The notes under the pieces were generated by a model, which saw only the letters and a list, made by a program, of their open reading frames with translations, was not told the DNA's origin and did not search any database. The position numbers and the translations under genes were made by a program. Source: Piscirickettsiaceae bacterium (GTDB lineage Bacteria; Pseudomonadota; Gammaproteobacteria; Nitrosococcales; Methylophagaceae). Taken from it: a stretch of 64,000 nucleotides of DNA. The stretch lies in the NCBI GenBank assembly GCA_024685995.1, contig JAIBDY010000003.1, forward strand, positions 1 to 64,000. Reading direction: 5' to 3'. The first letter of the stretch is position 1, and every line of letters begins with the position of its first letter. This document shows positions 1 to 64,000 of this stretch, piece after piece.

Positions 1-1106
1 CAACGATATAACCCAATACCGAAGCCAATTGCAACAACAACAATTCCAACAACAGCTAACAGCCCACCTTCAATCATCCAAAATAAGATTTCATTGTGTG
101 GATGATTAATACTATTTGGTAAATAAACATCTGGATGTCGATTTACATAGTCGGAGGACTGTGGGTTCCACACCCTTTTAAAACTACCAATTCCGTAACC
201 ATTTATTGGTTCTTTTGCCACTAATTCCAAGCCAATTGTATACATAGCGACACGTGCACCAGAGTATGATTCTTCAGTGGTTTTAGAAGCTTTATCAATG
301 GTTTTATATAACCCTGCTTGCCCTGCATAACCGGCAAAGCAAGTGATAATAAAGAGAAGTATGAATATTGATTTTTGTTTTTTGAGCTGTTTAAAACAAC
401 TTATAATTAATAATGTTGTACTCAAAATTAATGTCAATAAGCCAATTCGAGAACCTGACGCGATAACAGCATAAATAGCCAGTGACAAACTCAAAACTAA
501 CAATAGTTTTGTTAACCTTGAACACGTTCTGAAACTAGGACGACTAATTAAATACAGTCCAGATACACCCCCTGTGACAAGCCATGTTGCTAAGACATTG
601 ACTTGCTGGAAATTACCTCTTGGCGTCAGTCCTGAGTTGGGAAATACGGTGTTAACACCTTCAAATCCTAGCGTTTGTAAAGTCCCTAATAATGCCTGTA
701 AACCAGTTGCAACAACAATTAGCCATAATGTTTTATCTATTGATTTTTCTGTCCATGAAAATTGGAATAGTGCCAATAGAAATACCAATCCACCTAAGAT
801 ATACAGTTGCCTAAAAAGCCATGTAATTGGTTGGGTTATGTCGCCTAAACTGGAACAAATGATAACGATCGGGAAGAAAATAAAATATGGCCACAACTTG
901 GGATAGATAAATTTTCTATCGTTAGCTATAGTCAGAAGTGCCGCAGACATGAGCCAACTGGCAAAGGCCCAGACCGAAATATTATAAGTAAGCGATAACC
1001 CAATTCCACCTATATTATTTGTTCTGTATATAGGTGCAACAATAAATAGCAAAGCTAAAAAGATCAGCATTAAGTCTAATCGCGATTTTTGCTTTATTAC
1101 TGCCAT
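1..1106 (-). CDS. pglL: PglL/TfpO-like pilin O-oligosaccharyltransferase (O-antigen ligase family), 3' end cut by window
   Basis: The reading frame is open from an ATG at 1106 to the window edge, giving about 368 residues with no stop. It reads as a polytopic membrane protein with many hydrophobic segments. Two family marks are visible: GNFQQVNVLAT, resembling the GNFxQxNxLAT motif of PglL-type ligases, and HPHNEILFWMIEGG, the H-x-H-N-E periplasmic-loop motif of the Wzy_C family. SGSRIGLLTL precedes it. These enzymes move a lipid-linked glycan onto a periplasmic acceptor. The gene lies 16 bases after a TfpX/TfpZ-type accessory gene and downstream of the pilin gene, so type IV pilin is the likely acceptor. 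That assignment is inferred from context; a general O-antigen ligase is the alternative. Confidence 0.8.
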   Translation of the reverse strand, partial: MAVIKQKSRLDLMLIFLALLFIVAPIYRTNNIGGIGLSLTYNISVWAFASWLMSAALLTIANDRKFIYPKLWPYFIFFPIVIICSSLGDITQPITWLFRQLYILGGLVFLLALFQFSWTEKSIDKTLWLIVVATGLQALLGTLQTLGFEGVNTVFPNSGLTPRGNFQQVNVLATWLVTGGVSGLYLISRPSFRTCSRLTKLLLVLSLSLAIYAVIASGSRIGLLTLILSTTLLIISCFKQLKKQKSIFILLFIITCFAGYAGQAGLYKTIDKASKTTEESYSGARVAMYTIGLELVAKEPINGYGIGSFKRVWNPQSSDYVNRHPDVYLPNSINHPHNEILFWMIEGGLLAVVGIVVVAIGFGIGLYR

Positions 1107-1122
1107 TTTAGATTATCCAACT

Positions 1123-1869
1123 TTAGTTACTCCTTGAAGGGACTTCTATATAATCGATTAACTCTCCAATCGGACTAAATACCAAAATAATATTTCGATA
1201 TTTAGATTTTAAGGAGAAATAACAGTAATCACTGATCTTCTTATTGTTGTTATGCAGAATCGTATCTAACGCTTTTTTCATTTTTGAATTGGTCGCGACT
1301 ATTTCGTCAATATTGACTTGCATTGACTTAATATCATCAAAAAAAGGTTGTAATGGACGATACAATGCCGCTTGATGATGCGGCGCGAGAGCTTGCTGAC
1401 TTAAACTCTCTATCAGTTGCTTTAGCCCTTCAACGGTGTGTGGCTTCTCAACATAAACAAATACCGGCTTATCTGTCACTTGTTGCGTTTGCATAAAAGA
1501 AGGGATTTGTTGGCCTTTCAACGCTATCGCAGGCACGGCATAAAACCCCTCTTCCCAAAATACTAAAGCCACTGGACGTTGCTGAAAAATTGTAGTGACA
1601 CCCCACGCCAGAGCTGAAAATTGAATCATTGCAATCAAAGTTAAGTCAAACAATAATTTCTTTATTCCTTTAGATAGATCAAAAACGATCAATGTCAATA
1701 ACGGACCTAAAACTAAATCGACACTCGCTACTATTTTCAGTCCTTGCCAACCGCCAGATGCACTAAAATGCGGTGGCGGATACCAAAAATAACGTGACAA
1801 GACAATAACAGCAACGAAAATAACTACGCTCAAAATAAAGTGCGTCGACGCTGCTTTTACTCTTACCAT
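1123..1869 (-). CDS. TfpX/TfpZ-family type IV pilin accessory protein
   Basis: A 248-residue protein with hydrophobic segments in the N-terminal 100 residues (for example HFILSVVIFVAVIVLSRYFW), a FSASGGWQGLKIVASVDLVLGPLLT-like stretch, and then a soluble C-terminal half. This layout, and the place directly after the pilin gene, match the TfpX/TfpZ accessory proteins, which act with specific pilin alleles in assembly or stability. A TTG at 1881 is in frame, but the ATG at 1869 is preferred because no good ribosome site supports the upstream start. The gene sits between pilA and the PglL-like ligase, and a terminator-like hairpin separates it from pilA, so read-through probably limits its expression. 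Family assignment is by composition and context. Confidence 0.72.
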   Translation of the reverse strand: MVRVKAASTHFILSVVIFVAVIVLSRYFWYPPPHFSASGGWQGLKIVASVDLVLGPLLTLIVFDLSKGIKKLLFDLTLIAMIQFSALAWGVTTIFQQRPVALVFWEEGFYAVPAIALKGQQIPSFMQTQQVTDKPVFVYVEKPHTVEGLKQLIESLSQQALAPHHQAALYRPLQPFFDDIKSMQVNIDEIVATNSKMKKALDTILHNNNKKISDYCYFSLKSKYRNIILVFSPIGELIDYIEVPSRSN

Positions 1870-1902
1870 GTCGTATATCAACCAATGTTCTATAGTCTAA
1901 AA

Positions 1903-1936
1903 TGAAAAAGGCCTCGGATTAAACTCACCGAGGCCT
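1903..1936 (-). terminator. Rho-independent terminator or attenuator after pilA
   Basis: A perfect 9-bp stem (AGGCCTCGG at 1909-1917 with CCGAGGCCT at 1928-1936) and a 10-base loop, followed on the minus strand by TTTTT (1905-1909) and further T-rich sequence. It lies between the pilA stop and the accessory gene, where it would keep pilin mRNA high relative to the downstream genes. Confidence 0.8.
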
Positions 1937-1990
1937 CTTATTGAATACCTTTGACTTCACAGACTTGAAGCCTAGGAATTTAAATCCAGC

Positions 1991-2437
1991 TTAGCAAAGA
2001 CCTGCTGCAACGCACGTACCGATAGCATTTTTACTCCACACAACAGGACGGCCAATAGCGCCAGCTGTACCGTCAAGTACATAAGTCACGTTAGCTGCTG
2101 TACCAAGCTCCGCAGCGATACCAGTCGAAGTAACTCGAGCTGTAAGCGCGCCATTATTGCTAACCGCGCCTGAACCCGCTAAAACTTTACCGTCATCCTG
2201 AGCTGTCACTACAGGTACACCATTTGAGCCATTAGTACAATTCAAAAGTGATCCTGTTTCTTGAAAACATAACTCAACGGCTGTTTTAACAACAGCCGTT
2301 GATAATACAACTTCTGAGAATTTAGCTTTTTGGGTGTATTGTTGATAAGCAGGCAATGCAATTGCTGCTAGGATACCGATAATCGCGATAACGATCATCA
2401 ACTCGATTAATGTAAAACCTTGTTGTACTTTTTTCAT
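1991..2437 (-). CDS. pilA: Type IV major pilin, PilA-like
   Basis: A 148-residue type IVa prepilin. The short leader MKKVQQG is followed by [20 protein letters not shown], the classic class III signal: PilD-type cleavage between Gly and Phe, N-methylation of Phe and the conserved Glu at mature position 5. Cysteine pairs occur at [12 protein letters not shown] and, at the extreme C terminus, GTCVAAGLC; the latter resembles the disulfide-closed D-region of pilins. Three ATG codons stand in a row at 2443, 2440 and 2437. The third is chosen because the AGAGG at 2445-2449 then sits 7 bases away. A sigma-54 promoter lies upstream and a terminator downstream. It heads a cassette with a pilin accessory gene and a probable pilin glycosyl ligase. 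Confidence 0.95.
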
Positions 2438-2495
2438 CATCATTCCTCTTGAGTAGTAAACAAATCAGCAAACACTTTTGCCTTGACAAAGATGA

Positions 2496-2513
2496 TTGCA
2501 GAGAGCATGCCAA
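2496..2513 (-). promoter_or_regulatory. Sigma-54 (RpoN) promoter of pilA
   Basis: On the minus strand the sequence TTGGCATG-CTCTC-TGCAA has the invariant GG (2511-2510) and GC (2499-2498) exactly ten bases apart and the TTGGCA core of the -24 element. The predicted start site is about 50 bases before the pilA ATG. RpoN control by PilR is the usual arrangement for pilA in gammaproteobacteria. Confidence 0.75.
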
Positions 2514-2679
2514 TATTTAAGTTATTGTTTTAATTGACTTAATACCCTAACCCGTTAGTTTTGAGATTACATAAAAGGACAGAATGTGACATAAAGTGTC
2601 ACTTTGTAACGCCGTCAATAGCCCTCTCGCTCAATCTGGTCGCTATAACAGCCATAGACACAGCGCGCTGTGTTGTCGC

Positions 2680-3792
2680 TTATAACCATGAGTGAAGATC
2701 TTGATAAGGGTAGTCATGTGCTGCCGCTACAGCAGGGTGCGTTAGCTGACCTTGATAGATATTGAGACCTTGCCGTAAATGCGCATCTTGCTTTAGAGCT
2801 TGGGTTAAGCCGTGATTTGCTAATGTTAAGATAAAGGGCAATGTCGCATTGGTCAGCGCATAGGTTGCAGACTGAGCCACCGCACCGGGCATATTGGCGA
2901 CACCATAATGAATCACCCCGTCCTCTATGAAGGTCGGCGCTTCATGTGTGGTGACTTTGGATGTTTCAAAGCAACCGCCTTGATCGATAGCGACATCCAC
3001 CAACACTGTCCCCGTTTGCATCAGCGATAACATTGCTTTGGTAACCAGCTTCGGTGCTTTCGCGCCAGGAATAAGCACAGCGCCAATGATTAAATCCGCA
3101 TGGCGAATAGCAGCTTCAATGGCGTCTTGGGTCGCAAAAACAGTTTTCATTTGTGTCCCAAAATGGGTGTCGAGTTGTCTGAGCCGGTTTAAGGATTTAT
3201 CTATCACCGTCGTATCCGCACCGAGGCCTATTGACATTCTCGCGGCTTGTTCACCGACGACACCACCGCCAATAATGATCACTTTGGCCGCCTGCACGCC
3301 CGGTACACCACCCAATAAAATACCTTTGCCCCCTTGCGGATTTTCTAGGGCATGCATACCGGCTTGAATCGCCATTCGTCCTGCTACTTCGCTCATCGGC
3401 GCGAGCAAAGGTAGACCGCCGAATTGATCGGTGACGGTTTCATAAGCAATACAACTCGCGCCGGATGCAATCAGGTCTTGGGTTAAGATTTTGTCTGCCG
3501 CCAAATGCAAATAGGTAAATAGTAGCTGATCTGGGCGTAACCATTGTCGCTCTTGTTGTTGCGGTTCTTTGACTTTAACAATGAGATCGGCTTGGGCATA
3601 GAGCGCGTCGGCAGCATCGACAATATCAGCGCCAGCTTGTTGGTATAGCTCATCTGTGAATCCGATTGCTAAGCCAGCATTGGTTTCAATTAATACACGG
3701 TGACCTTGCTTAGATAACTCTTGAACACCCGCAGGCGTGAGCCCTACGCGATATTCATGATTCTTAATTTCTTTCGGTACTCCAATTAACAT
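2680..3792 (-). CDS. ald: Alanine dehydrogenase
   Basis: A 370-residue protein of normal family length that interconverts L-alanine and pyruvate plus ammonium using NAD. Family landmarks are present: MLIGVPKEIKNHEYRVGLTP with Arg15, Lys75 in IVKVKEP and His96 in TYLHLAADK as substrate and catalytic residues, a Rossmann motif IIGGGVVGEQAARM near residue 175, and NMPGAVAQSATYALTNATLP near 300. The start has GGAG and AAGGG just upstream. It is divergent from selO across 70 bases, so the two promoters share that gap. It could serve nitrogen assimilation or alanine use; the sequence does not say which. Confidence 0.95.
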   Translation of the reverse strand: MLIGVPKEIKNHEYRVGLTPAGVQELSKQGHRVLIETNAGLAIGFTDELYQQAGADIVDAADALYAQADLIVKVKEPQQQERQWLRPDQLLFTYLHLAADKILTQDLIASGASCIAYETVTDQFGGLPLLAPMSEVAGRMAIQAGMHALENPQGGKGILLGGVPGVQAAKVIIIGGGVVGEQAARMSIGLGADTTVIDKSLNRLRQLDTHFGTQMKTVFATQDAIEAAIRHADLIIGAVLIPGAKAPKLVTKAMLSLMQTGTVLVDVAIDQGGCFETSKVTTHEAPTFIEDGVIHYGVANMPGAVAQSATYALTNATLPFILTLANHGLTQALKQDAHLRQGLNIYQGQLTHPAVAAAHDYPYQDLHSWL

Positions 3793-3862
3793 CCCTTTTC
3801 TCCGGTTTTTTATTGCTCACTTTTCTGTTCTAATGATAACCACAATACTAACGTAAATAAAT

Positions 3863-5479
3863 GTGACCATTTTGACTAATCCGCAGAAATCAGACCCATC
3901 ATTACCCCTCCATTTTAATCCCCGGTTTACAGAACAACTGCCTGCTGACACCGAAACGGATAACCATCCCCGCCCGGTCGGTGAAGCTTGTTTTTCTTAT
4001 GTGCAGCCTACGCCGGTTAAAGCGCCGCAATTAGTCGCTTATTCGTCTGAAATGGCCGAACAACTGGGTTTGTCAGCATCAGACTGCCGATCTAAACACT
4101 TTACCCAAGTCTTTGCTGGTAATACCATATTGGCGGGCATGACACCTTATGCGCAATGTTATGGCGGTCATCAATTTGGTCACTGGGCAGGTCAATTAGG
4201 CGATGGTCGCGCAATTAATTTAGGTGAAGTGACCAATGAAGCCGGTGAGCATCATATCTTGCAATTAAAAGGTGCCGGACTCACGCCCTATTCTCGCACT
4301 GCAGATGGTCTGGCGGTTTTGCGTTCGTCGGTGCGTGAGTTTATTTGCAGTGAAGCGATGTACCACCTTGGCGTACCAACGACCCGTGCCTTGAGTCTCG
4401 TCACCACCGGCGAACAAGTCGTGCGCGATATGTTTTACGATGGCAATCCCAAACCTGAACCTGGGGCAATCGTCTGTCGCGTCTCTCCATCCTTTTTACG
4501 TTTTGGCAGTTATGAGATTTTTGCCGCCCGCGAAGATATTGTTAATTTACGCCGTCTTGCTGATTACACAATCCAAACCGATTTCCCGCATCTCGGCAAA
4601 CCGTCCGTTGAGGTGTATATCCAATGGTTTAATGAAATCTGTCAACGCACCGCAGACATGATCGTGCATTGGATGCGGGTTGGCTTCGTTCATGGTGTGA
4701 TGAATACTGACAATATGTCGATCTTGGGTTTGACTATTGATTATGGCCCGTATGGTTGGCTCGAAAACTATGATCCTAATTGGACGCCTAATACAACCGA
4801 TGCCTCGGGTAAGCGCTATCGTTATGGTCATCAAGCACAAATTGCACAATGGAATTTGGTCCAATTAGCGAATGCGCTCTATCCTTTGATCGAAGATGTA
4901 GAGCCGCTCAGAACCTGTATTAATGATTTTGCAACCTGCTATGCAACGCAACTCGAAACCATGCGTGCCGCCAAATTGGGTTTTAAAGCCTATCAGCCTG
5001 ATGATGCCACGCTCATCGGTGACTTACATAAGGTGTTGCAATTGGTAGAGACCGATATGACCTTATTTTATCGCGGCTTGGCTGATTTGAAAGTCGAACA
5101 ACACGATCAAACCGATGCACAATTGCTGGCACCCCTTTCTGATGCCTATTATGTAGAAGCCCAATTAACGCCTGAAAACACCACCAAGATCTGCGATTGG
5201 TTACGACAATATCAACAACGTATTCTGGCTGATGGCACGTCTGATAGCGAACGGCGTCAAGCAATGAATGCTGTAAACCCAAAATACGTTTTTCGTAATT
5301 ATTTGGCCCAACTTGCCACCGACAAAGCCGAACAAGGTGATTTTAGTTTAGTGAATGAATTATTAGCGGTCTTTAAGCATCCCTACGATGAGCAACAAGA
5401 TAAGGCGCATTTTGCTGCCAAACGACCCGAATGGGCTAGACAACGTGCTGGGTGCTCTATGCTATCGTGTAGTTCATAA
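3863..5479 (+). CDS. selO: Protein adenylyltransferase SelO (YdiU family)
   Basis: A 538-residue pseudokinase-fold enzyme that transfers AMP from ATP to protein hydroxyl side chains, linked in E. coli to redox-stress responses. Characteristic segments are GGHQFGHWAGQLGDGRA, LQLKGAGLTPYSRTADG, LRSSVREFICSEAM, HGVMNTDNMSILG and IDYGPYGWLE, which contribute the nucleotide pocket and metal-binding residues. The C terminus MLSCSS matches the conserved CxS end of the family; eukaryotic SelO has selenocysteine there, whereas this one encodes Cys. The start is a GTG at 3863; the ATG two bases upstream runs straight into a stop and no strong ribosome site is visible, so the exact start is uncertain. 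It is divergent from ald. Confidence 0.94.
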   Translation: MTILTNPQKSDPSLPLHFNPRFTEQLPADTETDNHPRPVGEACFSYVQPTPVKAPQLVAYSSEMAEQLGLSASDCRSKHFTQVFAGNTILAGMTPYAQCYGGHQFGHWAGQLGDGRAINLGEVTNEAGEHHILQLKGAGLTPYSRTADGLAVLRSSVREFICSEAMYHLGVPTTRALSLVTTGEQVVRDMFYDGNPKPEPGAIVCRVSPSFLRFGSYEIFAAREDIVNLRRLADYTIQTDFPHLGKPSVEVYIQWFNEICQRTADMIVHWMRVGFVHGVMNTDNMSILGLTIDYGPYGWLENYDPNWTPNTTDASGKRYRYGHQAQIAQWNLVQLANALYPLIEDVEPLRTCINDFATCYATQLETMRAAKLGFKAYQPDDATLIGDLHKVLQLVETDMTLFYRGLADLKVEQHDQTDAQLLAPLSDAYYVEAQLTPENTTKICDWLRQYQQRILADGTSDSERRQAMNAVNPKYVFRNYLAQLATDKAEQGDFSLVNELLAVFKHPYDEQQDKAHFAAKRPEWARQRAGCSMLSCSS

Positions 5480-5503
5480 CCCTAACTAATGAGGTGATGG
5501 CCT

Positions 5504-6610
5504 ATGAACATCATTTTTCGTTTATTTTGCATCTCTCTATGGCTAGCCATTGGGTCTAGCCATGCTGCTAACACCAACGATTTTAATGTTAAGGTTATTG
5601 CCGACGATTTAGGTGTGCCTTGGGGGATGGCCTTTTTAAATAAAGACCAAATCCTAATCACCGAACGAGAAGGTGACCTACAACGACTGGATATTCGAAC
5701 GGGAGACATCGCTAGTATCGATGGTTTGCCTTGGGAGATATTAATCCTAGGGCAAGGTGGTTTACTGGATGTCGCGATTGACCACAGCTCGGGCTGGATC
5801 TATTTCAGCTATAGTAAAAACGTCAAAGGTCAAGGCGCCACCACTTTGGCACGTGCCAAATTAGACGGGACGACATTAATTGATTGGCAAGACCTATTGG
5901 TCAGCCAAAGTCGCACGTCAACCAGCTACCATTTTGCTGGCCGTTTGGCTTTTGATCGGCAAGGTCATATTTTCATGTCGATTGGTGATCGCGGTATTCG
6001 CGCCAATGGACAAGATTTAAGCAATCATGCTGGTACCATTATCCGGTTGAATCTCGATGGTACTGTCCCCGAGGATAACCCTTTTGTGGACAATGATGAC
6101 GCCTTGCCTGAAATATGGAGTTATGGTCATCGCAACCCCCAAGGTTTATTTTTCAATTCAACAACACAACAGTTCTGGTCAAATGAACATGGGCCCCGTG
6201 GCGGCGATGAAATCAATTTAATTTTACCCGGCCAAAACTATGGTTGGCCGGTGATTTCTTATGGTAAAGAATATAACAGTCCTGCTGCTGTCGGCGAAGG
6301 CACGCATAAAGCGGGTATGCAACAACCGGTCAAAGTGTATACCCCTTCTATTGCCCCTAGTAGCTTGATTCAATATCAGGGTAAGGCTTTTTCCTTATGG
6401 CGCGGAAAGCTACTCGCTGGCGCGCTCAAATTACAACATCTCAATCTCGTCACACTGGATCAAAACCAACAAGTGGTAAAAGAAGACAGGTTATTAACGT
6501 CTTTGGCTGAAAGGCTGAGAAACGTCGTTGAAGGACCTGATGGCTTCATTTATATTGCGACCGATTCCGGTAAAATCCTCATGCTGACACCTAATAACGA
6601 ATCGCAATAA
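5504..6610 (+). CDS. PQQ-dependent soluble aldose sugar dehydrogenase (YliI/GSDH family)
   Basis: A 368-residue exported protein with signal peptide MNIIFRLFCISLWLAIGSSHA and a six-bladed beta-propeller of the glucose/sorbosone dehydrogenase family. Family marks are VPWGMAFL near the start of the mature protein, GQGGLLDVAI, HFAGRLAFD (propeller His), SIGDRG, SYGHRNPQGL, EHGPRGGDEINL and NYGWPVIS. Such enzymes oxidise aldoses in the periplasm with PQQ and calcium; the natural substrate cannot be read from the sequence. GAGG precedes the ATG. It starts 24 bases after selO, and its 3' end overlaps the end of the convergent greB by about 20 bases. Confidence 0.9.
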   Translation: MNIIFRLFCISLWLAIGSSHAANTNDFNVKVIADDLGVPWGMAFLNKDQILITEREGDLQRLDIRTGDIASIDGLPWEILILGQGGLLDVAIDHSSGWIYFSYSKNVKGQGATTLARAKLDGTTLIDWQDLLVSQSRTSTSYHFAGRLAFDRQGHIFMSIGDRGIRANGQDLSNHAGTIIRLNLDGTVPEDNPFVDNDDALPEIWSYGHRNPQGLFFNSTTQQFWSNEHGPRGGDEINLILPGQNYGWPVISYGKEYNSPAAVGEGTHKAGMQQPVKVYTPSIAPSSLIQYQGKAFSLWRGKLLAGALKLQHLNLVTLDQNQQVVKEDRLLTSLAERLRNVVEGPDGFIYIATDSGKILMLTPNNESQ

Positions 6611-7058
6611 TCCAATAGGTTTTACGGCCATTTTGAACATGAATGGTCACCTCATCCTCGACTTGCTTACCTAATAAGGCTTTGGCTAAAGGTGAATCGA
6701 GACTGATATTGCCTTTTTGATGGTCTATTTCGTCTGGACCAACGATGCGGTATTCCACTTCGTCCCCTTGATCCGTTTCTAGTCTCACCCAAGCGGCAAA
6801 AAAGATGGTATCACTATCATCTGGCGTATCTGCTATCACGCGTAAATCGGGCATACGTTTTTGCAAATAACGAATGCGGCGATCGATGCCGCGCAATTCT
6901 TTTTTACGGTAAATATACTCTGCATTTTCCGAACGATCCCCTTCTGCAGCTGCAGCAGATAAGGCTTTCACGACATCGCGTCGACGTTGCCAACGCGCTT
7001 CTAACTCGTCATTTAATTGTGCCATGCCTTGGGCAGTGATATAGGGGGAGGACATCAT
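6591..7058 (-). CDS. greB: Transcription elongation factor GreB
   Basis: A 155-residue GreA/GreB family factor that rescues backtracked RNA polymerase by stimulating transcript cleavage. The N-terminal coiled coil carries EGDRSENAEYIYRKKELR, with the acidic D-x-x-E-N-A-E tip. The RRIRYLQKRM basic patch is typical of GreB rather than GreA. A C-terminal FKBP-like domain includes GPDEIDHQKGNISLDSPLAK and ALLGKQVEDEVTI. Two Met codons open the frame (MMSS) and either could be used. Its stop overlaps the tail of the sugar dehydrogenase on the other strand. Confidence 0.95.
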   Translation of the reverse strand: MMSSPYITAQGMAQLNDELEARWQRRRDVVKALSAAAAEGDRSENAEYIYRKKELRGIDRRIRYLQKRMPDLRVIADTPDDSDTIFFAAWVRLETDQGDEVEYRIVGPDEIDHQKGNISLDSPLAKALLGKQVEDEVTIHVQNGRKTYWIIAIRY

Positions 7059-7134
7059 CAGATTAAGCTTAACTTAATGTTTCACAATCGTGATAACCAA
7101 GATTAACTATACGCCTTAGTAGTTTGATTTTCGG

Positions 7135-8466
7135 TCATTTATGTAAATAAATATCTAATTTTTCTTCATCAATCTGTACGCCAAGATAGTCGGCGACTAA
7201 GCGCATATCCAGCTCGGCATTTTCCAAACAACTTGAGGCGCCAGGTGACGGCGTCATATTAAAAATAATACCACTGCCCGGATTGATTTTGGCTTCCCCC
7301 ATCATTAGGACTTGATTCTCTTTATCGATCAACTGTGGTCTAACACCACCGTAACCCGCTGCAAATTTAACGTCTTTCAATTGTAATGATGGCACCACTT
7401 TTCTGACGTCTTTTAAGAATAACCAACGTCTTAAGCCGGGCACTTCAAATAGAAAGTTTTTAAATATATAGTTACGAATATCACTGACTTTAAATAAATC
7501 CCAAAGGACTTTCAACACCCGCCTATCTAACCGTAATACACGCAGAAAATCGAAAAAACTCTGGCGGTTATACCGTTCTAACATGGGCGTTATCAATGCT
7601 GTTGGCCCGAAACGTGTTTTACCCGGCACCAAGACATCCGGATCGCCATGGACGGCTGCAAACGGCAATTTATCATTTTGTACTGTATAGACTTTACCAT
7701 TGAGGACTTTGGGCGTGAAGTAAAAGCTGCCTGCTACGGGTAAACAAGAGAAATTTAAACCGTACCCCATCTGTTGTGCTAGTAACAGGCTATGCCCACC
7801 GGCTGACACCACAACCGTACGCGCTTTTATCGTACCGTGTGCCGTTGTGATTTCAAAGAGATCGCCTGTTTGCTCAATCTGATCGACATGATGGTCAAAC
7901 TGAATGTCAATCTGCTTATCAGGGACTGTCAATGCCTGCTCAACAAAGGATTCGGCCAATTGATTAAAATCAACAGCGCTGTATTCATCTAGCACTGCCA
8001 AAGCAATACAAGGTTCTGGTCGTAATTCGCCATTTACCAACACGACATTCGGTTCGATCTCTGCGATTTGTTCTTTTTCTAGTAACTCTAGGCTAGTAAA
8101 TACCGTTTTGAAGCTTTCGAAGCGCTCTCTCAATTGTTGACATTCTTGTTCTCCGACGCCAATCACCATTTTGGGATATTTAAAGATGATGTGATCGCGC
8201 TTCGCCAACGTGTCGGTGTAATTCACCACCATGGAAGCTGCTTTTTTGACTTTACTGGCTTTTTCTAAACTGTAGTTAGTTTCAATATCACCACAGTGTA
8301 ATGTTTGACTGTTGTTACGGCCGTTGGAGTTTACCTTCGCTAAAGCACCATACTTCTCTAATAAAACAATATCAGTGATATCGGTATATTCCGCCAGCAT
8401 ATATAACAAGGCTGTCCCGCAGACGCCTCCCCCAACGATGGCTACTTGATATACCGGTTCTGTCAT
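7135..8466 (-). CDS. mqo: Malate:quinone oxidoreductase, Helicobacter/epsilon-type
   Basis: A 443-residue FAD enzyme that oxidises L-malate to oxaloacetate and passes electrons to quinone at the membrane. It begins with a dinucleotide-binding motif VAIVGGGVCGTALLYMLAEY and continues with NSNGRNNSQTLHCGDIETNY, KMVIGVGEQEC, IEPNVVLVNG, LPVAGSFYF, VQNDKLPFAAVHGDPDV, RFGPTALITPMLER and FNMTPSPGASSCLENA. From memory these match the Helicobacter pylori Mqo (HP0086) type much better than the longer E. coli Mqo. L-2-hydroxyglutarate oxidase (LhgO) is a related alternative. It is the only gene on its transcript; gaps separate it from greB and from the next operon. Confidence 0.85.
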   Translation of the reverse strand: MTEPVYQVAIVGGGVCGTALLYMLAEYTDITDIVLLEKYGALAKVNSNGRNNSQTLHCGDIETNYSLEKASKVKKAASMVVNYTDTLAKRDHIIFKYPKMVIGVGEQECQQLRERFESFKTVFTSLELLEKEQIAEIEPNVVLVNGELRPEPCIALAVLDEYSAVDFNQLAESFVEQALTVPDKQIDIQFDHHVDQIEQTGDLFEITTAHGTIKARTVVVSAGGHSLLLAQQMGYGLNFSCLPVAGSFYFTPKVLNGKVYTVQNDKLPFAAVHGDPDVLVPGKTRFGPTALITPMLERYNRQSFFDFLRVLRLDRRVLKVLWDLFKVSDIRNYIFKNFLFEVPGLRRWLFLKDVRKVVPSLQLKDVKFAAGYGGVRPQLIDKENQVLMMGEAKINPGSGIIFNMTPSPGASSCLENAELDMRLVADYLGVQIDEEKLDIYLHK

Positions 8467-8619
8467 GTAAAGATCTCGCTCACTAAGGATAGATGTTCGC
8501 CGGCCAGTTTGCTACGGAATAAACCAGCCATAGCACAGCGTGTTCGACACAATTCTTTATTATAACTTTCGAACCTGTTTGGATAAAATTTATTTAACGC
8601 GCGACTGCATCAACACTAG

Positions 8620-10635
8620 CTAGTGCTTTGTTTGATCTCGCCCTTCCGCTTCGCTATTCCACACACTCATCAATAGTTCATCTAATGCCGCGTCATCCGG
8701 TAAAGGTCCTTGATTAAAGGCTAAAAAGTCAAAACGTGTCGTTGTCTCTTCTGACGCTGCATCATTCTCTGATTTTTCAGGATTGGGGGTAGTTGCAACC
8801 TCGGATGGTTCTGCTTCATTAATATTCTCTATAGCGCTGCCTTGTTGGAGATCAGAATAACTTAATTTTCGGTAACTTACCGCTGCTTGTTCAAGCTTTT
8901 CCTCATCTTCAGATTCCATCTGTTGATGATTAGGTATCGCTTCCTGTAACTTTTTTTCTGCCGCTTCTCGTCGCAACTGTTCTGTTTTTAACCTGACTTT
9001 TTGTCGTAGATCTTCTATGGAATATTCACTTACATCTGTTTGGGCCGCAGTTCCTAGTTCGGGATCAGTTGATGGTGTCATATCCGTTTCTGGTGCTAAG
9101 TCTGTTTCTGGTGCTAAGTCTGTTTCAGGCGCTAAGTCTGTTTCAGGTGCTAAGTCTGCTTCAGGTGCTAAGTCTGTTTCAGGCGCTAAGTCTGTTTCAG
9201 GTGCTAAGTCTGCTTCAGGTGCTAAGTCTGCTTCAGGTGCTAAGTCTGCTTCAGGTGCTAAGTCTGCTTCAGGTGCTAAGTCTGCTTCAGGTGCTAAGTC
9301 TGTTTCAGGCGCTAAGTCTGTTTCTGGTGCTAATGCTGTTTCTGGTGCTGGCTCTGTTTCTGACAGAGATTCGGCCATGATAGCGGAGTAAAATGCTTCT
9401 TCGGAATCGGCTGTGCTGTCAACTATTGATTCACGCTCACTCATGTCAGTGTGTTGTTCGTGTTCTAGATCCGCAATCAAGTCTTCTAATAAATCTTGTT
9501 CTGACGCGATCGTTGTACTGTTCGACAAAATAGCACTCGCTGAACCAGCGGTTGCTACCGTTGACTCAGCTGTTGGCTTTTTTGTAGTGGGTGCATCTTC
9601 CTCTATATCATCACCAATATTCGCCATGATGGCAGCTAATTGATCTTCTTCGGTAGCAAAGCGTTCGCTAACCGACTTTCCCTCAGTCCTGTTGACTTGA
9701 TTTATGAGCACATCGATATCATCTTCGGACGGTTGTTCGGTATCCACAGTACTGGCCGCTTGTTCAATGCTATTCTCAATGTCCTGTTCTAAAGCAGTAT
9801 CATAATTTTCACCCGTATTGATAACTGAATCCGAGGTTTTGTCGCCCTCTGTTTCAATGCCGTCCGGCGCGAGTTCATCAGCTGCTTTGGCGAGGTCTAT
9901 ACCTGTATCGAGTAAATCGCCATCTTCACCAGCTAATAACGTTTCAATGTCATCTACAGAAACAATGTCTTGTTCCAATACTTCTTCAGGCTCAACACCC
10001 TTCGTATTGATTTCTTGGCCCGGCTCAGTTATTGAGTCTTCGGATACCATGGTGTCGGTGTGTTGTTCTACTGGTTCAGTGAGTTCAATATCATCGCTGG
10101 CTATGACTGTTTGGGTCTCGATGACCTTCTGGCCTCCTTGCAGTAACTTAAACCCTTCAACAAGTTGATCGACTTTGACCGCTGTTGCAGCCAAGGTTTG
10201 CGTTAATGTGGCTTTATCTTCAATGTCTTCGTCGACACGAGCAACAGCGACGCCATCACTACCCACGGGCAATAAGTGAAGACAAGCATCGATGATATTT
10301 TCTAATTTAGTCGATGCATCGATAAGCGCTTTGGCATCTTGGTCTACAAATAAAGCCAATTGGGCTTTGTAAATTGCTTGCTCTTGCTTTTGTATTTCTT
10401 CTGCAGTTTGAGTCAAAGCTTGGCCTGTTAAACCATATTTTGTTGACAATAGCTCAGTCAAAGTGTCGAGACGTCTAGCTTTCAAGCGTTTAAGCTTTTT
10501 TACTGCCGTTGTCGCATCGCTAGCAATCTTTTTATTTTTTTTGTATAGCCGAAGGCTTAGCCATAAACTAAACATAGCCAAGATGAAAGCGAGTTCATAA
10601 GCTAGCAACTGAAATGTCAGATCTGTCATCGCCAT
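8620..10635 (-). CDS. Acidic membrane-anchored protein with 15 tandem hexapeptide repeats
   Basis: A 671-residue protein not matched to a named family. A hydrophobic segment at about residues 5-30 (LLAYELAFILAMFSLWLSL) is followed by a basic, coiled-coil-like stretch to about residue 110 and a long acidic, Thr/Glu-rich low-complexity region. Near residue 430 come 15 repeats of APE(T/A)DL, encoded by an 18-bp DNA repeat at 9079-9348. The last 130 residues are again charged, with a helical EDLRQKVRLKTEQLRREAAEKK-like part. Its ATG follows the TAA of the upstream VWA gene with no gap, so the two are translationally linked; the second ATG (10629) is an alternative start. A role in the cell envelope with the VWA partner is inferred. 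Confidence 0.85.
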   Translation of the reverse strand: MAMTDLTFQLLAYELAFILAMFSLWLSLRLYKKNKKIASDATTAVKKLKRLKARRLDTLTELLSTKYGLTGQALTQTAEEIQKQEQAIYKAQLALFVDQDAKALIDASTKLENIIDACLHLLPVGSDGVAVARVDEDIEDKATLTQTLAATAVKVDQLVEGFKLLQGGQKVIETQTVIASDDIELTEPVEQHTDTMVSEDSITEPGQEINTKGVEPEEVLEQDIVSVDDIETLLAGEDGDLLDTGIDLAKAADELAPDGIETEGDKTSDSVINTGENYDTALEQDIENSIEQAASTVDTEQPSEDDIDVLINQVNRTEGKSVSERFATEEDQLAAIMANIGDDIEEDAPTTKKPTAESTVATAGSASAILSNSTTIASEQDLLEDLIADLEHEQHTDMSERESIVDSTADSEEAFYSAIMAESLSETEPAPETALAPETDLAPETDLAPEADLAPEADLAPEADLAPEADLAPEADLAPETDLAPETDLAPEADLAPETDLAPETDLAPETDLAPETDMTPSTDPELGTAAQTDVSEYSIEDLRQKVRLKTEQLRREAAEKKLQEAIPNHQQMESEDEEKLEQAAVSYRKLSYSDLQQGSAIENINEAEPSEVATTPNPEKSENDAASEETTTRFDFLAFNQGPLPDDAALDELLMSVWNSEAEGRDQTKH
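9079..9348 (-). repeat. In-frame 18-bp tandem repeat, 15 units
   Basis: Fifteen contiguous 18-bp units encode the hexapeptide APETDL or APEADL; the first unit is APETAL and the last APETDM. Units differ at the T/A codon and at a few third positions, so blocks of identical units are visible. Because the period is a multiple of three, gain or loss of units keeps the frame. Confidence 0.97.
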
Positions 10636-12552
10636 TTATAATTCCACTCCAGGGTTTGGGATAGCTGCCATTTTGCGACGCCACAAGAAAAAACCAATCG
10701 CGACCATTAACAACAAAATACCGTTACCAATTAACAATATTGATGTCGATAACGCATCGCTTTTATCACCAACATCATCAATTTGTATTCCATTATCGGC
10801 CAAACCGAGATCATCGGCAGCACTCTCTGGTAATAAATTAGCGATATCTCCCGCCAACTCATCGACCACCTCATTCTCCGCTATTGGGCTCAGTCCATCT
10901 AGCAAATCTAATGCTGCCAATTCATCATTTTCACTGCGCTCATTATCAGCTAACAACGCGAGCTCATCAGTCACTTGTTGCGCTATATCGGCCTCAGATG
11001 TGAGAGTGCTTTGTGTTTCATCCTTTAATTCAATCGGCTTTGCTTGTAAAAAGAGTGGTCGACCTTTTAAAGTTTGGCTTTTGATTTGTAAACTGAGCGT
11101 ATAGCGCTGTCCCACTTCTAACTCTGCCAACGTTAACTGCCAAGAGTTATTGACACTTGGCAATACATCGTAGGCCCATTCACTGCCATCCTCGGCAGTT
11201 AACATGGCCGCTATACTCATGTTTTTTGTATCAATTAAACTCGTATCTGGCGTGAGGGTCAAACGGTGAGTGCGGGTTGTTTCGTCTAACAATTGCTCGG
11301 TGTTGATGACAAAAGGCATTTCGACAACGTTGATGCTCTGGCGTCGTTGACGTTCAAACGTGCCACTGGTCACGATAGTCACAATATCATTTCTACCCGG
11401 CTGAAATGTATCACCCACTTGGGTTCGGTAATTACCTTGACTTGCATTTAAACTTTCTTCTATCACGGTCATGACTTCATTTTCATGCGTTAATTTTACA
11501 TTCAATAACTTCAAAAAATCTTGTCTCTTAATCATTTTATCGTGATTCGTCATGCTCACATCAAAGTCGAACGCTTCACCAATTAAAATATTGTTCGGTA
11601 AATCCGTTGTTTTCAACTTAAGATCCGTCAATACCATCACGCGGTTGTTAGGGTCTAAGTCTGCATCAATAGTCCATGCACCTCTTTGAGGATTGGTCAC
11701 GGTGATTAAATCATAACCTGTATCACTATGTTGCCAGCGTACAGTGTCAAGCTGACTGTTTACGGATATTTTTGATTGATCGGGTCGTCGTAACTCTGTT
11801 GGCTTCGAATCGGGTTGTCGAAATACCAGCACCGTCATTTCACTGATGCTGTCATCAATTTTGAAATGATTGTCCGTTAAAGGTAATGAATCTCTGTTGG
11901 TCGCCTTCTCAAACAAATGCAAGAATACCTTTTGTAATTGTTCAGCATCATTGACTTGCTCATACCAGCCATCGGTTTCAAGAGCGATTTCTCGAAGTAA
12001 AGCCTGATCTGCATCACCCGATAAAGCAATAGTGTGAACAACGATATTGGCTTTTTTCAACCTTGGCACTATCTCTGTCAAAATGCGTTGGCGAGATGTG
12101 ATACTGGCCTTGGGATCGCTTGAAATGTCCACCAAACCATCTGATAGTAATATGACGCTGCGCCGTAGACCGGAAGCTGCTTTTGTTTGATTGACTGTCG
12201 CTTTCTTTAGCGCTTGTTCTATATTGGTAAATAAGCCTTTAGAATGGATTTTCGGCGCTTGCTTTTGGGCATCTGCACGCCACTGTTTATTAACCTCTCG
12301 ATGCGGTACCACCATATTGACGTATTTGGCAAAAGTCCACACCCCAGCCTTTGAACCCGCTGGAAGTAAGCCAACGATCATTTCTAAACCCGGTGCCCTG
12401 AGATTTTTGGGATCATTCTTTTTCATGCTGCCTGACACATCAATGACGATTCTGACATCACTCTCAGGGGTTACAGCGGCGAAAACCTGCCGGATAGAGA
12501 ACATCGACATCAACAATATGAAGATCAGTATAATTTTATTAGCGCGCGTCAT
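10636..12552 (-). CDS. Membrane-anchored von Willebrand factor A domain protein
   Basis: A 638-residue exported protein. A signal peptide ends near VFA-AVTPE (about residue 26). A VWA domain follows with an intact MIDAS motif D38-V-S-G-S42, then HTIALSGDADQALLREIA later in the domain. The middle holds beta-rich segments (roughly 230-510) and an acidic stretch. One C-terminal membrane helix (about 610-630) ends in WRRKM, so the protein faces the periplasm. It is the first gene of a two-gene operon and its stop abuts the next ATG. VWA domains usually mediate metal-dependent protein contacts; the ligand is unknown. It resembles VWA proteins of other gammaproteobacteria but I do not assign a specific name. 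Confidence 0.88.
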   Translation of the reverse strand: MTRANKIILIFILLMSMFSIRQVFAAVTPESDVRIVIDVSGSMKKNDPKNLRAPGLEMIVGLLPAGSKAGVWTFAKYVNMVVPHREVNKQWRADAQKQAPKIHSKGLFTNIEQALKKATVNQTKAASGLRRSVILLSDGLVDISSDPKASITSRQRILTEIVPRLKKANIVVHTIALSGDADQALLREIALETDGWYEQVNDAEQLQKVFLHLFEKATNRDSLPLTDNHFKIDDSISEMTVLVFRQPDSKPTELRRPDQSKISVNSQLDTVRWQHSDTGYDLITVTNPQRGAWTIDADLDPNNRVMVLTDLKLKTTDLPNNILIGEAFDFDVSMTNHDKMIKRQDFLKLLNVKLTHENEVMTVIEESLNASQGNYRTQVGDTFQPGRNDIVTIVTSGTFERQRRQSINVVEMPFVINTEQLLDETTRTHRLTLTPDTSLIDTKNMSIAAMLTAEDGSEWAYDVLPSVNNSWQLTLAELEVGQRYTLSLQIKSQTLKGRPLFLQAKPIELKDETQSTLTSEADIAQQVTDELALLADNERSENDELAALDLLDGLSPIAENEVVDELAGDIANLLPESAADDLGLADNGIQIDDVGDKSDALSTSILLIGNGILLLMVAIGFFLWRRKMAAIPNPGVEL

Positions 12553-12740
12553 AACATATTAACCTATTGTTTTTATTCACCAATAACCTTTATAAAGCCC
12601 ATTCAACCTGCCTTTAATCTAAGGTAATGCTGTTCTATAACAACCCTTTATGCAGTTTTTATGCCGAAATCTTTACTTGCAAGGCACTTTGATGACGTGC
12701 CATCTCTACTAGATCACATCGCTAGCTTGCTAACTGTTGG

Positions 12741-12769
12741 TTGACATTCGCCTAGCGAAACCCTACCCT
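12741..12769 (+). promoter_or_regulatory. Probable sigma-70 promoter of the btuB transcript
   Basis: TTGACA (12741-12746), a 17-base spacer, then TACCCT (12764-12769). Initiation would fall just before the start of the cobalamin riboswitch, which fits a riboswitch-led mRNA. Confidence 0.55.
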
Positions 12770-12781
12770 TCGTGCCTCACT

Positions 12782-12950
12782 AGGTGCCTATGGTTGAAAT
12801 ACACTAAAGGATAATCGGGAAGTTGGTGTAAACAATCCAACACTGCCCCCGCAACGGTAATTGAGTAAAACAAATGACATGTCACTGTGTTTATGAACAT
12901 GGGAAGGCCATTTGTTTTGAGCCTCATAAGTCCGGAGACCGGCCCAGTGC
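12782..12950 (+). ncRNA. Cobalamin (AdoCbl-class) riboswitch upstream of btuB
   Basis: The conserved cobalamin riboswitch elements occur in order: TCGGGAAGTTGGTGTAAA (12825-12842 region), CTGCCCCCGCAACGGTAA (12843-12860 region), GGGAAGGCC (12901-12909), and the B12 box AAGTCCGGAGACCGGCC (about 12928-12944). The outer ends are approximate. It precedes a terminator hairpin and the btuB reading frame, so ligand binding should repress uptake-gene expression. Confidence 0.93.
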
Positions 12951-12954
12951 TAGC

Positions 12955-13030
12955 GACCATATTACGGCGGGTAATCTACAAGATAATTATGTCAATACTT
13001 ATCGTGTTACGCCGCAATATGGTCATTTTT
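12955..13030 (+). terminator. Riboswitch expression-platform terminator
   Basis: GACCATATTACGGCG (12955-12969) pairs with CGCCGCAATATGGTC (13010-13024) with a single non-Watson-Crick pair; the loop is 40 bases and ATTTTT follows. The left arm starts within a few bases of the riboswitch 3' end, the place expected for a ligand-controlled terminator. Confidence 0.75.
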
Positions 13031-13077
13031 AATGGCTTGATCCCGGGAGGATATCAAGCATTATCAAAGGCACAATT

Positions 13078-14922
13078 ATGTCATTTAGATTTATCGCTCT
13101 ACCCTTGATCACCACTCCTTTTATCGCTCTCCCTGCTTTCGCGGACCTCGAACACTTAGACTCTGTCGTTGTGACCTCGACGCGAACTGCCACCTTGCCG
13201 GACAAGCTGCTGGCATCGACCTCTATCGTTACCCGTGCAGATATTGAGCGGTTTAATTTTCAAACGCTCGAACAAGCATTGACGGCCTTACCCGGTGTCG
13301 TCATCGCCAATAGTGGTGGCTTAGGAAAACAAACTTCTCTCTTTCTTCGCGGAACGGAGTCAAACCATACTCAGATTTTACTCAATGGCGTCAAATTGGC
13401 GACCAATGCCTTCGGTGCACCACAACTCGAACATATCCCGATCGACCAAATCGACAGAATTGAACTTGTACGTGGTCCTCAATCGAGTCTTTATGGTTCA
13501 GAGTCTATCGGTGGTACGATTCAAATTTTCACTAAACAAGCACAAGTCGGTTTCAACCCCGAACTCTCGGTATCTTATGGCAGCCATGCTACGAAGAACA
13601 GCCAAGTCGGCTTGTCTTTCGGCAATGCTAGTTCATGGTTGAATATCAATGGCAGCCACCACCAAACAGATGGTTTTAACGCTTGTGACGGTCGTAGTGG
13701 CACACTCTTTATTGGCTGCTACACCTCTGAACCTGATAATGATGCTTATCGTAATACCTCTCTCTCCTTACGGGCTGGTCATCAGTTCACTGTTAACAGC
13801 ACGCTTGAAGTATTTAGCCTTTCTAGCGAAGGCGAAAGCGAGTTTGATGGGTCTATTTTTTCTGGAAATCAAACCAATTTCTTGCAACATACCTTTGGCA
13901 CCACATTCAATAACGCGATCAGCGACGCTTGGTCAATGACAGCCTCGCTGAGCCAGGGCAGAATGGAAGCGGATAATAATAAAGATGGTGTCGATGTCAA
14001 TTTCACCGATAATAAAACGGACCATGTCAGCTTTCAAAATGATCTTCAAATTCATCCCGATTATTTGATTAGCTTAGGGTATGAATATGAAAACGATCAA
14101 ATAGCGTCCTCATCTGCTTATACCGAAGATGAAAGAGACAATGAAGGCTATTATGCCCAACTGCTTGGCAATATGGGTCCCAGTAACTTCCGTTTATCGT
14201 TACGCGTTGATGACAATGAACAGTTTGGTGAGCACACAACCGGCAATATCGCTTTCGGGCACCAGATTCAGGATAAGCTACGCATTTATGCTTCTTATGG
14301 TACGGCATTTTCAGCCCCGTCGTTAATTGACCTTTACTCACCATTTGGTGCGAATCCTAATTTAGATCCAGAACGATCAAAGAGTATTGAAATTGGACTG
14401 TCAGGGCGTCATTATGCAACCGATTGGTCGATTTCGACCTATCATACGCGGGTTAACGATTTGATTATCTTAGACAACACCTTCGTGCCACAAAATATCT
14501 CAGAGGCCGTTATCAGAGGTATCGAGATTACTGCCGCAACGCAGCTTCTAGGCGTCAATATTGATGGACAAGTCTCCTTGATGGATCCCGAGAACAAAGC
14601 TTCTGGTAGTAACCAGGGCAAGCTCTTACCGCGTCGAGCTGAACAAACTTATACCCTTAATATGTATAAAGCATTTGGTCCTTATCGACTTTCCAGCCAA
14701 TTCTTTGCATCTGGTCGCCGCTTTGATGATGTGTCAAATACAAGACGTTTAGCCCCGTTTAATACATTGGATCTTGCTTTGGCTTATCAGATTAATGATA
14801 CGGTACAAGCGCAATTAAAAGTGGCTAATGTATTTAATCAACAATATGAAACGATTTCTGGTTTTCATACCGATGGGACCAATGCGCTGTTGACACTAAG
14901 CTATCGTCCAGCGGGGTATTGA
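13078..14922 (+). CDS. btuB: TonB-dependent vitamin B12 receptor BtuB
   Basis: A 614-residue outer-membrane transporter. Signal peptide MSFRFIALPLITTPFIALPAFA is followed by the TonB box region DSVVVTSTRT, the plug domain (LEQALTALPGVVI, LFLRGTESNHTQILLNGV, DRIELVRGPQSSLYGSESIG) and a beta barrel that ends in an aromatic residue (SYRPAGY). The plug segments and total length fit BtuB. The cobalamin riboswitch immediately upstream and cobO immediately downstream make cobalamin or a cobinamide the substrate with high probability. AAAGG about seven bases before the ATG is the likely ribosome site. No btuF/CD ABC transporter genes are beside it. Confidence 0.95.
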   Translation: MSFRFIALPLITTPFIALPAFADLEHLDSVVVTSTRTATLPDKLLASTSIVTRADIERFNFQTLEQALTALPGVVIANSGGLGKQTSLFLRGTESNHTQILLNGVKLATNAFGAPQLEHIPIDQIDRIELVRGPQSSLYGSESIGGTIQIFTKQAQVGFNPELSVSYGSHATKNSQVGLSFGNASSWLNINGSHHQTDGFNACDGRSGTLFIGCYTSEPDNDAYRNTSLSLRAGHQFTVNSTLEVFSLSSEGESEFDGSIFSGNQTNFLQHTFGTTFNNAISDAWSMTASLSQGRMEADNNKDGVDVNFTDNKTDHVSFQNDLQIHPDYLISLGYEYENDQIASSSAYTEDERDNEGYYAQLLGNMGPSNFRLSLRVDDNEQFGEHTTGNIAFGHQIQDKLRIYASYGTAFSAPSLIDLYSPFGANPNLDPERSKSIEIGLSGRHYATDWSISTYHTRVNDLIILDNTFVPQNISEAVIRGIEITAATQLLGVNIDGQVSLMDPENKASGSNQGKLLPRRAEQTYTLNMYKAFGPYRLSSQFFASGRRFDDVSNTRRLAPFNTLDLALAYQINDTVQAQLKVANVFNQQYETISGFHTDGTNALLTLSYRPAGY

Positions 14923-14941
14923 AACTTTTTAATTTAAAAAA

Positions 14942-14972
14942 TGCTAAGGTGGGCAGTGCAACCACCTTAGCA
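14942..14972 (+). terminator. Intergenic hairpin between btuB and cobO
   Basis: TGCTAAGGTGG (14942-14952) and CCACCTTAGCA (14962-14972) form a perfect 11-bp stem with a 9-base loop. No T tract follows on the plus strand, so it is a weak terminator or an mRNA processing/stability element rather than a strong stop. On the minus strand an A/T-rich run follows. Confidence 0.5.
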
Positions 14973-14989
14973 ATATTAAGGCTAACGAT

Positions 14990-15601
14990 ATGAGCAAGAT
15001 AGACACTAAAAGCCAACGCCATGAAGCGCGTATGAAACGTCAAAAATCACTCGTTGATGATCAAATCAAACGTGCAGATAAAGATAAAGGCTTATTGGTG
15101 GTCATTACCGGTAATGGTAAAGGTAAAAGTTCATCTGGCTTTGGCATGGTGGCCAGAGCATTAGGGCATGACATGCATGTTGGTATTGTGCAATTCATTA
15201 AAGGCGCTTTTAGTACGGGTGAAGAAAGTTTCTTTAGACGTTTTCCAAACGAAGTCGACTATCACGTCATGGGAGATGGCTTTACTTGGGATACACAAAA
15301 TTTAGCGCAAGATATTGCTTCTGCAGAAGCTGGTTGGGCCGTCTGCCAAAAACTATTACAAGATCCTAAGGTTGACATAGTGCTCTTAGATGAGCTCAAT
15401 ATTGTGTTAAAAATGCATTATTTAGATATCGATACAGTGTTAGCCGATATTGCCAACCGTCCTGCTATGCAACACGTCATTATTACCGGTCGGGGTGCGC
15501 CTGATGCGGTAATAGATGCCGCAGACACGGTCAGTCGAATTGACGATGTAAAGCATGCCTTTCGGGCCGGGATCCAAGCACAAAAAGGAATTGAACTCTG
15601 A
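14990..15601 (+). CDS. cobO: Cob(I)yrinic acid a,c-diamide adenosyltransferase (CobO/BtuR/CobA)
   Basis: A 203-residue cytosolic enzyme that adds the 5'-deoxyadenosyl group of ATP to reduced corrinoid, giving coenzyme B12. The P-loop VVITGNGKGKSSSGFG is at about residues 37-52, LLDELNIVLK near 130 is the Walker B-like part, and VIITGRGAP and ADTVSRIDDVKHAF close the family signature. AAGG precedes the ATG. It follows btuB by 67 bases with a hairpin between, so it may share the riboswitch-led transcript. The DNA of its last 75 codons is duplicated about 590 bp downstream as a decayed fragment. Confidence 0.95.
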   Translation: MSKIDTKSQRHEARMKRQKSLVDDQIKRADKDKGLLVVITGNGKGKSSSGFGMVARALGHDMHVGIVQFIKGAFSTGEESFFRRFPNEVDYHVMGDGFTWDTQNLAQDIASAEAGWAVCQKLLQDPKVDIVLLDELNIVLKMHYLDIDTVLADIANRPAMQHVIITGRGAPDAVIDAADTVSRIDDVKHAFRAGIQAQKGIEL

Positions 15602-15935
15602 GCGCTCATCACATTATCAGCACCGTCATAAATCTGTAAAGTTACCCACAATTTCTGTGGATAAGTCTGTGGTTAAGTTGCTTATAGCTTGCTAAAGCGT
15701 TCATTTATAAGCGTTCATTGTAGATTGTACAAACTTTGACCAAATCACACAAAAATGATATTAATCAATAACTTAAATTTAGAATTTCATAAGTCAATAG
15801 CTTAGAATGACTTCGTAACAACGAGGTTATCTGTTGTTGATGACGGGTGAATAACTTTTCAATTGTCAATAGTTATGAACCCATACAAATGCTTATTTAA
15901 GCACGATAGTGATTACTATTTCTCTACTTAGTTTC
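15350..15935 (+). repeat. Tandem duplication, copy 1 (cobO 3' end plus downstream DNA)
   Basis: This copy starts inside cobO (near 15350) and runs to about 15935, where similarity passes into copy 2. Matching landmarks are offset by 585-593 bp: ACAAGATCC, TATTTAGATATC, GGAATTGAAC-TGA, the 109-bp block, TTAATCAAT, GCTTAGAATGACTT, GTGAATAACTTTT and TAGTGATTACTATTT. Ends are approximate because the copies have diverged by indels. Confidence 0.85.
15620..15728. other. 109-bp invariant block with DnaA-box-like sites, copy 1
   Basis: Base for base identical to 16213-16321. It contains TTACCCACA (15642-15650), TGTGGATAA (15656-15664; a perfect inverted DnaA box TTATCCACA) and TGTGGTTAA (15668-15676), plus two 11-bp direct repeats AAGCGTTCATT (15695 and 15709, 14-bp period). 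CCACA-ATTTC-TGTGG can also form a hairpin. A fourth near-box, GGTGAATAA, lies outside at 15846-15854. An A/T-rich stretch follows the block. The function is unknown: origin-like, DnaA-titrating or an RNA element. Confidence 0.8.
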
Positions 15936-15939
15936 AAAT

Positions 15940-16192
15940 ATGACAAGATCCCACTAGTGACATTGAAGCCCACGATGAATGCAATAGTGTCTTAAAAGTA
16001 TATTATTTAGATATCAATAAAGCGCGGCCCAATACCTCGCTACAGCCGAGCTAGTTAACATGTCATTCTTATCGGCCGTGGCGCATCTGATGTGGTGATT
16101 GATGCCACAGACACGCACGGACAGTGGACTTGTGGCGAAATAGAACCTGCCTTTCTAGCTGGTATTAAGCACAAAAAGGAATTGAACGCTGA
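15940..16192 (+). pseudogene. Decayed duplicate of the cobO 3' end
   Basis: Aligned to cobO codons 128-203, the segment keeps recognisable words such as TTATTTAGATATC, TATCGGCCGTGGCGCATCTG, GATGCCACAGACACG and CACAAAAAGGAATTGAAC, followed by the equivalent TGA at 16190-16192. Indels and an in-frame TAG in the middle destroy the reading frame, and there is no start or P-loop half. It is a remnant made by tandem duplication, not a gene. Confidence 0.85.
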
Positions 16193-16212
16193 ACACGCAC
16201 CTTGCTAAAAAA

Positions 16213-16321
16213 GCACCGTCATAAATCTGTAAAGTTACCCACAATTTCTGTGGATAAGTCTGTGGTTAAGTTGCTTATAGCTTGCTAAAGCGTTCATTTA
16301 TAAGCGTTCATTGTAGATTGT
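16213..16321. other. 109-bp invariant block with DnaA-box-like sites, copy 2
   Basis: Identical over 109 bp to 15620-15728. The DnaA-box-like sites are TTACCCACA (16235-16243), TGTGGATAA (16249-16257) and TGTGGTTAA (16261-16269), with an outlying GGTGAATAA at 16439-16447. The flanks in this copy are clearly diverged, so identity stops sharply at the block edges. Confidence 0.8.
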
Positions 16322-16531
16322 GCAAATTTTGACCAAATCTAACAAAGTCAATATTAATCAATGACTTATGTTTAGAGTTTAATAAATCAATGGCTTAGAA
16401 TGACTTTGTAATAACGTTGTTATCCCATATTTATGACAGGTGAATAACTTTTTAATTGTCAATAGTCCATGCTGACATAAATACGTCTTTAAGCATGGTA
16501 GTGATTACTATTTATCTAAAAAGCTCCCTAG

Positions 16532-18787
16532 TTAGGCAGATGCCGTTTCATTTTCAAACTCGAGGGCTAATTCACCGTCTGTTAAAACAACTCGGACATG
16601 ACCACCTTTGCTTAATTGGCCAAATAATAATTCATCCGCCAGTGGGCGCTTAATTTTTTCTTGTACCAATCGAGCCATTGGTCTAGCCCCCATACTAACG
16701 TCATAGCCATGTTCAGCCAGCCATTCTCTTGCATCATGTTCCACTTCTAAGGTGACATGCTTATCGTGTAATAGCATTTCTAGCTCTAATACCGCTTTAT
16801 CGGCAACGCGCAGAACGGCTTCTTTGGTCAACGGTTTGAATTGAATAATGCCATCTAAGCGATTACGGAATTCGGGTGTAAAGGACCGTTTAATCACTGC
16901 CATCCCATCAGCGTGATGATCTTGCGGCGTAAAGCCCATTGATGCCCGCCCCATTTCATGTGCACCGGCGTTACTGGTCATCACTAATACCACATGACGG
17001 AAGTCGGCTTTTCGGCCGTTATTATCCGTTAAGGTACCATGGTCCATGACTTGTAATAATAAATTGAATACATCCGGATGGGCTTTTTCAATTTCATCTA
17101 ACAATAAAACCGCATGCGGTTGTTTACTGATCGCTTCAGTCAATAAGCCACCTTGGTCGTAACCAACATAACCTGGCGGGGCACCAATCAAACGCGAAAC
17201 AGTATGACTTTCCATATATTCCGACATATCAAAACGGATTAATTCGACACCTAAGTTATGCGCGAGTTGGCGTGTTACTTCTGTTTTACCAACCCCTGTT
17301 GGCCCTGTAAATAAAAAGGCACCTGTAGGACGTTCTGGATGTCCCAAGCCTGATCTCGCCATTTTGATGGCAGATGATAAGGTTGCAATCGCTTCATTTT
17401 GACCGAAAATGACGTGCTTAAGATTTTTCTCAAGATTTCTAAGATTGTCTTTATCGGTGTCATTGACCGTTTTGGCTGGTATCCGGGCAATTTTTGCCAC
17501 AATATTTTGAATATCGTTAACACCAATCATTTTCTTGCGTTTAGACTTAGGCAAAATACGCTGAGCTGCACCGACTTCATCCAAGACGTCAATTGCTTTA
17601 TCGGGTAAGAAGCGATCGTTGATGTGACGGTCTGACAACTCGGCTGCTTGTTCAATCGCAGCAGCGGTATATCTCACCTCATGATGTTCTTCTAAACCCG
17701 CTTTTAAGCCCACTAAGATTTGTTTGGTTTCTTCTACCGAAGGCTCTTTGACGTCAATTTTCTGGAAGCGACGTGTTAGGGCATGATCGTGTTCAAAAAT
17801 ACCGCGATACTCTTGGTAGGTCGTCGAGCCAATACATTTTAACTCGCCAGTGGCCAACAAAGGTTTGAGTAAATTTGCCGCATCCATCGCAGAATTACCT
17901 GCGGATCCGGCACCAATCAAGGTATGGATCTCATCTATAAATAGGATCGCTCCCGTCTGCTTTTTAATTTCACGTAGTAAAGCTTTTAAGCGTTTTTCAA
18001 AATCACCACGGTATTTCGTTCCGGCGACTAACGCCCCCATATCAAGTGAGTAAATCACCGCATTGCTTAAAATTTCCGGGACTTCTTTGCGGACAATACG
18101 CCTTGCTAAACCTTCAGCTAAAGCCGTTTTACCCACACCGGCTTCACCCACAAATAAAGGATTGTTTTTTCGACGACGACATAAAATTTGTAATGTCCGC
18201 TCTACTTCATATTCGCGGCCAATTAAGGGGTCAATTTTACCTTCTAATGCCAATGCATTAAGGTTGGTCGCATATAACGCTAAGGGATTTTTACCGTCTT
18301 TATCATCTGCACGTTGTTCTGCATCGGCTTCATTATCATCTCGCAACTCGATAAATTCTTCATCAGCCCCTTGGCTAATTGCATTAACCACATCAAGACG
18401 CATAACATCTTGTTTCTGTAGTAAATACACAGCTTGTGCTTGTTGCTCTGAAAATATAGAGACCAACACATTGGCCCCAGTGACTTCATTACCACCGGAT
18501 GATTGCACGTGCATCACAGCGCGCTGTAGCACACGTTGAAAAGCGAGTGTGGGCTGCGTTTCACGTTCACTGTCTTCTGGCAATGTTGGCAAATTATCCG
18601 CTAAAAAGTCAGCCAGTTCTTGTCGTAAGGTCTCAATATTGACGTCACAGACTTTCAGCACCGCTAACGCTTGACCGTCTTCAAGCAAGGCTAAGAGTAA
18701 GTGTTCTACGGTTAGAAACTCATGGGCACATTTCCTAGCATGGTTAAATGCTTGACTGAGTGTTTGTTCTAGCTCTTTACTTAGCAT
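16532..18787 (-). CDS. clpA: ATP-dependent Clp protease ATP-binding subunit ClpA
   Basis: A 751-residue Hsp100 unfoldase that feeds substrates to ClpP. The N domain (1-150) binds ClpS. The first AAA module has Walker A GEAGVGKTAL, and the second has GPTGVGKTEV followed by RLIGAPPGYVGYDQGG. The ClpP-binding loop tripeptide appears as M-G-F in RASMGFTPQD rather than I-G-L. EFRNRLDGIIQF and ARPMARLVQEKIKRPLADELL are typical of the C-terminal part. It is the last gene of grxD-clpS-clpA, 34 bases after clpS. ClpP itself is not in the window. Confidence 0.97.
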   Translation of the reverse strand: MLSKELEQTLSQAFNHARKCAHEFLTVEHLLLALLEDGQALAVLKVCDVNIETLRQELADFLADNLPTLPEDSERETQPTLAFQRVLQRAVMHVQSSGGNEVTGANVLVSIFSEQQAQAVYLLQKQDVMRLDVVNAISQGADEEFIELRDDNEADAEQRADDKDGKNPLALYATNLNALALEGKIDPLIGREYEVERTLQILCRRRKNNPLFVGEAGVGKTALAEGLARRIVRKEVPEILSNAVIYSLDMGALVAGTKYRGDFEKRLKALLREIKKQTGAILFIDEIHTLIGAGSAGNSAMDAANLLKPLLATGELKCIGSTTYQEYRGIFEHDHALTRRFQKIDVKEPSVEETKQILVGLKAGLEEHHEVRYTAAAIEQAAELSDRHINDRFLPDKAIDVLDEVGAAQRILPKSKRKKMIGVNDIQNIVAKIARIPAKTVNDTDKDNLRNLEKNLKHVIFGQNEAIATLSSAIKMARSGLGHPERPTGAFLFTGPTGVGKTEVTRQLAHNLGVELIRFDMSEYMESHTVSRLIGAPPGYVGYDQGGLLTEAISKQPHAVLLLDEIEKAHPDVFNLLLQVMDHGTLTDNNGRKADFRHVVLVMTSNAGAHEMGRASMGFTPQDHHADGMAVIKRSFTPEFRNRLDGIIQFKPLTKEAVLRVADKAVLELEMLLHDKHVTLEVEHDAREWLAEHGYDVSMGARPMARLVQEKIKRPLADELLFGQLSKGGHVRVVLTDGELALEFENETASA

Positions 18788-18821
18788 GGTATGCCTCTCT
18801 TTCTAACTCGATGACTGACGT

Positions 18822-19148
18822 TTACTCTTCTTCCATAGTACATTGCAATGGGTGACCATGTTGCTGCGCATAGCTGTTAGCTTGCTCCACTTTCGCTTCC
18901 GCAATTTCAAAGGTATAAACGCCACACTGCGCTAAGCCTTCAGTATGCACCTGCATCATGGTTCGTGTAGCACTTTCATGACCCATTCTAAATAAGCCTT
19001 CCAACACTTCAATCACAAAATCCATTGGGGTATAGTCGTCATTTAGCATCAGCACTCGATACTTAGGCGGCTGTTTTAAGTCAGGCTTTACCGGTGAAAC
19101 GGTCAAACCGCTATCACCGTGCCAATCATGATTTTGTTCATCACTCAT
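18822..19148 (-). CDS. clpS: ClpA adaptor ClpS
   Basis: A 108-residue N-recognin that delivers N-end-rule substrates to ClpAP. The flexible N-terminal tail (1-25) is followed by the core YRVLMLNDDYTPMDFVIEVL, whose NDD and M residues shape the binding pocket for bulky N-terminal residues, and by MMQVHTEGLAQCGVYTFEIAE. It lies directly between grxD (5 bases away) and clpA, the usual gene pairing in proteobacteria. Confidence 0.96.
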   Translation of the reverse strand: MSDEQNHDWHGDSGLTVSPVKPDLKQPPKYRVLMLNDDYTPMDFVIEVLEGLFRMGHESATRTMMQVHTEGLAQCGVYTFEIAEAKVEQANSYAQQHGHPLQCTMEEE

Positions 19149-19153
19149 TTCGA

Positions 19154-19468
19154 TTACTTGCCTGCTTGTTCAACCATTGTTTTTAAATCGCCATTTTCAT
19201 AGAGTTCCATCACGATGTCACAGCCACCGATAAACTCGCCATCAATATACAATTGTGGAAAAGTTGGCCAATCAGCGTAACGATGTAGATTTTCACGTAC
19301 TTCTGGTTCTGCAAGGACATTAATATATGCAAACTCAACACCACATTCCGTTAACGCTGCAGATGAACGGCTTGAAAAACCACATTGTGGAAACTCTGGC
19401 GTGCCCTTCATAAACAAAATAATATTATTAGACTCAATTGCCTGCTTAATTCGATCCATTACATCCAT
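19154..19468 (-). CDS. grxD: Monothiol glutaredoxin GrxD (Grx4)
   Basis: A 104-residue CGFS-type glutaredoxin that holds or passes on [2Fe-2S] clusters with glutathione and BolA partners. The motif PQCGFSSRS is present, with WPTFPQLYIDGEFIGGCDI giving the cis-Pro and glutathione site. The start at 19468 (MDVMDRIKQ) is preferred to a longer frame because AGAGG at 19476-19480 sits seven bases upstream. It heads the grxD-clpS-clpA run. It would fit with iscR/iscA elsewhere in the window as part of iron-sulfur handling. Confidence 0.95.
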   Translation of the reverse strand: MDVMDRIKQAIESNNIILFMKGTPEFPQCGFSSRSSAALTECGVEFAYINVLAEPEVRENLHRYADWPTFPQLYIDGEFIGGCDIVMELYENGDLKTMVEQAGK

Positions 19469-19555
19469 CGTACTACCTCTATAAATAATTATTTGATCCT
19501 CGTCCACATACATGGGGATCGTATTGTTAATTTCAAGCTTATGTTAGTTAATAAG

Positions 19556-20389
19556 CTACTGCAACATACCTAAAACCCCATCTAGGCCACAGTGATTCAA
19601 CACTGCTTTAGCTTCAACTTGCACTTTGGGTTTTGCATGATAGGCGATACTCAATCCAGCGGCTTTCAGCATCAACAAGTCATTGGCACCATCGCCCATT
19701 GCAATCACTTGTGAAGGTGCAATCGCTAATTTGTCACAATGTGACAATAAAAAATCTGCTTTGGCTTGCGCACCGCAGATTTCACCTTCTAATTGGCCTG
19801 TTAATTTGCCATTTTTCTCCGCTAGGACATTGGCAAGTGTATAGTCTAGACCTAACTGCTGTTTTAATCGTTCCGTGAAAAAAGTAAAGCCGCCCGAGAC
19901 TAATGCCGTCTTGATACCCTTGTGTTTTAAACCGGCTAACAACTTCTCTGCCCCCGGATTTAAACGCAGACGCTGTTCAAAGACTTGTGTCAACACCGAC
20001 ACCTCTAAACCTTTTAACAATGCCACTCGTTGACGCAATGACGTTTCAAAATCAATCTCGCCCCGCATAGCTGATTCAGTAATCGCTGACACTTCTGCTT
20101 TCGCATTAATAAAGTCCGCGATTTCATCAACACATTCGATGCTAATCAAGGTTGAATCCATATCGGTGACCAATAACGCCGCTTGTTGCGGATCAAATTG
20201 CTCGGGTAAGACATTGATATCAAAATTGTAGCGTTGACGTAGCGCCTGTAGTTGTCCTGTTATTAGCGGGTCAGCATTAATAATCGTACTAAACTCGCTA
20301 GCAGATGTTAACGTTCCACCAAGCTCATCGTTAATCGCTTGTGCATTTAATAACGTTAATGTTTCGCCTTGTAATACTACTGTGGTCAT
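19556..20389 (-). CDS. serB: Phosphoserine phosphatase
   Basis: A 277-residue HAD-superfamily enzyme that makes L-serine from phosphoserine, the last step of serine synthesis. Motif I DMDSTLISIECVDEIADF supplies the nucleophilic Asp, SGGFTFFTERLK is motif II and GDGANDLLMLKAAGLSIA is motif IV. The N-terminal 70 residues form the shorter regulatory part typical of gammaproteobacterial SerB. It is transcribed in the same direction as ppa upstream and grxD downstream, separated by 83 and 87 bases. Confidence 0.96.
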   Translation of the reverse strand: MTTVVLQGETLTLLNAQAINDELGGTLTSASEFSTIINADPLITGQLQALRQRYNFDINVLPEQFDPQQAALLVTDMDSTLISIECVDEIADFINAKAEVSAITESAMRGEIDFETSLRQRVALLKGLEVSVLTQVFEQRLRLNPGAEKLLAGLKHKGIKTALVSGGFTFFTERLKQQLGLDYTLANVLAEKNGKLTGQLEGEICGAQAKADFLLSHCDKLAIAPSQVIAMGDGANDLLMLKAAGLSIAYHAKPKVQVEAKAVLNHCGLDGVLGMLQ

Positions 20390-20413
20390 TATTCACCTTA
20401 TTCCAAATACAAC

Positions 20414-20447
20414 TTCGGCGAGACTGATACGCTATCAGCTCGCCGAA
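20414..20447. terminator. Long hairpin between ppa and serB
   Basis: TTCGGCGAG plus CTGATA on one side and TATCAG plus CTCGCCGAA on the other give a 15-bp stem with one bulged A and a 3-base loop. A run of A follows on the plus strand (T run before the stem on the minus strand), so it is not a canonical terminator for ppa. It may stabilise an mRNA end. Confidence 0.5.
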
Positions 20448-20472
20448 AAACAGTACGCACAATGACGCGATA

Positions 20473-21012
20473 CTAGAACTGGGGTTTAACTGGCGCCTCA
20501 TTATAGCGAGTCACACTGGCCATAATCTCGGCTTTGGCTTCAGCGATGCCGACCCAACCTTCAATTTTGACCCACTTATTTTTTTCTAAATCTTTGTAAT
20601 GCTCAAAAAAGTGCGCAAGTTGGTCTAGTAAACGTGGAGCGATATCGGTGACGTCTAATACATCGTCATACATTTTATCGTGCGGCACAGCTATGATTTT
20701 AGCGTCCTCTCCAGATTCATCCGTCATCTTTAACATACCGACAGGTCTACACTCCACAACAGAACCACTGATCAAAGAATACGGACTCATCACAAGTACA
20801 TCTACCGGATCTCCATCATCGGATAAAGTATGAGGCACATAACCATAATTACATGGGTAGAACATCGCCGTGTTCATAAAGCGATCTACAAATAATGCAC
20901 CGGTCTCTTTATCAACTTCGTATTTAACAGGATCTGAATGAGATGGGATTTCAATAATAACGTTAATATCTTCTGGCAGGTTTTTGCCAGAACCGACGCG
21001 GTCAAGATTCAT
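20473..21012 (-). CDS. ppa: Soluble inorganic pyrophosphatase
   Basis: A 179-residue family I enzyme that hydrolyses pyrophosphate in the cytosol. The metal-binding signature [16 protein letters not shown] and preceding NYGYVPHTL are clear, together with [17 protein letters not shown] and [19 protein letters not shown]. Length matches E. coli Ppa. It lies only 1.2 kb from the membrane-bound pyrophosphatase gene hppA, so the cell has both a soluble and an ion-pumping route for pyrophosphate. Confidence 0.97.
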
Positions 21013-21103
21013 AGTATAGCGTGCTCCAAATTAAGCGACTAAAAAAACCGCTGATTATATAAGAATTCGACCGGCTATTAAACTCACCCCTAGAATAAAG
21101 CAT

Positions 21104-21274
21104 CTATTCTTCGAGAATCACCATATCAAAATCTTCTTTGGGAGCCGAACATTCAGGGCACACCCAATCATCAGGCACATCATCCCAGCTTGTGCCAGGC
21201 GCAATCCCTTCTTCCGGCAACCCTTTTTCTTCATCATAAATAAAGCCACACAACGTACAAATCCACTTGTTCAT
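21104..21274 (-). CDS. Rubredoxin
   Basis: A 56-residue small iron protein. Two CxxC pairs, [11 protein letters not shown] near the N terminus and [10 protein letters not shown] near the C terminus, provide the four Cys ligands of the Fe(Cys)4 site. [18 protein letters not shown] between them is the family hallmark. GGAAG precedes the ATG. It lies 14 bases after the end of the TSUP permease gene, so they form a small transcript. It carries single electrons, for example to alkane hydroxylase, oxygen-reducing flavoproteins or peroxide defence enzymes; no such partner gene is adjacent. Confidence 0.95.
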
Positions 21275-21287
21275 TTTCACTTCCTAA

Positions 21288-22079
21288 TCATCCAAAAAAT
21301 AACGATATTGACACTGCCATCAAGATTAAAGCAAACACTCGCTCTAATAATTTCATCGGTAAAGTTTGTGCCCATTTTGCAGCCAATGGTGCAAAAATAA
21401 TACTGGTACTAATCAAGCCCAAAAAAGCTTGCCAGTTCACAAAACCGATTTGCCCTTGACTCGGTAACACATGCGCTTTGCCAAAAACGATAAAGCCTAA
21501 CACGCCAGATACTGCGATTGGAAAAGCACATGCCGCGGACGTACCGATTGCACGTTGAATAGATTGACCAGAGAACAATAAATAAGGTACCACCATGGTC
21601 CCACCACCCATTCCGACCAGCGCGGAAATACTACCAAACAGACTACCAGCGACCAATAGATAGCGTTGTTTCAATAACGTATTTGACATTGTTGTAATCG
21701 GCAACGACAACCAAAGTCGAATAGACATCATAAAGGCGTAAATCGCAAAGAAGCGCTGTAAAAGCTCGCTGCTAATTAATGTCGCACTATACGCACCCAA
21801 AAAACCGCCGATCACAAGCCCTAGCGACAGACGCTGCATTAATGACCAATCGACGTTACGACCGCGATGGTGCGCTAACAGCGATGATATAGACGTCACG
21901 ATAATCGCCATCAAAGAAGTACTTACCGCAATATGCATCAGGTGTGCTTCTGGCAAGCCGTAGAACTTGAACAGGTAGAGTAATGCTGGCACGCTCACCA
22001 AGCCCCCACCGAGCCCTAATAACCCAGCACTAATACCTGCAAAAATGCCGATAACCGCAAAACTTAACCATTCAATCAT
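21288..22079 (-). CDS. TSUP (TauE/SafE) family permease
   Basis: A 263-residue integral membrane protein with about eight hydrophobic segments and the duplicated TSUP signature: GIFAGISAGLLGLGGGLVSVP near the N terminus and SLFGSISALVGMGGGTMVVP in the second half. The family exports or imports sulfite, sulfoacetate, taurine-derived or other organic anions; the substrate cannot be told from the sequence. It is co-directional with rubredoxin and ppa, and its start faces the divergent hppA, leaving a shared promoter region of about 150 bases. Confidence 0.88.
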   Translation of the reverse strand: MIEWLSFAVIGIFAGISAGLLGLGGGLVSVPALLYLFKFYGLPEAHLMHIAVSTSLMAIIVTSISSLLAHHRGRNVDWSLMQRLSLGLVIGGFLGAYSATLISSELLQRFFAIYAFMMSIRLWLSLPITTMSNTLLKQRYLLVAGSLFGSISALVGMGGGTMVVPYLLFSGQSIQRAIGTSAACAFPIAVSGVLGFIVFGKAHVLPSQGQIGFVNWQAFLGLISTSIIFAPLAAKWAQTLPMKLLERVFALILMAVSISLFFG

Positions 22080-22232
22080 AAGCCACTAATCTATCAGGTT
22101 TCATCTAACCATGGGCACAACTTTACACCGCCGCCTAATACGGGTTATAACAAGTAGAAATTTGGAAAAAAGTACTACGTCTCAAATTCGTTATTGTCTT
22201 CATTAATTAGCTATCAACGTGAGGTTATGCTT

Positions 22233-24245
22233 ATGTCCGTGTTCAGTTTCCTGCCTGCTCTATTAGGTCTTTTTGGTCTTTATTGCGCATATTTAGTCTA
22301 TGGCATTGTTAAAAGTGCGCCGGCTGGCTCTGGGAAAGTGATAGACATAGGCGACCAGATCCATCTCGGTGCCATGGTCTTTATGAAAGCGGAATACAGC
22401 CGCCTCGCTATTTTTTGTATTGTCGTCTTCCTAGCCATTTGGATCAGTGATCTAGGTGGTGCAACCGCTTTTGCCTTTGTCATCGGCGCGCTCTGTTCAG
22501 GTGCGGCCGGCTATATCGGGATGTACACTGCAACACAAGCAAATGTTAGAACGGCTACAGCAGCCCAAGACGAAGGGCCATCTCAAGCCTTGAGTGTTGC
22601 CTTTTTTGGTGGCTCTATCATGGGATTAACGGTCGCTTCGATGGGGCTATTGGGCTTAGGTGTATTGTACTTAATGTTCGGTGGCGATCCACATACAGCT
22701 CATGTTATTCATGGTTTTGGGATGGGCGCCTCGTCGGTCGCATTGTTTTCTCGGGTTGGTGGCGGTATTTTCACTAAAAGTGCTGATGTCGGGGCAGATT
22801 TGGTCGGCAAAATTGAAGCTGGCATACCCGAAGATGATCCTAGAAATCCGGGCGTCATCGCTGATAATGTCGGTGATAATGTCGGTGATGTTGCTGGCAT
22901 GGGGTCTGATATTTTTGAATCCTACTGCGGCTCAATGATTGCTAGCCTGGCTATCGCTTCCACCATGAGCTTAGCCGCAATCCAACAATTGGCTTATGAT
23001 CAACAAACATTGATGTTTATGCCACTGGCATTAGCTTCCATTGGCTTATTATGTTCGATCGCCGGTATTTATACCGTCAAACATTTTGCCAATAGAAGTC
23101 CGGAAGTCGCACTTAGAATGGGCACAATGGGCGCTTCGGTATTATTTATCATTATTGCTTTATTGTTGATTTTTGCCATGGGTGGCACGTTTAACTTGTG
23201 GATGGCCGTTTTATCCGGTGCTATTGGCGGCATCATTATCGGTCTGGTCACAGAATATTATACCGGCGGCGCCCCCGTCAGAAAGCTAGCGAAAGACGGT
23301 GAAACCGGCCCCGCAACCGTGATGATCAGTGGTTTGGCTTTAGGTATGCAATCTGTCGCCATACCCGTTATCACAATTGCTGCCATCATCTTCATTTCTA
23401 GTCATTTTGCGGGCCTGTATGGCGTTGGCATCGCCGCTGTTGGCATGTTGGCAACGGTCGGTATCACGATGGCTATCGATGCTTACGGCCCTATCGCTGA
23501 TAATGCCGGCGGGATTGCCGAAATGGCTGAAATGGAAGAGCATACCCGTGAAATAACCGACTCTTTGGATGAGTTGGGTAACACCACCGCAGCTATCGGT
23601 AAAGGTTTTGCTATTGGTGCTGCAGCGCTGGCTGCGCTGGCTTTAATCAGCGCTTTTATTGAAACAATCAGTTTAGGTAACCCCGAATTTCAACTGTTAA
23701 TTAATAACCCAACCGTTTTAGTTGGGATGTTTCTAGGTGGTATATTCCCATTCCTTGTCAGCGCCTTGACAATGAAGGCCGTAGGGGATGCTGCTTTTGA
23801 AATGATCCATGAAATTCGACGTCAATTTCATGAGATTCCAGGCTTATTGGAAGGCAACGCAAAACCAGATACCGCTCGCTGTGTCGATATTGCCACCAAA
23901 GCCGCATTAAACAAAATGGTTTTACCGGGGACATTAGCCGTGCTAGCACCCGTACTCGTTGGTTTTGGCTTAGGGCCAGAAGCACTAGGGGGCATGCTAG
24001 GTGGTGCATTGATTACTGGCGTGATGATGGCCTTAATGATGGCCAACGCGGGTGGTGCTTGGGATAATGCGAAAAAGCATGTGGAAAAAGGCAATATTGG
24101 CGGTAAAGGATCGTCAGTCCACGCCGCCGTGGTGGTCGGTGATACGGTCGGTGATCCACTCAAAGACACCTCTGGACCGTCGATGAATATTTTAATTAAT
24201 GTGATGGCCATTGTGAGCCTCGTCATCGCCCCGCTGTTAATCTAA
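22233..24245 (+). CDS. hppA: Membrane-bound ion-translocating pyrophosphatase (HppA)
   Basis: A 670-residue polytopic enzyme that couples pyrophosphate hydrolysis to cation export. Hallmarks are [40 protein letters not shown] and the third site [19 protein letters not shown]. In [10 protein letters not shown] the residue after GNTT(A) is Ala where potassium-independent enzymes have Lys, which predicts a potassium-dependent enzyme; H+ or Na+ specificity is not settled. The ATG at 22233 is chosen because GAGG (22221-22224) sits eight bases before it; upstream in-frame TTG and ATG codons are poorer. A terminator follows the stop. The neighbouring soluble ppa gives an alternative fate for pyrophosphate. 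Confidence 0.96.
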
Positions 24246-24269
24246 CAGCCACTTCCACTTTCAAACATC

Positions 24270-24298
24270 AAAAGCCGCATGGCAAACATGTGGCTTTT
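24270..24298 (+). terminator. Rho-independent terminator of hppA
   Basis: AAAAGCCGCATG (24270-24281) pairs with CATGTGGCTTTT (24287-24298) over 12 bp with one G-T pair; the loop is GCAAA and the right arm ends in a T run. It lies 25 bases past the hppA stop, so a MATE start at 24279 would be inside the terminator and the ATG at 24312 is preferred. Confidence 0.85.
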
Positions 24299-24311
24299 TC
24301 TATGGAAAACC

Positions 24312-25628
24312 ATGTCTGAGCCAATAGCCGCTGCCCCTATCTGTCATCGCCAAATATGGCAGATAGCGGGCCCCATGATTCTAGCCAATATTTCCACCCC
24401 ATTGTTGGGTATGGTCGATACTGCTGTTGTCGGTCATTTAACACAGCCGCATTATATTGGCGCGGTTGCACTTGGCACCCTCATTTTTAGTGTTTTATTT
24501 TGGGGCTTTGGCTTTCTAAGAATGGGCACTACCGGCCTGACCGCACAAGCAGTAGGTCGTGGTGATATTCTTCAACAACAACACTTAGTCCAAACTACCC
24601 TCTGCTTGGCCATCGTAATCGCCAGTGTATTATTACTTTTCCAATCCCCGCTTTCTCATCTTGCTTTTAGCCTCATAGGGGCAAGCGATTTGACCAGTCA
24701 GGTCGGCCAAAATTATTTTGCAATCAGAATTTGGAGTTCACCTGCCATTTTGGTGAATTATGTCATTTTAGGGTGGTTAATTGGTTTATCAGCCACACGT
24801 TCTGCTCTGCTGCTCGTCTTGATTGTCAATATCAGTAATATTGCCTTAGACCTATTATTGGTCAATGTCTTCCACATGGCCGTCGAAGGCGTAGCACTCG
24901 CTTCTGTCATCGCGGAATATCTCGGGCTAGTCATAGGCTTAGTACTGTTAAAATCACATGGTATTGTCCTTTTCTCTCGTCGCATTCAGCAGCAAACTGA
25001 TTTTGCATTTCGCCAGTTGCTACACTTACATGGCAACATCTTCATTCGGACCTTATGCTTGATGTTCAGTTTTGCTTTCTTTACAGCACAAGGCGCAAAG
25101 CAAGGTGATACCGTTTTGGCTGCCAATGCCGTTTTATTACATTTTATTACTTTCATGGCTTTTTTCTTAGATGGCTTTGCCAATGCCGCAGAAGTTATCT
25201 CCGGAGAAGCAATGGGTCGTCGAAACCGTCAACAACTTCGACAAGGCTTGTTGTATACCGCCTTTTGGTCTGGCGCAATAGCCGCCTTCTTTAGCTTGAT
25301 TTATTACTGGTTAGGGCCGAGTATTATCCGTTTGCTCACGACTATCCCAGAAGTCATCGCCCTAGCCAACGATTATCTGGTCTGGTTGACTGTCGCACCC
25401 GTTATAGGCGTCTGGAGCTATTTGTTTGACGGTTTATTTATTGGCACGACGCGAAGTGCTGAAATGCGCAACACCATGTTATTTTCTACCTTCACCTGTT
25501 ACTTACCTGCTTGGTATTATTTTCAAGATTGGGGCAATCATGGTCTGTGGTTAGCCTTACTGATTTTTTTAGCCGCCCGAGCGATCAGTCAAGCTTGTTA
25601 TTTACCTAAAATATTGTCGATTAAATGA
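24312..25628 (+). CDS. MATE-family multidrug/DinF-type efflux transporter
   Basis: A 438-residue cation-coupled exporter with about 12 hydrophobic segments. The start region reads IWQIAGPMILANISTPLLGMVDTAVVGHL, the DinF-like MATE opening, and NYFAIRIWSSPAILVNYVILGWLIGL and FLDGFANAAEVISGEAMGRR are further marks. The start at MSEPIAAAP (24312) is chosen since the earlier in-frame ATG lies in the hppA terminator; the ribosome site is weak. Substrate unknown. It has its own space between hppA and the Fur-controlled feoAB operon. Confidence 0.88.
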   Translation: MSEPIAAAPICHRQIWQIAGPMILANISTPLLGMVDTAVVGHLTQPHYIGAVALGTLIFSVLFWGFGFLRMGTTGLTAQAVGRGDILQQQHLVQTTLCLAIVIASVLLLFQSPLSHLAFSLIGASDLTSQVGQNYFAIRIWSSPAILVNYVILGWLIGLSATRSALLLVLIVNISNIALDLLLVNVFHMAVEGVALASVIAEYLGLVIGLVLLKSHGIVLFSRRIQQQTDFAFRQLLHLHGNIFIRTLCLMFSFAFFTAQGAKQGDTVLAANAVLLHFITFMAFFLDGFANAAEVISGEAMGRRNRQQLRQGLLYTAFWSGAIAAFFSLIYYWLGPSIIRLLTTIPEVIALANDYLVWLTVAPVIGVWSYLFDGLFIGTTRSAEMRNTMLFSTFTCYLPAWYYFQDWGNHGLWLALLIFLAARAISQACYLPKILSIK

Positions 25629-25662
25629 GGTTTAAAGCTTGTACTCTCATAGGATAGACTAT

Positions 25663-25679
25663 ATGATAATCATTATCAT
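25663..25679. promoter_or_regulatory. Fur box upstream of feoAB
   Basis: ATGATAATCATTATCAT is a perfect 8-1-8 palindrome that matches the core of the 19-bp Fur box. It ends 17 bases before the feoA ATG, so iron-bound Fur should repress feoAB. Confidence 0.88.
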
Positions 25680-25696
25680 TTAGATTCGGTTACCCA

Positions 25697-25930
25697 ATGA
25701 AAACATTACAACGCCTTTCCGATATGAAAGCAGGCCAAACAGCTACTATTCAAGCTATCCATGTTGATACTGGATTTCAATACCGCCTAAATGGCCTTGG
25801 TCTACGCATTGGTAAAACATGCGAAGTGATTCGCCATGCCCCATTCAATGGCCCCTTTCAATTGCGTGTTGGTAGTACTGAACTGATGTTACGTAAACAA
25901 GATGCCCATATGATTGAGGTATTAATGTGA
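25697..25930 (+). CDS. feoA: Ferrous iron transport protein FeoA
   Basis: A 77-residue SH3-like cytosolic protein required for FeoB function. LSDMKAGQTATIQAIH, YRLNGLGLRIGKTCEVIR and LRVGSTELMLRKQDAHMIEV match the FeoA domain throughout. A Fur box covers its promoter region. It overlaps feoB by four bases (ATGTGA context), which indicates translational coupling. No feoC-like reading frame follows feoB. Confidence 0.95.
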   Translation: MKTLQRLSDMKAGQTATIQAIHVDTGFQYRLNGLGLRIGKTCEVIRHAPFNGPFQLRVGSTELMLRKQDAHMIEVLM

Positions 25931-27714
25931 AGCGTATTGCCTTAATCGGCATGCCTAACGCTGGCAAATCAACATTATTTAATCGTATGAGTGGCGCCAG
26001 TGCTAAAGTCGCCAACTGGCCTGGCGTGACGGTTGATTTGCTCAGTTCTAAATTGTTACTTGCCGGTGAAATGGTCGAACTCGTTGACCTACCAGGTATT
26101 TACGATCTTCATGGCTTTTCGGATGATGAGCAAGTCGTTCGCCATTTCCTCGCCAATAATACTGTCGATTTAATCTTAATCGTAGCCAATGCCTCACAGG
26201 TTGATCGGCAATTAAGTTTGACCTTACAGCTGAAATCGCTCGATATGCCTGCAGTGCTGTTATTAAATATGGCTGACGAAGCGAAAAAAATGGGGATTAC
26301 GATTGATGCCGATAAATTGTCGGCTGAATTAGGCTATCCGACGCTATTATTAAGTGCCAAATATGGTCAAGGTTATGCTGAAGCCTATAAGTCGATTGAA
26401 ACCACATTACAACATAGTCAAGTGAGGGCAGCACAGTCGCTAGAAAAAGATTTTGCTATCGATCAGGCCATGGAATCTGAGCTTGAAGCCATCATCAAAA
26501 ACAGCGTCGACTTCCCTGTACAAGCGGCTAATTCAGTCACCAGCCAAATTGACCGTATTGCCTTACATCCTGTATTAGGGTTGCCCATCTTCTTTGGCTT
26601 TATGTTTCTGATGTTCCAAGCTGTGTATACCATTGGTGGACCGTTACAAGAGGCTACTGCTTGGTTACTTGAAACCTTCCGCGATATAGCGCTTGTGCCT
26701 CTACTCTCCAGTTTACCGCCTTTATTGAATGGCTTCTTAATTGGTGGCGTATTTGACGGCATCGCTACCGTTGCTTCCTTTGTCCCTATTATTATTGTGT
26801 TCTTTTTATTCATGGCCATCATTGAAGACAGTGGTTATTTATCTCGCGCAGCATTCTTAATGGATGCTTTGATGAGCCGAATGGGACTCGATGGTCGAAG
26901 TTTTGTCATGTTGCTAATGGGGTTTGGTTGTAATGTTCCTGCCTTAATGGGTACCAGAACCATGCGTAGTCGTGGTTTACGCCTGCTCACTATGTTGGTC
27001 ATCCCCTTTTCACTGTGTAGCGCACGGTTACAAGTTTTTGTCTTTATCACCACCGCGCTGTTCTCACCGCAACATGCGCCTATCGTGCTGTTCAGCCTCT
27101 ATATGATGACTTTTGTGATTGTTATCCTAACGGCATTATTATTTAAAGGCCGGTTTAATAGCCAAGAACCTTTCGCTTTGGAATTACCACCTTATCGCTT
27201 ACCAACCACACGCCAAATGATACTCCGAGGCTGGCATGAAATTGCGCACTTTTTAAAGCGTGCGACCAAATTTATTACTATTGGCGTCATCATGGTGTGG
27301 ATTTTGACCAATATGCCATTCGGTGTTGAGCCTGCCAGCACAGCCAGTTGGTCAGGTATTATCGGCGAATTCATGTCGCCTATTCTATCCCCTGCAGGTA
27401 TCAACCCTGAACTCACCGTGGCACTTATTTTTGGTTTTGTCGCCAAAGAAATTGTTATTGGTGCATTGGCTGTTATTTATGGCTTGGAAGGCTCAGCCTT
27501 AATGGCAGGCATTGCTGAACAAATAGACTGGGTGCAAGCCTATAGCTTCATGTTATTTACCTTGATATATACGCCTTGTTTATCGACGATTGCGACTTTA
27601 CGCGCAGAAGCAAAATCGAGCTGGTTTGCCGCCTTGGCCGTAGTTTGGCCATTAACTTTAGCTTGGATAATTAGTGCTGCCTTTTACCAAACAGCACGCT
27701 TTTTAGGCTATTAA
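25927..27714 (+). CDS. feoB: Ferrous iron transporter FeoB
   Basis: A 595-residue GTPase-linked Fe(II) permease. The N-terminal G domain has G1 GMPNAGKST, G3 DLPG (VELVDLPGIYDLHG) and G4 NMAD. The C-terminal part has about eight or more membrane segments with the two Gate repeats, including GFGCNVPALMGTRTM and the later GFVAKEIVIGALAVIYG. At 595 residues it is shorter than E. coli FeoB (773), a compact form seen in other lineages. The start is a GTG overlapping the feoA stop. Its stop overlaps the end of a small convergent gene by four bases. Confidence 0.95.
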   Translation: MKRIALIGMPNAGKSTLFNRMSGASAKVANWPGVTVDLLSSKLLLAGEMVELVDLPGIYDLHGFSDDEQVVRHFLANNTVDLILIVANASQVDRQLSLTLQLKSLDMPAVLLLNMADEAKKMGITIDADKLSAELGYPTLLLSAKYGQGYAEAYKSIETTLQHSQVRAAQSLEKDFAIDQAMESELEAIIKNSVDFPVQAANSVTSQIDRIALHPVLGLPIFFGFMFLMFQAVYTIGGPLQEATAWLLETFRDIALVPLLSSLPPLLNGFLIGGVFDGIATVASFVPIIIVFFLFMAIIEDSGYLSRAAFLMDALMSRMGLDGRSFVMLLMGFGCNVPALMGTRTMRSRGLRLLTMLVIPFSLCSARLQVFVFITTALFSPQHAPIVLFSLYMMTFVIVILTALLFKGRFNSQEPFALELPPYRLPTTRQMILRGWHEIAHFLKRATKFITIGVIMVWILTNMPFGVEPASTASWSGIIGEFMSPILSPAGINPELTVALIFGFVAKEIVIGALAVIYGLEGSALMAGIAEQIDWVQAYSFMLFTLIYTPCLSTIATLRAEAKSSWFAALAVVWPLTLAWIISAAFYQTARFLGY

Positions 27715-27908
27715 TTAATCCGATCTTTTTGCCAAGCGTTAGCATTATTACGGCGGTCTTGAAAACCTCGACGATCGCCCTGCTCGAGGTCAAAGCGGAT
27801 CATTTCACGACGATCATGACCTACGCGACGTTCATTACACCGTCTTTCTCGATTACCCGCGGCTCGCCATTCAGCATCTGTCCTGATCACTCTTCTATAA
27901 TTAGTCAT
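27711..27908 (-). CDS. Small arginine-rich protein of unknown function
   Basis: A 65-residue protein in which about a quarter of residues are Arg, arranged as RERRCNERRVGHDRREMIRF and GDRRGFQDRRN. An excellent ribosome site, GGGAGG, precedes the ATG by seven to eight bases, which supports real expression. The repeated x-RR-x patches might bind nucleic acid or acidic partners; that is a guess from composition. It converges on feoB with a four-base overlap and lies 62 bases after the start side of the pseudouridine synthase transcript. A plus-strand frame in the same place lacks comparable support. Confidence 0.6.
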   Translation of the reverse strand: MTNYRRVIRTDAEWRAAGNRERRCNERRVGHDRREMIRFDLEQGDRRGFQDRRNNANAWQKDRIN

Positions 27909-27970
27909 CAGCTCGCCTCCCAGTTTTAGCCAATCATTAGTGATAAAGTACGCTTTCAGCGCCTATTTTG

Positions 27971-28810
27971 TCAATAATTTAGTAAATTGAACACCTGTTG
28001 TTGGTGAGAATATGGGCACTCAAAGGCGAGATAATATGCCGTTAACTGTAAGTTATCTTCGACCTTAATCGTGCCATATAAGCGATCACCTACCACAGGA
28101 AAGCCCAGTTCGGCACTATGACGTCTGATTTGGTGCTTTCTACCGGTATCAATACTCACATCCAATAAAGAGCGATCTTTTTCTGCATCATAGTCAACAA
28201 CAGCAAAGTCGCTTTTAGCATGGCGACCATCAATATCAGTCGTGACCGTGATCGGCTGTTTTGTCGATGCATTCTGATCAAAGTAACCATGAACCCAGAT
28301 TCGATAACGCTTATCAATTTGACGCTGCTGAAATAAATTTGACAGTGCTGCTGACGCTTTCTTCTCGTGTCCTACAATAATTAACCCATTAGCAGCACGG
28401 TCTAAACGATGTATTGTGAAGCTGTTACGTTGGGGTGACAAATGTTGTTCTGCCCAACGGGTAATCGTACAATGATCCCCCCATTTTGACCCTTGAGATA
28501 ACATGCCATAAGGCTTGTGCCAGACACTATAATGCCCTTCATCGACAATTAACCTAGGCTCTATGGGGCTCTTATCTAATACAGCCTTGTCATAATAGAG
28601 GTGCAATGTGTTCCCTTGACGTAGGCTTTTTTTGGCGCGTCGTAAACGTTGTGTTTTACTACCCACCGTTTGCCAAACCGCCCCTTTTTGCATTAATTGT
28701 TTAATGCATTGCTTTGACAAACCCGATTCTGACGCTAACAAATCGACCGCTATACTGTTTTTTTGTGTAACCTCAATATGTTTTTCGAACCGGTTTGGCA
28801 ACTCAGACAT
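27971..28810 (-). CDS. RluA-family RNA pseudouridine synthase
   Basis: A 279-residue enzyme isomerising uridine in rRNA or tRNA. An S4-like N-terminal part (LLASESGLSKQCIKQLMQKGAVW) precedes the catalytic domain with HRLDRAANGLIIVGHEKKA, where the Asp of HRLDR is the nucleophile. KRYRIWVHG, DTGRKHQIRRHSAELGFPVVGDRLYG complete the signature. The ATG at 28810 is preferred over a GTG at 28822 because of the GTGGA seven bases upstream. Target site is not predictable; it is not clearly RluA, RluC or RluD. Confidence 0.85.
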   Translation of the reverse strand: MSELPNRFEKHIEVTQKNSIAVDLLASESGLSKQCIKQLMQKGAVWQTVGSKTQRLRRAKKSLRQGNTLHLYYDKAVLDKSPIEPRLIVDEGHYSVWHKPYGMLSQGSKWGDHCTITRWAEQHLSPQRNSFTIHRLDRAANGLIIVGHEKKASAALSNLFQQRQIDKRYRIWVHGYFDQNASTKQPITVTTDIDGRHAKSDFAVVDYDAEKDRSLLDVSIDTGRKHQIRRHSAELGFPVVGDRLYGTIKVEDNLQLTAYYLAFECPYSHQQQVFNLLNY

Positions 28811-28864
28811 GTTATGTTCCACTACTTTAACGTAAAATTATTATTTTTGGCGGGGGACTGACGC

Positions 28865-29320
28865 ATGTTTATACCTTATTTAAAGTATGGTTGTTCCATT
28901 TTTATTGTGTTATGCATCACTCATACAGCTTATGCTGAAGTATATAAATGGGTTGATAATACAGGTCAAACTCACTACTCTCAGTTCCCCCCAACTCAAT
29001 ATGAGGCAGATACTATCAAAACACGGCCTGGACCGAAAGTAGAACCCTCGCAATCACAACAAGCGGTTGATAGCCTAATTGAGCAACAAGCCAACGATGC
29101 AGCGCTTCGTGAAGAAAATAGAATAAAGCAAGCACAAGAAGCAGAACAACGTAAAACAAAATCAACAAACTGTGATGTTGCTAAAAACAATCTAGCCCAA
29201 TACCAAAATAACCCTAGCGGTCGCATGAAAAATGCCGCAGGTGAATACAGTCGGGTTGACGAAAATGAACGCCAACAAAAAATGAAACAACTGAAACAAG
29301 ATATACAAAAATATTGCTAA
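28865..29320 (+). CDS. DUF4124-domain secreted protein
   Basis: A 151-residue protein with a signal peptide (YGCSIFIVLCITHTAYA) followed at once by the DUF4124 motif VYKWVDNTGQTHYSQFPPTQ. The rest is polar and Gln/Lys/Glu-rich with a likely coiled coil (about 65-110) and ends in a helical RQQKMKQLKQDIQKYC. Two Cys occur in the mature protein (about residue 104 and the C-terminal Cys). Such proteins are common, poorly understood periplasmic proteins of gammaproteobacteria. It begins 55 bases from the divergent pseudouridine synthase gene and is followed after 14 bases by the tautomerase. Confidence 0.78.
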   Translation: MFIPYLKYGCSIFIVLCITHTAYAEVYKWVDNTGQTHYSQFPPTQYEADTIKTRPGPKVEPSQSQQAVDSLIEQQANDAALREENRIKQAQEAEQRKTKSTNCDVAKNNLAQYQNNPSGRMKNAAGEYSRVDENERQQKMKQLKQDIQKYC

Positions 29321-29334
29321 TCCAGGAGTCTACG

Positions 29335-29670
29335 ATGCCCTATTTAAATATTGTCACCAATAAACCTATTGCAGATGAAAGTAGTTTCTTAAAAGCAGCA
29401 AGCAAAGCTGTGAGCCAATCAACGGGTAAAGCTGAAACCTATGTCATGGTCAGTCTTGACACGCAACCCAGTATGTTAATGGGTGGCAGTGATGCCCCAC
29501 TAGCCTTTTTAGATTATCGTGCCTTAGGCTTACCCAATGATCGCACTGCCTTCTCAGACGCACTTTGTCAGTTGATTGAAGATCAGTTAAACATTACGGG
29601 TGATAGAATCTATATCAGTATGACTGATTCAGAGCGCCGAAACTGGGGTTGGAATCACCAAACCTTCTAA
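29335..29670 (+). CDS. MIF-like phenylpyruvate/dopachrome tautomerase family protein
   Basis: A 111-residue protein of the macrophage migration inhibitory factor family. The catalytic N-terminal proline is present after the initiator (MPYLNIVTNKPI), and TYVMVSLDTQPSMLMGGSDAP and YISMTDSERRNWGWNHQTF match the MIF core and C-terminal part. The start at 29335 is chosen because CAGGAG sits six bases before it and because Pro must be residue 2. Family members tautomerise phenylpyruvate in vitro; their physiological role in bacteria is uncertain. It precedes proS in the same direction. Confidence 0.88.
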   Translation: MPYLNIVTNKPIADESSFLKAASKAVSQSTGKAETYVMVSLDTQPSMLMGGSDAPLAFLDYRALGLPNDRTAFSDALCQLIEDQLNITGDRIYISMTDSERRNWGWNHQTF

Positions 29671-29727
29671 TGCTTCAGCCAAACACAGTACTTTTCCTTC
29701 ACCGTTTTATAGGATGTCACACCGCAC

Positions 29728-31440
29728 ATGCGTAGCTCACAAGTTCTCATTGCCACATTAAAAGAAACCCCTGCTGATGCAGAAATCGTTAGTCATCAGT
29801 TAATGCTCCGCGCGGGTCTGATTCGCCGCTTGGCATCAGGCTTATACACTTGGCTACCAATGGGATTGAAAGTGTTACGTAAAGCCGAAGCAATTGTTCG
29901 CGAAGAAATGGCCAATGCTGGTGCTCAAGAACTACTCATGCCTTCGATACAACCTGCTGAACTATGGCAAGAAAGTCAACGTTGGGACAAGTATGGGCCA
30001 GAATTACTTCGTATTCATGATCGCCATAACCGTGAATTTTGTTACGGCCCAACACATGAAGAAGTGATTACCGATTTAGTGCGCCAAGAAATTCGTAGCT
30101 ATAAACAACTACCCATTACTTTTTATCAAATCCAAACTAAATTTCGTGATGAGATTCGGCCGCGATTTGGCTTAATGCGTGCGCGTGAGTTTTTGATGAA
30201 AGACGCATATTCATTCCATCTTGATCACGCGTCGCTACAACAAACTTATGATGATATGTTTGCTGCTTACACACGCATATTTGAACGTATGGGCCTAGAC
30301 TTCCGCCCTGTTCAAGCTGATACCGGTAGTATTGGCGGTAACGCTTCCCACGAATTCCATGTACTGGCAAGTTCTGGGGAAGATGCCATCGCCTTTAGTA
30401 ATAAAGGTCAATATGCCGCTAATATCGAATTAGCCGAGGCCATCACCCCGCTTGCTGAGCGACCCGCCCCCTCAGCTACGATGACAACCGTCGACACCCC
30501 TGGGCAACATACAATAGAACAAGTGTGTCAATTCATGAATGTCACCGCAGCACAATGCGTCAAAACCTTATTAGTCGAAGGTGTTGAGGCAGATACGGTG
30601 GTGGCGCTCGTCGTACGTGGTGATCATGATCTCAATGAAATCAAAGCTGAAAAACATCCGCTTGTCGCTTCCCCGCTTACTTTCGCGACCCCCGAACAAG
30701 TCACCGAAGCCTGTGGCGCTAATATTGGCTCAGTAGGTCCTGTCGGACTCACAATTCCTGTTCTTGTTGATCGTGCCGCGGCACAAATCGCTGATTTTAT
30801 CTGTGGAGCCAACCGACATGAACAACATCTATCTGGCGTCAACTGGGCTCGAGATCTACCCGAAGCAGAAGTGGCAGACTTACGTAATGTTGTTGCTGGC
30901 GATCCCAGCCCTGATGGTGAAGGCACATTAGAAATTGCCCGTGGTATTGAAGTCGGCCACATCTTCCAGCTTGGTGATAATTACAGTCAAAAACTCAATG
31001 CCAATGTCTTAGCTGAATCAGGTAAATCACAAGTTCTCACTATGGGTTGTTATGGTATTGGTGTTTCACGGGTCGTTGCGGCGGCGATTGAGCAACATCA
31101 TGATGACCGCGGCATAATATGGCCATTAGCCTTAGCGCCTTTCCAAGTCGTGTTAGTCCCTGTCAATGCACATAAGTCTGTTCGATTACGCGAAGCGGCT
31201 GAAGCGATGTATCAACAGCTCCTTAATGCGGGTTTTGATATCTTATTTGATGACCGTGGGCAACGACCTGGCGTTGCATTTGCTGATATGGACTTGATTG
31301 GAATTCCGCACCGACTTATCCTGGGTGAACGTGGCTTAGACAATGGCGTAGTAGAATATAAATGTCGTGCAGATGGCAGCGAAGCAGAGTTTGCTATTGA
31401 CGATGTCATCGCACAACTTACCCAGAGATTGACGGCTTGA
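29728..31440 (+). CDS. proS: Prolyl-tRNA synthetase (bacterial type, with editing domain)
   Basis: A 570-residue class II synthetase that charges tRNA-Pro. Motif 1 is around [17 protein letters not shown], motif 2 is [21 protein letters not shown] and motif 3 is [19 protein letters not shown]. The YbaK-like insertion domain (about 225-400; [27 protein letters not shown]) removes mischarged Ala. An anticodon-binding domain ends the protein ([20 protein letters not shown]). Length is standard. It is followed after seven bases by the fumarase gene. Confidence 0.98.
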
Positions 31441-31447
31441 TACCAAT

Positions 31448-32977
31448 ATGACTGTGATTAACAAAAAAGACTTTATTGATAGCATTGCCGATGCCTTGCA
31501 GTTTATCGCTTGCTACCACCCCAAAGACTTTATCCAAGCCATGTCTGCCGCTTATGAGAAGGAACAATCAGCCGCGGCCAAAGATGCGATTGCACAAATA
31601 CTGATCAACTCCCGTATGTGCGCCGAAGATAAGCGTCCTATTTGTCAGGACACAGGCATCGTCAATGTCTTTATTAAGGTTGGGATGTCCGTGCAATGGG
31701 ACAGCGATCAAAGTCTAGAGGATATGGTGAATGAAGGTGTCCGTCGTGCTTATACTCACCCTGATAATATCTTACGCGCGTCGATTGTCAGCGATCCTAT
31801 CGGTTCACGCCAAAATACCAAAGACAACACCCCTGCAGTGATTTATAGTGAGGTCGTGTTGGGCGACAAAGTCGAGATTCATATCGCGGCCAAAGGGGCC
31901 GGATCTGAAAATAAAGCCAAATTCACAGTGCTCAATCCCACAGATAATTTAGTTGATTGGATTTTAGAAACCATCCCTAAAATGGGCGCGGGTTGGTGTC
32001 CACCCGGCATGATTGGCATTGGGGTGGGTGGCACAGCAGAAAAAGCCATGTTAATGGCCAAAGAATCTTTAATGGCACCGATTGATATACAGGCTTTAAT
32101 TGAACGTGGTCCAGTAACCGCAGCAGAAAAGCTACGCATTGAATTGTATGACAAAATAAACCAACTGGGTATCGGTGCCCAAGGTCTTGGTGGTCTGACA
32201 ACGGTATTGGATGTCAAAGTCAGTGATTATCCAACCCACGCCGCTTCTTTACCTGTGGCGCTGATTCCGAACTGTGCCGCTACCCGCCATTGTCATTTCC
32301 AGTTGGATGGCTCCGGGCCTGCCGAGTTCACTCCGCCCGCCTTGTCAGATTGGCCAGATATCACATGGCAAGCCGCTGCGAATACCCGCCATATCAATCT
32401 AGATACTGTCACTGCAGAAGAGGTTAAAACTTGGCTTCCTGGTGATACCTTATTACTTACAGGACACCTATTGACTGGCCGAGACGCAGCACATAAAAAA
32501 ATTGCCGATCTCTTTGCCACTCAACAACCCTTGCCTGACTCTTTAGATTTCCACGGGCGCTTTATTTATTATGTCGGCCCTGTCGATCCCGTTAAACAAG
32601 AAATTGTCGGACCTGCTGGCCCGACCACCGCTACACGCATGGATAAATTCACCGACATCATGTTAGGACAAGCTGGGCTATTGGGCATGATAGGCAAAGC
32701 AGAACGTGGACCAGAAGCGATTGCGGCTATCAAGAAACACCGTTCTGTCTCTTTAATCGCCGTCGGTGGCTCTGCTTACTTGGTTTCAAAAGCGATTAAA
32801 TCTGCCCGTATTGTGGCATTTGAAGAATTGGGTATGGAAGCGATTAGAGAATTCTATGTCGAAAATATGCCCGTGACCGTCGCAGTCGACAGCTTAGGTC
32901 AATCAGTGCATGAATCTGGCCCCAAAGAATGGCGTCAGCGGATCGCCGATATCTCGTTTAACAAACCTCACTCATAA
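31448..32977 (+). CDS. Class I fumarate hydratase
   Basis: A 509-residue iron-sulfur dehydratase converting fumarate and malate. The N-terminal alpha part has CAEDKRPICQDTGIVNVF, GAGSENKAKF and GAGWCPPGMIGIGVGGTAEK, and the beta part has GRFIYYVGPVDP and GPTTATRMDKFTD. Cys residues in RPICQDTG, GWCPPG and IPNCAATRH are the expected [4Fe-4S] ligands. The single chain fuses the alpha and beta parts as in FumA/FumB. Tartrate dehydratase is a related alternative. It follows proS by seven bases; the ribosome site is not obvious. Together with mqo it provides two consecutive TCA-cycle steps. Confidence 0.93.
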   Translation: MTVINKKDFIDSIADALQFIACYHPKDFIQAMSAAYEKEQSAAAKDAIAQILINSRMCAEDKRPICQDTGIVNVFIKVGMSVQWDSDQSLEDMVNEGVRRAYTHPDNILRASIVSDPIGSRQNTKDNTPAVIYSEVVLGDKVEIHIAAKGAGSENKAKFTVLNPTDNLVDWILETIPKMGAGWCPPGMIGIGVGGTAEKAMLMAKESLMAPIDIQALIERGPVTAAEKLRIELYDKINQLGIGAQGLGGLTTVLDVKVSDYPTHAASLPVALIPNCAATRHCHFQLDGSGPAEFTPPALSDWPDITWQAAANTRHINLDTVTAEEVKTWLPGDTLLLTGHLLTGRDAAHKKIADLFATQQPLPDSLDFHGRFIYYVGPVDPVKQEIVGPAGPTTATRMDKFTDIMLGQAGLLGMIGKAERGPEAIAAIKKHRSVSLIAVGGSAYLVSKAIKSARIVAFEELGMEAIREFYVENMPVTVAVDSLGQSVHESGPKEWRQRIADISFNKPHS

Positions 32978-32994
32978 GCATTTCAGGAGTTATC

Positions 32995-33444
32995 ATGCTT
33001 GCCATTACATTTCATTTATTAGCCGCAGTTATTTGGGTTGGCGGTATGTTTTTCGCTTATATGGCATTACGTCCGGCAGCAGGTGTGCTAGAACCACCGA
33101 TGCGACTGACACTGTGGTCTCGTACCTTTAAGCGCTTTTTCCCTTGGGTTTGGCTGTCAGCCATCACACTTTTTGCCACTGGTTTTTGGTTAATCAAGCT
33201 TTATGGTGGCATGGGTGCCGTGGGTCCGCATGTTCATATTATGTTATTGATTGCAATCATTATGATGCTGATGTTTATGCATGTGTTTTTTGCCCCTCAT
33301 AAAAGATTAGGGCGCGCTGTTGAAAACCAAGACTGGGCTGCTGCTGCGAAAGATCTAAACCAAATTCGCTTATTGATTTCTATCAACTTAATGCTCGGTC
33401 TTCTTGTGACGGTCGTCGGCAGTGCAGGCCAATATTATCTTTAA
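32995..33444 (+). CDS. CopD-like integral membrane protein
   Basis: A 149-residue protein with four hydrophobic segments, opening with MLAITFHLLAAVIWVGGMFF, the start typical of CopD-superfamily membrane proteins. Histidines at HLLAAVIWVGG and HVHIMLLI and FMHVFFAPHKRLGRAV are placed as in heme- or copper-linked relatives. TCAGGAG stands before the ATG. It sits between fumarase and a lytic transglycosylase, and no copper gene is nearby, so function is not assigned beyond the family. Confidence 0.72.
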   Translation: MLAITFHLLAAVIWVGGMFFAYMALRPAAGVLEPPMRLTLWSRTFKRFFPWVWLSAITLFATGFWLIKLYGGMGAVGPHVHIMLLIAIIMMLMFMHVFFAPHKRLGRAVENQDWAAAAKDLNQIRLLISINLMLGLLVTVVGSAGQYYL

Positions 33445-33454
33445 TCATGACTTG

Positions 33455-34138
33455 ATGCTGTGGAAAGTTGTCTTCCTCAGCTTGATTCTGCCATCGCTAA
33501 GCTTCGCTGCCGACAACATCCAACGTAGTGAAGGTCACGATGGCATTATCGAGTTTAGTAATATCAGCCCTAAACAACACAAGACGACGAAACAAACCAT
33601 TATCTACAAGTACCCAGCATCAGATGATATTCCCACGTTTACCAATCAAAAACCTCAACATATTGCCTCATTCGAAGTATTGAGATTTGACTGTTATGCC
33701 TGTCATCCTGACTCAACTGTCGATTGGTATAAGGTTAAGCTCAATCTTACTGCGTATTCTGCTCCTGTGGATCAGGCCGCTAAGAAACATCAAGTCGACC
33801 CCGCCTTATTGCGCGCCTTAATTCATGCCGAATCGGCCTTCAATGCCAATGCTTTATCTCATCAAGGCGCACAAGGCCTTATGCAACTGATGCCAGAGAC
33901 AGCAAACGAATTAGGGGTTCAGAATGCATTAGACCCCAAACAGAATATTTTGGGTGGTGCGCAATATATAGCCCAACTACTCAAACAGTTTAAGGGGGAT
34001 ATTAAGCTAGCAACAGCCGCTTATAATGCCGGTCCCAATGCTGTAAAAAAATATAGTGGCATTCCACCTTATAAAGAAACAGAAGTCTACGTCGAACGGG
34101 TCGGGATTTTGCTTCAACGATATCAAGAGGTGCTTTAA
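33455..34138 (+). CDS. Lytic transglycosylase, SLT domain
   Basis: A 227-residue periplasmic murein hydrolase. Signal peptide MLWKVVFLSLILPSLSFA is followed by a DUF4124-like strip (DGIIEFSNISP), a small Cys-containing part (FDCYACHPDSTVDWYK) and the SLT domain: VDPALLRALIHAESAFN with the catalytic Glu, GAQGLMQLMPETANELG and TAAYNAGPNAVKKY. Such enzymes cleave glycan strands with 1,6-anhydro ends. The ATG at 33455 is preferred over an earlier in-frame ATG (33422) that lies inside the previous gene, because it gives a clean signal peptide. Confidence 0.9.
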   Translation: MLWKVVFLSLILPSLSFAADNIQRSEGHDGIIEFSNISPKQHKTTKQTIIYKYPASDDIPTFTNQKPQHIASFEVLRFDCYACHPDSTVDWYKVKLNLTAYSAPVDQAAKKHQVDPALLRALIHAESAFNANALSHQGAQGLMQLMPETANELGVQNALDPKQNILGGAQYIAQLLKQFKGDIKLATAAYNAGPNAVKKYSGIPPYKETEVYVERVGILLQRYQEVL

Positions 34139-34140
34139 CC

Positions 34141-34413
34141 ATGAAAAGCATCAAAAAATTTCTGGCTGAAAATGATAATCTTACCCATTCCACCATGCAA
34201 AAGATCTCCTCTCATGTCCAACGACGACAAGGTGATTGGGTTTTCAATACCGTACTCGTCCAAGACCAAGACATACCGTTTAAATACAAACGCAAGAAAA
34301 TCTACAAATCGCTACAAGGCGCTCGGGTTGATATTATCTATTACCCAGCTACCGAAACCATTGCTGGCATGGAATTCGAATATATGAAAGTAGTGAAAAT
34401 CAATATTTCCTAA
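34141..34413 (+). CDS. Small hypothetical protein
   Basis: A 90-residue basic, soluble protein with no recognised motif. It reads as alternating beta and helix, with KYKRKKIYKSLQGARVDIIYY in the centre. It starts two bases after the lytic transglycosylase stop and is followed 40 bases later by the HugZ-like gene, so co-transcription with both is likely. Upstream GAGGTGC gives a plausible ribosome site. I do not assign a function. Confidence 0.6.
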   Translation: MKSIKKFLAENDNLTHSTMQKISSHVQRRQGDWVFNTVLVQDQDIPFKYKRKKIYKSLQGARVDIIYYPATETIAGMEFEYMKVVKINIS

Positions 34414-34453
34414 ACGTTGCTAGCCACCTCTCCGCAAAGCTTAAGGACATAAT

Positions 34454-35164
34454 ATGAGTAAAGCCGACCAAGCAGCACAACAAGCACGTCGCTTATTTAA
34501 CACTCGCTGCAATGGCGTGTTGAGCACGCATTCAGTGGACCTGCCCGGCTACCCTTTTGGTTCTATCACACCCTATTGCCTAAACCGTGAAGGGGAAGCT
34601 GTGATTTTAATCAGCAGCATCGCCCAACATACTCGTAATATCTTAGCCAATGAAAAAGTGTCCTTAATCGCCTTTGATGACCAAGCCGATGATAGCCAAG
34701 CCGCCGAGCGGATCACTTACATCGGTAATGCCATTGCAATAGATGATGACGCCATGGCTGAGCGCTACTATCGCTTTTACCCCAAGTCACGACATTATCA
34801 TCGAACCCATGACTTTAACTTCTATAAGATTGAATTCGTTAGCGTTCGCTATATCGGTGGCTTTGGTGAAATTTACTGGTTAGACAAAACAGATTTCCTG
34901 AAACCCAATCCTTTTAGTTTTGAAGCGGAAGCCGGGATGATTGCTCATATGAATACAGATCATCAAGATGCAATAAATCATTATTGTGCTGTATTTAATA
35001 TTGGTTATGAGACAAGCCAGCTTCCTAGCTTAGCGGCTATTGATAGTGAAGGCTTTTATCTACGTGTTGCTGGTCGACTGCATCGATTACCATTTGATCA
35101 TGCTGTACATAGCGCAATGGAAGTCAGACAAGCGTTCGTAGATTTGGCTAGTAGACCGATATAG
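34454..35164 (+). CDS. HugZ-family heme utilisation / pyridoxamine 5'-phosphate oxidase-like protein
   Basis: A 236-residue protein. The N-terminal part (1-145) has the split-barrel PNPOx-like fold signature LSTHSVDLPGYPFGSITPY and RFYPKSRHYHRTHDFNFYKI, and the C-terminal part begins EAEAGMIAHMNTDHQDAINHY, typical of a DUF2470 domain. This two-domain layout is that of the HugZ/HutZ heme-degrading proteins, but the same layout exists in proteins that do not cut heme. Heme binding is therefore a family inference. AAGGA lies upstream of the ATG. Confidence 0.78.
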   Translation: MSKADQAAQQARRLFNTRCNGVLSTHSVDLPGYPFGSITPYCLNREGEAVILISSIAQHTRNILANEKVSLIAFDDQADDSQAAERITYIGNAIAIDDDAMAERYYRFYPKSRHYHRTHDFNFYKIEFVSVRYIGGFGEIYWLDKTDFLKPNPFSFEAEAGMIAHMNTDHQDAINHYCAVFNIGYETSQLPSLAAIDSEGFYLRVAGRLHRLPFDHAVHSAMEVRQAFVDLASRPI

Positions 35165-35227
35165 TGTGGTCAAAGCGTCTGGGTACACGGCTATAAAGGG
35201 CTCAATCAAAAAAGGTAAGCGAACACG

Positions 35228-36394
35228 ATGGAAACTACCTCCTCCTCTCTCTTAACACTGGGGGCCATTCTTTTATTGGGCTTACTCACGGCTGAATTGG
35301 CTCGCCGTACTTTCTTGCCTCGGGTTACCCTTTTACTCATTTTTGGTATCGCCATTGGTCGCAGCGGCTTTGACCTTATCCCTGCCATCTTTAGCCAACA
35401 TTTTGAACAAATTGCCGATCTCACATTACTCATGGTCGGTTTTTTACTCGGCGGCAAGCTCACGAAAACAAGCATGGCGAATTCTGCTTACCAAACCGTA
35501 GGGATCTCTATCAGTGCAGCTTTATTTACGACCTTGTTGGTTAGCTTAACCCTCATTTTCCTCGGGCTAAAACTCGAAATTGCCATCATCTTAGGTTGTA
35601 TTGCTGCTGCCACCGATCCTGTCGTCATCGTTGACATCATTGCAGAAACAAAAACGAAAAATAAGTTTAGTAAATTATTATTGACTATCGTTGCGCTCGA
35701 CGATATCTGGGCATTAATATTATTTGCATTTGGCCTAACGTTGGTATCCGCGTTAAATGGTCATAGCATAAACGCTAGTTTTATGGTCGTTGCCTTACAA
35801 GAAATTGTCGGCGCATTGTTGCTAGGTATTGTTATCGGTCTACCAGCGGCATACTTAACTGGACGTATCAAATCTGGACAGCCGATGTTGACAGAAGCGT
35901 TGGGCATTGTTTTTCTGTGTGGTGGAATCGCCATGTGGTTCGAAGTGTCTTATTTAATTGCCGCAATGACGATGGGTGCCGTGATTGCGAATACGGCAAA
36001 ACATCATCATTATCCGTTTCACGCAATTGAAGGCATTGAATCACAATTCATGCTGGTTTTCTTTATCTTAGCCGGCGCCACACTTGAAGTCAGCACACTC
36101 AACACCATTGGTCTTATGGGACTTGTTTATATTGCGAGTCGACTCGTAGGTAAATACCTCGGCGCCAAACTAGGCGCACATCTTACCCGAACCGATCCGA
36201 TCACAAAGCGCCAGATCGGCACAGCCTTATTCCCGCAAGCTGGGGTGGCGATAGGCATGGCATTAGTTGCGACCTATCAGTTTCCAGAATATCACCAAAC
36301 CTTGTTACCTATTGCTATCAGCACCACCATTTTCTTTGAAATTCTCGGACCGGTTTTCACTCGCTTATCCATTCAGAAATCTACTCAGCTGTGA
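35228..36394 (+). CDS. Monovalent cation:proton antiporter, CPA2 (Kef-type) membrane domain
   Basis: A 388-residue polytopic protein with about 12 hydrophobic segments. ELARRTFLPRVTLLLIFGIAIG, CIAAATDPVVIVDII (the TDP motif of the ion site) and ALFPQAGVAIGMALVA identify the sodium/hydrogen exchanger fold. It lacks the C-terminal TrkA/RCK domain of complete KefB/KefC, so it is a membrane-only family member. Cation specificity (Na+ or K+) is not clear. It stands alone between the HugZ-like gene and the cytochrome gene. Confidence 0.85.
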   Translation: METTSSSLLTLGAILLLGLLTAELARRTFLPRVTLLLIFGIAIGRSGFDLIPAIFSQHFEQIADLTLLMVGFLLGGKLTKTSMANSAYQTVGISISAALFTTLLVSLTLIFLGLKLEIAIILGCIAAATDPVVIVDIIAETKTKNKFSKLLLTIVALDDIWALILFAFGLTLVSALNGHSINASFMVVALQEIVGALLLGIVIGLPAAYLTGRIKSGQPMLTEALGIVFLCGGIAMWFEVSYLIAAMTMGAVIANTAKHHHYPFHAIEGIESQFMLVFFILAGATLEVSTLNTIGLMGLVYIASRLVGKYLGAKLGAHLTRTDPITKRQIGTALFPQAGVAIGMALVATYQFPEYHQTLLPIAISTTIFFEILGPVFTRLSIQKSTQL

Positions 36395-36438
36395 CAACGC
36401 CCTTTCAGGCTTGTGTCAAAATTGATTTATCGGTTACT

Positions 36439-36524
36439 ATTGAATTGTGCTTTACTGGCAGCGACTGTAACCATAAAAGAGATTGAATTGTGCTTTACTG
36501 GCAGCGACTGTAACCATAAAAGAG
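36439..36524. repeat. 43-bp perfect tandem duplication before the cytochrome c'-like gene
   Basis: Copy 1 is 36439-36481 and copy 2 is 36482-36524; both begin ATTGAATTGTGCTTTACTGG and end CATAAAAGAG. The second copy supplies the AGAGAG ribosome site. The inner TTAC-tggcagcgact-GTAA forms an imperfect inverted repeat, so the duplication doubles a possible operator. Confidence 0.95.
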
Positions 36525-36534
36525 AGCGTATACA

Positions 36535-36963
36535 ATGATTAACAAACACTATATCCTCGCCTCAATACTACTCATTTTTATCGGCAAACCTGCCATGGCC
36601 GATGAGGATCCGAGACAAATGGTCGAGTTGCCCAAGATGATGCAACAACACATGATGGCCAATATGCGTGATCATTTGGTCACGATCAATGAAATACTGA
36701 TTCACATGTCAAATGATCGACTAGATGAAGCAGCAGAACTAGCAGAGTCGCGCCTAGGTATGAGCTCATTGAAATCGCATAAAGCTAGTCATATGGCTAA
36801 GTTCATGCCTGAAGGCATGCAACAGATAGGGAGTGGTATGCATCGGGCAGCGAGCCGCTTTGCACTCAAAGTACAGGAAGGTGATCCCTTACCCGCTTAT
36901 AGAGTCCTATCAGAAGTCACTAGTTCTTGTGTTGCTTGTCACTCGGCTTATCGTATTCACTGA
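36535..36963 (+). CDS. Periplasmic cytochrome c'-like monoheme protein
   Basis: A 142-residue exported protein: signal peptide MINKHYILASILLIFIGKPAMA, a Met- and His-rich helical body, and one CVACH heme-binding motif near the C terminus (SSCVACHSAYRIH). A C-terminal CxxCH in a small four-helix protein is the arrangement of the cytochrome c'/c556 family. The function could be electron transfer or binding of NO; the sequence does not separate these. Upstream lies the 43-bp tandem duplication, which extends into its ribosome site. Confidence 0.85.
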   Translation: MINKHYILASILLIFIGKPAMADEDPRQMVELPKMMQQHMMANMRDHLVTINEILIHMSNDRLDEAAELAESRLGMSSLKSHKASHMAKFMPEGMQQIGSGMHRAASRFALKVQEGDPLPAYRVLSEVTSSCVACHSAYRIH

Positions 36964-37163
36964 TGTCAGCACTACTTCATGATGGCTTGGTTCAGCAACA
37001 CAAACGATTATTTAACCTGTATCGGATTATCAGAAACCAGCTGAAAAATGTTCGACTATTCACTCTGCACCAAACTTAGTTTTTTATTCCTATAGAAAGT
37101 ACGATATCTGTGTTGAGTTTTAACGCTGTCAGCACAAGCCATTAAAAACACAAGATACAACAG

Positions 37164-38063
37164 ATGACTAAACTGGATTTTGATTTCAATTTTAAAGACA
37201 TTGTCGAACTGGCGACCGATGTCATTATCGTCACCAAAGCATTTCCAATCAATGCACCAGGCCCTGAAATAGTCTATGTCAACAAAGCATTTACAGACTT
37301 AACTGGCTACAGCAAAGAAGAAGCGTTGGGTGACAATCCACGCATTCTACAATCAAGCGATACCGACGAAGAAACAAAGAAAATCATTCGGCATGGATTA
37401 GAACAACAAGTGCCCGTAAGGGTAACTATCAAGAATTACACTAAATCTGGGCAGGAATATTGGCTTGATTTGAGTATAGTACCTTTAAAAAATGCGCAAG
37501 GTATTTTGACCCATTTTGTTGCTATTGAACGTGATGCAACTGAGCAAAAAGAAAATGAAGAAAAGCTTGAGAGATTATCAAGAACGGATCCATTAACAGG
37601 ATTACTCAATAGGAGATCCTTTGACGAACTTATCAAGAATGAGCTGATGCGCTTTAGACGCTGTGGTGAGGTATATTCAGTTCTCATGCTCGATATAGAC
37701 CACTTTAAGCGCATAAATGATAACTATGGCCATTCAACGGGTGATCATGCCATTCAAGCTATCACTCGAGCCTGCGAATCCAATTTGAGGGTGTACGATA
37801 AGATGGCTAGAATCGGTGGCGAAGAATTTTGTGTGCTGTTACCCAAGACCAATAAAAATCTTGCCTATACCGTAGCAGAAAAATTAAGAGAAGTGATCGG
37901 GCAGACCTCGATACCGACAAGCGAGGGAGCGACTTCGCTAACCATCAGCATTGGTGTCTCTGAAGTTGACAATACCGACCCTGACCATTATACAACTTTG
38001 AAGAGAGCAGATAAGCTTTTGTACAAAGCGAAGAAAGCTGGACGTAATAAGGTGTGTCTCTAA
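37164..38063 (+). CDS. PAS-GGDEF diguanylate cyclase
   Basis: A 299-residue cytosolic signalling protein. A PAS domain (about 15-125) contains FTDLTGYSKEEALGDNPRIL and the PAC-like IVPLKNAQGILTHFVAIERD. A short coiled coil (EQKENEEKLERLSRTD) leads to a complete GGDEF domain with PLTGLLNRRSF, LDIDHFKRINDNYGHSTGD and the active-site GGEEF. RVYD, an RxxD inhibitory site, stands five residues before it. It should make cyclic di-GMP and be product-inhibited. The usual LOV cysteine motif is replaced by NPRILQSS, so it is not a blue-light sensor. No EAL domain. Confidence 0.94.
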   Translation: MTKLDFDFNFKDIVELATDVIIVTKAFPINAPGPEIVYVNKAFTDLTGYSKEEALGDNPRILQSSDTDEETKKIIRHGLEQQVPVRVTIKNYTKSGQEYWLDLSIVPLKNAQGILTHFVAIERDATEQKENEEKLERLSRTDPLTGLLNRRSFDELIKNELMRFRRCGEVYSVLMLDIDHFKRINDNYGHSTGDHAIQAITRACESNLRVYDKMARIGGEEFCVLLPKTNKNLAYTVAEKLREVIGQTSIPTSEGATSLTISIGVSEVDNTDPDHYTTLKRADKLLYKAKKAGRNKVCL

Positions 38064-38206
38064 GTTACTTTATTTTTGTATGCACATCGCCCTTATGTGC
38101 ATTCACTAAAAACAAATGGGCTTCTCTTCCAATTTAACAATAGCAATGCTTTATGATTAACAATCAATAATATACAACAGCTATTAACTAATCAAAAAAG
38201 CCAACT

Positions 38207-38854
38207 ATGCCAATTGTCAGTATTTTTATCGTTTTCTTTATCTCTGCGTGTTCGTCAATGCAACAAGGGCAAACGCAGCATAACGTCTCAGATATCCCAC
38301 AGCCTAATCGTTATGAGATACTGCTTGATCGTGTCAAAAAACAACCCGATCTCGCATCAATCATCGCATTGAGACAAGTGTCTATTTTAAGCGATCGTTA
38401 CCCCATCAACACCACAACCGAACAAACATTGAACCAGCAATTGTTTAAGGCATTAGCCAATGGTAACTGGTCGTTGTGCCTTGAGAAGGCTAACGCCCTA
38501 TTAGCGCACAATTACATCAGCTTGAACGGCCATTATGGTGCGATGGCATGCAGTGTTGAGTCGGGTGAAATAGCGCAAGGGCAGTATCATCAGTCATTAT
38601 TAAATATGCTCTTGGAAGCCATTTGGACTACCGGTAATGGGGAATCACTTCGGTCAGCCTTTCTATCGACCAATACCATCGAAATAGATGCGTTTATCGA
38701 GTTTCATGGTTTAGAGCTCGTCCATCGCACCCTGATGCAGAACGAAGGCAAAGTATTCGATCTAACCACACTTAAAGATCCTAAAAGTGGTGAGCAGTTC
38801 AATTGGTATTTTGAGATCAGTACCGAACACCAACACACTCAAGCCATTGACTGA
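38207..38854 (+). CDS. DUF4919-like lipoprotein
   Basis: A 215-residue protein whose N terminus IVSIFIVFFISACSS has a lipobox ending at Cys15. The rest is soluble and helical, with NGHYGAMACSVESG, GQYHQSLLNMLLEAIWTTGNGESLRSAF and EFHGLELVHRTLM; the overall form resembles DUF4919 proteins but the match is by memory. It ends inside an 18-bp inverted repeat and converges on the ferritin-like gene. Function unknown. Confidence 0.7.
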   Translation: MPIVSIFIVFFISACSSMQQGQTQHNVSDIPQPNRYEILLDRVKKQPDLASIIALRQVSILSDRYPINTTTEQTLNQQLFKALANGNWSLCLEKANALLAHNYISLNGHYGAMACSVESGEIAQGQYHQSLLNMLLEAIWTTGNGESLRSAFLSTNTIEIDAFIEFHGLELVHRTLMQNEGKVFDLTTLKDPKSGEQFNWYFEISTEHQHTQAID

Positions 38855-38878
38855 ATGTATAGTCAATGGCTTGAGTGT
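38835..38878. terminator. Perfect 18-bp inverted repeat, bidirectional terminator-like
   Basis: Left arm 38835-38852 and right arm 38861-38878 are perfectly complementary, with an 8-base loop. The left arm contains the last codons and part of the stop of the lipoprotein gene. It lies between convergent genes; no U tract is present, so termination would be inefficient or Rho-assisted. Confidence 0.6.
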
Positions 38879-38889
38879 TAATCGCTTCG

Positions 38890-39177
38890 TTATGAATGCG
38901 CTATTGGCGTATCGGTAAATAGGTAATCTTTTAGCTCTTTATCCATTCGTGGATCTTGACGGCGAATCCATTCAAGCACCATCGCGGCATGTTCTTTCTC
39001 TTCGTCTCGATTGTGCGCCAAAATAGCTTTAAGCTCTTCGTTTTTACAGGCATCAACACGTTGGTTATACCAGTCTACGGCTTCAAGCTCTTCCATCAGC
39101 GAAGTAATCGCACGGTGCATGTCGCGCGTTTCATCGCTTAATTCATTAATCGGTTCGTGGTAACCTTCGTTAGACAT
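38890..39177 (-). CDS. Encapsulated ferritin (EncFtn)-like protein, no encapsulin gene adjacent
   Basis: A 95-residue two-helix ferritin-like protein. The segment MEELEAVDWYNQRVDA and HNRDEEKEHAAMVLEWIRR match Rhodospirillum rubrum EncFtn closely; by that alignment the ferroxidase residues are Glu30, Glu60 and His63, and entry-site Glu29, Glu32 and Trp36 are also kept. EncFtn oxidises Fe(II) inside an encapsulin shell. Here the chain stops at TDTPIAHS, with no cargo-loading tail, and no encapsulin gene is present in the flanking genes (bioA and a lipoprotein). It may work free in the cytosol, or the shell is encoded elsewhere. GGAG stands before the ATG. Confidence 0.88.
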   Translation of the reverse strand: MSNEGYHEPINELSDETRDMHRAITSLMEELEAVDWYNQRVDACKNEELKAILAHNRDEEKEHAAMVLEWIRRQDPRMDKELKDYLFTDTPIAHS

Positions 39178-39237
39178 TGTGCTCTCCTTGTTAATAAGTC
39201 CGCTTTGTCATCATCATAACGCGTTCTTGCAATAGCT

Positions 39238-40539
39238 TTATAGCCATTTTTCAGTTAATGCACCAATTATGGTTCCGATGGCTGTCGTTAACTGTGACAA
39301 TTCTTCGGACGTAATAATATAAGGCGGCATAATATAAATTAAGTTTCTAAAAGGTCTTATCCACACCCCTTGATCCACAATAAATGCAGGTAGCCAGTCC
39401 ATGTCTTCCCACAACTCTTGTGTTAACTCGACAATCCCTATTGCCCCTTTGACTCTAACATCTTTGACCAAGGGTTGAGCTTGATACGGCATCAATTCAG
39501 CTAATAATTGTTGCTCTATTGTTTGGACTTGTTGTTGCCAATTCGATTCAGTCAAAATAGCTAAACTTTCGCAAGCTACGCGACAGGCCAATGGATTAGC
39601 CATAAAGGTCGGTCCATGCATTAAGACGCCCTTGCCATCCGCGCTGATACCTGTCGCGACCTTGTCGGTACACAGGGTCGCAGCCAAGGTCATATACCCC
39701 CCAGTCAACGCCTTGCCTAAACAAAGAATATCAGGACAAATGTTCGCTTGCTCATAAGCAAACAATGTCCCTGTTCGACCAAATCCTGTTGCGATCTCGT
39801 CTAAAATCAATAGCACATCATATTGGTCGCATAAGCGTCGTACTTGACGTAAATATTCCGGGCAATAGATCCGCATGCCGCCAGCACCTTGTACTAAGGG
39901 CTCAAGTATGACCGCGGCCAATTCCTGATGGTGGGTGGCTATCAGTTGTGTAAATGTTGCAATATCACCTTGTTGCCAATCTTCGTCGCGTTGACACGTT
40001 GGTGCCGGGGCAAAAAGCTGTCTTGCCAACACGTCTTCGAATAAATGATGCATGCCATTATCAGGGTCGCTCACTGACATCGCCCCAAAGGTATCCCCGT
40101 GATAACCATTTCGCACTGTCAACAATCGACGTTTTCCAGTCTGCCCCTGAGCAAACCAACATTGAATCGCCATCTTTATCGCAACTTCGACGGACACTGA
40201 ACCAGAGTCAGCAAAAAAGACTTTTTGTAAGGGAGCAGCCGTGATGTCAACTAATTTACGCGCGAGATCAATCGCTGGCGCATGCGTTAACCCACCAAAC
40301 ATAACATGTGACATATCATCAATTTGTTGTTTTGCCGCCTGATTCAAACGAGGATGATTGTAACCATGAATCGTTGACCACCACGATGACATGCCATCTA
40401 CAATGTCACGACCATCTGCCAACCTTAACTTAACCCCCGCCGCTGACCTTACTTCATGCATCGGAACTGGTTTTATCACACTACTATACGGGTGCCAGAT
40501 ATGATGAGCATCGAACAATAAATTATCTATATTTTCCAT
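39238..40539 (-). CDS. bioA: Adenosylmethionine-8-amino-7-oxononanoate aminotransferase
   Basis: A 433-residue PLP enzyme that makes 7,8-diaminopelargonate for biotin. FDAHHIWHPYSSVIKP opens the protein, DGMSSWWSTIHGYNHP is the substrate region, and DEIATGFGRTG and CLGKALTGGYMTLAAT hold the PLP Asp and Schiff-base Lys. Length is typical. Other bio genes are absent here, so bioA is not in a biotin operon. It is transcribed away from the GCS2-family gene with about 150 bases between starts. Confidence 0.96.
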   Translation of the reverse strand: MENIDNLLFDAHHIWHPYSSVIKPVPMHEVRSAAGVKLRLADGRDIVDGMSSWWSTIHGYNHPRLNQAAKQQIDDMSHVMFGGLTHAPAIDLARKLVDITAAPLQKVFFADSGSVSVEVAIKMAIQCWFAQGQTGKRRLLTVRNGYHGDTFGAMSVSDPDNGMHHLFEDVLARQLFAPAPTCQRDEDWQQGDIATFTQLIATHHQELAAVILEPLVQGAGGMRIYCPEYLRQVRRLCDQYDVLLILDEIATGFGRTGTLFAYEQANICPDILCLGKALTGGYMTLAATLCTDKVATGISADGKGVLMHGPTFMANPLACRVACESLAILTESNWQQQVQTIEQQLLAELMPYQAQPLVKDVRVKGAIGIVELTQELWEDMDWLPAFIVDQGVWIRPFRNLIYIMPPYIITSEELSQLTTAIGTIIGALTEKWL

Positions 40540-40693
40540 GCGGCGATCATAACAGTGTTGCTAGATAATCTTTAACAAATTCATTCTTATCTGCGCCATA
40601 ATTCGATAGTGAAAAGCGCTTTCACATATTTAACTGACAATGTCACTATGCTATAACTATACGATAGAACGGTTTGGCTATATGGAGAACATC

Positions 40694-42127
40694 ATGGGTC
40701 AAGAAATTTCTCAGTCACATTTTGATGCTGTAGATTTTGACCGCTTTCATCGCAAACTCACGTCGGAAACACAATTGCTCTCAGAATGGTTTCAAAGCCA
40801 GGCCTTAACGCCAACTAAGCTTATTGCTGGCTTAGAAATTGAAGCTTGGTTAATCGACAAAAACATGCGGCCCGCCCCAATCAATGAGCACTATTTAGCA
40901 ACGATAGATGAGCCTTTAGCCAGTGCTGAGCTAGCTAAATTTAATATTGAGCTTAATACCCACCCGTTGGCTATTGAGGACACAATGCTGAGCCAGCTAC
41001 ATCAGCAATTACAAGACACTTGGCATAATGCTGCCAGCCATGCTGAAGCATTACGAAGTTCTCTGATCATGATTGGGATTCTACCGACATTATTGCCTAC
41101 TGATTTAACGATAAAAAACATGTCTGATTTAAATCGTTACCGGGCGTTAAACGAGCAAATTTTGGCCACGCAGGATTATGGCATTCATCTCAATATCACG
41201 GGTGAAGAACACCTTGATTTATATCACGATGATATTATGATGGAATCGGCTACCACCTCTCTGCAATTGCACACCAAAGTCCCACCTGCCGACGCACACC
41301 ATTATTATAATGCTGCTATTATTGCTTCTGCCCCGATGGTGGCTGTTTGTGCTAATTCACCATATTTATTTAACAAGAACCTTTGGCATGAATCGCGCAT
41401 CGCTTTATTTGAACAAGCTGTGGATATCGGTGGCTATAATGGTGCCTCGCAAGGCCCTGTCAAGCGCGTCAGTTTTGGAACCGGTTACGCTAGGCACTCT
41501 CTCATCGAGTGCTTTGAAGAGAATCTGGCGCACTTTCCTATATTACTGCCCGAGAACTTAGATACCCACTCTGATAGTTTCGCCCACTTAAAACTTCACA
41601 ATGGCACAATTTGGCGCTGGAATCGTCCTCTAATTGGCACCAGCGAGGATGGACAGCCTCATGTTCGTATCGAACATCGTACGCCAGCTTCCGGTCCAAC
41701 ATTGATCGATACCGTCGCCAATGCCGCCTTTTATTTTGGCTTAACAAAAAACTTAACTGACCTGTCTATTCACGATAGTTTGCCACTGCCATTCAGTCAT
41801 GCACGCGATAATTTTTATCGGGCTGCACGCTATGGCCTGAATGCACATATTAGCTGGTTTAATGACAAGCGCCAGCGCTTGCATCAATTAATTTTAGCGG
41901 ATTGTCTTCCACGAGCTCAGGCTGGGCTTGACGCCCTAGGCATTGCAGTTGATGAAAGTGAATATTATTTAAACATCATCAAACAACGCGTAGACAGTGG
42001 GCAAACTGGGAGCCAATGGCAAAGGCAATTTATGCAAAAATATCCTAATGACTTTGTGGCCTTAACCGAACAATACCTTTGCCATCAGCAACAAAACCGC
42101 CCTGTCAGTGAATGGACTTTATCATGA
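40694..42127 (+). CDS. GCS2-family carboxylate-amine ligase (glutamate-cysteine ligase-like)
   Basis: A 477-residue protein of the ATP-dependent carboxylate-amine ligase superfamily. LIAGLEIEAWLIDKNMRPAP (the acidic metal motif), FNIELNTHPL, DYGIHLNITGEEHL and VRIEHRTPASGPT carry the Glu/His/Arg pattern of GCS2 catalytic sites. It differs from GshA of E. coli and is nearer to YbdK-like proteins; the substrate is not known. The ATG at 40694 is preferred because GGAG stands six bases upstream; longer starts exist at 40640 and 40682. Its TGA overlaps the next ATG (ATGA), so it is coupled to an AstE-like hydrolase. Confidence 0.85.
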   Translation: MGQEISQSHFDAVDFDRFHRKLTSETQLLSEWFQSQALTPTKLIAGLEIEAWLIDKNMRPAPINEHYLATIDEPLASAELAKFNIELNTHPLAIEDTMLSQLHQQLQDTWHNAASHAEALRSSLIMIGILPTLLPTDLTIKNMSDLNRYRALNEQILATQDYGIHLNITGEEHLDLYHDDIMMESATTSLQLHTKVPPADAHHYYNAAIIASAPMVAVCANSPYLFNKNLWHESRIALFEQAVDIGGYNGASQGPVKRVSFGTGYARHSLIECFEENLAHFPILLPENLDTHSDSFAHLKLHNGTIWRWNRPLIGTSEDGQPHVRIEHRTPASGPTLIDTVANAAFYFGLTKNLTDLSIHDSLPLPFSHARDNFYRAARYGLNAHISWFNDKRQRLHQLILADCLPRAQAGLDALGIAVDESEYYLNIIKQRVDSGQTGSQWQRQFMQKYPNDFVALTEQYLCHQQQNRPVSEWTLS

Positions 42128-43140
42128 AGAGCAGTCGAGTGATGCAGCTCCATGCGATACCTAAAGGTCTTTTAGAATCTTCGCCTAAAGACTTACAAAC
42201 CATATTAACTGAACCGACATTAATTCATTTAAACGGGGTGCAGACAAAACCTCTCTTTATCTCTGTGCTTTTACATGGCAATGAACCAACTGGATTTTTA
42301 GCCGTTCAAGCGTTACTAAAAAAATATCAAGACCGCCCCTTGCCGCGCGCCCTTTCCATCTTTTTTGGCAATATCACAGCGGCACACAAAGGCGTTCGGC
42401 GGCTTGACGGCCAAGCTGATTACAATCGAATTTGGCCCGGTACGCTATTGGCCGAATGCCCTGAGACACAGATGGCAAGTGATATTGTGGCCATCATGAC
42501 GCAAAAATCACTGTTTGCCAGTATTGATATTCACAACAATACGGGGCTTAACCCGCATTACAGTTGTATCAATAAACTAGAAGCACAGTTTTTACAATTA
42601 GCGACTTTATTTGGCCGTTTTGTAGTGTATTTCACAAGACCCAAAGGCGTGCAATCTGCTGCTTTTGCTGAACATTGCCCTGCTGTAACATTGGAATGTG
42701 GCCGTCCAGGACAACAATATGGTGTCGATCATGCATTGGAATTTATTGAAAGTTGCTTAAATCTCACTGCCTTGCCAGATCACCCCGTACATCAGCAGGA
42801 TATTGACTTATTCCATACCGTGGCACAAGTGTGTGTGCACAATGATGTCGACTTTAGCTTTCACCGCCAAGATGCGGACTTGTTACTGAATGAAGATTTA
42901 GAAACACTGAATTTCACTGAAATTCCTACCGGCACCGTATTTGGACGAGCTCAACATAATTTCAACTCGCCAGTTATTGCTAAAAATGAGGATGGCTTAA
43001 TCGTTACCGACCGATTTTTCTCTGTTCAGCATGGTCGCTTGACCATTAATCGCCCCACAATGCCATCAATGTTAACTTTAGATGAAAAGGTCATCAAGCA
43101 AGATTGTTTATGCTATCTAATGGAGAGGTTGACGATATAA
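42124..43140 (+). CDS. Succinylglutamate desuccinylase/aspartoacylase-family zinc hydrolase
   Basis: A 338-residue M14-like zinc enzyme. LLHGNEPTGFLAVQALL gives the HxxE zinc ligands, SIDIHNNTGLNPHYSC gives the third His and substrate residues, and VTLECGRPGQ holds the catalytic Glu. A C-terminal beta domain follows (about 230-338). The family removes acyl or amide groups from amino acids. Being coupled to a ligase of the GCS2 family, it may act on that enzyme's product or a precursor, which is inference. The start (42124) is chosen from the ATGA overlap. It ends convergently 11 bases from iscA. Confidence 0.87.
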   Translation: MKSSRVMQLHAIPKGLLESSPKDLQTILTEPTLIHLNGVQTKPLFISVLLHGNEPTGFLAVQALLKKYQDRPLPRALSIFFGNITAAHKGVRRLDGQADYNRIWPGTLLAECPETQMASDIVAIMTQKSLFASIDIHNNTGLNPHYSCINKLEAQFLQLATLFGRFVVYFTRPKGVQSAAFAEHCPAVTLECGRPGQQYGVDHALEFIESCLNLTALPDHPVHQQDIDLFHTVAQVCVHNDVDFSFHRQDADLLLNEDLETLNFTEIPTGTVFGRAQHNFNSPVIAKNEDGLIVTDRFFSVQHGRLTINRPTMPSMLTLDEKVIKQDCLCYLMERLTI

Positions 43141-43151
43141 GATATCGCTTA

Positions 43152-43478
43152 TTACTTGGTCGTGCTGAAACTTTCCCCACAACCACAAGCAGAAACGACG
43201 TTTGGATTATTAAATTTAAAGCTCTGGTTCAAGCCTTCTTTCACAAAATCCAACTCCATATCATCTAAAATTGGGAAGCTTTTGGGGTCGACAACAACTT
43301 TGACATCCTCTACTTCAATCACAACATCATCGGCAGCGACCGATTCGGCATAATCCAAGGCATAGCTGTAGCCAGAACAGCCACTTTCTGTCACACCAAT
43401 ACGCAAACCAACACCAGAGCCCCGTTTTTCAACGATATCTCTAATTCGGTTAACGGCTGATTCTGTTAATGTAATCAT
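43152..43478 (-). CDS. iscA: Iron-sulfur cluster assembly protein IscA (HesB family)
   Basis: A 108-residue A-type carrier. TESGCSGYSYALDY supplies the first Cys and SACGCGESF the C-terminal Cys-x-Cys pair that bind iron or a [2Fe-2S] cluster. It follows iscR by nine bases in one transcript. ErpA and SufA share the same motif; IscA is chosen because of the iscR neighbour. iscS, iscU, hscBA and fdx are not next to it, unlike the usual isc operon. Confidence 0.93.
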   Translation of the reverse strand: MITLTESAVNRIRDIVEKRGSGVGLRIGVTESGCSGYSYALDYAESVAADDVVIEVEDVKVVVDPKSFPILDDMELDFVKEGLNQSFKFNNPNVVSACGCGESFSTTK

Positions 43479-43487
43479 ATTTATAGT

Positions 43488-43937
43488 TTATGCCATTTCA
43501 AAGTTAATCACTTTCTCGCCAGCCTGATGGCTATTTTGATGGTTTTTCACCACCTCTCCTAAAGTGATGCCCGCTAAATAGGATTTGATTTGTTCACTCA
43601 AACTTTGCCAAATATCATGGCTAAGACAGTGTTCCTCGCCATTACAGTTGCCTTTACCTTCACAACGCGTGGTATCGACTTTTTCATCGACCGCTGAGAT
43701 CACATCTAATATCGTGACTTTATCAGCAGGGCGACTTAAACGATAACCACCGCCAGGCCCTCGAGAACTGCTCACTAGACCATCACGGCGTAAATGGGCA
43801 AATAATTGTTCTAGATAAGATAAGGAAATCCCTTGACGATCCGAAATATCCGCTAACGTAATTGGACGAATGCCATAGTTCAAGCTTAGATCCAACATGG
43901 CGGTAACTGCGTAACGCCCTTTTGTAGTAAGACGCAT
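43488..43937 (-). CDS. iscR: Rrf2-family iron-sulfur cluster regulator IscR
   Basis: A 149-residue transcription factor. The winged helix ([42 protein letters not shown]) is followed by the cluster ligands [13 protein letters not shown] plus His in LSHD, i.e. C-x5-C-x5-C-x2-H. With a [2Fe-2S] cluster it represses its own promoter, and the matching site lies just upstream. It is transcribed with iscA downstream; cysE, trmJ and queA lie upstream in the same direction. Confidence 0.96.
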
Positions 43938-43976
43938 ATAAAAACCCTCTTATCATGTTTATATAATGATTTTTAC

Positions 43977-44001
43977 ATACCCGACTATTCTAGTCAACTA
44001 T
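43977..44001 (-). promoter_or_regulatory. IscR type 1 operator overlapping the cysE stop
   Basis: On the minus strand the 25-base site begins ATAGTTGACTAG and ends ATAGTCGGGTAT, a near-perfect fit to the type 1 consensus bound by [2Fe-2S]-IscR (ATAxxTGACTxxxxxAGTCxxxTAT). TTGACT within it can act as the -35 element. It overlaps the last three bases of cysE, so iscR/iscA have their own promoter within the tail of the preceding operon. Confidence 0.85.
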
Positions 44002-44789
44002 TCCTCAGCGTCTTTTTTACCTGTTTCTTTCTGTAACTCACAGTCCGCAAGGTTCGGCATTTTAACATTCGGGATCTCGCCGCCGAGTTGATGAATTGTG
44101 TCGCACAAGTTGTCCATACGCTTATCCATGGCATGGATATGCTCTATCAAACCATGAATAGCCGTTGCCACGGGATCCAATGTTCCACTAGAGGTGCCAT
44201 AGGCATCAAAACCCACCGCTTGAGCGAGTTTTTGCTTTTGCTTCTGATCTTCGCTTAAAGTGCTTTTAACAATACGCCCCGGTACGCCGACTACAGTTTG
44301 GTCCGCCAAAACATCTTTGGTGACAACAGCGTTAGAGCCGATACGCGCCCCATCATGTAGCGTTATTGGCCCTAGTACTTTTGCTCCAGCGCCGACAACA
44401 ATATTATTCCCCAATGTTGGATGCCGTTTACCCTCTTTCCACGAGGTACCGCCCAACGTTACGCCATGATAGAGTGTGCAATCATCACCAATTTCAGCTG
44501 TCTCGCCTATCACCACGCCCATCCCATGATCGATAAAGAACCGGCGACCAATCTTCGCGGCTGGGTGAATTTCAATCCCTGTCAACAAGCGGTTAAACAT
44601 AGATAAGAATCGTGCAAGCCACTTAATCTCATGTTGCCATAACCAATGGCTTAAGCGATGCCATTGAATCGCGTGGACCCCCGGATAGGTGGTGACAATT
44701 TCAAAAACATTCCTAGCAGCAGGATCACGATCAAAAACACAGCAGATATCTTCCTTGATACGCTGCCAAACACTTATTTTGTCTGTCAT
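43998..44789 (-). CDS. cysE: Serine O-acetyltransferase
   Basis: A 263-residue enzyme that makes O-acetylserine for cysteine synthesis. Left-handed beta helix hexapeptides are evident in [20 protein letters not shown] and [20 protein letters not shown] and the later [22 protein letters not shown]. It has a long C-terminal tail (about residues 180-263), rich in charged residues, typical of CysE from many proteobacteria that bind CysK. It overlaps trmJ by four bases. The gene for a matching cysteine synthase (cysM) is 12 kb away. Confidence 0.95.
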
Positions 44790-45520
44790 TGAGAGTCCCC
44801 TTTGCCATTTTCTGCTGCACGTAGAATACCATGCAGTATTTGTAATTCGTTGCGGTCAAGGTCGGCTCGATTAAATAATCGTCTTAAGCGCCGCATCAGA
44901 TTCTTCGGGTTATTTGGATCTAAAAAGCCAATCGCCATTAAACTTTGTTCAAAATGCGTATATAAATGTTCTAAGTCGCTGGCACTAATAGGCTCCCGCG
45001 CTTCACCAATCCGGCCGAAGGTAATAGTTGGATTAAAACGCATTTTGAGCTCATAAGCAAAAACTTGCACCGCAGCAGCCAAATTTAATGAGCTATATTC
45101 CACATTTGCTGGGATATTGATTAAATGTTGACACCGATCAAGTTCATCATTCGATAAGCCGGAATGTTCCCGACCAAATAGAATAGCCACTTGCGTATCA
45201 TCTTGGTATTTCTGGATTTGTTGAACTGCTTGTTGCGGATCAACAACCGGTACTGGTAAATGGCGTAACCGCGCACTCATACCAAAGACTTGTTGGCAAC
45301 CCGCTATCGCAGACGGTAAATCATCATGAACAACAGCCTTGGCTAACACATCATCCGCACCAGAAGCCCTAGCAGTTGCCTCAGCATTTGGATAATGCAA
45401 TGGCGAAACCAAGTGAAGATTGGATAACCCCATTGTTTTCATTGCCCGCGCAGCTGCACCGATATTGCCTGGATGGGTCGTACCGACCAGAACGAAGCGG
45501 ATATTATCTAATGTATTCAT
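44786..45520 (-). CDS. trmJ: tRNA (cytidine/uridine-2'-O-)-methyltransferase TrmJ
   Basis: A 244-residue SPOUT-fold methyltransferase that modifies position 32 of the tRNA anticodon loop. [22 protein letters not shown] opens the protein; [37 protein letters not shown] form the knotted SAM pocket. The C-terminal extension ([20 protein letters not shown]) is characteristic of TrmJ. It overlaps queA by four bases and cysE by four bases, so the three genes are translationally coupled. Confidence 0.95.
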
Positions 45521-46548
45521 TGTGAATCCCGAGTCAAGAACATGGCATCACCATAACTAAAAAAGCGGTATTGCTGTTCAATCGCATGTTGATAAGCGGC
45601 GAGGATATTGTCCTTACCCGCAAACGCAGACACCAACATGAGTAACGTTGATTCAGACAAATGAAAATTTGTAATCAGTGCATCCACAGAATGAAATTGA
45701 TAGCCTGGGTAGATAAAAATATCGGTTTCGCCATTATATGGTTGAATCTCGCCAGATTGTGAAGCACTTTCTAACGCTCTCACACTGGTTGTGCCAACCG
45801 CGATGACGCGCCCCCCTTTGGCTCTCGTGGTCGCGATTTGGTCGCACACCTGTTGTGACACGTCCATCCGCTCTGAATGCATTTGATGGGTCTCCACATC
45901 TTCTACTCTCACCGGTTGGAAAGTCCCCGCGCCAACGTGTAATGTCACTTCAGCGGTGGCAACCCCTTTTGCGCTTAAAGCTTCCAACAACGGTTTATCA
46001 AAATGTAAGCCAGCTGTGGGGGCTGCGACGGCACCAATGTGTTGGGCATACACTGTCTGATACCTTTCTAAATCTGACGATGAGACATCTCGCTCGATAT
46101 AAGGTGGCAGCGGTAAACGACCATATTGTTGTAACAAATCTGTGACCGTATTCGCGTGGTGAAAGTACAATTCAAATAACGCCCCTTGCCTTGCTAATAC
46201 TTCAACGTCTAACTTATCTTCCATCAGAAGATGGCGGTTTGGCCCGGGTGACTTACTACTGCGTACGTGTGCCAAAACGCGATGCTGATCTAGCACCCGT
46301 TCTACCAACACCTCAACCTTGCCACCGCTGTCTTTTTGACCCAATAAGCGCGCAGGTATGACCTTCGTGTTATTAAAGACTAATAAATCATCAGGTCTTA
46401 ACAATGTCATTAAGTTGGTAAATTGTAAGTCCTGTATATCTCCCGTCAGTCCATCTAATGCCAATAACCGACTTGCGGTTCTATCGGCTGTTGGAAATTG
46501 GGCAATCAGCTCGGGGGGAATATCAAATTGGAAGTCAGTCAGTTTCAT
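45517..46548 (-). CDS. queA: S-adenosylmethionine:tRNA ribosyltransferase-isomerase QueA
   Basis: A 343-residue enzyme that adds an epoxycyclopentanediol moiety from SAM to 7-aminomethyl-7-deazaguanine in tRNA, giving epoxyqueuosine. [15 protein letters not shown] at the start, [39 protein letters not shown] and [17 protein letters not shown] are family blocks. It is the first gene of queA-trmJ-cysE. tgt and yajC, often next to queA, are not in the window; the upstream region contains the tRNA-Leu gene on the opposite strand. Confidence 0.97.
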
Positions 46549-46654
46549 CCCGAGATCATAACAAACTCACTTCATTTTTCATCCATTGTATTGCATTATT
46601 GTTTGTCTAAAATGCGTTAAGACCTGATATCACGAGATGTATCGTAAATTAATA

Positions 46655-46684
46655 CTTCCATAATGGCGTTGGGATCGCTATAAT
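46655..46684 (+). promoter_or_regulatory. Probable promoter of tRNA-Leu
   Basis: A perfect TATAAT (46679-46684) stands 15 bases before the tRNA 5' end. The -35 region (CTTCCA at 46655-46660, 18-base spacer) is weak. Confidence 0.5.
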
Positions 46685-46699
46685 TCTGAGCTTGAATTT

Positions 46700-46784
46700 G
46701 CCGGGGTGGCGGAACTGGTAGACGCGCTGGATTCAAAATCCAGTTACTTCGGTAGTGTCGGTTCGATTCCGACCCTCGGTACCA
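46700..46784 (+). tRNA. tRNA-Leu (anticodon CAA)
   Basis: An 85-base class II tRNA. Acceptor GCCGGGG pairs with CCTCGGT (with G-U pairs at 1-72 and 5-68). The anticodon arm CTGGA-TTCAAAA-TCCAG has anticodon CAA, reading UUG. The variable arm is long (TTACTTCGGTAGT region), the T arm is GTCGG-TTCGATT-CCGAC and CCA is encoded. Confidence 0.97.
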
Positions 46785-46988
46785 AATTCAAGTTACATTC
46801 CTTTCAAGCCTACTTCCAAACTCAATCTCTCCTCATAAAGCGGCCACAAAATATTGACTGGCAGACATAAAAAGTGAACTCAATCACTTAATATCATCGT
46901 ATTTCGTGTCATCATATTTTCCCAATGTATTTCACCCACACAAGACTAGATTAATCGTAGGAATCTAGACAAGGAATAAGGCCGAAAG

Positions 46989-48230
46989 ATGGAAAGAAAT
47001 GAAGCAATGTCTTTAGTTGTCAAACTTCTAAGCATGATGTTAGAACAAGGTGGATCGGACTTATTCATTACCGCAGGCTTCCCACCAGCAATAAAAGTCA
47101 AATGCATCATGACACCGCTCTCACAACACCCCCTTTCTGCTGATGATGCACAAGCCATCACGCAGAGTGTCATGAATGATAAGCAACTCAAACAATTTGA
47201 TGCGACCAAGGAGTGTAATTTCGCCATTTCACCTGCTGGGCTTGGTCGTTTTCGAGTTAATGCTTATGTACAGCAAGGGATGCAAGGTTTAGTGGTTCGT
47301 GTCATTGCCTCCAAAATTCCTAACCTTGATGACTTTGGACTACCTGCTATTTTGAAAGATATTATTATGGCTAAGAATGGCTTAGTCGTCATGGTCGGCG
47401 GCACCGGCTCAGGTAAGTCAACCACGATGGCAGCAATGCTTGACCATCGAAATGAACACAGCTACGGCCATATTATCACGGTGGAAGATCCCATCGAATA
47501 TGTCCACCCCCATAAAAATTGCATTATGATGCAGCGTGAAGTAGGTGTGGATACCGATGGCTGGGAAGAAGCATTGCATAACACCCTTCGTCAAGCGCCA
47601 GATGTCATTGTGTTAGGTGAAATTCGTGATAAAAAAATCATGGATTTTGGTGTCGAGTTTGCTCAGACGGGCCATTTAGCCTTAGCGACATTGCATGCCA
47701 ATAATGCTAACCAAGCCATCGATCGAATCCTTGGCTTTTTCCCATCAGAAAAACAAGCTAAATTAATGCAAGATATTTCGTTAAACTTACGCGCCATCAT
47801 TTCCCAAAGGTTGATTAGGACTGTCGATGGAGAACGTTGTGCAGCGATTGAGATTTTGATCAATACTCCTTTAGTTACTGACCTTATTGCTCGGGGTGAT
47901 ATTTCTGGCATCAAGGCTGTCATGGCCAAATCTCGCGAAATCGGCATGCAAACATTTGATCAGGCTATCTTTGATCTCTATCAAGCTGGCAGAATCAGCT
48001 ATGACGAAGCCTTACGAAATGCAGACTCTGTCAACGAAGTTCGGCTCAAAATCAAACTCGCTAAAGAACATAATGACGAAGATGTTAACAATGACCATGA
48101 TGTCGGCTTAGACACCGATTCACACGAGTCTAATCGCGACAACCAAGCGACACGCCCTGTCAGTGTGGGTTTATCCCTAATGCCTGATGACGATGACGAT
48201 GACGATGACGATGATGACCGCGCTAAGTAA
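46989..48230 (+). CDS. pilU: PilU-like type IV pilus retraction ATPase with polyaspartate tail
   Basis: A 413-residue hexameric ATPase. The N-terminal domain starts LLSMMLEQGGSDLFITAGFP. Walker A is GGTGSGKSTTMAAML, the Asp box IITVEDPIEYVHPH, Walker B VIVLGEIRD and the His box ATLHANNANQAIDRI, which fits PilU rather than PilT (HTNSAAKT). RAIISQRLIRTVDGERCAAIE and SREIGMQTFDQAIFDLY follow. A C-terminal tail of about 55 residues ends in a run of 11 Asp. Upstream AAGG favours the 46989 start; 47007 is possible. A second PilU-like gene follows; pilT itself is not seen. Confidence 0.93.
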   Translation: MERNEAMSLVVKLLSMMLEQGGSDLFITAGFPPAIKVKCIMTPLSQHPLSADDAQAITQSVMNDKQLKQFDATKECNFAISPAGLGRFRVNAYVQQGMQGLVVRVIASKIPNLDDFGLPAILKDIIMAKNGLVVMVGGTGSGKSTTMAAMLDHRNEHSYGHIITVEDPIEYVHPHKNCIMMQREVGVDTDGWEEALHNTLRQAPDVIVLGEIRDKKIMDFGVEFAQTGHLALATLHANNANQAIDRILGFFPSEKQAKLMQDISLNLRAIISQRLIRTVDGERCAAIEILINTPLVTDLIARGDISGIKAVMAKSREIGMQTFDQAIFDLYQAGRISYDEALRNADSVNEVRLKIKLAKEHNDEDVNNDHDVGLDTDSHESNRDNQATRPVSVGLSLMPDDDDDDDDDDDRAK

Positions 48231-48283
48231 ATGACGCATCGGTACTGAGTGAGTACTTATCTGAATATTAAGTGAGACTATAA

Positions 48284-49714
48284 ATGGATATAAGCCCCTA
48301 CGTAAAATTAATGCTTGAAAAACACGCAGAACATTTAACTTTTAATGTTGATGAAGTGCCCAAAGTGCTATTAGATGGTCAAGAAAGAGCCGTGGGCAAG
48401 CAAGCTATATCGCTTGAGATGTTAACGACAATTTATAATGAAATTACCAATGACACGCAGAAATTGCAGTTTTCGATCAATAAAAAAATTCGGTTTATCG
48501 CCTCATTATTGGGCGGTACCAATCTGATTACAGAAATTACCGAACAAGCGAATAACAACCTCACTATTGTCATTTCACATGACCAGCGTGAAAGAGCCGT
48601 CAAAATGGATATTCCGACAAATATCAATGTTTTGGGCGATGCACCTAGCGAAAATCTCGATATCCTACCTTACTTGAGTAAAGTCATTGAGATAGGTGGG
48701 TCAGATTTATTTATTACTTCAGGCTCTGCAGTCAAGGCTAAAGTCCACGGTGCTGCGATTGAAATGGACAGCTACCTACTGACACCCGATCTGACCCAAT
48801 CAGCAGCCTACAGCCTCATGAGTGAGGCACAAGTCACAGAGTTTGAAAATAACAAAGATCTTGACTTTGCGATTAGCCTCCCAGATAACAGTGCCCGTTT
48901 CAGGGTCAATGTCTTTTATCAGCGTCGTACCATAGGCATGGTACTGCGCCTTATCCCAACGTCGATTCCAACCGCTGAAGAACTTGAGTTGCCCGAAATA
49001 TTACTCGACTTAGTGATGGCGAAACGAGGATTATTATTAATGGTTGGCGGGACAGGGTCCGGAAAATCGACCACGATGGCAGCCATGATTAATCACCGAA
49101 ACCAGCATGCAGCAGGTCATATTTTAACCATCGAAGACCCAGTTGAATTTTCTCACCCCAATCTAAAATCAATTGTTAATCAACGCGAAGTCGGAATAGA
49201 TACCAGCTCTTATGCTCGCGCCCTAAAAGCCAGTCTACGTGAAGCACCCGATGTCATTTTAATCGGTGAGATTAGAGATCGTGAAACGATGGAAGCCGCA
49301 TTAGAACTGGCCAACACCGGACACCTGTGTATTTCCACTTTGCATGCTAATAATGCCAATCAAGCGATGGAACGCATTATCAATATGTTCCCCCAGAGCC
49401 AGCATAAACAGCTTTTAATGGACTTGGCGGCCAATCTAGGGGCGGTTATTTCACAGCGGCTTATTCCTGATACACAGGGGAAGCGTTGTGCTGCCATTGA
49501 AATCATGTTGAGGACACCGCATATAACTAGCCTGCTCCTAAAAGGCGAGTTGAGTGAGATCAAAGAAGCAATGAGAACCAGCGGTGCTACCGGAATGCAG
49601 GTTTTTGATGACGCCTTAATGTCGCTTTATCAAGCTAATCGTATTAGCCTAGAAGAAGCATTAAGAAATGCTGACTCGCGAAATGATTTAGAGGCAAAAA
49701 TCAATTTTGGCTAA
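48284..49714 (+). CDS. PilU-like ATPase with an extra degenerate N-terminal domain
   Basis: A 476-residue protein. Residues about 125-476 form a complete PilT/PilU-type ATPase: LSKVIEIGGSDLFITSGS, Walker A GGTGSGKSTTMAAMI, LTIEDPVEFSHP, Walker B VILIGEIRDRETM, His box STLHANNANQAMERI. Residues 1-120 resemble a second, decayed copy of the same N-terminal domain (YVKLMLEKHAEHLTFNVDEVP parallels LLELMVEKGASDLFLT-type starts) without an ATPase core. It begins 53 bases after the first PilU gene and is about 50 percent like it by eye. It may assemble with that protein as a mixed motor; this is inference. Confidence 0.88.
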   Translation: MDISPYVKLMLEKHAEHLTFNVDEVPKVLLDGQERAVGKQAISLEMLTTIYNEITNDTQKLQFSINKKIRFIASLLGGTNLITEITEQANNNLTIVISHDQRERAVKMDIPTNINVLGDAPSENLDILPYLSKVIEIGGSDLFITSGSAVKAKVHGAAIEMDSYLLTPDLTQSAAYSLMSEAQVTEFENNKDLDFAISLPDNSARFRVNVFYQRRTIGMVLRLIPTSIPTAEELELPEILLDLVMAKRGLLLMVGGTGSGKSTTMAAMINHRNQHAAGHILTIEDPVEFSHPNLKSIVNQREVGIDTSSYARALKASLREAPDVILIGEIRDRETMEAALELANTGHLCISTLHANNANQAMERIINMFPQSQHKQLLMDLAANLGAVISQRLIPDTQGKRCAAIEIMLRTPHITSLLLKGELSEIKEAMRTSGATGMQVFDDALMSLYQANRISLEEALRNADSRNDLEAKINFG

Positions 49715-50171
49715 AGCCAAAGCTATTGCATTCTTGACTACCTCGCTAAATAAAACGTCATCAAAACAGAGTAGCGGCTAAGCTTCCTCTTGGCCGCTGC
49801 TTAACGCTAAAAAATTTCGAGGCGTTTTTGAATTTACTCAAACCCAGACAAAGACAAGCTAAAATAGCTGACACCAAAACTATTTATCTTTTGGCTTTGG
49901 TAAATCTAGTTTCTTGTTAGCTTACACCTTTTTGCTAAATAGTTTGCTATTTGACGATTTAATCAAACTTATCCCCTTAAACACTCGCCAAATCTGATTA
50001 TAGCTGGTATCTTTCCTCTTAATATTTCTGTCACATTTACTGAGCACCTTTATAATCTATATAGATGAAACAGTCCAAATTAATGATCGGAAAAATTGCT
50101 AACATTTTAATGCGTTCTAATGCAGAACAAACAGTAATAGTCAATAATAAAAAATAATCAAAGGTAACCCA
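49715..50171. other. Intergenic region before ppsA, no gene
   Basis: A 457-base gap. It holds a short imperfect hairpin (AGCGGC/GCCGCT, about 49771-49800) without a T tract, an A/T-rich middle and the ppsA promoter. A 30-codon frame at 50065-50157 begins within three bases of the predicted transcription start and has no ribosome site; it is not called as a gene. Confidence 0.6.
50028..50056 (+). promoter_or_regulatory. Probable sigma-70 promoter of ppsA
   Basis: TATAAT (50051-50056), 17-base spacer, CTGTCA (50028-50033, four of six matches to TTGACA). The predicted start site is near 50063, giving an mRNA leader of about 110 bases. Confidence 0.6.
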
Positions 50172-52583
50172 ATGAATTATCAATATATTCGCTTTTTTTC
50201 AGATATTAGTATTGGTGATGTTGACACTGTCGGTGGTAAAAATGCCTCTTTAGGTGAAATGTATAGTGAGCTAAGTCGTGAAGGGGTGAATATTCCGAAT
50301 GGCTTTGCCACTACCGCCGAAGCTTATCGCCACTTTCTCGACTATAACAATCTTGTAGAACCCATTACTAAGGCCTTAGACGCTTTAAATGTGGACGATA
50401 CTAAGGCGTTAGCAGAAACCGGTGAATATATTCGTACCCTGATCAATCAAGCAGCGATGCCAGATGCTATCGTCGTTGAGGTTGAGCATGCCTACAGCCA
50501 GCTAGAAATTGAATACGGCAGCAATGTTGATGTCGCGGTACGTAGTTCTGCCACCGCTGAAGACTTACCCGATGCTTCTTTTGCAGGCCAACAAGAATCG
50601 CACTTAAACATCACCGGTACTGCCGCATTAATTAATAGCTGTCGTCAAATATTTGCCTCGTTGTTTACAAACCGTGCGATTTCCTATCGTGTGCATCAAG
50701 GCTTTGACCACATGAGTGTCGCACTGGCCATTGCTGTCCAGAAAATGGTGCGGTCTGATAAGGCATCTTCTGGCGTCATGTTCTCGATTGATACTGAAAG
50801 TGGCTTTCGTGACATCGTCTTTATCACTGGTGCTTGGGGCTTGGGTGAAAATGTTGTACAGGGTGCTGTTAACCCCGATGAGTTTTATGTCTTCAAACCC
50901 ACCTTAAATACCAAATACCAACCGATCATCAAGCATCAACTGGGCAGTAAAGCATTAAAAATGGTTTACGCTGAAGGTAATTCACCCACTGGTGCAACAG
51001 GTGCCGTCATCAACACCGAAGTGTCTCCTAAGATGCAGGCACAATTTTGTATCAATGATGATGAGGTGCTTGAACTCGCTAAAACCGCCGTCATTATCGA
51101 GCAACATTACTCGAAGAAAGCGGGCCGTCCGATGCCGATGGATATCGAGTGGGCCAAAGATGGGGATAGTGGTCAACTATTTGTCGTCCAAGCCCGTCCG
51201 GAAACCGTCGAGTCCACCAAATCTTTACAAGCGCTTGAGCATCATATTCTCGACTCTAAAGGTAAAGTCATCATCGAAGGTAAAAGCGTCGGCAGTAAAA
51301 TTGCCAGCGGTAAAGCCCGCGTGATACTCAAAACCAGTCAGATGGCTGATTTACAAGAAGGTGAAATATTAGTTACTGATATTACCGACCCAGATTGGGA
51401 ACCGGTCATGAAGATTGCAGGCGCGATTGTCACTAACCGTGGTGGACGAACTTGTCATGCGGCTATTATCGCGCGTGAATTGGGGATTGCTGCGATTGTC
51501 AGTACCAATACCGCCACTGAAGTGATTAAAACGGGAGATATTGTAACGGTGAGTTGTGCCGAAGGCGATACCGGTATTGTATACCAAGGTGCACTACCCC
51601 ATCATATTGATAGAATTGATATTTCAACCATTCCTGTACCAGAACGTACCGGAATCATGTTGAATTTGGCTAACCCAGAAATTGCTTTTAAAACGAGTAA
51701 TCTACCAAACTCGGGTGTGGGTCTAGCGAGGATGGAGTTTATTATCAATAATAGTATTGGTGTCCACCCTAATGCACTAATCAATTTCGATAAACTTGAT
51801 AAACCGCTTCAAAAGCAAATAGCGCCAAGAATGGCTGGTTATCCTAATCCTATTTCCTTCTATGTCCATAAGTTAGCCGAAGGTATTGCCACGATCGCTT
51901 CTGCTTTCTATCCTAAGCCCGTCATTGTTCGCCTAAGTGATTTCAAATCAAATGAATACGCTAACTTAATTGGCGGCCCGCTTTACGAACCTGAAGAAGA
52001 AAATCCAATGCTAGGTTTTCGAGGTGCAACACGCTATTTAAGCGAAGCCTTTAGTGAAGCCTTCGCTTTAGAATGTAATGCATTACGTATTGCGCGTACA
52101 ACAATGGGCTTAGACAATATTACCGTCATGATTCCTTTTGCCCGCACGGTTTCCGAAACAAAAGCAGTCATTGATCTGATGGCATCACACGGCTTAGTTC
52201 GCGGTAAAAGAGGCCTTAAAATTTACCTCATGTGCGAAATCCCAGCGAATGTTATTTTGGCGGATCAATTTCTTGAGCTTGTCGATGGTTTCTCTATCGG
52301 TTCTAATGATCTCACCCAGTTGACGCTTGGTGCTGATAGAGACTCAAGTTTACTCGGGCATTATGATGAACGAAACGAAGCCGTACTTAAGATGCTTGAA
52401 ATGGCCATTGCCGCCTGTAAAAGAGCGGGTAAGTATGTGGGTATCTGTGGACAAGCGCCGTCTGATTTCCCAGAGATTACTCAATTCTTAGTTGAGCAAG
52501 GCGTCAGTACTGTTTCTGTCAATCCTGATAGTGTTGTAGAGATGGCGCATGTCATTTCTGAAATGGAAGGCAAGATATCGTAA
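50172..52583 (+). CDS. ppsA: Phosphoenolpyruvate synthase
   Basis: An 803-residue gluconeogenic enzyme that makes PEP from pyruvate and ATP, with AMP and phosphate as products. The N-terminal ATP-grasp domain includes VGGKNASLGEMYSEL, RSSATAEDLPDASFAGQQES and WGLGENVVQGAVNPDEF. The phosphohistidine domain has GGRTCHAAIIARELGI with the catalytic His. The C-terminal TIM barrel has MLGFRGATRYL, LMCEIPANVILADQF, GFSIGSNDLTQLTLGADRDS and GICGQAPSDFPE. Pyruvate phosphate dikinase is excluded by the PpsA-type spacing. Its own promoter and a strong terminator define a single-gene transcript. Confidence 0.97.
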   Translation: MNYQYIRFFSDISIGDVDTVGGKNASLGEMYSELSREGVNIPNGFATTAEAYRHFLDYNNLVEPITKALDALNVDDTKALAETGEYIRTLINQAAMPDAIVVEVEHAYSQLEIEYGSNVDVAVRSSATAEDLPDASFAGQQESHLNITGTAALINSCRQIFASLFTNRAISYRVHQGFDHMSVALAIAVQKMVRSDKASSGVMFSIDTESGFRDIVFITGAWGLGENVVQGAVNPDEFYVFKPTLNTKYQPIIKHQLGSKALKMVYAEGNSPTGATGAVINTEVSPKMQAQFCINDDEVLELAKTAVIIEQHYSKKAGRPMPMDIEWAKDGDSGQLFVVQARPETVESTKSLQALEHHILDSKGKVIIEGKSVGSKIASGKARVILKTSQMADLQEGEILVTDITDPDWEPVMKIAGAIVTNRGGRTCHAAIIARELGIAAIVSTNTATEVIKTGDIVTVSCAEGDTGIVYQGALPHHIDRIDISTIPVPERTGIMLNLANPEIAFKTSNLPNSGVGLARMEFIINNSIGVHPNALINFDKLDKPLQKQIAPRMAGYPNPISFYVHKLAEGIATIASAFYPKPVIVRLSDFKSNEYANLIGGPLYEPEEENPMLGFRGATRYLSEAFSEAFALECNALRIARTTMGLDNITVMIPFARTVSETKAVIDLMASHGLVRGKRGLKIYLMCEIPANVILADQFLELVDGFSIGSNDLTQLTLGADRDSSLLGHYDERNEAVLKMLEMAIAACKRAGKYVGICGQAPSDFPEITQFLVEQGVSTVSVNPDSVVEMAHVISEMEGKIS

Positions 52584-52600
52584 TACCAATCAACTTGCAT

Positions 52601-52636
52601 AAAAAAAGCCGTGGCTTATAACCACGGCTTTTTTTT
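52601..52636. terminator. Bidirectional terminator between ppsA and rlmD
   Basis: AAAAAAAGCCGTGG (52601-52614) pairs with CCACGGCTTTTTTT (52622-52635); the loop is seven bases. A run on the left and T run on the right make it work in both directions, stopping the convergent ppsA and rlmD transcripts. Confidence 0.93.
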
Positions 52637-52702
52637 GTTCATAGCCTAATAACGACTGAATAAATTCAAATCAGCGCTGTGCTTTATTCCCTGCCGTTAT
52701 CG

Positions 52703-54034
52703 TCAGTTTTTAACAAACACAGCAATTGACTCGACATGACTGGTATGCGGGAACATATCCATAATCCCAGCAGACACTAATGTATAGCCATGCACGTGTA
52801 CTAGCTCTCCCGCATCGCGTGCTAATGTCGCAGGATTACATGACACATACACTATGCGCTGCGCGCCTAGTTCTGCTAACTGTGGCAGCACTTCAAATGC
52901 GCCACTTCGTGGCGGATCGAGTAAAATTTTATTAAAACCAGCTTTCGCCCAACTATAATCTTTCAACGCAGTCTGGGTTAAATCGGCTTGTTCAAAAATA
53001 GCATTCTCTAATTGATTTAATTTGGCATTGTGTTGTGCATGCTTAACTAAGGCTGCATCTCCTTCAACCCCGACCACTTCATTCGCTCGTTTTGCTAATG
53101 GCAAACTGAAATTGCCCAAGCCGCAGAATAAATCAAGAATACGATCCTCAGCTGAGACTTCTAGCAAAGCTATCGCGCGTTGGATCATACTTTGGTTAAT
53201 GTCTGCATTCACTTGGGTAAAATCATCGGGCTCAAAGTTTAATGTGAGTCCTACTTCCGGCGCATAATGTAGTTGTGGTGCTGCAGGCCAAATTGCGGTC
53301 ACCGTCTCAGGTCCACCTGATTGTAGATAGATCCAAAAGTCATTGTCTTGCCCAAACTGAATTAAAGTCTGTTGATCACTTTCAGATAAGGCATCTAAAT
53401 TTCTAAACACTAAAGCAACGTGTTCATCATCCATCGCAACTTCAATTTGCGCTATTCGATTATACGCCGCTAGGCCCGCAATCATTTCGCCCAGATCTGC
53501 CAAGCGCATCCCGACCCGAGGGTCTAATACTTCGCACTGCTCTAGTAGGGCGAGATAAGGCGTTCCTTTTTCCCTAAAGCCAACCAATACCCGTTCTTTT
53601 TTTGGCACATGCTTAACCCCAAGACGCGCTTTACGACGATAGCCCCACAACGGTCCAATCAATGGATCAAGCCATTGTTGTGGCGCTAAATGTCCAAAAT
53701 GTGTCATTTGTTCCATTAAGGTATTTTGTTTCAAACTCAACTGCGCTGCGGGTGCCATATGCATCAAGCTGCATCCACCACATACACCAAAATGCTGGCA
53801 TTTAGCCGTGACTCTATCGACAGCCGCGTGTATCACGTCAACGGTACGCCCTTCATCATATTTGCTATGTTTTTTTCTATACAAAAACTTTACCGTCTCA
53901 CCCGCTAAAGCCCCATCAATAAAGACCGCTTTGCCATCAATTCTAGCGACACCACGACCATCGTGCGATAGCGACTCTATAGTAGTTTCTACAGGATCTA
54001 AGGGTAATTTTTGTCGACGGTTTCGTCTTGCCAT
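52703..54034 (-). CDS. rlmD: 23S rRNA (uracil-1939-C5)-methyltransferase RlmD
   Basis: A 443-residue RumA-type enzyme. A TRAM domain (about 10-70; IESLSHDGRGVARIDGKAVF) precedes the iron-sulfur cluster ligands CQHFGVCGGCSLMHM, and the SAM domain has DLFCGLGNFSLPLA, LLDPPRSGAFEVL and the catalytic Cys in VYVSCNPATLARD. The start at 54034 (MARRNRRQK) is chosen because AAGAGAA is just upstream and the longer frame adds an unlikely N-terminal extension. It converges on ppsA across a terminator. cysM lies three genes upstream, with YdbL/YdbH-like genes between them. Confidence 0.95.
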   Translation of the reverse strand: MARRNRRQKLPLDPVETTIESLSHDGRGVARIDGKAVFIDGALAGETVKFLYRKKHSKYDEGRTVDVIHAAVDRVTAKCQHFGVCGGCSLMHMAPAAQLSLKQNTLMEQMTHFGHLAPQQWLDPLIGPLWGYRRKARLGVKHVPKKERVLVGFREKGTPYLALLEQCEVLDPRVGMRLADLGEMIAGLAAYNRIAQIEVAMDDEHVALVFRNLDALSESDQQTLIQFGQDNDFWIYLQSGGPETVTAIWPAAPQLHYAPEVGLTLNFEPDDFTQVNADINQSMIQRAIALLEVSAEDRILDLFCGLGNFSLPLAKRANEVVGVEGDAALVKHAQHNAKLNQLENAIFEQADLTQTALKDYSWAKAGFNKILLDPPRSGAFEVLPQLAELGAQRIVYVSCNPATLARDAGELVHVHGYTLVSAGIMDMFPHTSHVESIAVFVKN

Positions 54035-54131
54035 GCGTGTTCTCTTTATTGATTCTAAAACAAAAAACCAGCGATGGTACACCATCACTGGTTCAGTTTG
54101 GTAATTGTTCGTTAATTAGGGTTAAATCTAA

Positions 54132-54740
54132 CTATTTTTGCAACCAATTGCCACCACTTTGATACCACCATCCCTTTGCCGCTTTGTTCACCCAACGGCG
54201 AGCAAAAGTCGCTTGAATATCATCTTGCCATTCTGGGTGACCATTGGCTCTCGCTATTTCACCATATAAGGCCATACGATCATTATTTTCATCGACAATC
54301 AAGCCATTGACCTTGTTTCGATCTTTCAATCCGACCTTTTTTATATCGTGAATGGCTAATAAACCTTGACTTGTTAAGCCCACAGCGCCGAGATCTAAAT
54401 AAGGCGCTATTTGATTATGTCTCGTTTTCATCCTGTGTTGGATAGTCGTAATTGCCGCCGAGTTAATGTTTAAATCCGCTTCTGCTGCTGCGGGGGTTAT
54501 AAACCAATCTAACACTGACAAGGCAAAATTTGCTCCTTTGTCAACGTTAGAGTGCTGTTGCGCATCGCCATTAGATTTGGGTTCTGGTTGCAGGCTTCCT
54601 TCTGGCCCCCATACATCTTCAATAATACGATCGGCTGCTTTTTCGGCGGCCGCTGCCGGGAAGTAAATATTAATCGTGACACAAGATACTAACATCAGAC
54701 CTGTCACCAGACTACTTGTTAGATATTTTATAAAATTCAT
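54132..54740 (-). CDS. DUF1318 lipoprotein, YnbE-YdbL-like fusion
   Basis: A 202-residue protein. The N terminus ends in a lipobox (LMLVSC, acylated Cys20), followed directly by VTINIYFPAAAAEKAADRII, which recalls the small lipoprotein YnbE and related proteins. A variable linker then leads to a C-terminal DUF1318 (YdbL-like) domain with LGAVGLTSQGLLAIHD, LIVDENNDRMALYGEIARANG and WWYQSGGNWLQK. In E. coli, YdbH, YnbE and YdbL are three proteins of a phospholipid-transport system. Here YdbH lies immediately upstream with no room for a separate ynbE, which suggests a fused form. Confidence 0.8.
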   Translation of the reverse strand: MNFIKYLTSSLVTGLMLVSCVTINIYFPAAAAEKAADRIIEDVWGPEGSLQPEPKSNGDAQQHSNVDKGANFALSVLDWFITPAAAEADLNINSAAITTIQHRMKTRHNQIAPYLDLGAVGLTSQGLLAIHDIKKVGLKDRNKVNGLIVDENNDRMALYGEIARANGHPEWQDDIQATFARRWVNKAAKGWWYQSGGNWLQK

Positions 54741-54771
54741 ATTTACTCCTTACAGTAACGTACAACAGATT

Positions 54772-56829
54772 TTATTCTACAACAGGCTCAGCACTGCGGC
54801 TCACTGCTTTTAACCGACTCACCAATACCGGCCAGTCTACACGTCGTGTAAAGCCTTTGACATTAATACGTGGCGGTAATCCCCCACCCTTAACAATATA
54901 ATAACCTTGTTCAGTCTCTTCAACACCCGTCATGTCACAGACTTCATTCAATAAACGACAACTCAATCCCAAGCGTTGATAGGAGAAATCATCAAAAAAA
55001 CGTAGAACACTACGTGATAATAGACCGGATGTGCCCCCACCAAGTTCGGATAAATTGTTTATCGCTCGTTGGCTAATTCTATGTCGTGTTTTATCGTCTG
55101 TTGGCGTCCGGATATAAGCATCAAAGGCAACAGGGCGCCAATTGGCTAAGCGTAAATTTTGAACTTTGCCTTCGAGCTTGCCAGTGATTTTGCCAAAGTC
55201 AAAAGTTTCCGTCATCGTTTCAAGGTCAAAGTCGATTAAATCAATGTTGGCGTAAAGTTGAGGTATCGCACCAAAAGGGTCTCGCAAGCGTAGGTCATGA
55301 ATAATTGTGGTCCCTTCAAATAGTTTTATCATCAAGGCACCATCCACATTGATATGTTGTTGTGCATAAGTTACTTTTGGAATCACACCCGAAAGTTTAC
55401 CGTGCAAGGTAGGCCAAGCGAGCTTCTGACTCAACGCCGCCATCGAAATAGGGGTTAATAAACCTTCAAATACCCAATTTGTTGACTCTCCCATCTTATT
55501 TTGTAATGCAAAATGTTGAATATTCAACTGCCCATCTAAAATTGGAATATGCCAAGGTTTAAGTAGCGTTAAACCCTCGGCTTGAGTTTGTGCTGATAAC
55601 GCGGTGCTTCCGATAGGGATTTTATAGATAGCCGCACTTTGCCAGTGAAGAGTGAACGGTAGTTGGACGTCTTGGTTTGTCCAAGCCAGATCGCCACTGA
55701 GCCCTGTCAATCTAAAACGGTCGCGGTCATCTTCTATCGATACGTTCATTAAGCCCAGTTGTAATTGATACGCTTGAGCTTGTTGTTGATAAGATAAACT
55801 CGCCTCACCCGTAATCGCTAAATTATCGACGGCGCTACCTAAACTAAACGGTTGTAACCAATGTCGATAAAGCCCAGCTAACGCTGTTGGCCTTATATCG
55901 ACATTTAACCTATCTACTTCACCCATAGACAGTGCTAGGTCTGCTCTGGCTTCTAACACACCTTGCTGAATAAACTGTAAGGCAGCGACCTTCAATTGAC
56001 TCTGTAACACATGCCAACTGCCCCTTCCATCTAAAGTCACCGCTGTATCATCAAAATCAATAAAAATAGGCGCAACATACGCTTGTCCATGCTTAGCGCT
56101 TAAATAAGCTTGCCATTGCCATCGTGATTTCTGTTGCTGTAAAACAAGCGATACCTTGGCTTCTACGCCCTCGGTGGCATATTGCCCAGCGTGATCGCTG
56201 ACTGTGAACTGCTTAAGTGATAAATTTATCGTTGCGCTATCGATTATGTCACCATGACCCGCAGCATTGATCGTGAAAGCGATGTTGCCAGCCTGCTGCC
56301 AAGTTGCCATCACTTGCTGTTGCTTCTGCGACAAATGCGGTGAGATAAACTGCGCAATGTGTTTACTCGCTGTCTCTGGCGCTTTCAGCAGGAGACGCCA
56401 TTGTTGTTGCTGTATATCCACCTCAAGCTTGACCTTACTAGTCGCGATGGAAAGTCCGGAAGTGAGGATACGGTAAGATCCACTATCATTATCGGCGTCG
56501 GCTTTAAATTGGATCGTTTGCTGACCAAGTGCAGCGTGTTTAAAATGCAGCACGCCTTGCTGGCAATCGAAGCGTGAGATAGATAATTTCAGTTTCTGGC
56601 AGCGTAATTTGACCGTATTAAGTCGTCCAATCGGCGCGGGCAAATCAATCGACGTTGCCGTGGCTTCCAAGACAATCCCTTGTCTTTCTAATACCACTCC
56701 AATTTGGACATTTTTAAGTTGCGCTTGCTCAATCTGCCAATTCGCAATAGAGAGTTGAAACTGCTCACTGGCCAATACGGTTGTTGTGCATAAACAACAA
56801 CACACTATCGCCAAGATTCGAGTCAACAT
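54772..56829 (-). CDS. YdbH-like intermembrane transport protein (AsmA-like)
   Basis: A 685-residue protein with an N-terminal signal segment (ILAIVCCCLCTTTVLA) and a long beta-rich, repetitive body without soluble enzyme motifs, the look of the AsmA-like bridge proteins. Near the end, GGGTSGLLSRSVLRFFDDF and LSCRLLNEVCDMTGV match the YdbH C-terminal domain. In E. coli YdbH is one of three redundant bridges moving phospholipids to the outer membrane. Its stop is 31 bases before the YnbE-YdbL-like lipoprotein gene, and it follows cysM by five bases. Confidence 0.82.
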   Translation of the reverse strand: MLTRILAIVCCCLCTTTVLASEQFQLSIANWQIEQAQLKNVQIGVVLERQGIVLEATATSIDLPAPIGRLNTVKLRCQKLKLSISRFDCQQGVLHFKHAALGQQTIQFKADADNDSGSYRILTSGLSIATSKVKLEVDIQQQQWRLLLKAPETASKHIAQFISPHLSQKQQQVMATWQQAGNIAFTINAAGHGDIIDSATINLSLKQFTVSDHAGQYATEGVEAKVSLVLQQQKSRWQWQAYLSAKHGQAYVAPIFIDFDDTAVTLDGRGSWHVLQSQLKVAALQFIQQGVLEARADLALSMGEVDRLNVDIRPTALAGLYRHWLQPFSLGSAVDNLAITGEASLSYQQQAQAYQLQLGLMNVSIEDDRDRFRLTGLSGDLAWTNQDVQLPFTLHWQSAAIYKIPIGSTALSAQTQAEGLTLLKPWHIPILDGQLNIQHFALQNKMGESTNWVFEGLLTPISMAALSQKLAWPTLHGKLSGVIPKVTYAQQHINVDGALMIKLFEGTTIIHDLRLRDPFGAIPQLYANIDLIDFDLETMTETFDFGKITGKLEGKVQNLRLANWRPVAFDAYIRTPTDDKTRHRISQRAINNLSELGGGTSGLLSRSVLRFFDDFSYQRLGLSCRLLNEVCDMTGVEETEQGYYIVKGGGLPPRINVKGFTRRVDWPVLVSRLKAVSRSAEPVVE

Positions 56830-56834
56830 CGCTT

Positions 56835-57719
56835 TTAGGCAAGGAACACACCCGTTGATAAATAGCGATCTCCGCGGTCACAAATAATCGCTACAATCAC
56901 GGCATCGTTCACCTGTTGTGATAACCGCAGTGCTGCCGCCACACTCCCGCCCGAAGAAACACCACAGAAGATGCCTTCTTGTATCGCCAGTTGCCGCATG
57001 GTTTCTTCGGCAACGTCTTGCTCCATATCCAGCACTTGGTCAACACGTTCCGGTTCAAAAATACTGGGTAAATAGGCTTCTGGCCAACGACGAATACCCG
57101 GAATAGCACTGCCATCGGTTGGTTGAACGCCAACGATTTGGATCGCTTGGTTCTGTTCTTTTAGATAACGTGATACCCCCATAATCGTCCCGGTTGTACC
57201 CATGGCGCTAACAAAATGTGTCACTTGACCTGCAGTATCGCGCCAAATTTCAGGACCGGTAGTTTCATAATGCGCTAAGGGGTTATCGACATTACCGAAC
57301 TGGTTGAGTACCTTGCCTTTACCTTGTTGTTCCATTTGTTCTGCCAAATCACGAGACGATTCCATTGAGTCCGTCAAGATGATCTCAGCCCCGTACGCCT
57401 TCATAGCCGCGCGCCGTTCTATGCTCATATTTTCAGGCATAATCAACACCATCTTATAGCCTAGAATGGCTGAAATCATCGCGAGGGCAATACCCGTATT
57501 GCCGCTAGTAGCCTCAATTAAAGTATCGCCAGGTTTAATTTCGCCCCGCAGCTCTGCCTTACGAATCATGTAGATGACCGGCCTATCTTTAACTGAACCC
57601 GCAGGGTTATCCCCTTCCAACTTCACTAGAATAGTATTTGTCGTTTGCCCCGGTAGGCGCTGTAATCGCACTAAAGGCGTATTACCTACACAGCTATCAA
57701 TTGTCGGATACGATGTCAT
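56835..57719 (-). CDS. cysM: Cysteine synthase B (CysM)
   Basis: A 294-residue PLP enzyme that makes cysteine from O-acetylserine and sulfide or thiosulfate. [33 protein letters not shown] with the PLP Lys, EATSGNTGIALAM and GTTGTIMGVSRYL are canonical. VDNPLAHYETTGPEIWRDT and the short C terminus (CDRGDRYLSTGVF) are the CysM rather than CysK form. It starts inside the end of acpS (23-base overlap). cysE elsewhere in the window makes its substrate. Confidence 0.95.
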   Translation of the reverse strand: MTSYPTIDSCVGNTPLVRLQRLPGQTTNTILVKLEGDNPAGSVKDRPVIYMIRKAELRGEIKPGDTLIEATSGNTGIALAMISAILGYKMVLIMPENMSIERRAAMKAYGAEIILTDSMESSRDLAEQMEQQGKGKVLNQFGNVDNPLAHYETTGPEIWRDTAGQVTHFVSAMGTTGTIMGVSRYLKEQNQAIQIVGVQPTDGSAIPGIRRWPEAYLPSIFEPERVDQVLDMEQDVAEETMRQLAIQEGIFCGVSSGGSVAAALRLSQQVNDAVIVAIICDRGDRYLSTGVFLA

Positions 57720-58101
57720 CTGTTTGCTCCATCAAGGTCACATAGGCGACGGCATAGTGTTCTTCATCACTCAGACTAAGAAAGCTACGGCCAATGCCTA
57801 ATTCGGATAATAATGCATCTGCACGATGTGTAAAGATTAACTCAGGTCGACCCAGCTGATTATTTTGGACTGAAATATGTTTCAAACTGAGTCCATCTCG
57901 AAACCCTGTCCCGAGCGCTTTCGCCGTTGCCTCTTTGGCAGCAAAGCGTTTGGCTAAAAAAGCAGCAGGTTTAATGGCTTTTTTAAAGCTGTCAAACTCT
58001 GCTTGGCTCAATATCCTTTCTGCAACTTTATCACCTTGTTTATCCAGTAAAGTCTGCATGCGAGCAATATTGACTATGTCGGTACCAACTCCGAAAATCA
58101 T
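57697..58101 (-). CDS. acpS: Holo-[acyl-carrier-protein] synthase
   Basis: A 134-residue enzyme that transfers phosphopantetheine from CoA to acyl carrier protein. [12 protein letters not shown] holds the metal-binding Asp and [20 protein letters not shown] the second acidic residue. [18 protein letters not shown] ends the fold. It overlaps pdxJ by four bases and cysM by 23, in the conserved rnc-era-recO-pdxJ-acpS order. Confidence 0.96.
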
Positions 58102-58826
58102 CGGCGGGCAGCGAGCATCAAATCTTTCATTTCGCGTACCGCGCTTTGCAAGCCAGTGAAGACTGAGCGTGCAATAATGGCGTGGCCAATGTTGAGCTCA
58201 ACAATATCGGCAATTTGCGCAATCGCAGTGGTGTTGTGATAGTTAAGACCATGCCCAGCATTCACTTGCAGGCCTGCTTGTCTTGCATAGCTAACAGCTT
58301 TGGTAATCACTTCTAATTCTTGTAACGCTGCTTGATGGGTAAGTGCCTCGGCATAAACACCAGTGTGGATCTCAATCACCGGTACACCACAGGCCACTGC
58401 CGCATCGATTTGTGCCCTATCGGGGTCAATAAATAATGACACTCTGATATTGGCATCTGCTAATCGTTGACAAGCCTGCTTGATTTTAGCCATTTGGCCC
58501 GCCACATCGAGTCCGCCTTCGGTTGTCAGTTCTTGTCTTTTTTCTGGGACTAAACAACAATCGGAGGGTTTATATTTTTCAGCAATCGCTATCATGTCAT
58601 CGGTGACGGCCATTTCTAAATTCATTTTGGTTTGCAAAATATTAGACAGCATCATCACATCGCGTTCTTGGATATGGCGTCTATCCTCACGTAGGTGAAT
58701 GGTAATACCATCGGCCCCCGCTTGTTCTGATTCGATTGCCGCTTGTACTGGGTCGGGATATAGCGTGCCCCTTGCCTGCCTTAGTGTCGCAATGTGATCG
58801 ATATTGACGCCTAACTGTATTGCCAT
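58098..58826 (-). CDS. pdxJ: Pyridoxine 5'-phosphate synthase PdxJ
   Basis: A 242-residue TIM-barrel enzyme that condenses 1-deoxyxylulose 5-phosphate with 3-amino-2-oxopropyl phosphate in vitamin B6 synthesis. [16 protein letters not shown] with active-site His, [44 protein letters not shown] and [11 protein letters not shown] match the family. It is placed between recO and acpS, as in most gammaproteobacteria. Confidence 0.97.
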
Positions 58827-58852
58827 GTTGCTTTGTAACCTTTTGTTTATGA

Positions 58853-59566
58853 CTATGTTGATACTTGGTGATAATGACTAAATAATTCACGGCTTCGTAA
58901 TGGCTTGCCTCCTAGATAGAAATGTATCACCATTCGCATTAATTGTTTAATTTCTTTCAAACTTGTTGGGTCAAAGCCCTGCTCCGCGATTAAATGTTGT
59001 AAGCTGCGTCCCGAAATAGCCGCCTGCTGTTGTCCTTGTTGCCAAAGATGTAGCCCTTCATCGGCTACATAATAATAGGCTTGTTGAGCATTAATTGCTT
59101 CGCCTGAGTCGATATCCCGATCTAGTACCAAACCGTAACCCAAATGGCTGAGCAATTGTTTCTCAAATAGTCGTAGCGTGATTTCATTCTGTCGTGCTTG
59201 TTGTAACCCTAACAAGGCTCGTTGATAGGCCACAAACACGTCTGGTTCTGCTTCGCCCATGGGCAATAGCTTCATCATTAATTCGTTAATATACAAGCCA
59301 CACAATGCCGATTCAGCTTGTAATAAATAGGCGGGGCCACTGGATTCAGCAGCCGTTAAAGTTTGCAACTCTGTTCGGCCAAACCACGATAATAATAAAG
59401 GTTGGTAGATTTGTAGCAAGCCCGCTTGGCTGCGTTTTTGTTTACTAACCGCTCTAGCAACTAAGCTAACACGGCCATGCTCTTGACTGAATATGTCTAG
59501 TAAACGGCTATTTTCTCTAAATGCACGCTGATGCAGAATAAATGCAGGGCTGAAATCAACCGTCAC
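58853..59566 (-). CDS. recO: DNA repair protein RecO
   Basis: A 237-residue recombination mediator that helps load RecA on SSB-coated DNA. The N-terminal OB-fold includes [29 protein letters not shown] and a basic [11 protein letters not shown] strip. The helical C-terminal part has [14 protein letters not shown] and [16 protein letters not shown]. The zinc-binding cysteines of some RecO proteins are missing, as in other gammaproteobacteria. It is 11 bases after era. Confidence 0.95.
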
Positions 59567-59577
59567 TAAAATCGCCT

Positions 59578-60483
59578 TTATAGCTCGTCGTTATAACCTA
59601 AGTTTTTCAACATCCGTTCATTATCGCCCCAGCCTTCACGGACTTTTACCCATAATCGTAAAAATACTTTGCGGCCAAATAAACTCTCCATCTCTATACG
59701 TGCATCCTTACCAACCGACTTTAACAGTTCACCTTTTTTGCCGATAACAATGGATTTTTGCCCTTCTCGCTCGACATAAATGACAGCACCAATGCGATAG
59801 AGCTTTTGTTCATCGTCAAATTGTTCTATTTCAACGGTGATCGAATAAGGTAGTTCTTGCCCTAAATGTCGAAACAGTTGTTCCCTTACCAGTTCTGCCG
59901 CTAAAAATCGTGAACTTCGATCAGTAAATTGATCTTCGGGGAAAATTAAATCTCCTTCCGGCATTAATTGTCTAATATGTAGTTCTAGCGCATCAAGGTT
60001 GAGACCTTTACGCGCAGAAATTGGAAAAACATTATTATAATCAAATCGTTCGGATAGTTTTTTAATATGCGGTAACATTACCTCTTTGTCTGCCAACTTA
60101 TCCATTTTATTGATCACTAAAATCACAGGGGCTTTGGCACTGTCTTTTAAACGTTCAAGGACTTTTTCATCTTCATCGGTCCAGTTCATGCCGTCGACAA
60201 GAAAGAGGATCACGTCGACATCATCAATCGACGACGCTGCGGCACGATTCATATAACGATTCATCGCCTTTTTATCGTCAAGATGCAATCCGGGCGTATC
60301 AACATAAATCAGTTGGCTATGGTCATCAGTTTTGATTCCCAAAATGCGATGCCGTGTTGTTTGAGGCCGCCTAGAAGTAATACAGAGTTTCTGTCCTAAT
60401 ACCCGATTGATTAATGTCGATTTGCCCACGTTGGGGCGACCGATAATCGCAACATAGCCGGCTCTAAAGGCCTCTTCTTTCAT
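59578..60483 (-). CDS. era: GTPase Era
   Basis: A 301-residue essential GTPase for 30S subunit maturation. G1 is [11 protein letters not shown]3 DTPG ([15 protein letters not shown]), G4 NKMDKL and G5 SARKG. The C-terminal KH domain carries [20 protein letters not shown]. The start overlaps the rnc stop by four bases, the usual coupling of rnc and era. Confidence 0.98.
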
Positions 60484-61166
60484 AATATATCTTCTAGTAA
60501 TGTTAATGCGCGTTCGGCTGATTTTTGTTCGGCCTTACGGTGACTGCTGCCCTTGGCGATTACAACTTTATTTAACAAAGTCACTTGGCATGAAGCTTTG
60601 AATAAGGGAGGATCTTGCGCGGTGGTTTTTACTTCATCCACGGTATACAACGGCAAAGGTTGTTTGCGACTTTGTAATAATTCTTGTAGGCGCGTTTTGG
60701 CGTCTTTAACCACCTCATCCACATTGATCGACGTTAAGCGTTCCTCATACAACCTTAATATCAGTGCTTTAACATCTTCAATACCGCTATCCAGATATAC
60801 CGCACCTAAAATAGCCTCTACCGTATCTGCTAATATCGATTCTCGTCGAAAACCACCGCTTTTTAATTCGCCAGGGCCTAAGATTAAGACCTCTCCTAAG
60901 CTTAGTGCACGGCCAATTTCTGCGAGCGTCACCCCTTTAACCAACGAGGCGCGCAGCCGACTCAGTTTACCTTCTTTGACTTGTGGAAAACGCTCAAATA
61001 ATGCTTCGGCAATAACAAAACTGAGAATCGCATCCCCTAAGTATTCAAGCCGCTCATTATTTCTGCTATCCGCACTACGATGCGTCAATGCTTGTTGTAA
61101 TAGCGTTGGATCCCGGAACTGGTATTGCAGGGATTTCAATAATTGATTCTGTCGTTGCGTTATCAT
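60480..61166 (-). CDS. rnc: Ribonuclease III
   Basis: A 228-residue double-strand-specific endonuclease that processes rRNA and mRNA. The catalytic signature [20 protein letters not shown] is complete; [15 protein letters not shown] holds the second acidic cluster. The C-terminal dsRNA-binding domain has [18 protein letters not shown] and [16 protein letters not shown]. It overlaps the DUF4845 gene and era by four bases on each side. Confidence 0.98.
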
Positions 61167-61543
61167 CTAGTACTTTGTTCAGCCTCGGCTTCTATATGAA
61201 AATTACCGACTAAACTAATATGGGCAATAAACGGTTCACGCACTTCATAATCGATAATAATTTTGTCAACATGGACATTGTTTTTATCACGCAGCAATTC
61301 AATATCTTCTTTTTTGACACTAAAGATATAGCCCGTATTAAAGCGTTTGCTCAATAATGTCATCACTTGCTGTTTGGTCAACTTATTGGTTGAGATTTCC
61401 TTTTCCATCCCTTCCATTACCGTCACCACGCCAAAATATTCTTGATACATCGGCAGTAACCGCATTGCAACGGTGGCAAAAAAGGCAATTATCGCTAAGG
61501 CGATTACCCAACCTATTAATGTCATACCCGCTTGTTTTCTCAT
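61163..61543 (-). CDS. DUF4845 membrane protein
   Basis: A 126-residue protein with one N-terminal membrane segment ([27 protein letters not shown]) and a small soluble domain facing the periplasm, with [27 protein letters not shown] and [18 protein letters not shown]. This family is regularly encoded between lepB and rnc. The [13 protein letters not shown] start looks pilin-like, but there is no pilin cleavage motif with Glu5. Function unknown. Confidence 0.9.
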
Positions 61544-61558
61544 TATTGTCCCTGCCTT

Positions 61559-62326
61559 TTAGTTAATTGAACTACCAATTCGGTCCCAAGTAACGCAACT
61601 CCAACTCGCATTACAATCCCAACTCATCCAAATATAAAACGCTTTACCGACTAAATTCTGTTCTGGCACATTACCCCAAAACCGACTATCACTACTATTA
61701 TCACGATTATCGCCCATCACAAAGTATTCCCCTTCAGGAATAATACTATCGACTGATACGCGTTGTTGGCTAGGCGCAACCGCAATCTGATGTTTTTTAT
61801 CGCCTAACTGCTCAGACAATACCTTATTCTTTGCAGGGACGATACCTATTAAATCGGCCTGTTTATCCAGTACCGTCTGCGGCATCATGTTGCCGTTGAT
61901 ATAAACGGTTTTATCAATATATTGCACACGATCACCTGGTAGGCCGACAACACGCTTAATATAATCGATGTTTGGGTTCGGTGGGTATCGAAACACCACC
62001 ACATCGCCCCGTTCTGGCTTAGACACGTCTAATACTTTGGTATTGACTACCGGTAACCGCACGCCATAATCGTATTTATTGACCAAGATAAAATCGCCGA
62101 TATGTAAAGTCGGCACCATGGATGCCGATGGAATTCGAAAAGGTTCGACTAAGAACGAACGGACGACTAATACGACAAGTATTATGGGGAAAAAGGATTT
62201 AGCGTATTCGACGATGACAGGTTCCCTCTGTCCTGTCGGCCTGTTTGCTGCCCAGATTAATTTATCAAGTAACCAAATTAGACCTGTTATGGCAACCAGA
62301 CTCACCATTAATGCTGGAAAACTCAC
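61559..62326 (-). CDS. lepB: Signal peptidase I
   Basis: A 255-residue membrane protease that removes Sec and Tat signal peptides. Two N-terminal membrane segments precede the catalytic Ser in RIPSASMVPTLHIGDFILVNKY and the catalytic Lys in NIDYIKRVVGLPGD. GEYFVMGDNRDNSSDSRFWG is box E. The family core is complete; the protein is shorter than E. coli LepB (324). It lies 21 bases downstream of lepA and 16 upstream of the DUF4845 gene. Confidence 0.97.
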   Translation of the reverse strand: MSFPALMVSLVAITGLIWLLDKLIWAANRPTGQREPVIVEYAKSFFPIILVVLVVRSFLVEPFRIPSASMVPTLHIGDFILVNKYDYGVRLPVVNTKVLDVSKPERGDVVVFRYPPNPNIDYIKRVVGLPGDRVQYIDKTVYINGNMMPQTVLDKQADLIGIVPAKNKVLSEQLGDKKHQIAVAPSQQRVSVDSIIPEGEYFVMGDNRDNSSDSRFWGNVPEQNLVGKAFYIWMSWDCNASWSCVTWDRIGSSIN

Positions 62327-62346
62327 GTTACACTTCCTTCATACGT

Positions 62347-64000
62347 TTAAGACTTTTTAGATAATTGTAATACAGCCAAAAATGCCTCCTGTGGCACATC
62401 AACTTTACCAATCGATTTCATCCGTTTTTTACCGGCTTTTTGTTTTTCCAATAGTTTACGTTTGCGCGATACATCGCCACCATAACATTTCGCCAAGACA
62501 TTTTTACGCATTGCCTTGACGGTCGAGCGGGAAATGACATGACCACCAATCGCCGCTTGAATCGCAATATCAAACATTTGGCGAGGGATTAACTCTTTCA
62601 TTTTTTCGACCAAATCGCGACCACGACCGATACTTTGATCTTTATGAACAATCATCGATAAAGCATCAACTCGTTCGCCATTAATCAAAATATCGAGCTT
62701 AACTAAATCAGCTGCCTGGAAACGAATAAAGTGATAATCCAACGAGGCGTAACCACGACTGACTGATTTCAGACGATCAAAAAAGTCGATCACGACCTCA
62801 TTCATTGGAATTTCATAACTCAGCGCAACCTGTTTCCCCATGTATTGCATGGAAGTTTGTACTCCCCGCTTTTCAATGCAGAGCGTAATCACCGCGCCAA
62901 GATGTTCTTGTGGTACTAAAATATCTGCAACGACAATTGGCTCACGAATTTCATCGATAGTCCCAACATCCGGTAATAACGCTGGGTTTTCGATATGAAT
63001 TTCTTCACCCTTGCGGTTCAATACTTCGAATACAACCGTTGGCGCCGTCGTGATTAAATCAAGATCATATTCGCGTTCTAAACGTTCTTGAATAATCTCC
63101 ATGTGGAGTAAACCCAAGAAACCACAGCGAAAACCAAAGCCTAATGCTTGTGAATTTTCCGGTTCAAAAAACAATGAGGCATCATTCAACCTTAATTTAC
63201 CCAACGCTTCACGAAAGGCTTCAAAGTCATCTGAACTGACAGGGAAAATACCGGCGTAGACTTGCGGTGTAACAGACTTAAAGCCGGGTAACATCTCTGT
63301 CGCGCCATGATGCGAATGCGTCAATGTATCCCCAACGGGAGCGCCATCAATATCTTTGACGCCCGAAATAACATAGCCTACTTCACCACAAAATAGGCCG
63401 TTACGTTTCGTACGTTTAGGCGTAAACACACCGACTTGTTCGACTTGGTATTCATGTCCTGTCGACATCACTTTGATTTTATCTTTCGCTTTGATCGAAC
63501 CTTGCATGATTCTCACTAAAGAGATCACGCCGACATAACTATCAAACCAAGAATCAATAATCAGAGCTTTCAGTTGACCGTCGGGATCGCCGGTTGGGGC
63601 TGGTACCCTTTGCACTAATGCTTCTAATAAATCTTCGATGCCCAATCCTGTTTTAGCACTACATTGCACGGCATCGAGTGCATCGACACCAATAATATCT
63701 TCAATTTCCTGCGCGACGCGTTCTGGCTCGGCAGAAGGCAAATCAATTTTATTCAAAACCGGTAGCACTTCTAAGTCTAAGTCTATCGCTGTATAGCAGT
63801 TAGCCACACTTTGCGCTTCGACGCCTTGCGCAGCATCTACGACTAATAATGCACCTTCACAAGCGGCCAGAGAGCGTGACACCTCATACGAAAAATCGAC
63901 ATGACCTGGCGTATCGATGAAATTGAGGTGGTAGATTTCACCATTACGTGCTTTGTAATCTAAAGAGACACATTGCGCCTTGATGGTAATGCCTCGCTCA
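62347..64000 (-). CDS. lepA: Elongation factor 4 (LepA), 5' end cut by window
   Basis: The frame is open to the window edge, so the N-terminal part of the G domain is missing. Visible are [37 protein letters not shown] (G3), [11 protein letters not shown] (G4), SAKTG (G5), the domain II segment and the LepA-specific C-terminal end [40 protein letters not shown]. The protein back-translocates ribosomes in vitro. It heads the operon to lepB and rnc. About 551 residues are seen. Confidence 0.97.

Follow-up and report, generated by a model that had tools for sequence, protein, structure and literature searches.

The gene at positions 38890 to 39177 of the window (the whole stretch of 64,000 nucleotides analyzed here) encodes a short protein of the encapsulated ferritin (EncFtn) type. 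We consider it quite likely that this EncFtn, of the s-FLP / Non-EncFtn type, functions in the cytosol outside any shell and acts as a ring-shaped, detoxifying ferroxidase rather than as an iron store, a reading in which we infer the decamer, the activity, the electron acceptor, and the hand-off of iron. Its sequence assigns it to an already known tail-less class, of which it is a further member and not an anomaly. EncFtn is usually seen as cargo that is meaningful only within a shell; according to our survey, the shell-free form outnumbers the shell-linked one in the class to which the window organism belongs, and tail and shell travel together almost without exception. These results bear on the question of encapsulation that a 2024 review left open when describing the tail-less "s-FLP" class (PMC11202242).

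The open reading frame lies on the minus strand, runs from an ATG start to a TAA stop, and encodes 95 amino acids ending in ...YLFTDTPIAHS; the assignment to the tail-less type draws on this frame, on profile matches, and on identity to PDB entry 3k6c. A ribosome-binding-site-like AAGGAGAG is located just 5' of the ATG (39182 to 39189, minus strand). Residues 6 to 89 match the EncFtn-like profile PF22277 (E = 1e-44; 150.7 bits against a cutoff of 27), and the NCBIfam model TIGR04535 scores 136.5 bits with a cutoff of 125. In the alignments, the helix 1 stretch (39067 to 39093, minus strand) carries E29, E30, E32, and Y37, equivalent to E31, E32, E34, and Y39 of Rhodospirillum rubrum EncFtn, and the helix 2 stretch (38989 to 39000, minus strand) carries E60 and H63 (R. 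rubrum E62 and H65). Both functional sets defined in the R. rubrum protein (PMC5012862) are complete: the ferroxidase residues E30, Y37, E60, and H63 (R. rubrum E32, Y39, E62, and H65) and the entry-site residues E29 and E32 (R. rubrum E31 and E34). The equivalents of these six positions are invariant across 109 tail-less and 24 long aligned homologs. An earlier note on this DNA had proposed a match to EncFtn at just these sites, and the two profiles and the alignment bear it out, with none of the six residues replaced. A search of a plasmid collection returned only seven matches, all of them distant (41 to 79% identity).

The same note had described a protein ending at TDTPIAHS without a targeting tail, which is confirmed by the frame, by a hairpin beyond it, and by homologs of 95 residues. 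The C terminus and stop codon (38890 to 38916, minus strand) include no GSL(K/R)-type targeting peptide, as judged from the sequence and from homolog comparison. An 18-pair hairpin (38835 to 38878, minus strand; z = -7.7), likely a terminator common to two convergent genes, begins 11 bases 3' of the stop codon. Since the hairpin follows the stop so closely and the next gene is convergent, there is no lost frame able to carry a tail. A frameshift or truncated tail, considered as a candidate explanation, was ruled out by the position of the hairpin and by the fact that 66 of the 109 tail-less homologs are exactly 95 residues long.

The assembly of the window genome comprises 1.84 Mb in 56 contigs, is estimated at 81.6% completeness, and contains a single EncFtn gene. 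The absence of an encapsulin gene among its neighbors, stated previously, holds, and it extends to the whole assembly at this level of completeness: neither the encapsulin profile PF04454, which detected the shell in three control genomes, nor the Family 2 SrpI-like shell profile PF19307 had a match. PF04454 was likewise absent from 28 congeners and from seven other tested members of the family. These searches rest on the two profiles, and shells diverging from both would escape them. Among 60 tested genomes, PF19307 was found in two, at G021:C17:31719-32456 and G161:C1:2460651-2461379; both genomes have a tail-less EncFtn, and one of them is a congener of the window organism.

We surveyed 370 genomes of the class and 59 relatives, in which 134 EncFtn proteins could be read to the stop codon. 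As many as 109 are tail-less, with lengths of 91 to 103 residues, and none of their genes has an encapsulin gene beside it. Comparing homologs with short C termini and their neighborhoods, as had been suggested earlier, thus yielded a large shell-free set, and it revealed a different operon link at loci other than the window's, which is described below. Tail-less genes occur in genomes lacking PF04454 in 103 of the 109 cases. Each of the remaining six genomes also has a separate long EncFtn directly beside a shell gene; because the two kinds are held as separate genes, the tail-less one is not truncated cargo. Conversely, 23 of the 25 long genes adjoin a shell gene, and the C terminus of nearly all of these 23 proteins is a motif of the G-x-L or I-G-x-L type; only those in G216 and in G271, where the shell-adjacent protein ends in ...GFTVGKP, deviate. 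The association between length and shell adjacency is strong (Fisher p = 7e-24, relatedness ignored). No shell was found in any of 55 EncFtn-free genomes. A set of 50 named genomes reached by protein scan served as a replicate, some of them possibly shared with the first sample; it includes Nitrotoga, Mariprofundus, Ghiorsea, Methylobacter, Hahella, and several Alphaproteobacteria, with Gamma- and Zetaproteobacteria also represented. It contains two shells (in records named Thiogranum and Thiohalocapsa), each beside its own separate tailed EncFtn.

Two unusual architectures appeared in the survey. One minus-strand locus (L138; G216:C227) encodes an in-frame fusion of EncFtn with the C-terminal half of an encapsulin (PF22277 plus PF04454 positions 116 to 252), in which S replaces the W of the EncFtn motif; it may represent a genuine bacterial fusion, a gene remnant, or an error of assembly. 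The two long proteins whose genes do not adjoin a shell gene (L067 in G380 and L098 in G106) are of the tail-less type but are extended by about 25 residues that are rich in Lys, Ala, and Pro and resemble histone H1; they lack a targeting motif, and their genomes have no shell.

The premise that EncFtn normally works inside the shell therefore fails for the tail-less subfamily: of the 105 class-sample genomes that encode a full-length EncFtn, 88 have the tail-less form. Nor is the window gene an exceptional orphan: the 95-residue tail-less type is widespread and was already recognized in the literature (PMC5012862, PMC11202242). It also has a signature of its own outside the tail. Residue 71 is I in 94% of tail-less proteins and L in 95% of other EncFtn, and C44 is present in 96% of the former versus 29% of the latter; N38, A51, E81, and D84 are further signature positions. 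The C-terminal end itself, ..DKPIAH, is fairly conserved (K90, 80%; I92, 84%; H94, 79%). In our EncFtn tree, an unrooted tree of weak resolution (58 open forks over 83 columns), most tail-less proteins fall in one region, while separate tail-less cases (L104, L125, L131, and L106) are scattered among tailed proteins. The tail label changes a minimum of 3 to 5 times on this tree, and two of its long rows are of the Lys-rich type. Given these scattered cases, the tail was probably lost more than once among tailed EncFtn, as far as an unrooted, poorly resolved tree allows.

We propose that the two-helix subunits of the window protein pair to form a di-iron ferroxidase center at the dimer interface and that the dimers probably assemble into a ring decamer, as reported for its close relative 3k6c (PMC11202242). 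Oxidation of Fe2+ would then take place in the cytosol, O2 or peroxide serving as the acceptor, and the protein would serve as a detoxifying ferroxidase rather than a store. The ferric product may pass to other sinks, a bacterioferritin being encoded elsewhere in the genome. A single PF00210 protein is encoded in the window genome, away from EncFtn, and from its sequence we take it to be this bacterioferritin. PF00210 is absent from nine of 60 tested genomes (G004, G008, G009, G182, G193, G200, G326, G360, and G364), all nine with a tail-less EncFtn, which may be their only ferritin-like iron protein. A free iron oxidase, one of the possibilities raised previously, is thus the best-supported reading, with its activity predicted. 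Two points weigh against it. Isolated R. rubrum EncFtn oxidizes iron but does not accrue mineral (PMC5012862), which leaves the fate of Fe3+ without a shell unexplained, and the window genome is 81.6% complete, while divergent shells outside PF04454 and PF19307 would escape the search. We found no biochemistry of any tail-less member in the open-access literature.

The genomic context of the window gene suggests that it stands alone. Upstream by 60 bp is bioA (39238 to 40539, minus strand), which we do not propose as a partner, and on the other side is a convergent gene for a putative lipoprotein with weak similarity to DUF4919 (38207 to 38854, plus strand). Only two congeners (G012 and G016) share this context of bioA and lipoprotein gene; the others differ, and no neighbor of EncFtn is conserved genus-wide. 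These differing contexts indicate that the gene changed position in the course of the evolution of the genus; in the window it is probably a unit of its own. The best match to a Fur box 5' of the gene (10/19) is not above chance; over other tail-less genes, matches of at least 12 number 44 versus 22 in mononucleotide shuffles, a roughly twofold excess too weak to use. Farther out, the window encodes a secreted cytochrome c'-like protein (36535 to 36963, plus strand) with a C-terminal CVACH motif and a PF01322 match below the cutoff, and at 40640 to 43140 (plus strand) a glutamate-cysteine-ligase-like gene (GCS2) overlaps a succinylglutamate desuccinylase/aspartoacylase-like gene.

Elsewhere, tail-less EncFtn genes do have consistent neighbors. 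Clustering of flanking open reading frames followed by a targeted search identified 23 tail-less loci at which EncFtn is directly preceded by a gene for an Fe-S oxidoreductase (RFO; CCG domain, PF02754) and/or directly followed by DUF3501 (PF12007) on the same strand (L021, L036, L038, L043, L046, L052, L055, L061, L065, L071, L073, L075, L077, L092, L101, L105, L107, L110, L111, L112, L113, L116, and L206). In most of them, wherever the retrieved DNA extended that far, a rubrerythrin gene (RBR; PF02915) lies farther upstream, giving the order RBR - RFO - tail-less EncFtn - DUF3501. Intergenic gaps are mostly -14 to +67 bp, with a few up to 179. All but L206 belong to the class sample, where the arrangement occurs in 22 of the 88 tail-less genomes and in 16 families. 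Looser cases have DUF3501 upstream (L063), DUF3501 860 bp upstream (L040), or only rubrerythrin adjoining EncFtn in a genome without DUF3501 (L074). None of the three partners occurs at the 25 shell-linked EncFtn loci. DUF3501 is present in 63 of the 88 tail-less genomes versus 94 of 265 EncFtn-free ones in the class sample, uncorrected for relatedness. As a separate observation, several tail-less EncFtn loci (L040, L042, L054, L099, L143, L174, L183, and L209) have, no more than about 5 kb away, a gene for a thioredoxin-reductase-like protein whose N terminus is cyclic-nucleotide-binding-like; in four cases it lies within 400 bp.

The aerobic-type rubrerythrin module, in which RFO and DUF3501 co-occur with rubrerythrin, was described without mention of EncFtn (Cardenas 2016, PMC5114695), and we found no report of the link in the open-access literature, although a subscription paper is possible. 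The linkage fits a role in iron and peroxide detoxification. With somewhat less than even confidence, we suggest that the peroxide defense module of many bacteria has an overlooked fourth component in tail-less EncFtn (RBR-RFO-EncFtn-DUF3501), which would act there as a ring ferroxidase without a shell and couple to an Fe-S electron-transfer protein; the window genus would keep a stand-alone version. The operon link supplies concrete, testable partners both for shell-free EncFtn and for DUF3501. A stricter version, in which the tail-less protein exchanges electrons or iron with these partners and does not act alone, draws on the recurrent gene order, its absence from shell-linked loci, and the excess of DUF3501, yet we regard it as improbable. 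DUF3501 is missing from 25 of the 88 tail-less genomes, from the window genome, and from its complete congeners G010 and G012, and rubrerythrin, RFO, and DUF3501 do not co-localize with EncFtn in the window; the partnership is therefore not obligatory, and the module cannot be invoked for the window organism.

Less probable still is that the lineage recently lost its encapsulin, leaving the window protein as a relic on its way out. In this regard, decayed EncFtn copies (internal stops or fragments) were found at four loci (L028 in G017, L030 in G010, L140 in G067, and L139 in G392), the first two in the window genus, where G017 has an internal stop and G010 only a 3' fragment, and 8 of 29 genomes of the genus have no EncFtn match. 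The two broken-copy congeners, G010 and G017, have 2 and 4 PF00210 matches, numbers too small for a conclusion. However, the intact copies are strongly conserved with no catalytic residue missing, the tail-less state extends across the class, and PF04454 shells are absent from all congeners and from the tested members of the family; loss of EncFtn in some species indicates dispensability and does not prove shell loss. The earlier note had raised the option that the protein lost its compartment; a recent loss of this kind is unsupported, as the window organism does not differ in this respect from the rest of its genus or from nearly all its relatives, and signature residues such as C44 and I71 lie outside the tail. 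Least likely of all is loading into an encapsulin through an unrecognized signal in the last 10 residues (an option left open by PMC11202242): the ..DKPIAH end is fairly conserved and six genomes combine a tail-less EncFtn with a shell, but those shells have their own long EncFtn adjacent, and in most tail-less genomes such a signal would find nothing to bind.

He et al. 2016 already separated a "Non-EncFtn" group without encapsulin sequence (PMC5012862), and the window protein fits this s-FLP / Non-EncFtn type, being an EncFtn domain of about 95 residues without a long tail or targeting peptide. It does not fit encapsulated ferritin cargo (FLP-TP), as it has no GSLK-like peptide and no shell gene either adjacent or in the genome. 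R. rubrum EncFtn (Rru_A0973, PDB 5da5) shares its domain and all ferroxidase and entry-site residues; in contrast, that protein is 140 residues long, carries a shell-targeting sequence at its C terminus, and has an encapsulin as its partner, whereas the window protein has neither targeting sequence nor encapsulin. Other tail-less EncFtn genes lie inside the operon of the aerobic-type rubrerythrin module (PMC5114695), whereas the window genome lacks DUF3501. Nitrosomonas europaea NE0167 (PDB 3k6c), the best relative of solved structure, differs in having L at the W36 position and R at the M28 position, but it is likewise 95 residues long, is 82% identical to the window protein over 94 residues, and has the same FTxxPIAH end without a targeting peptide.
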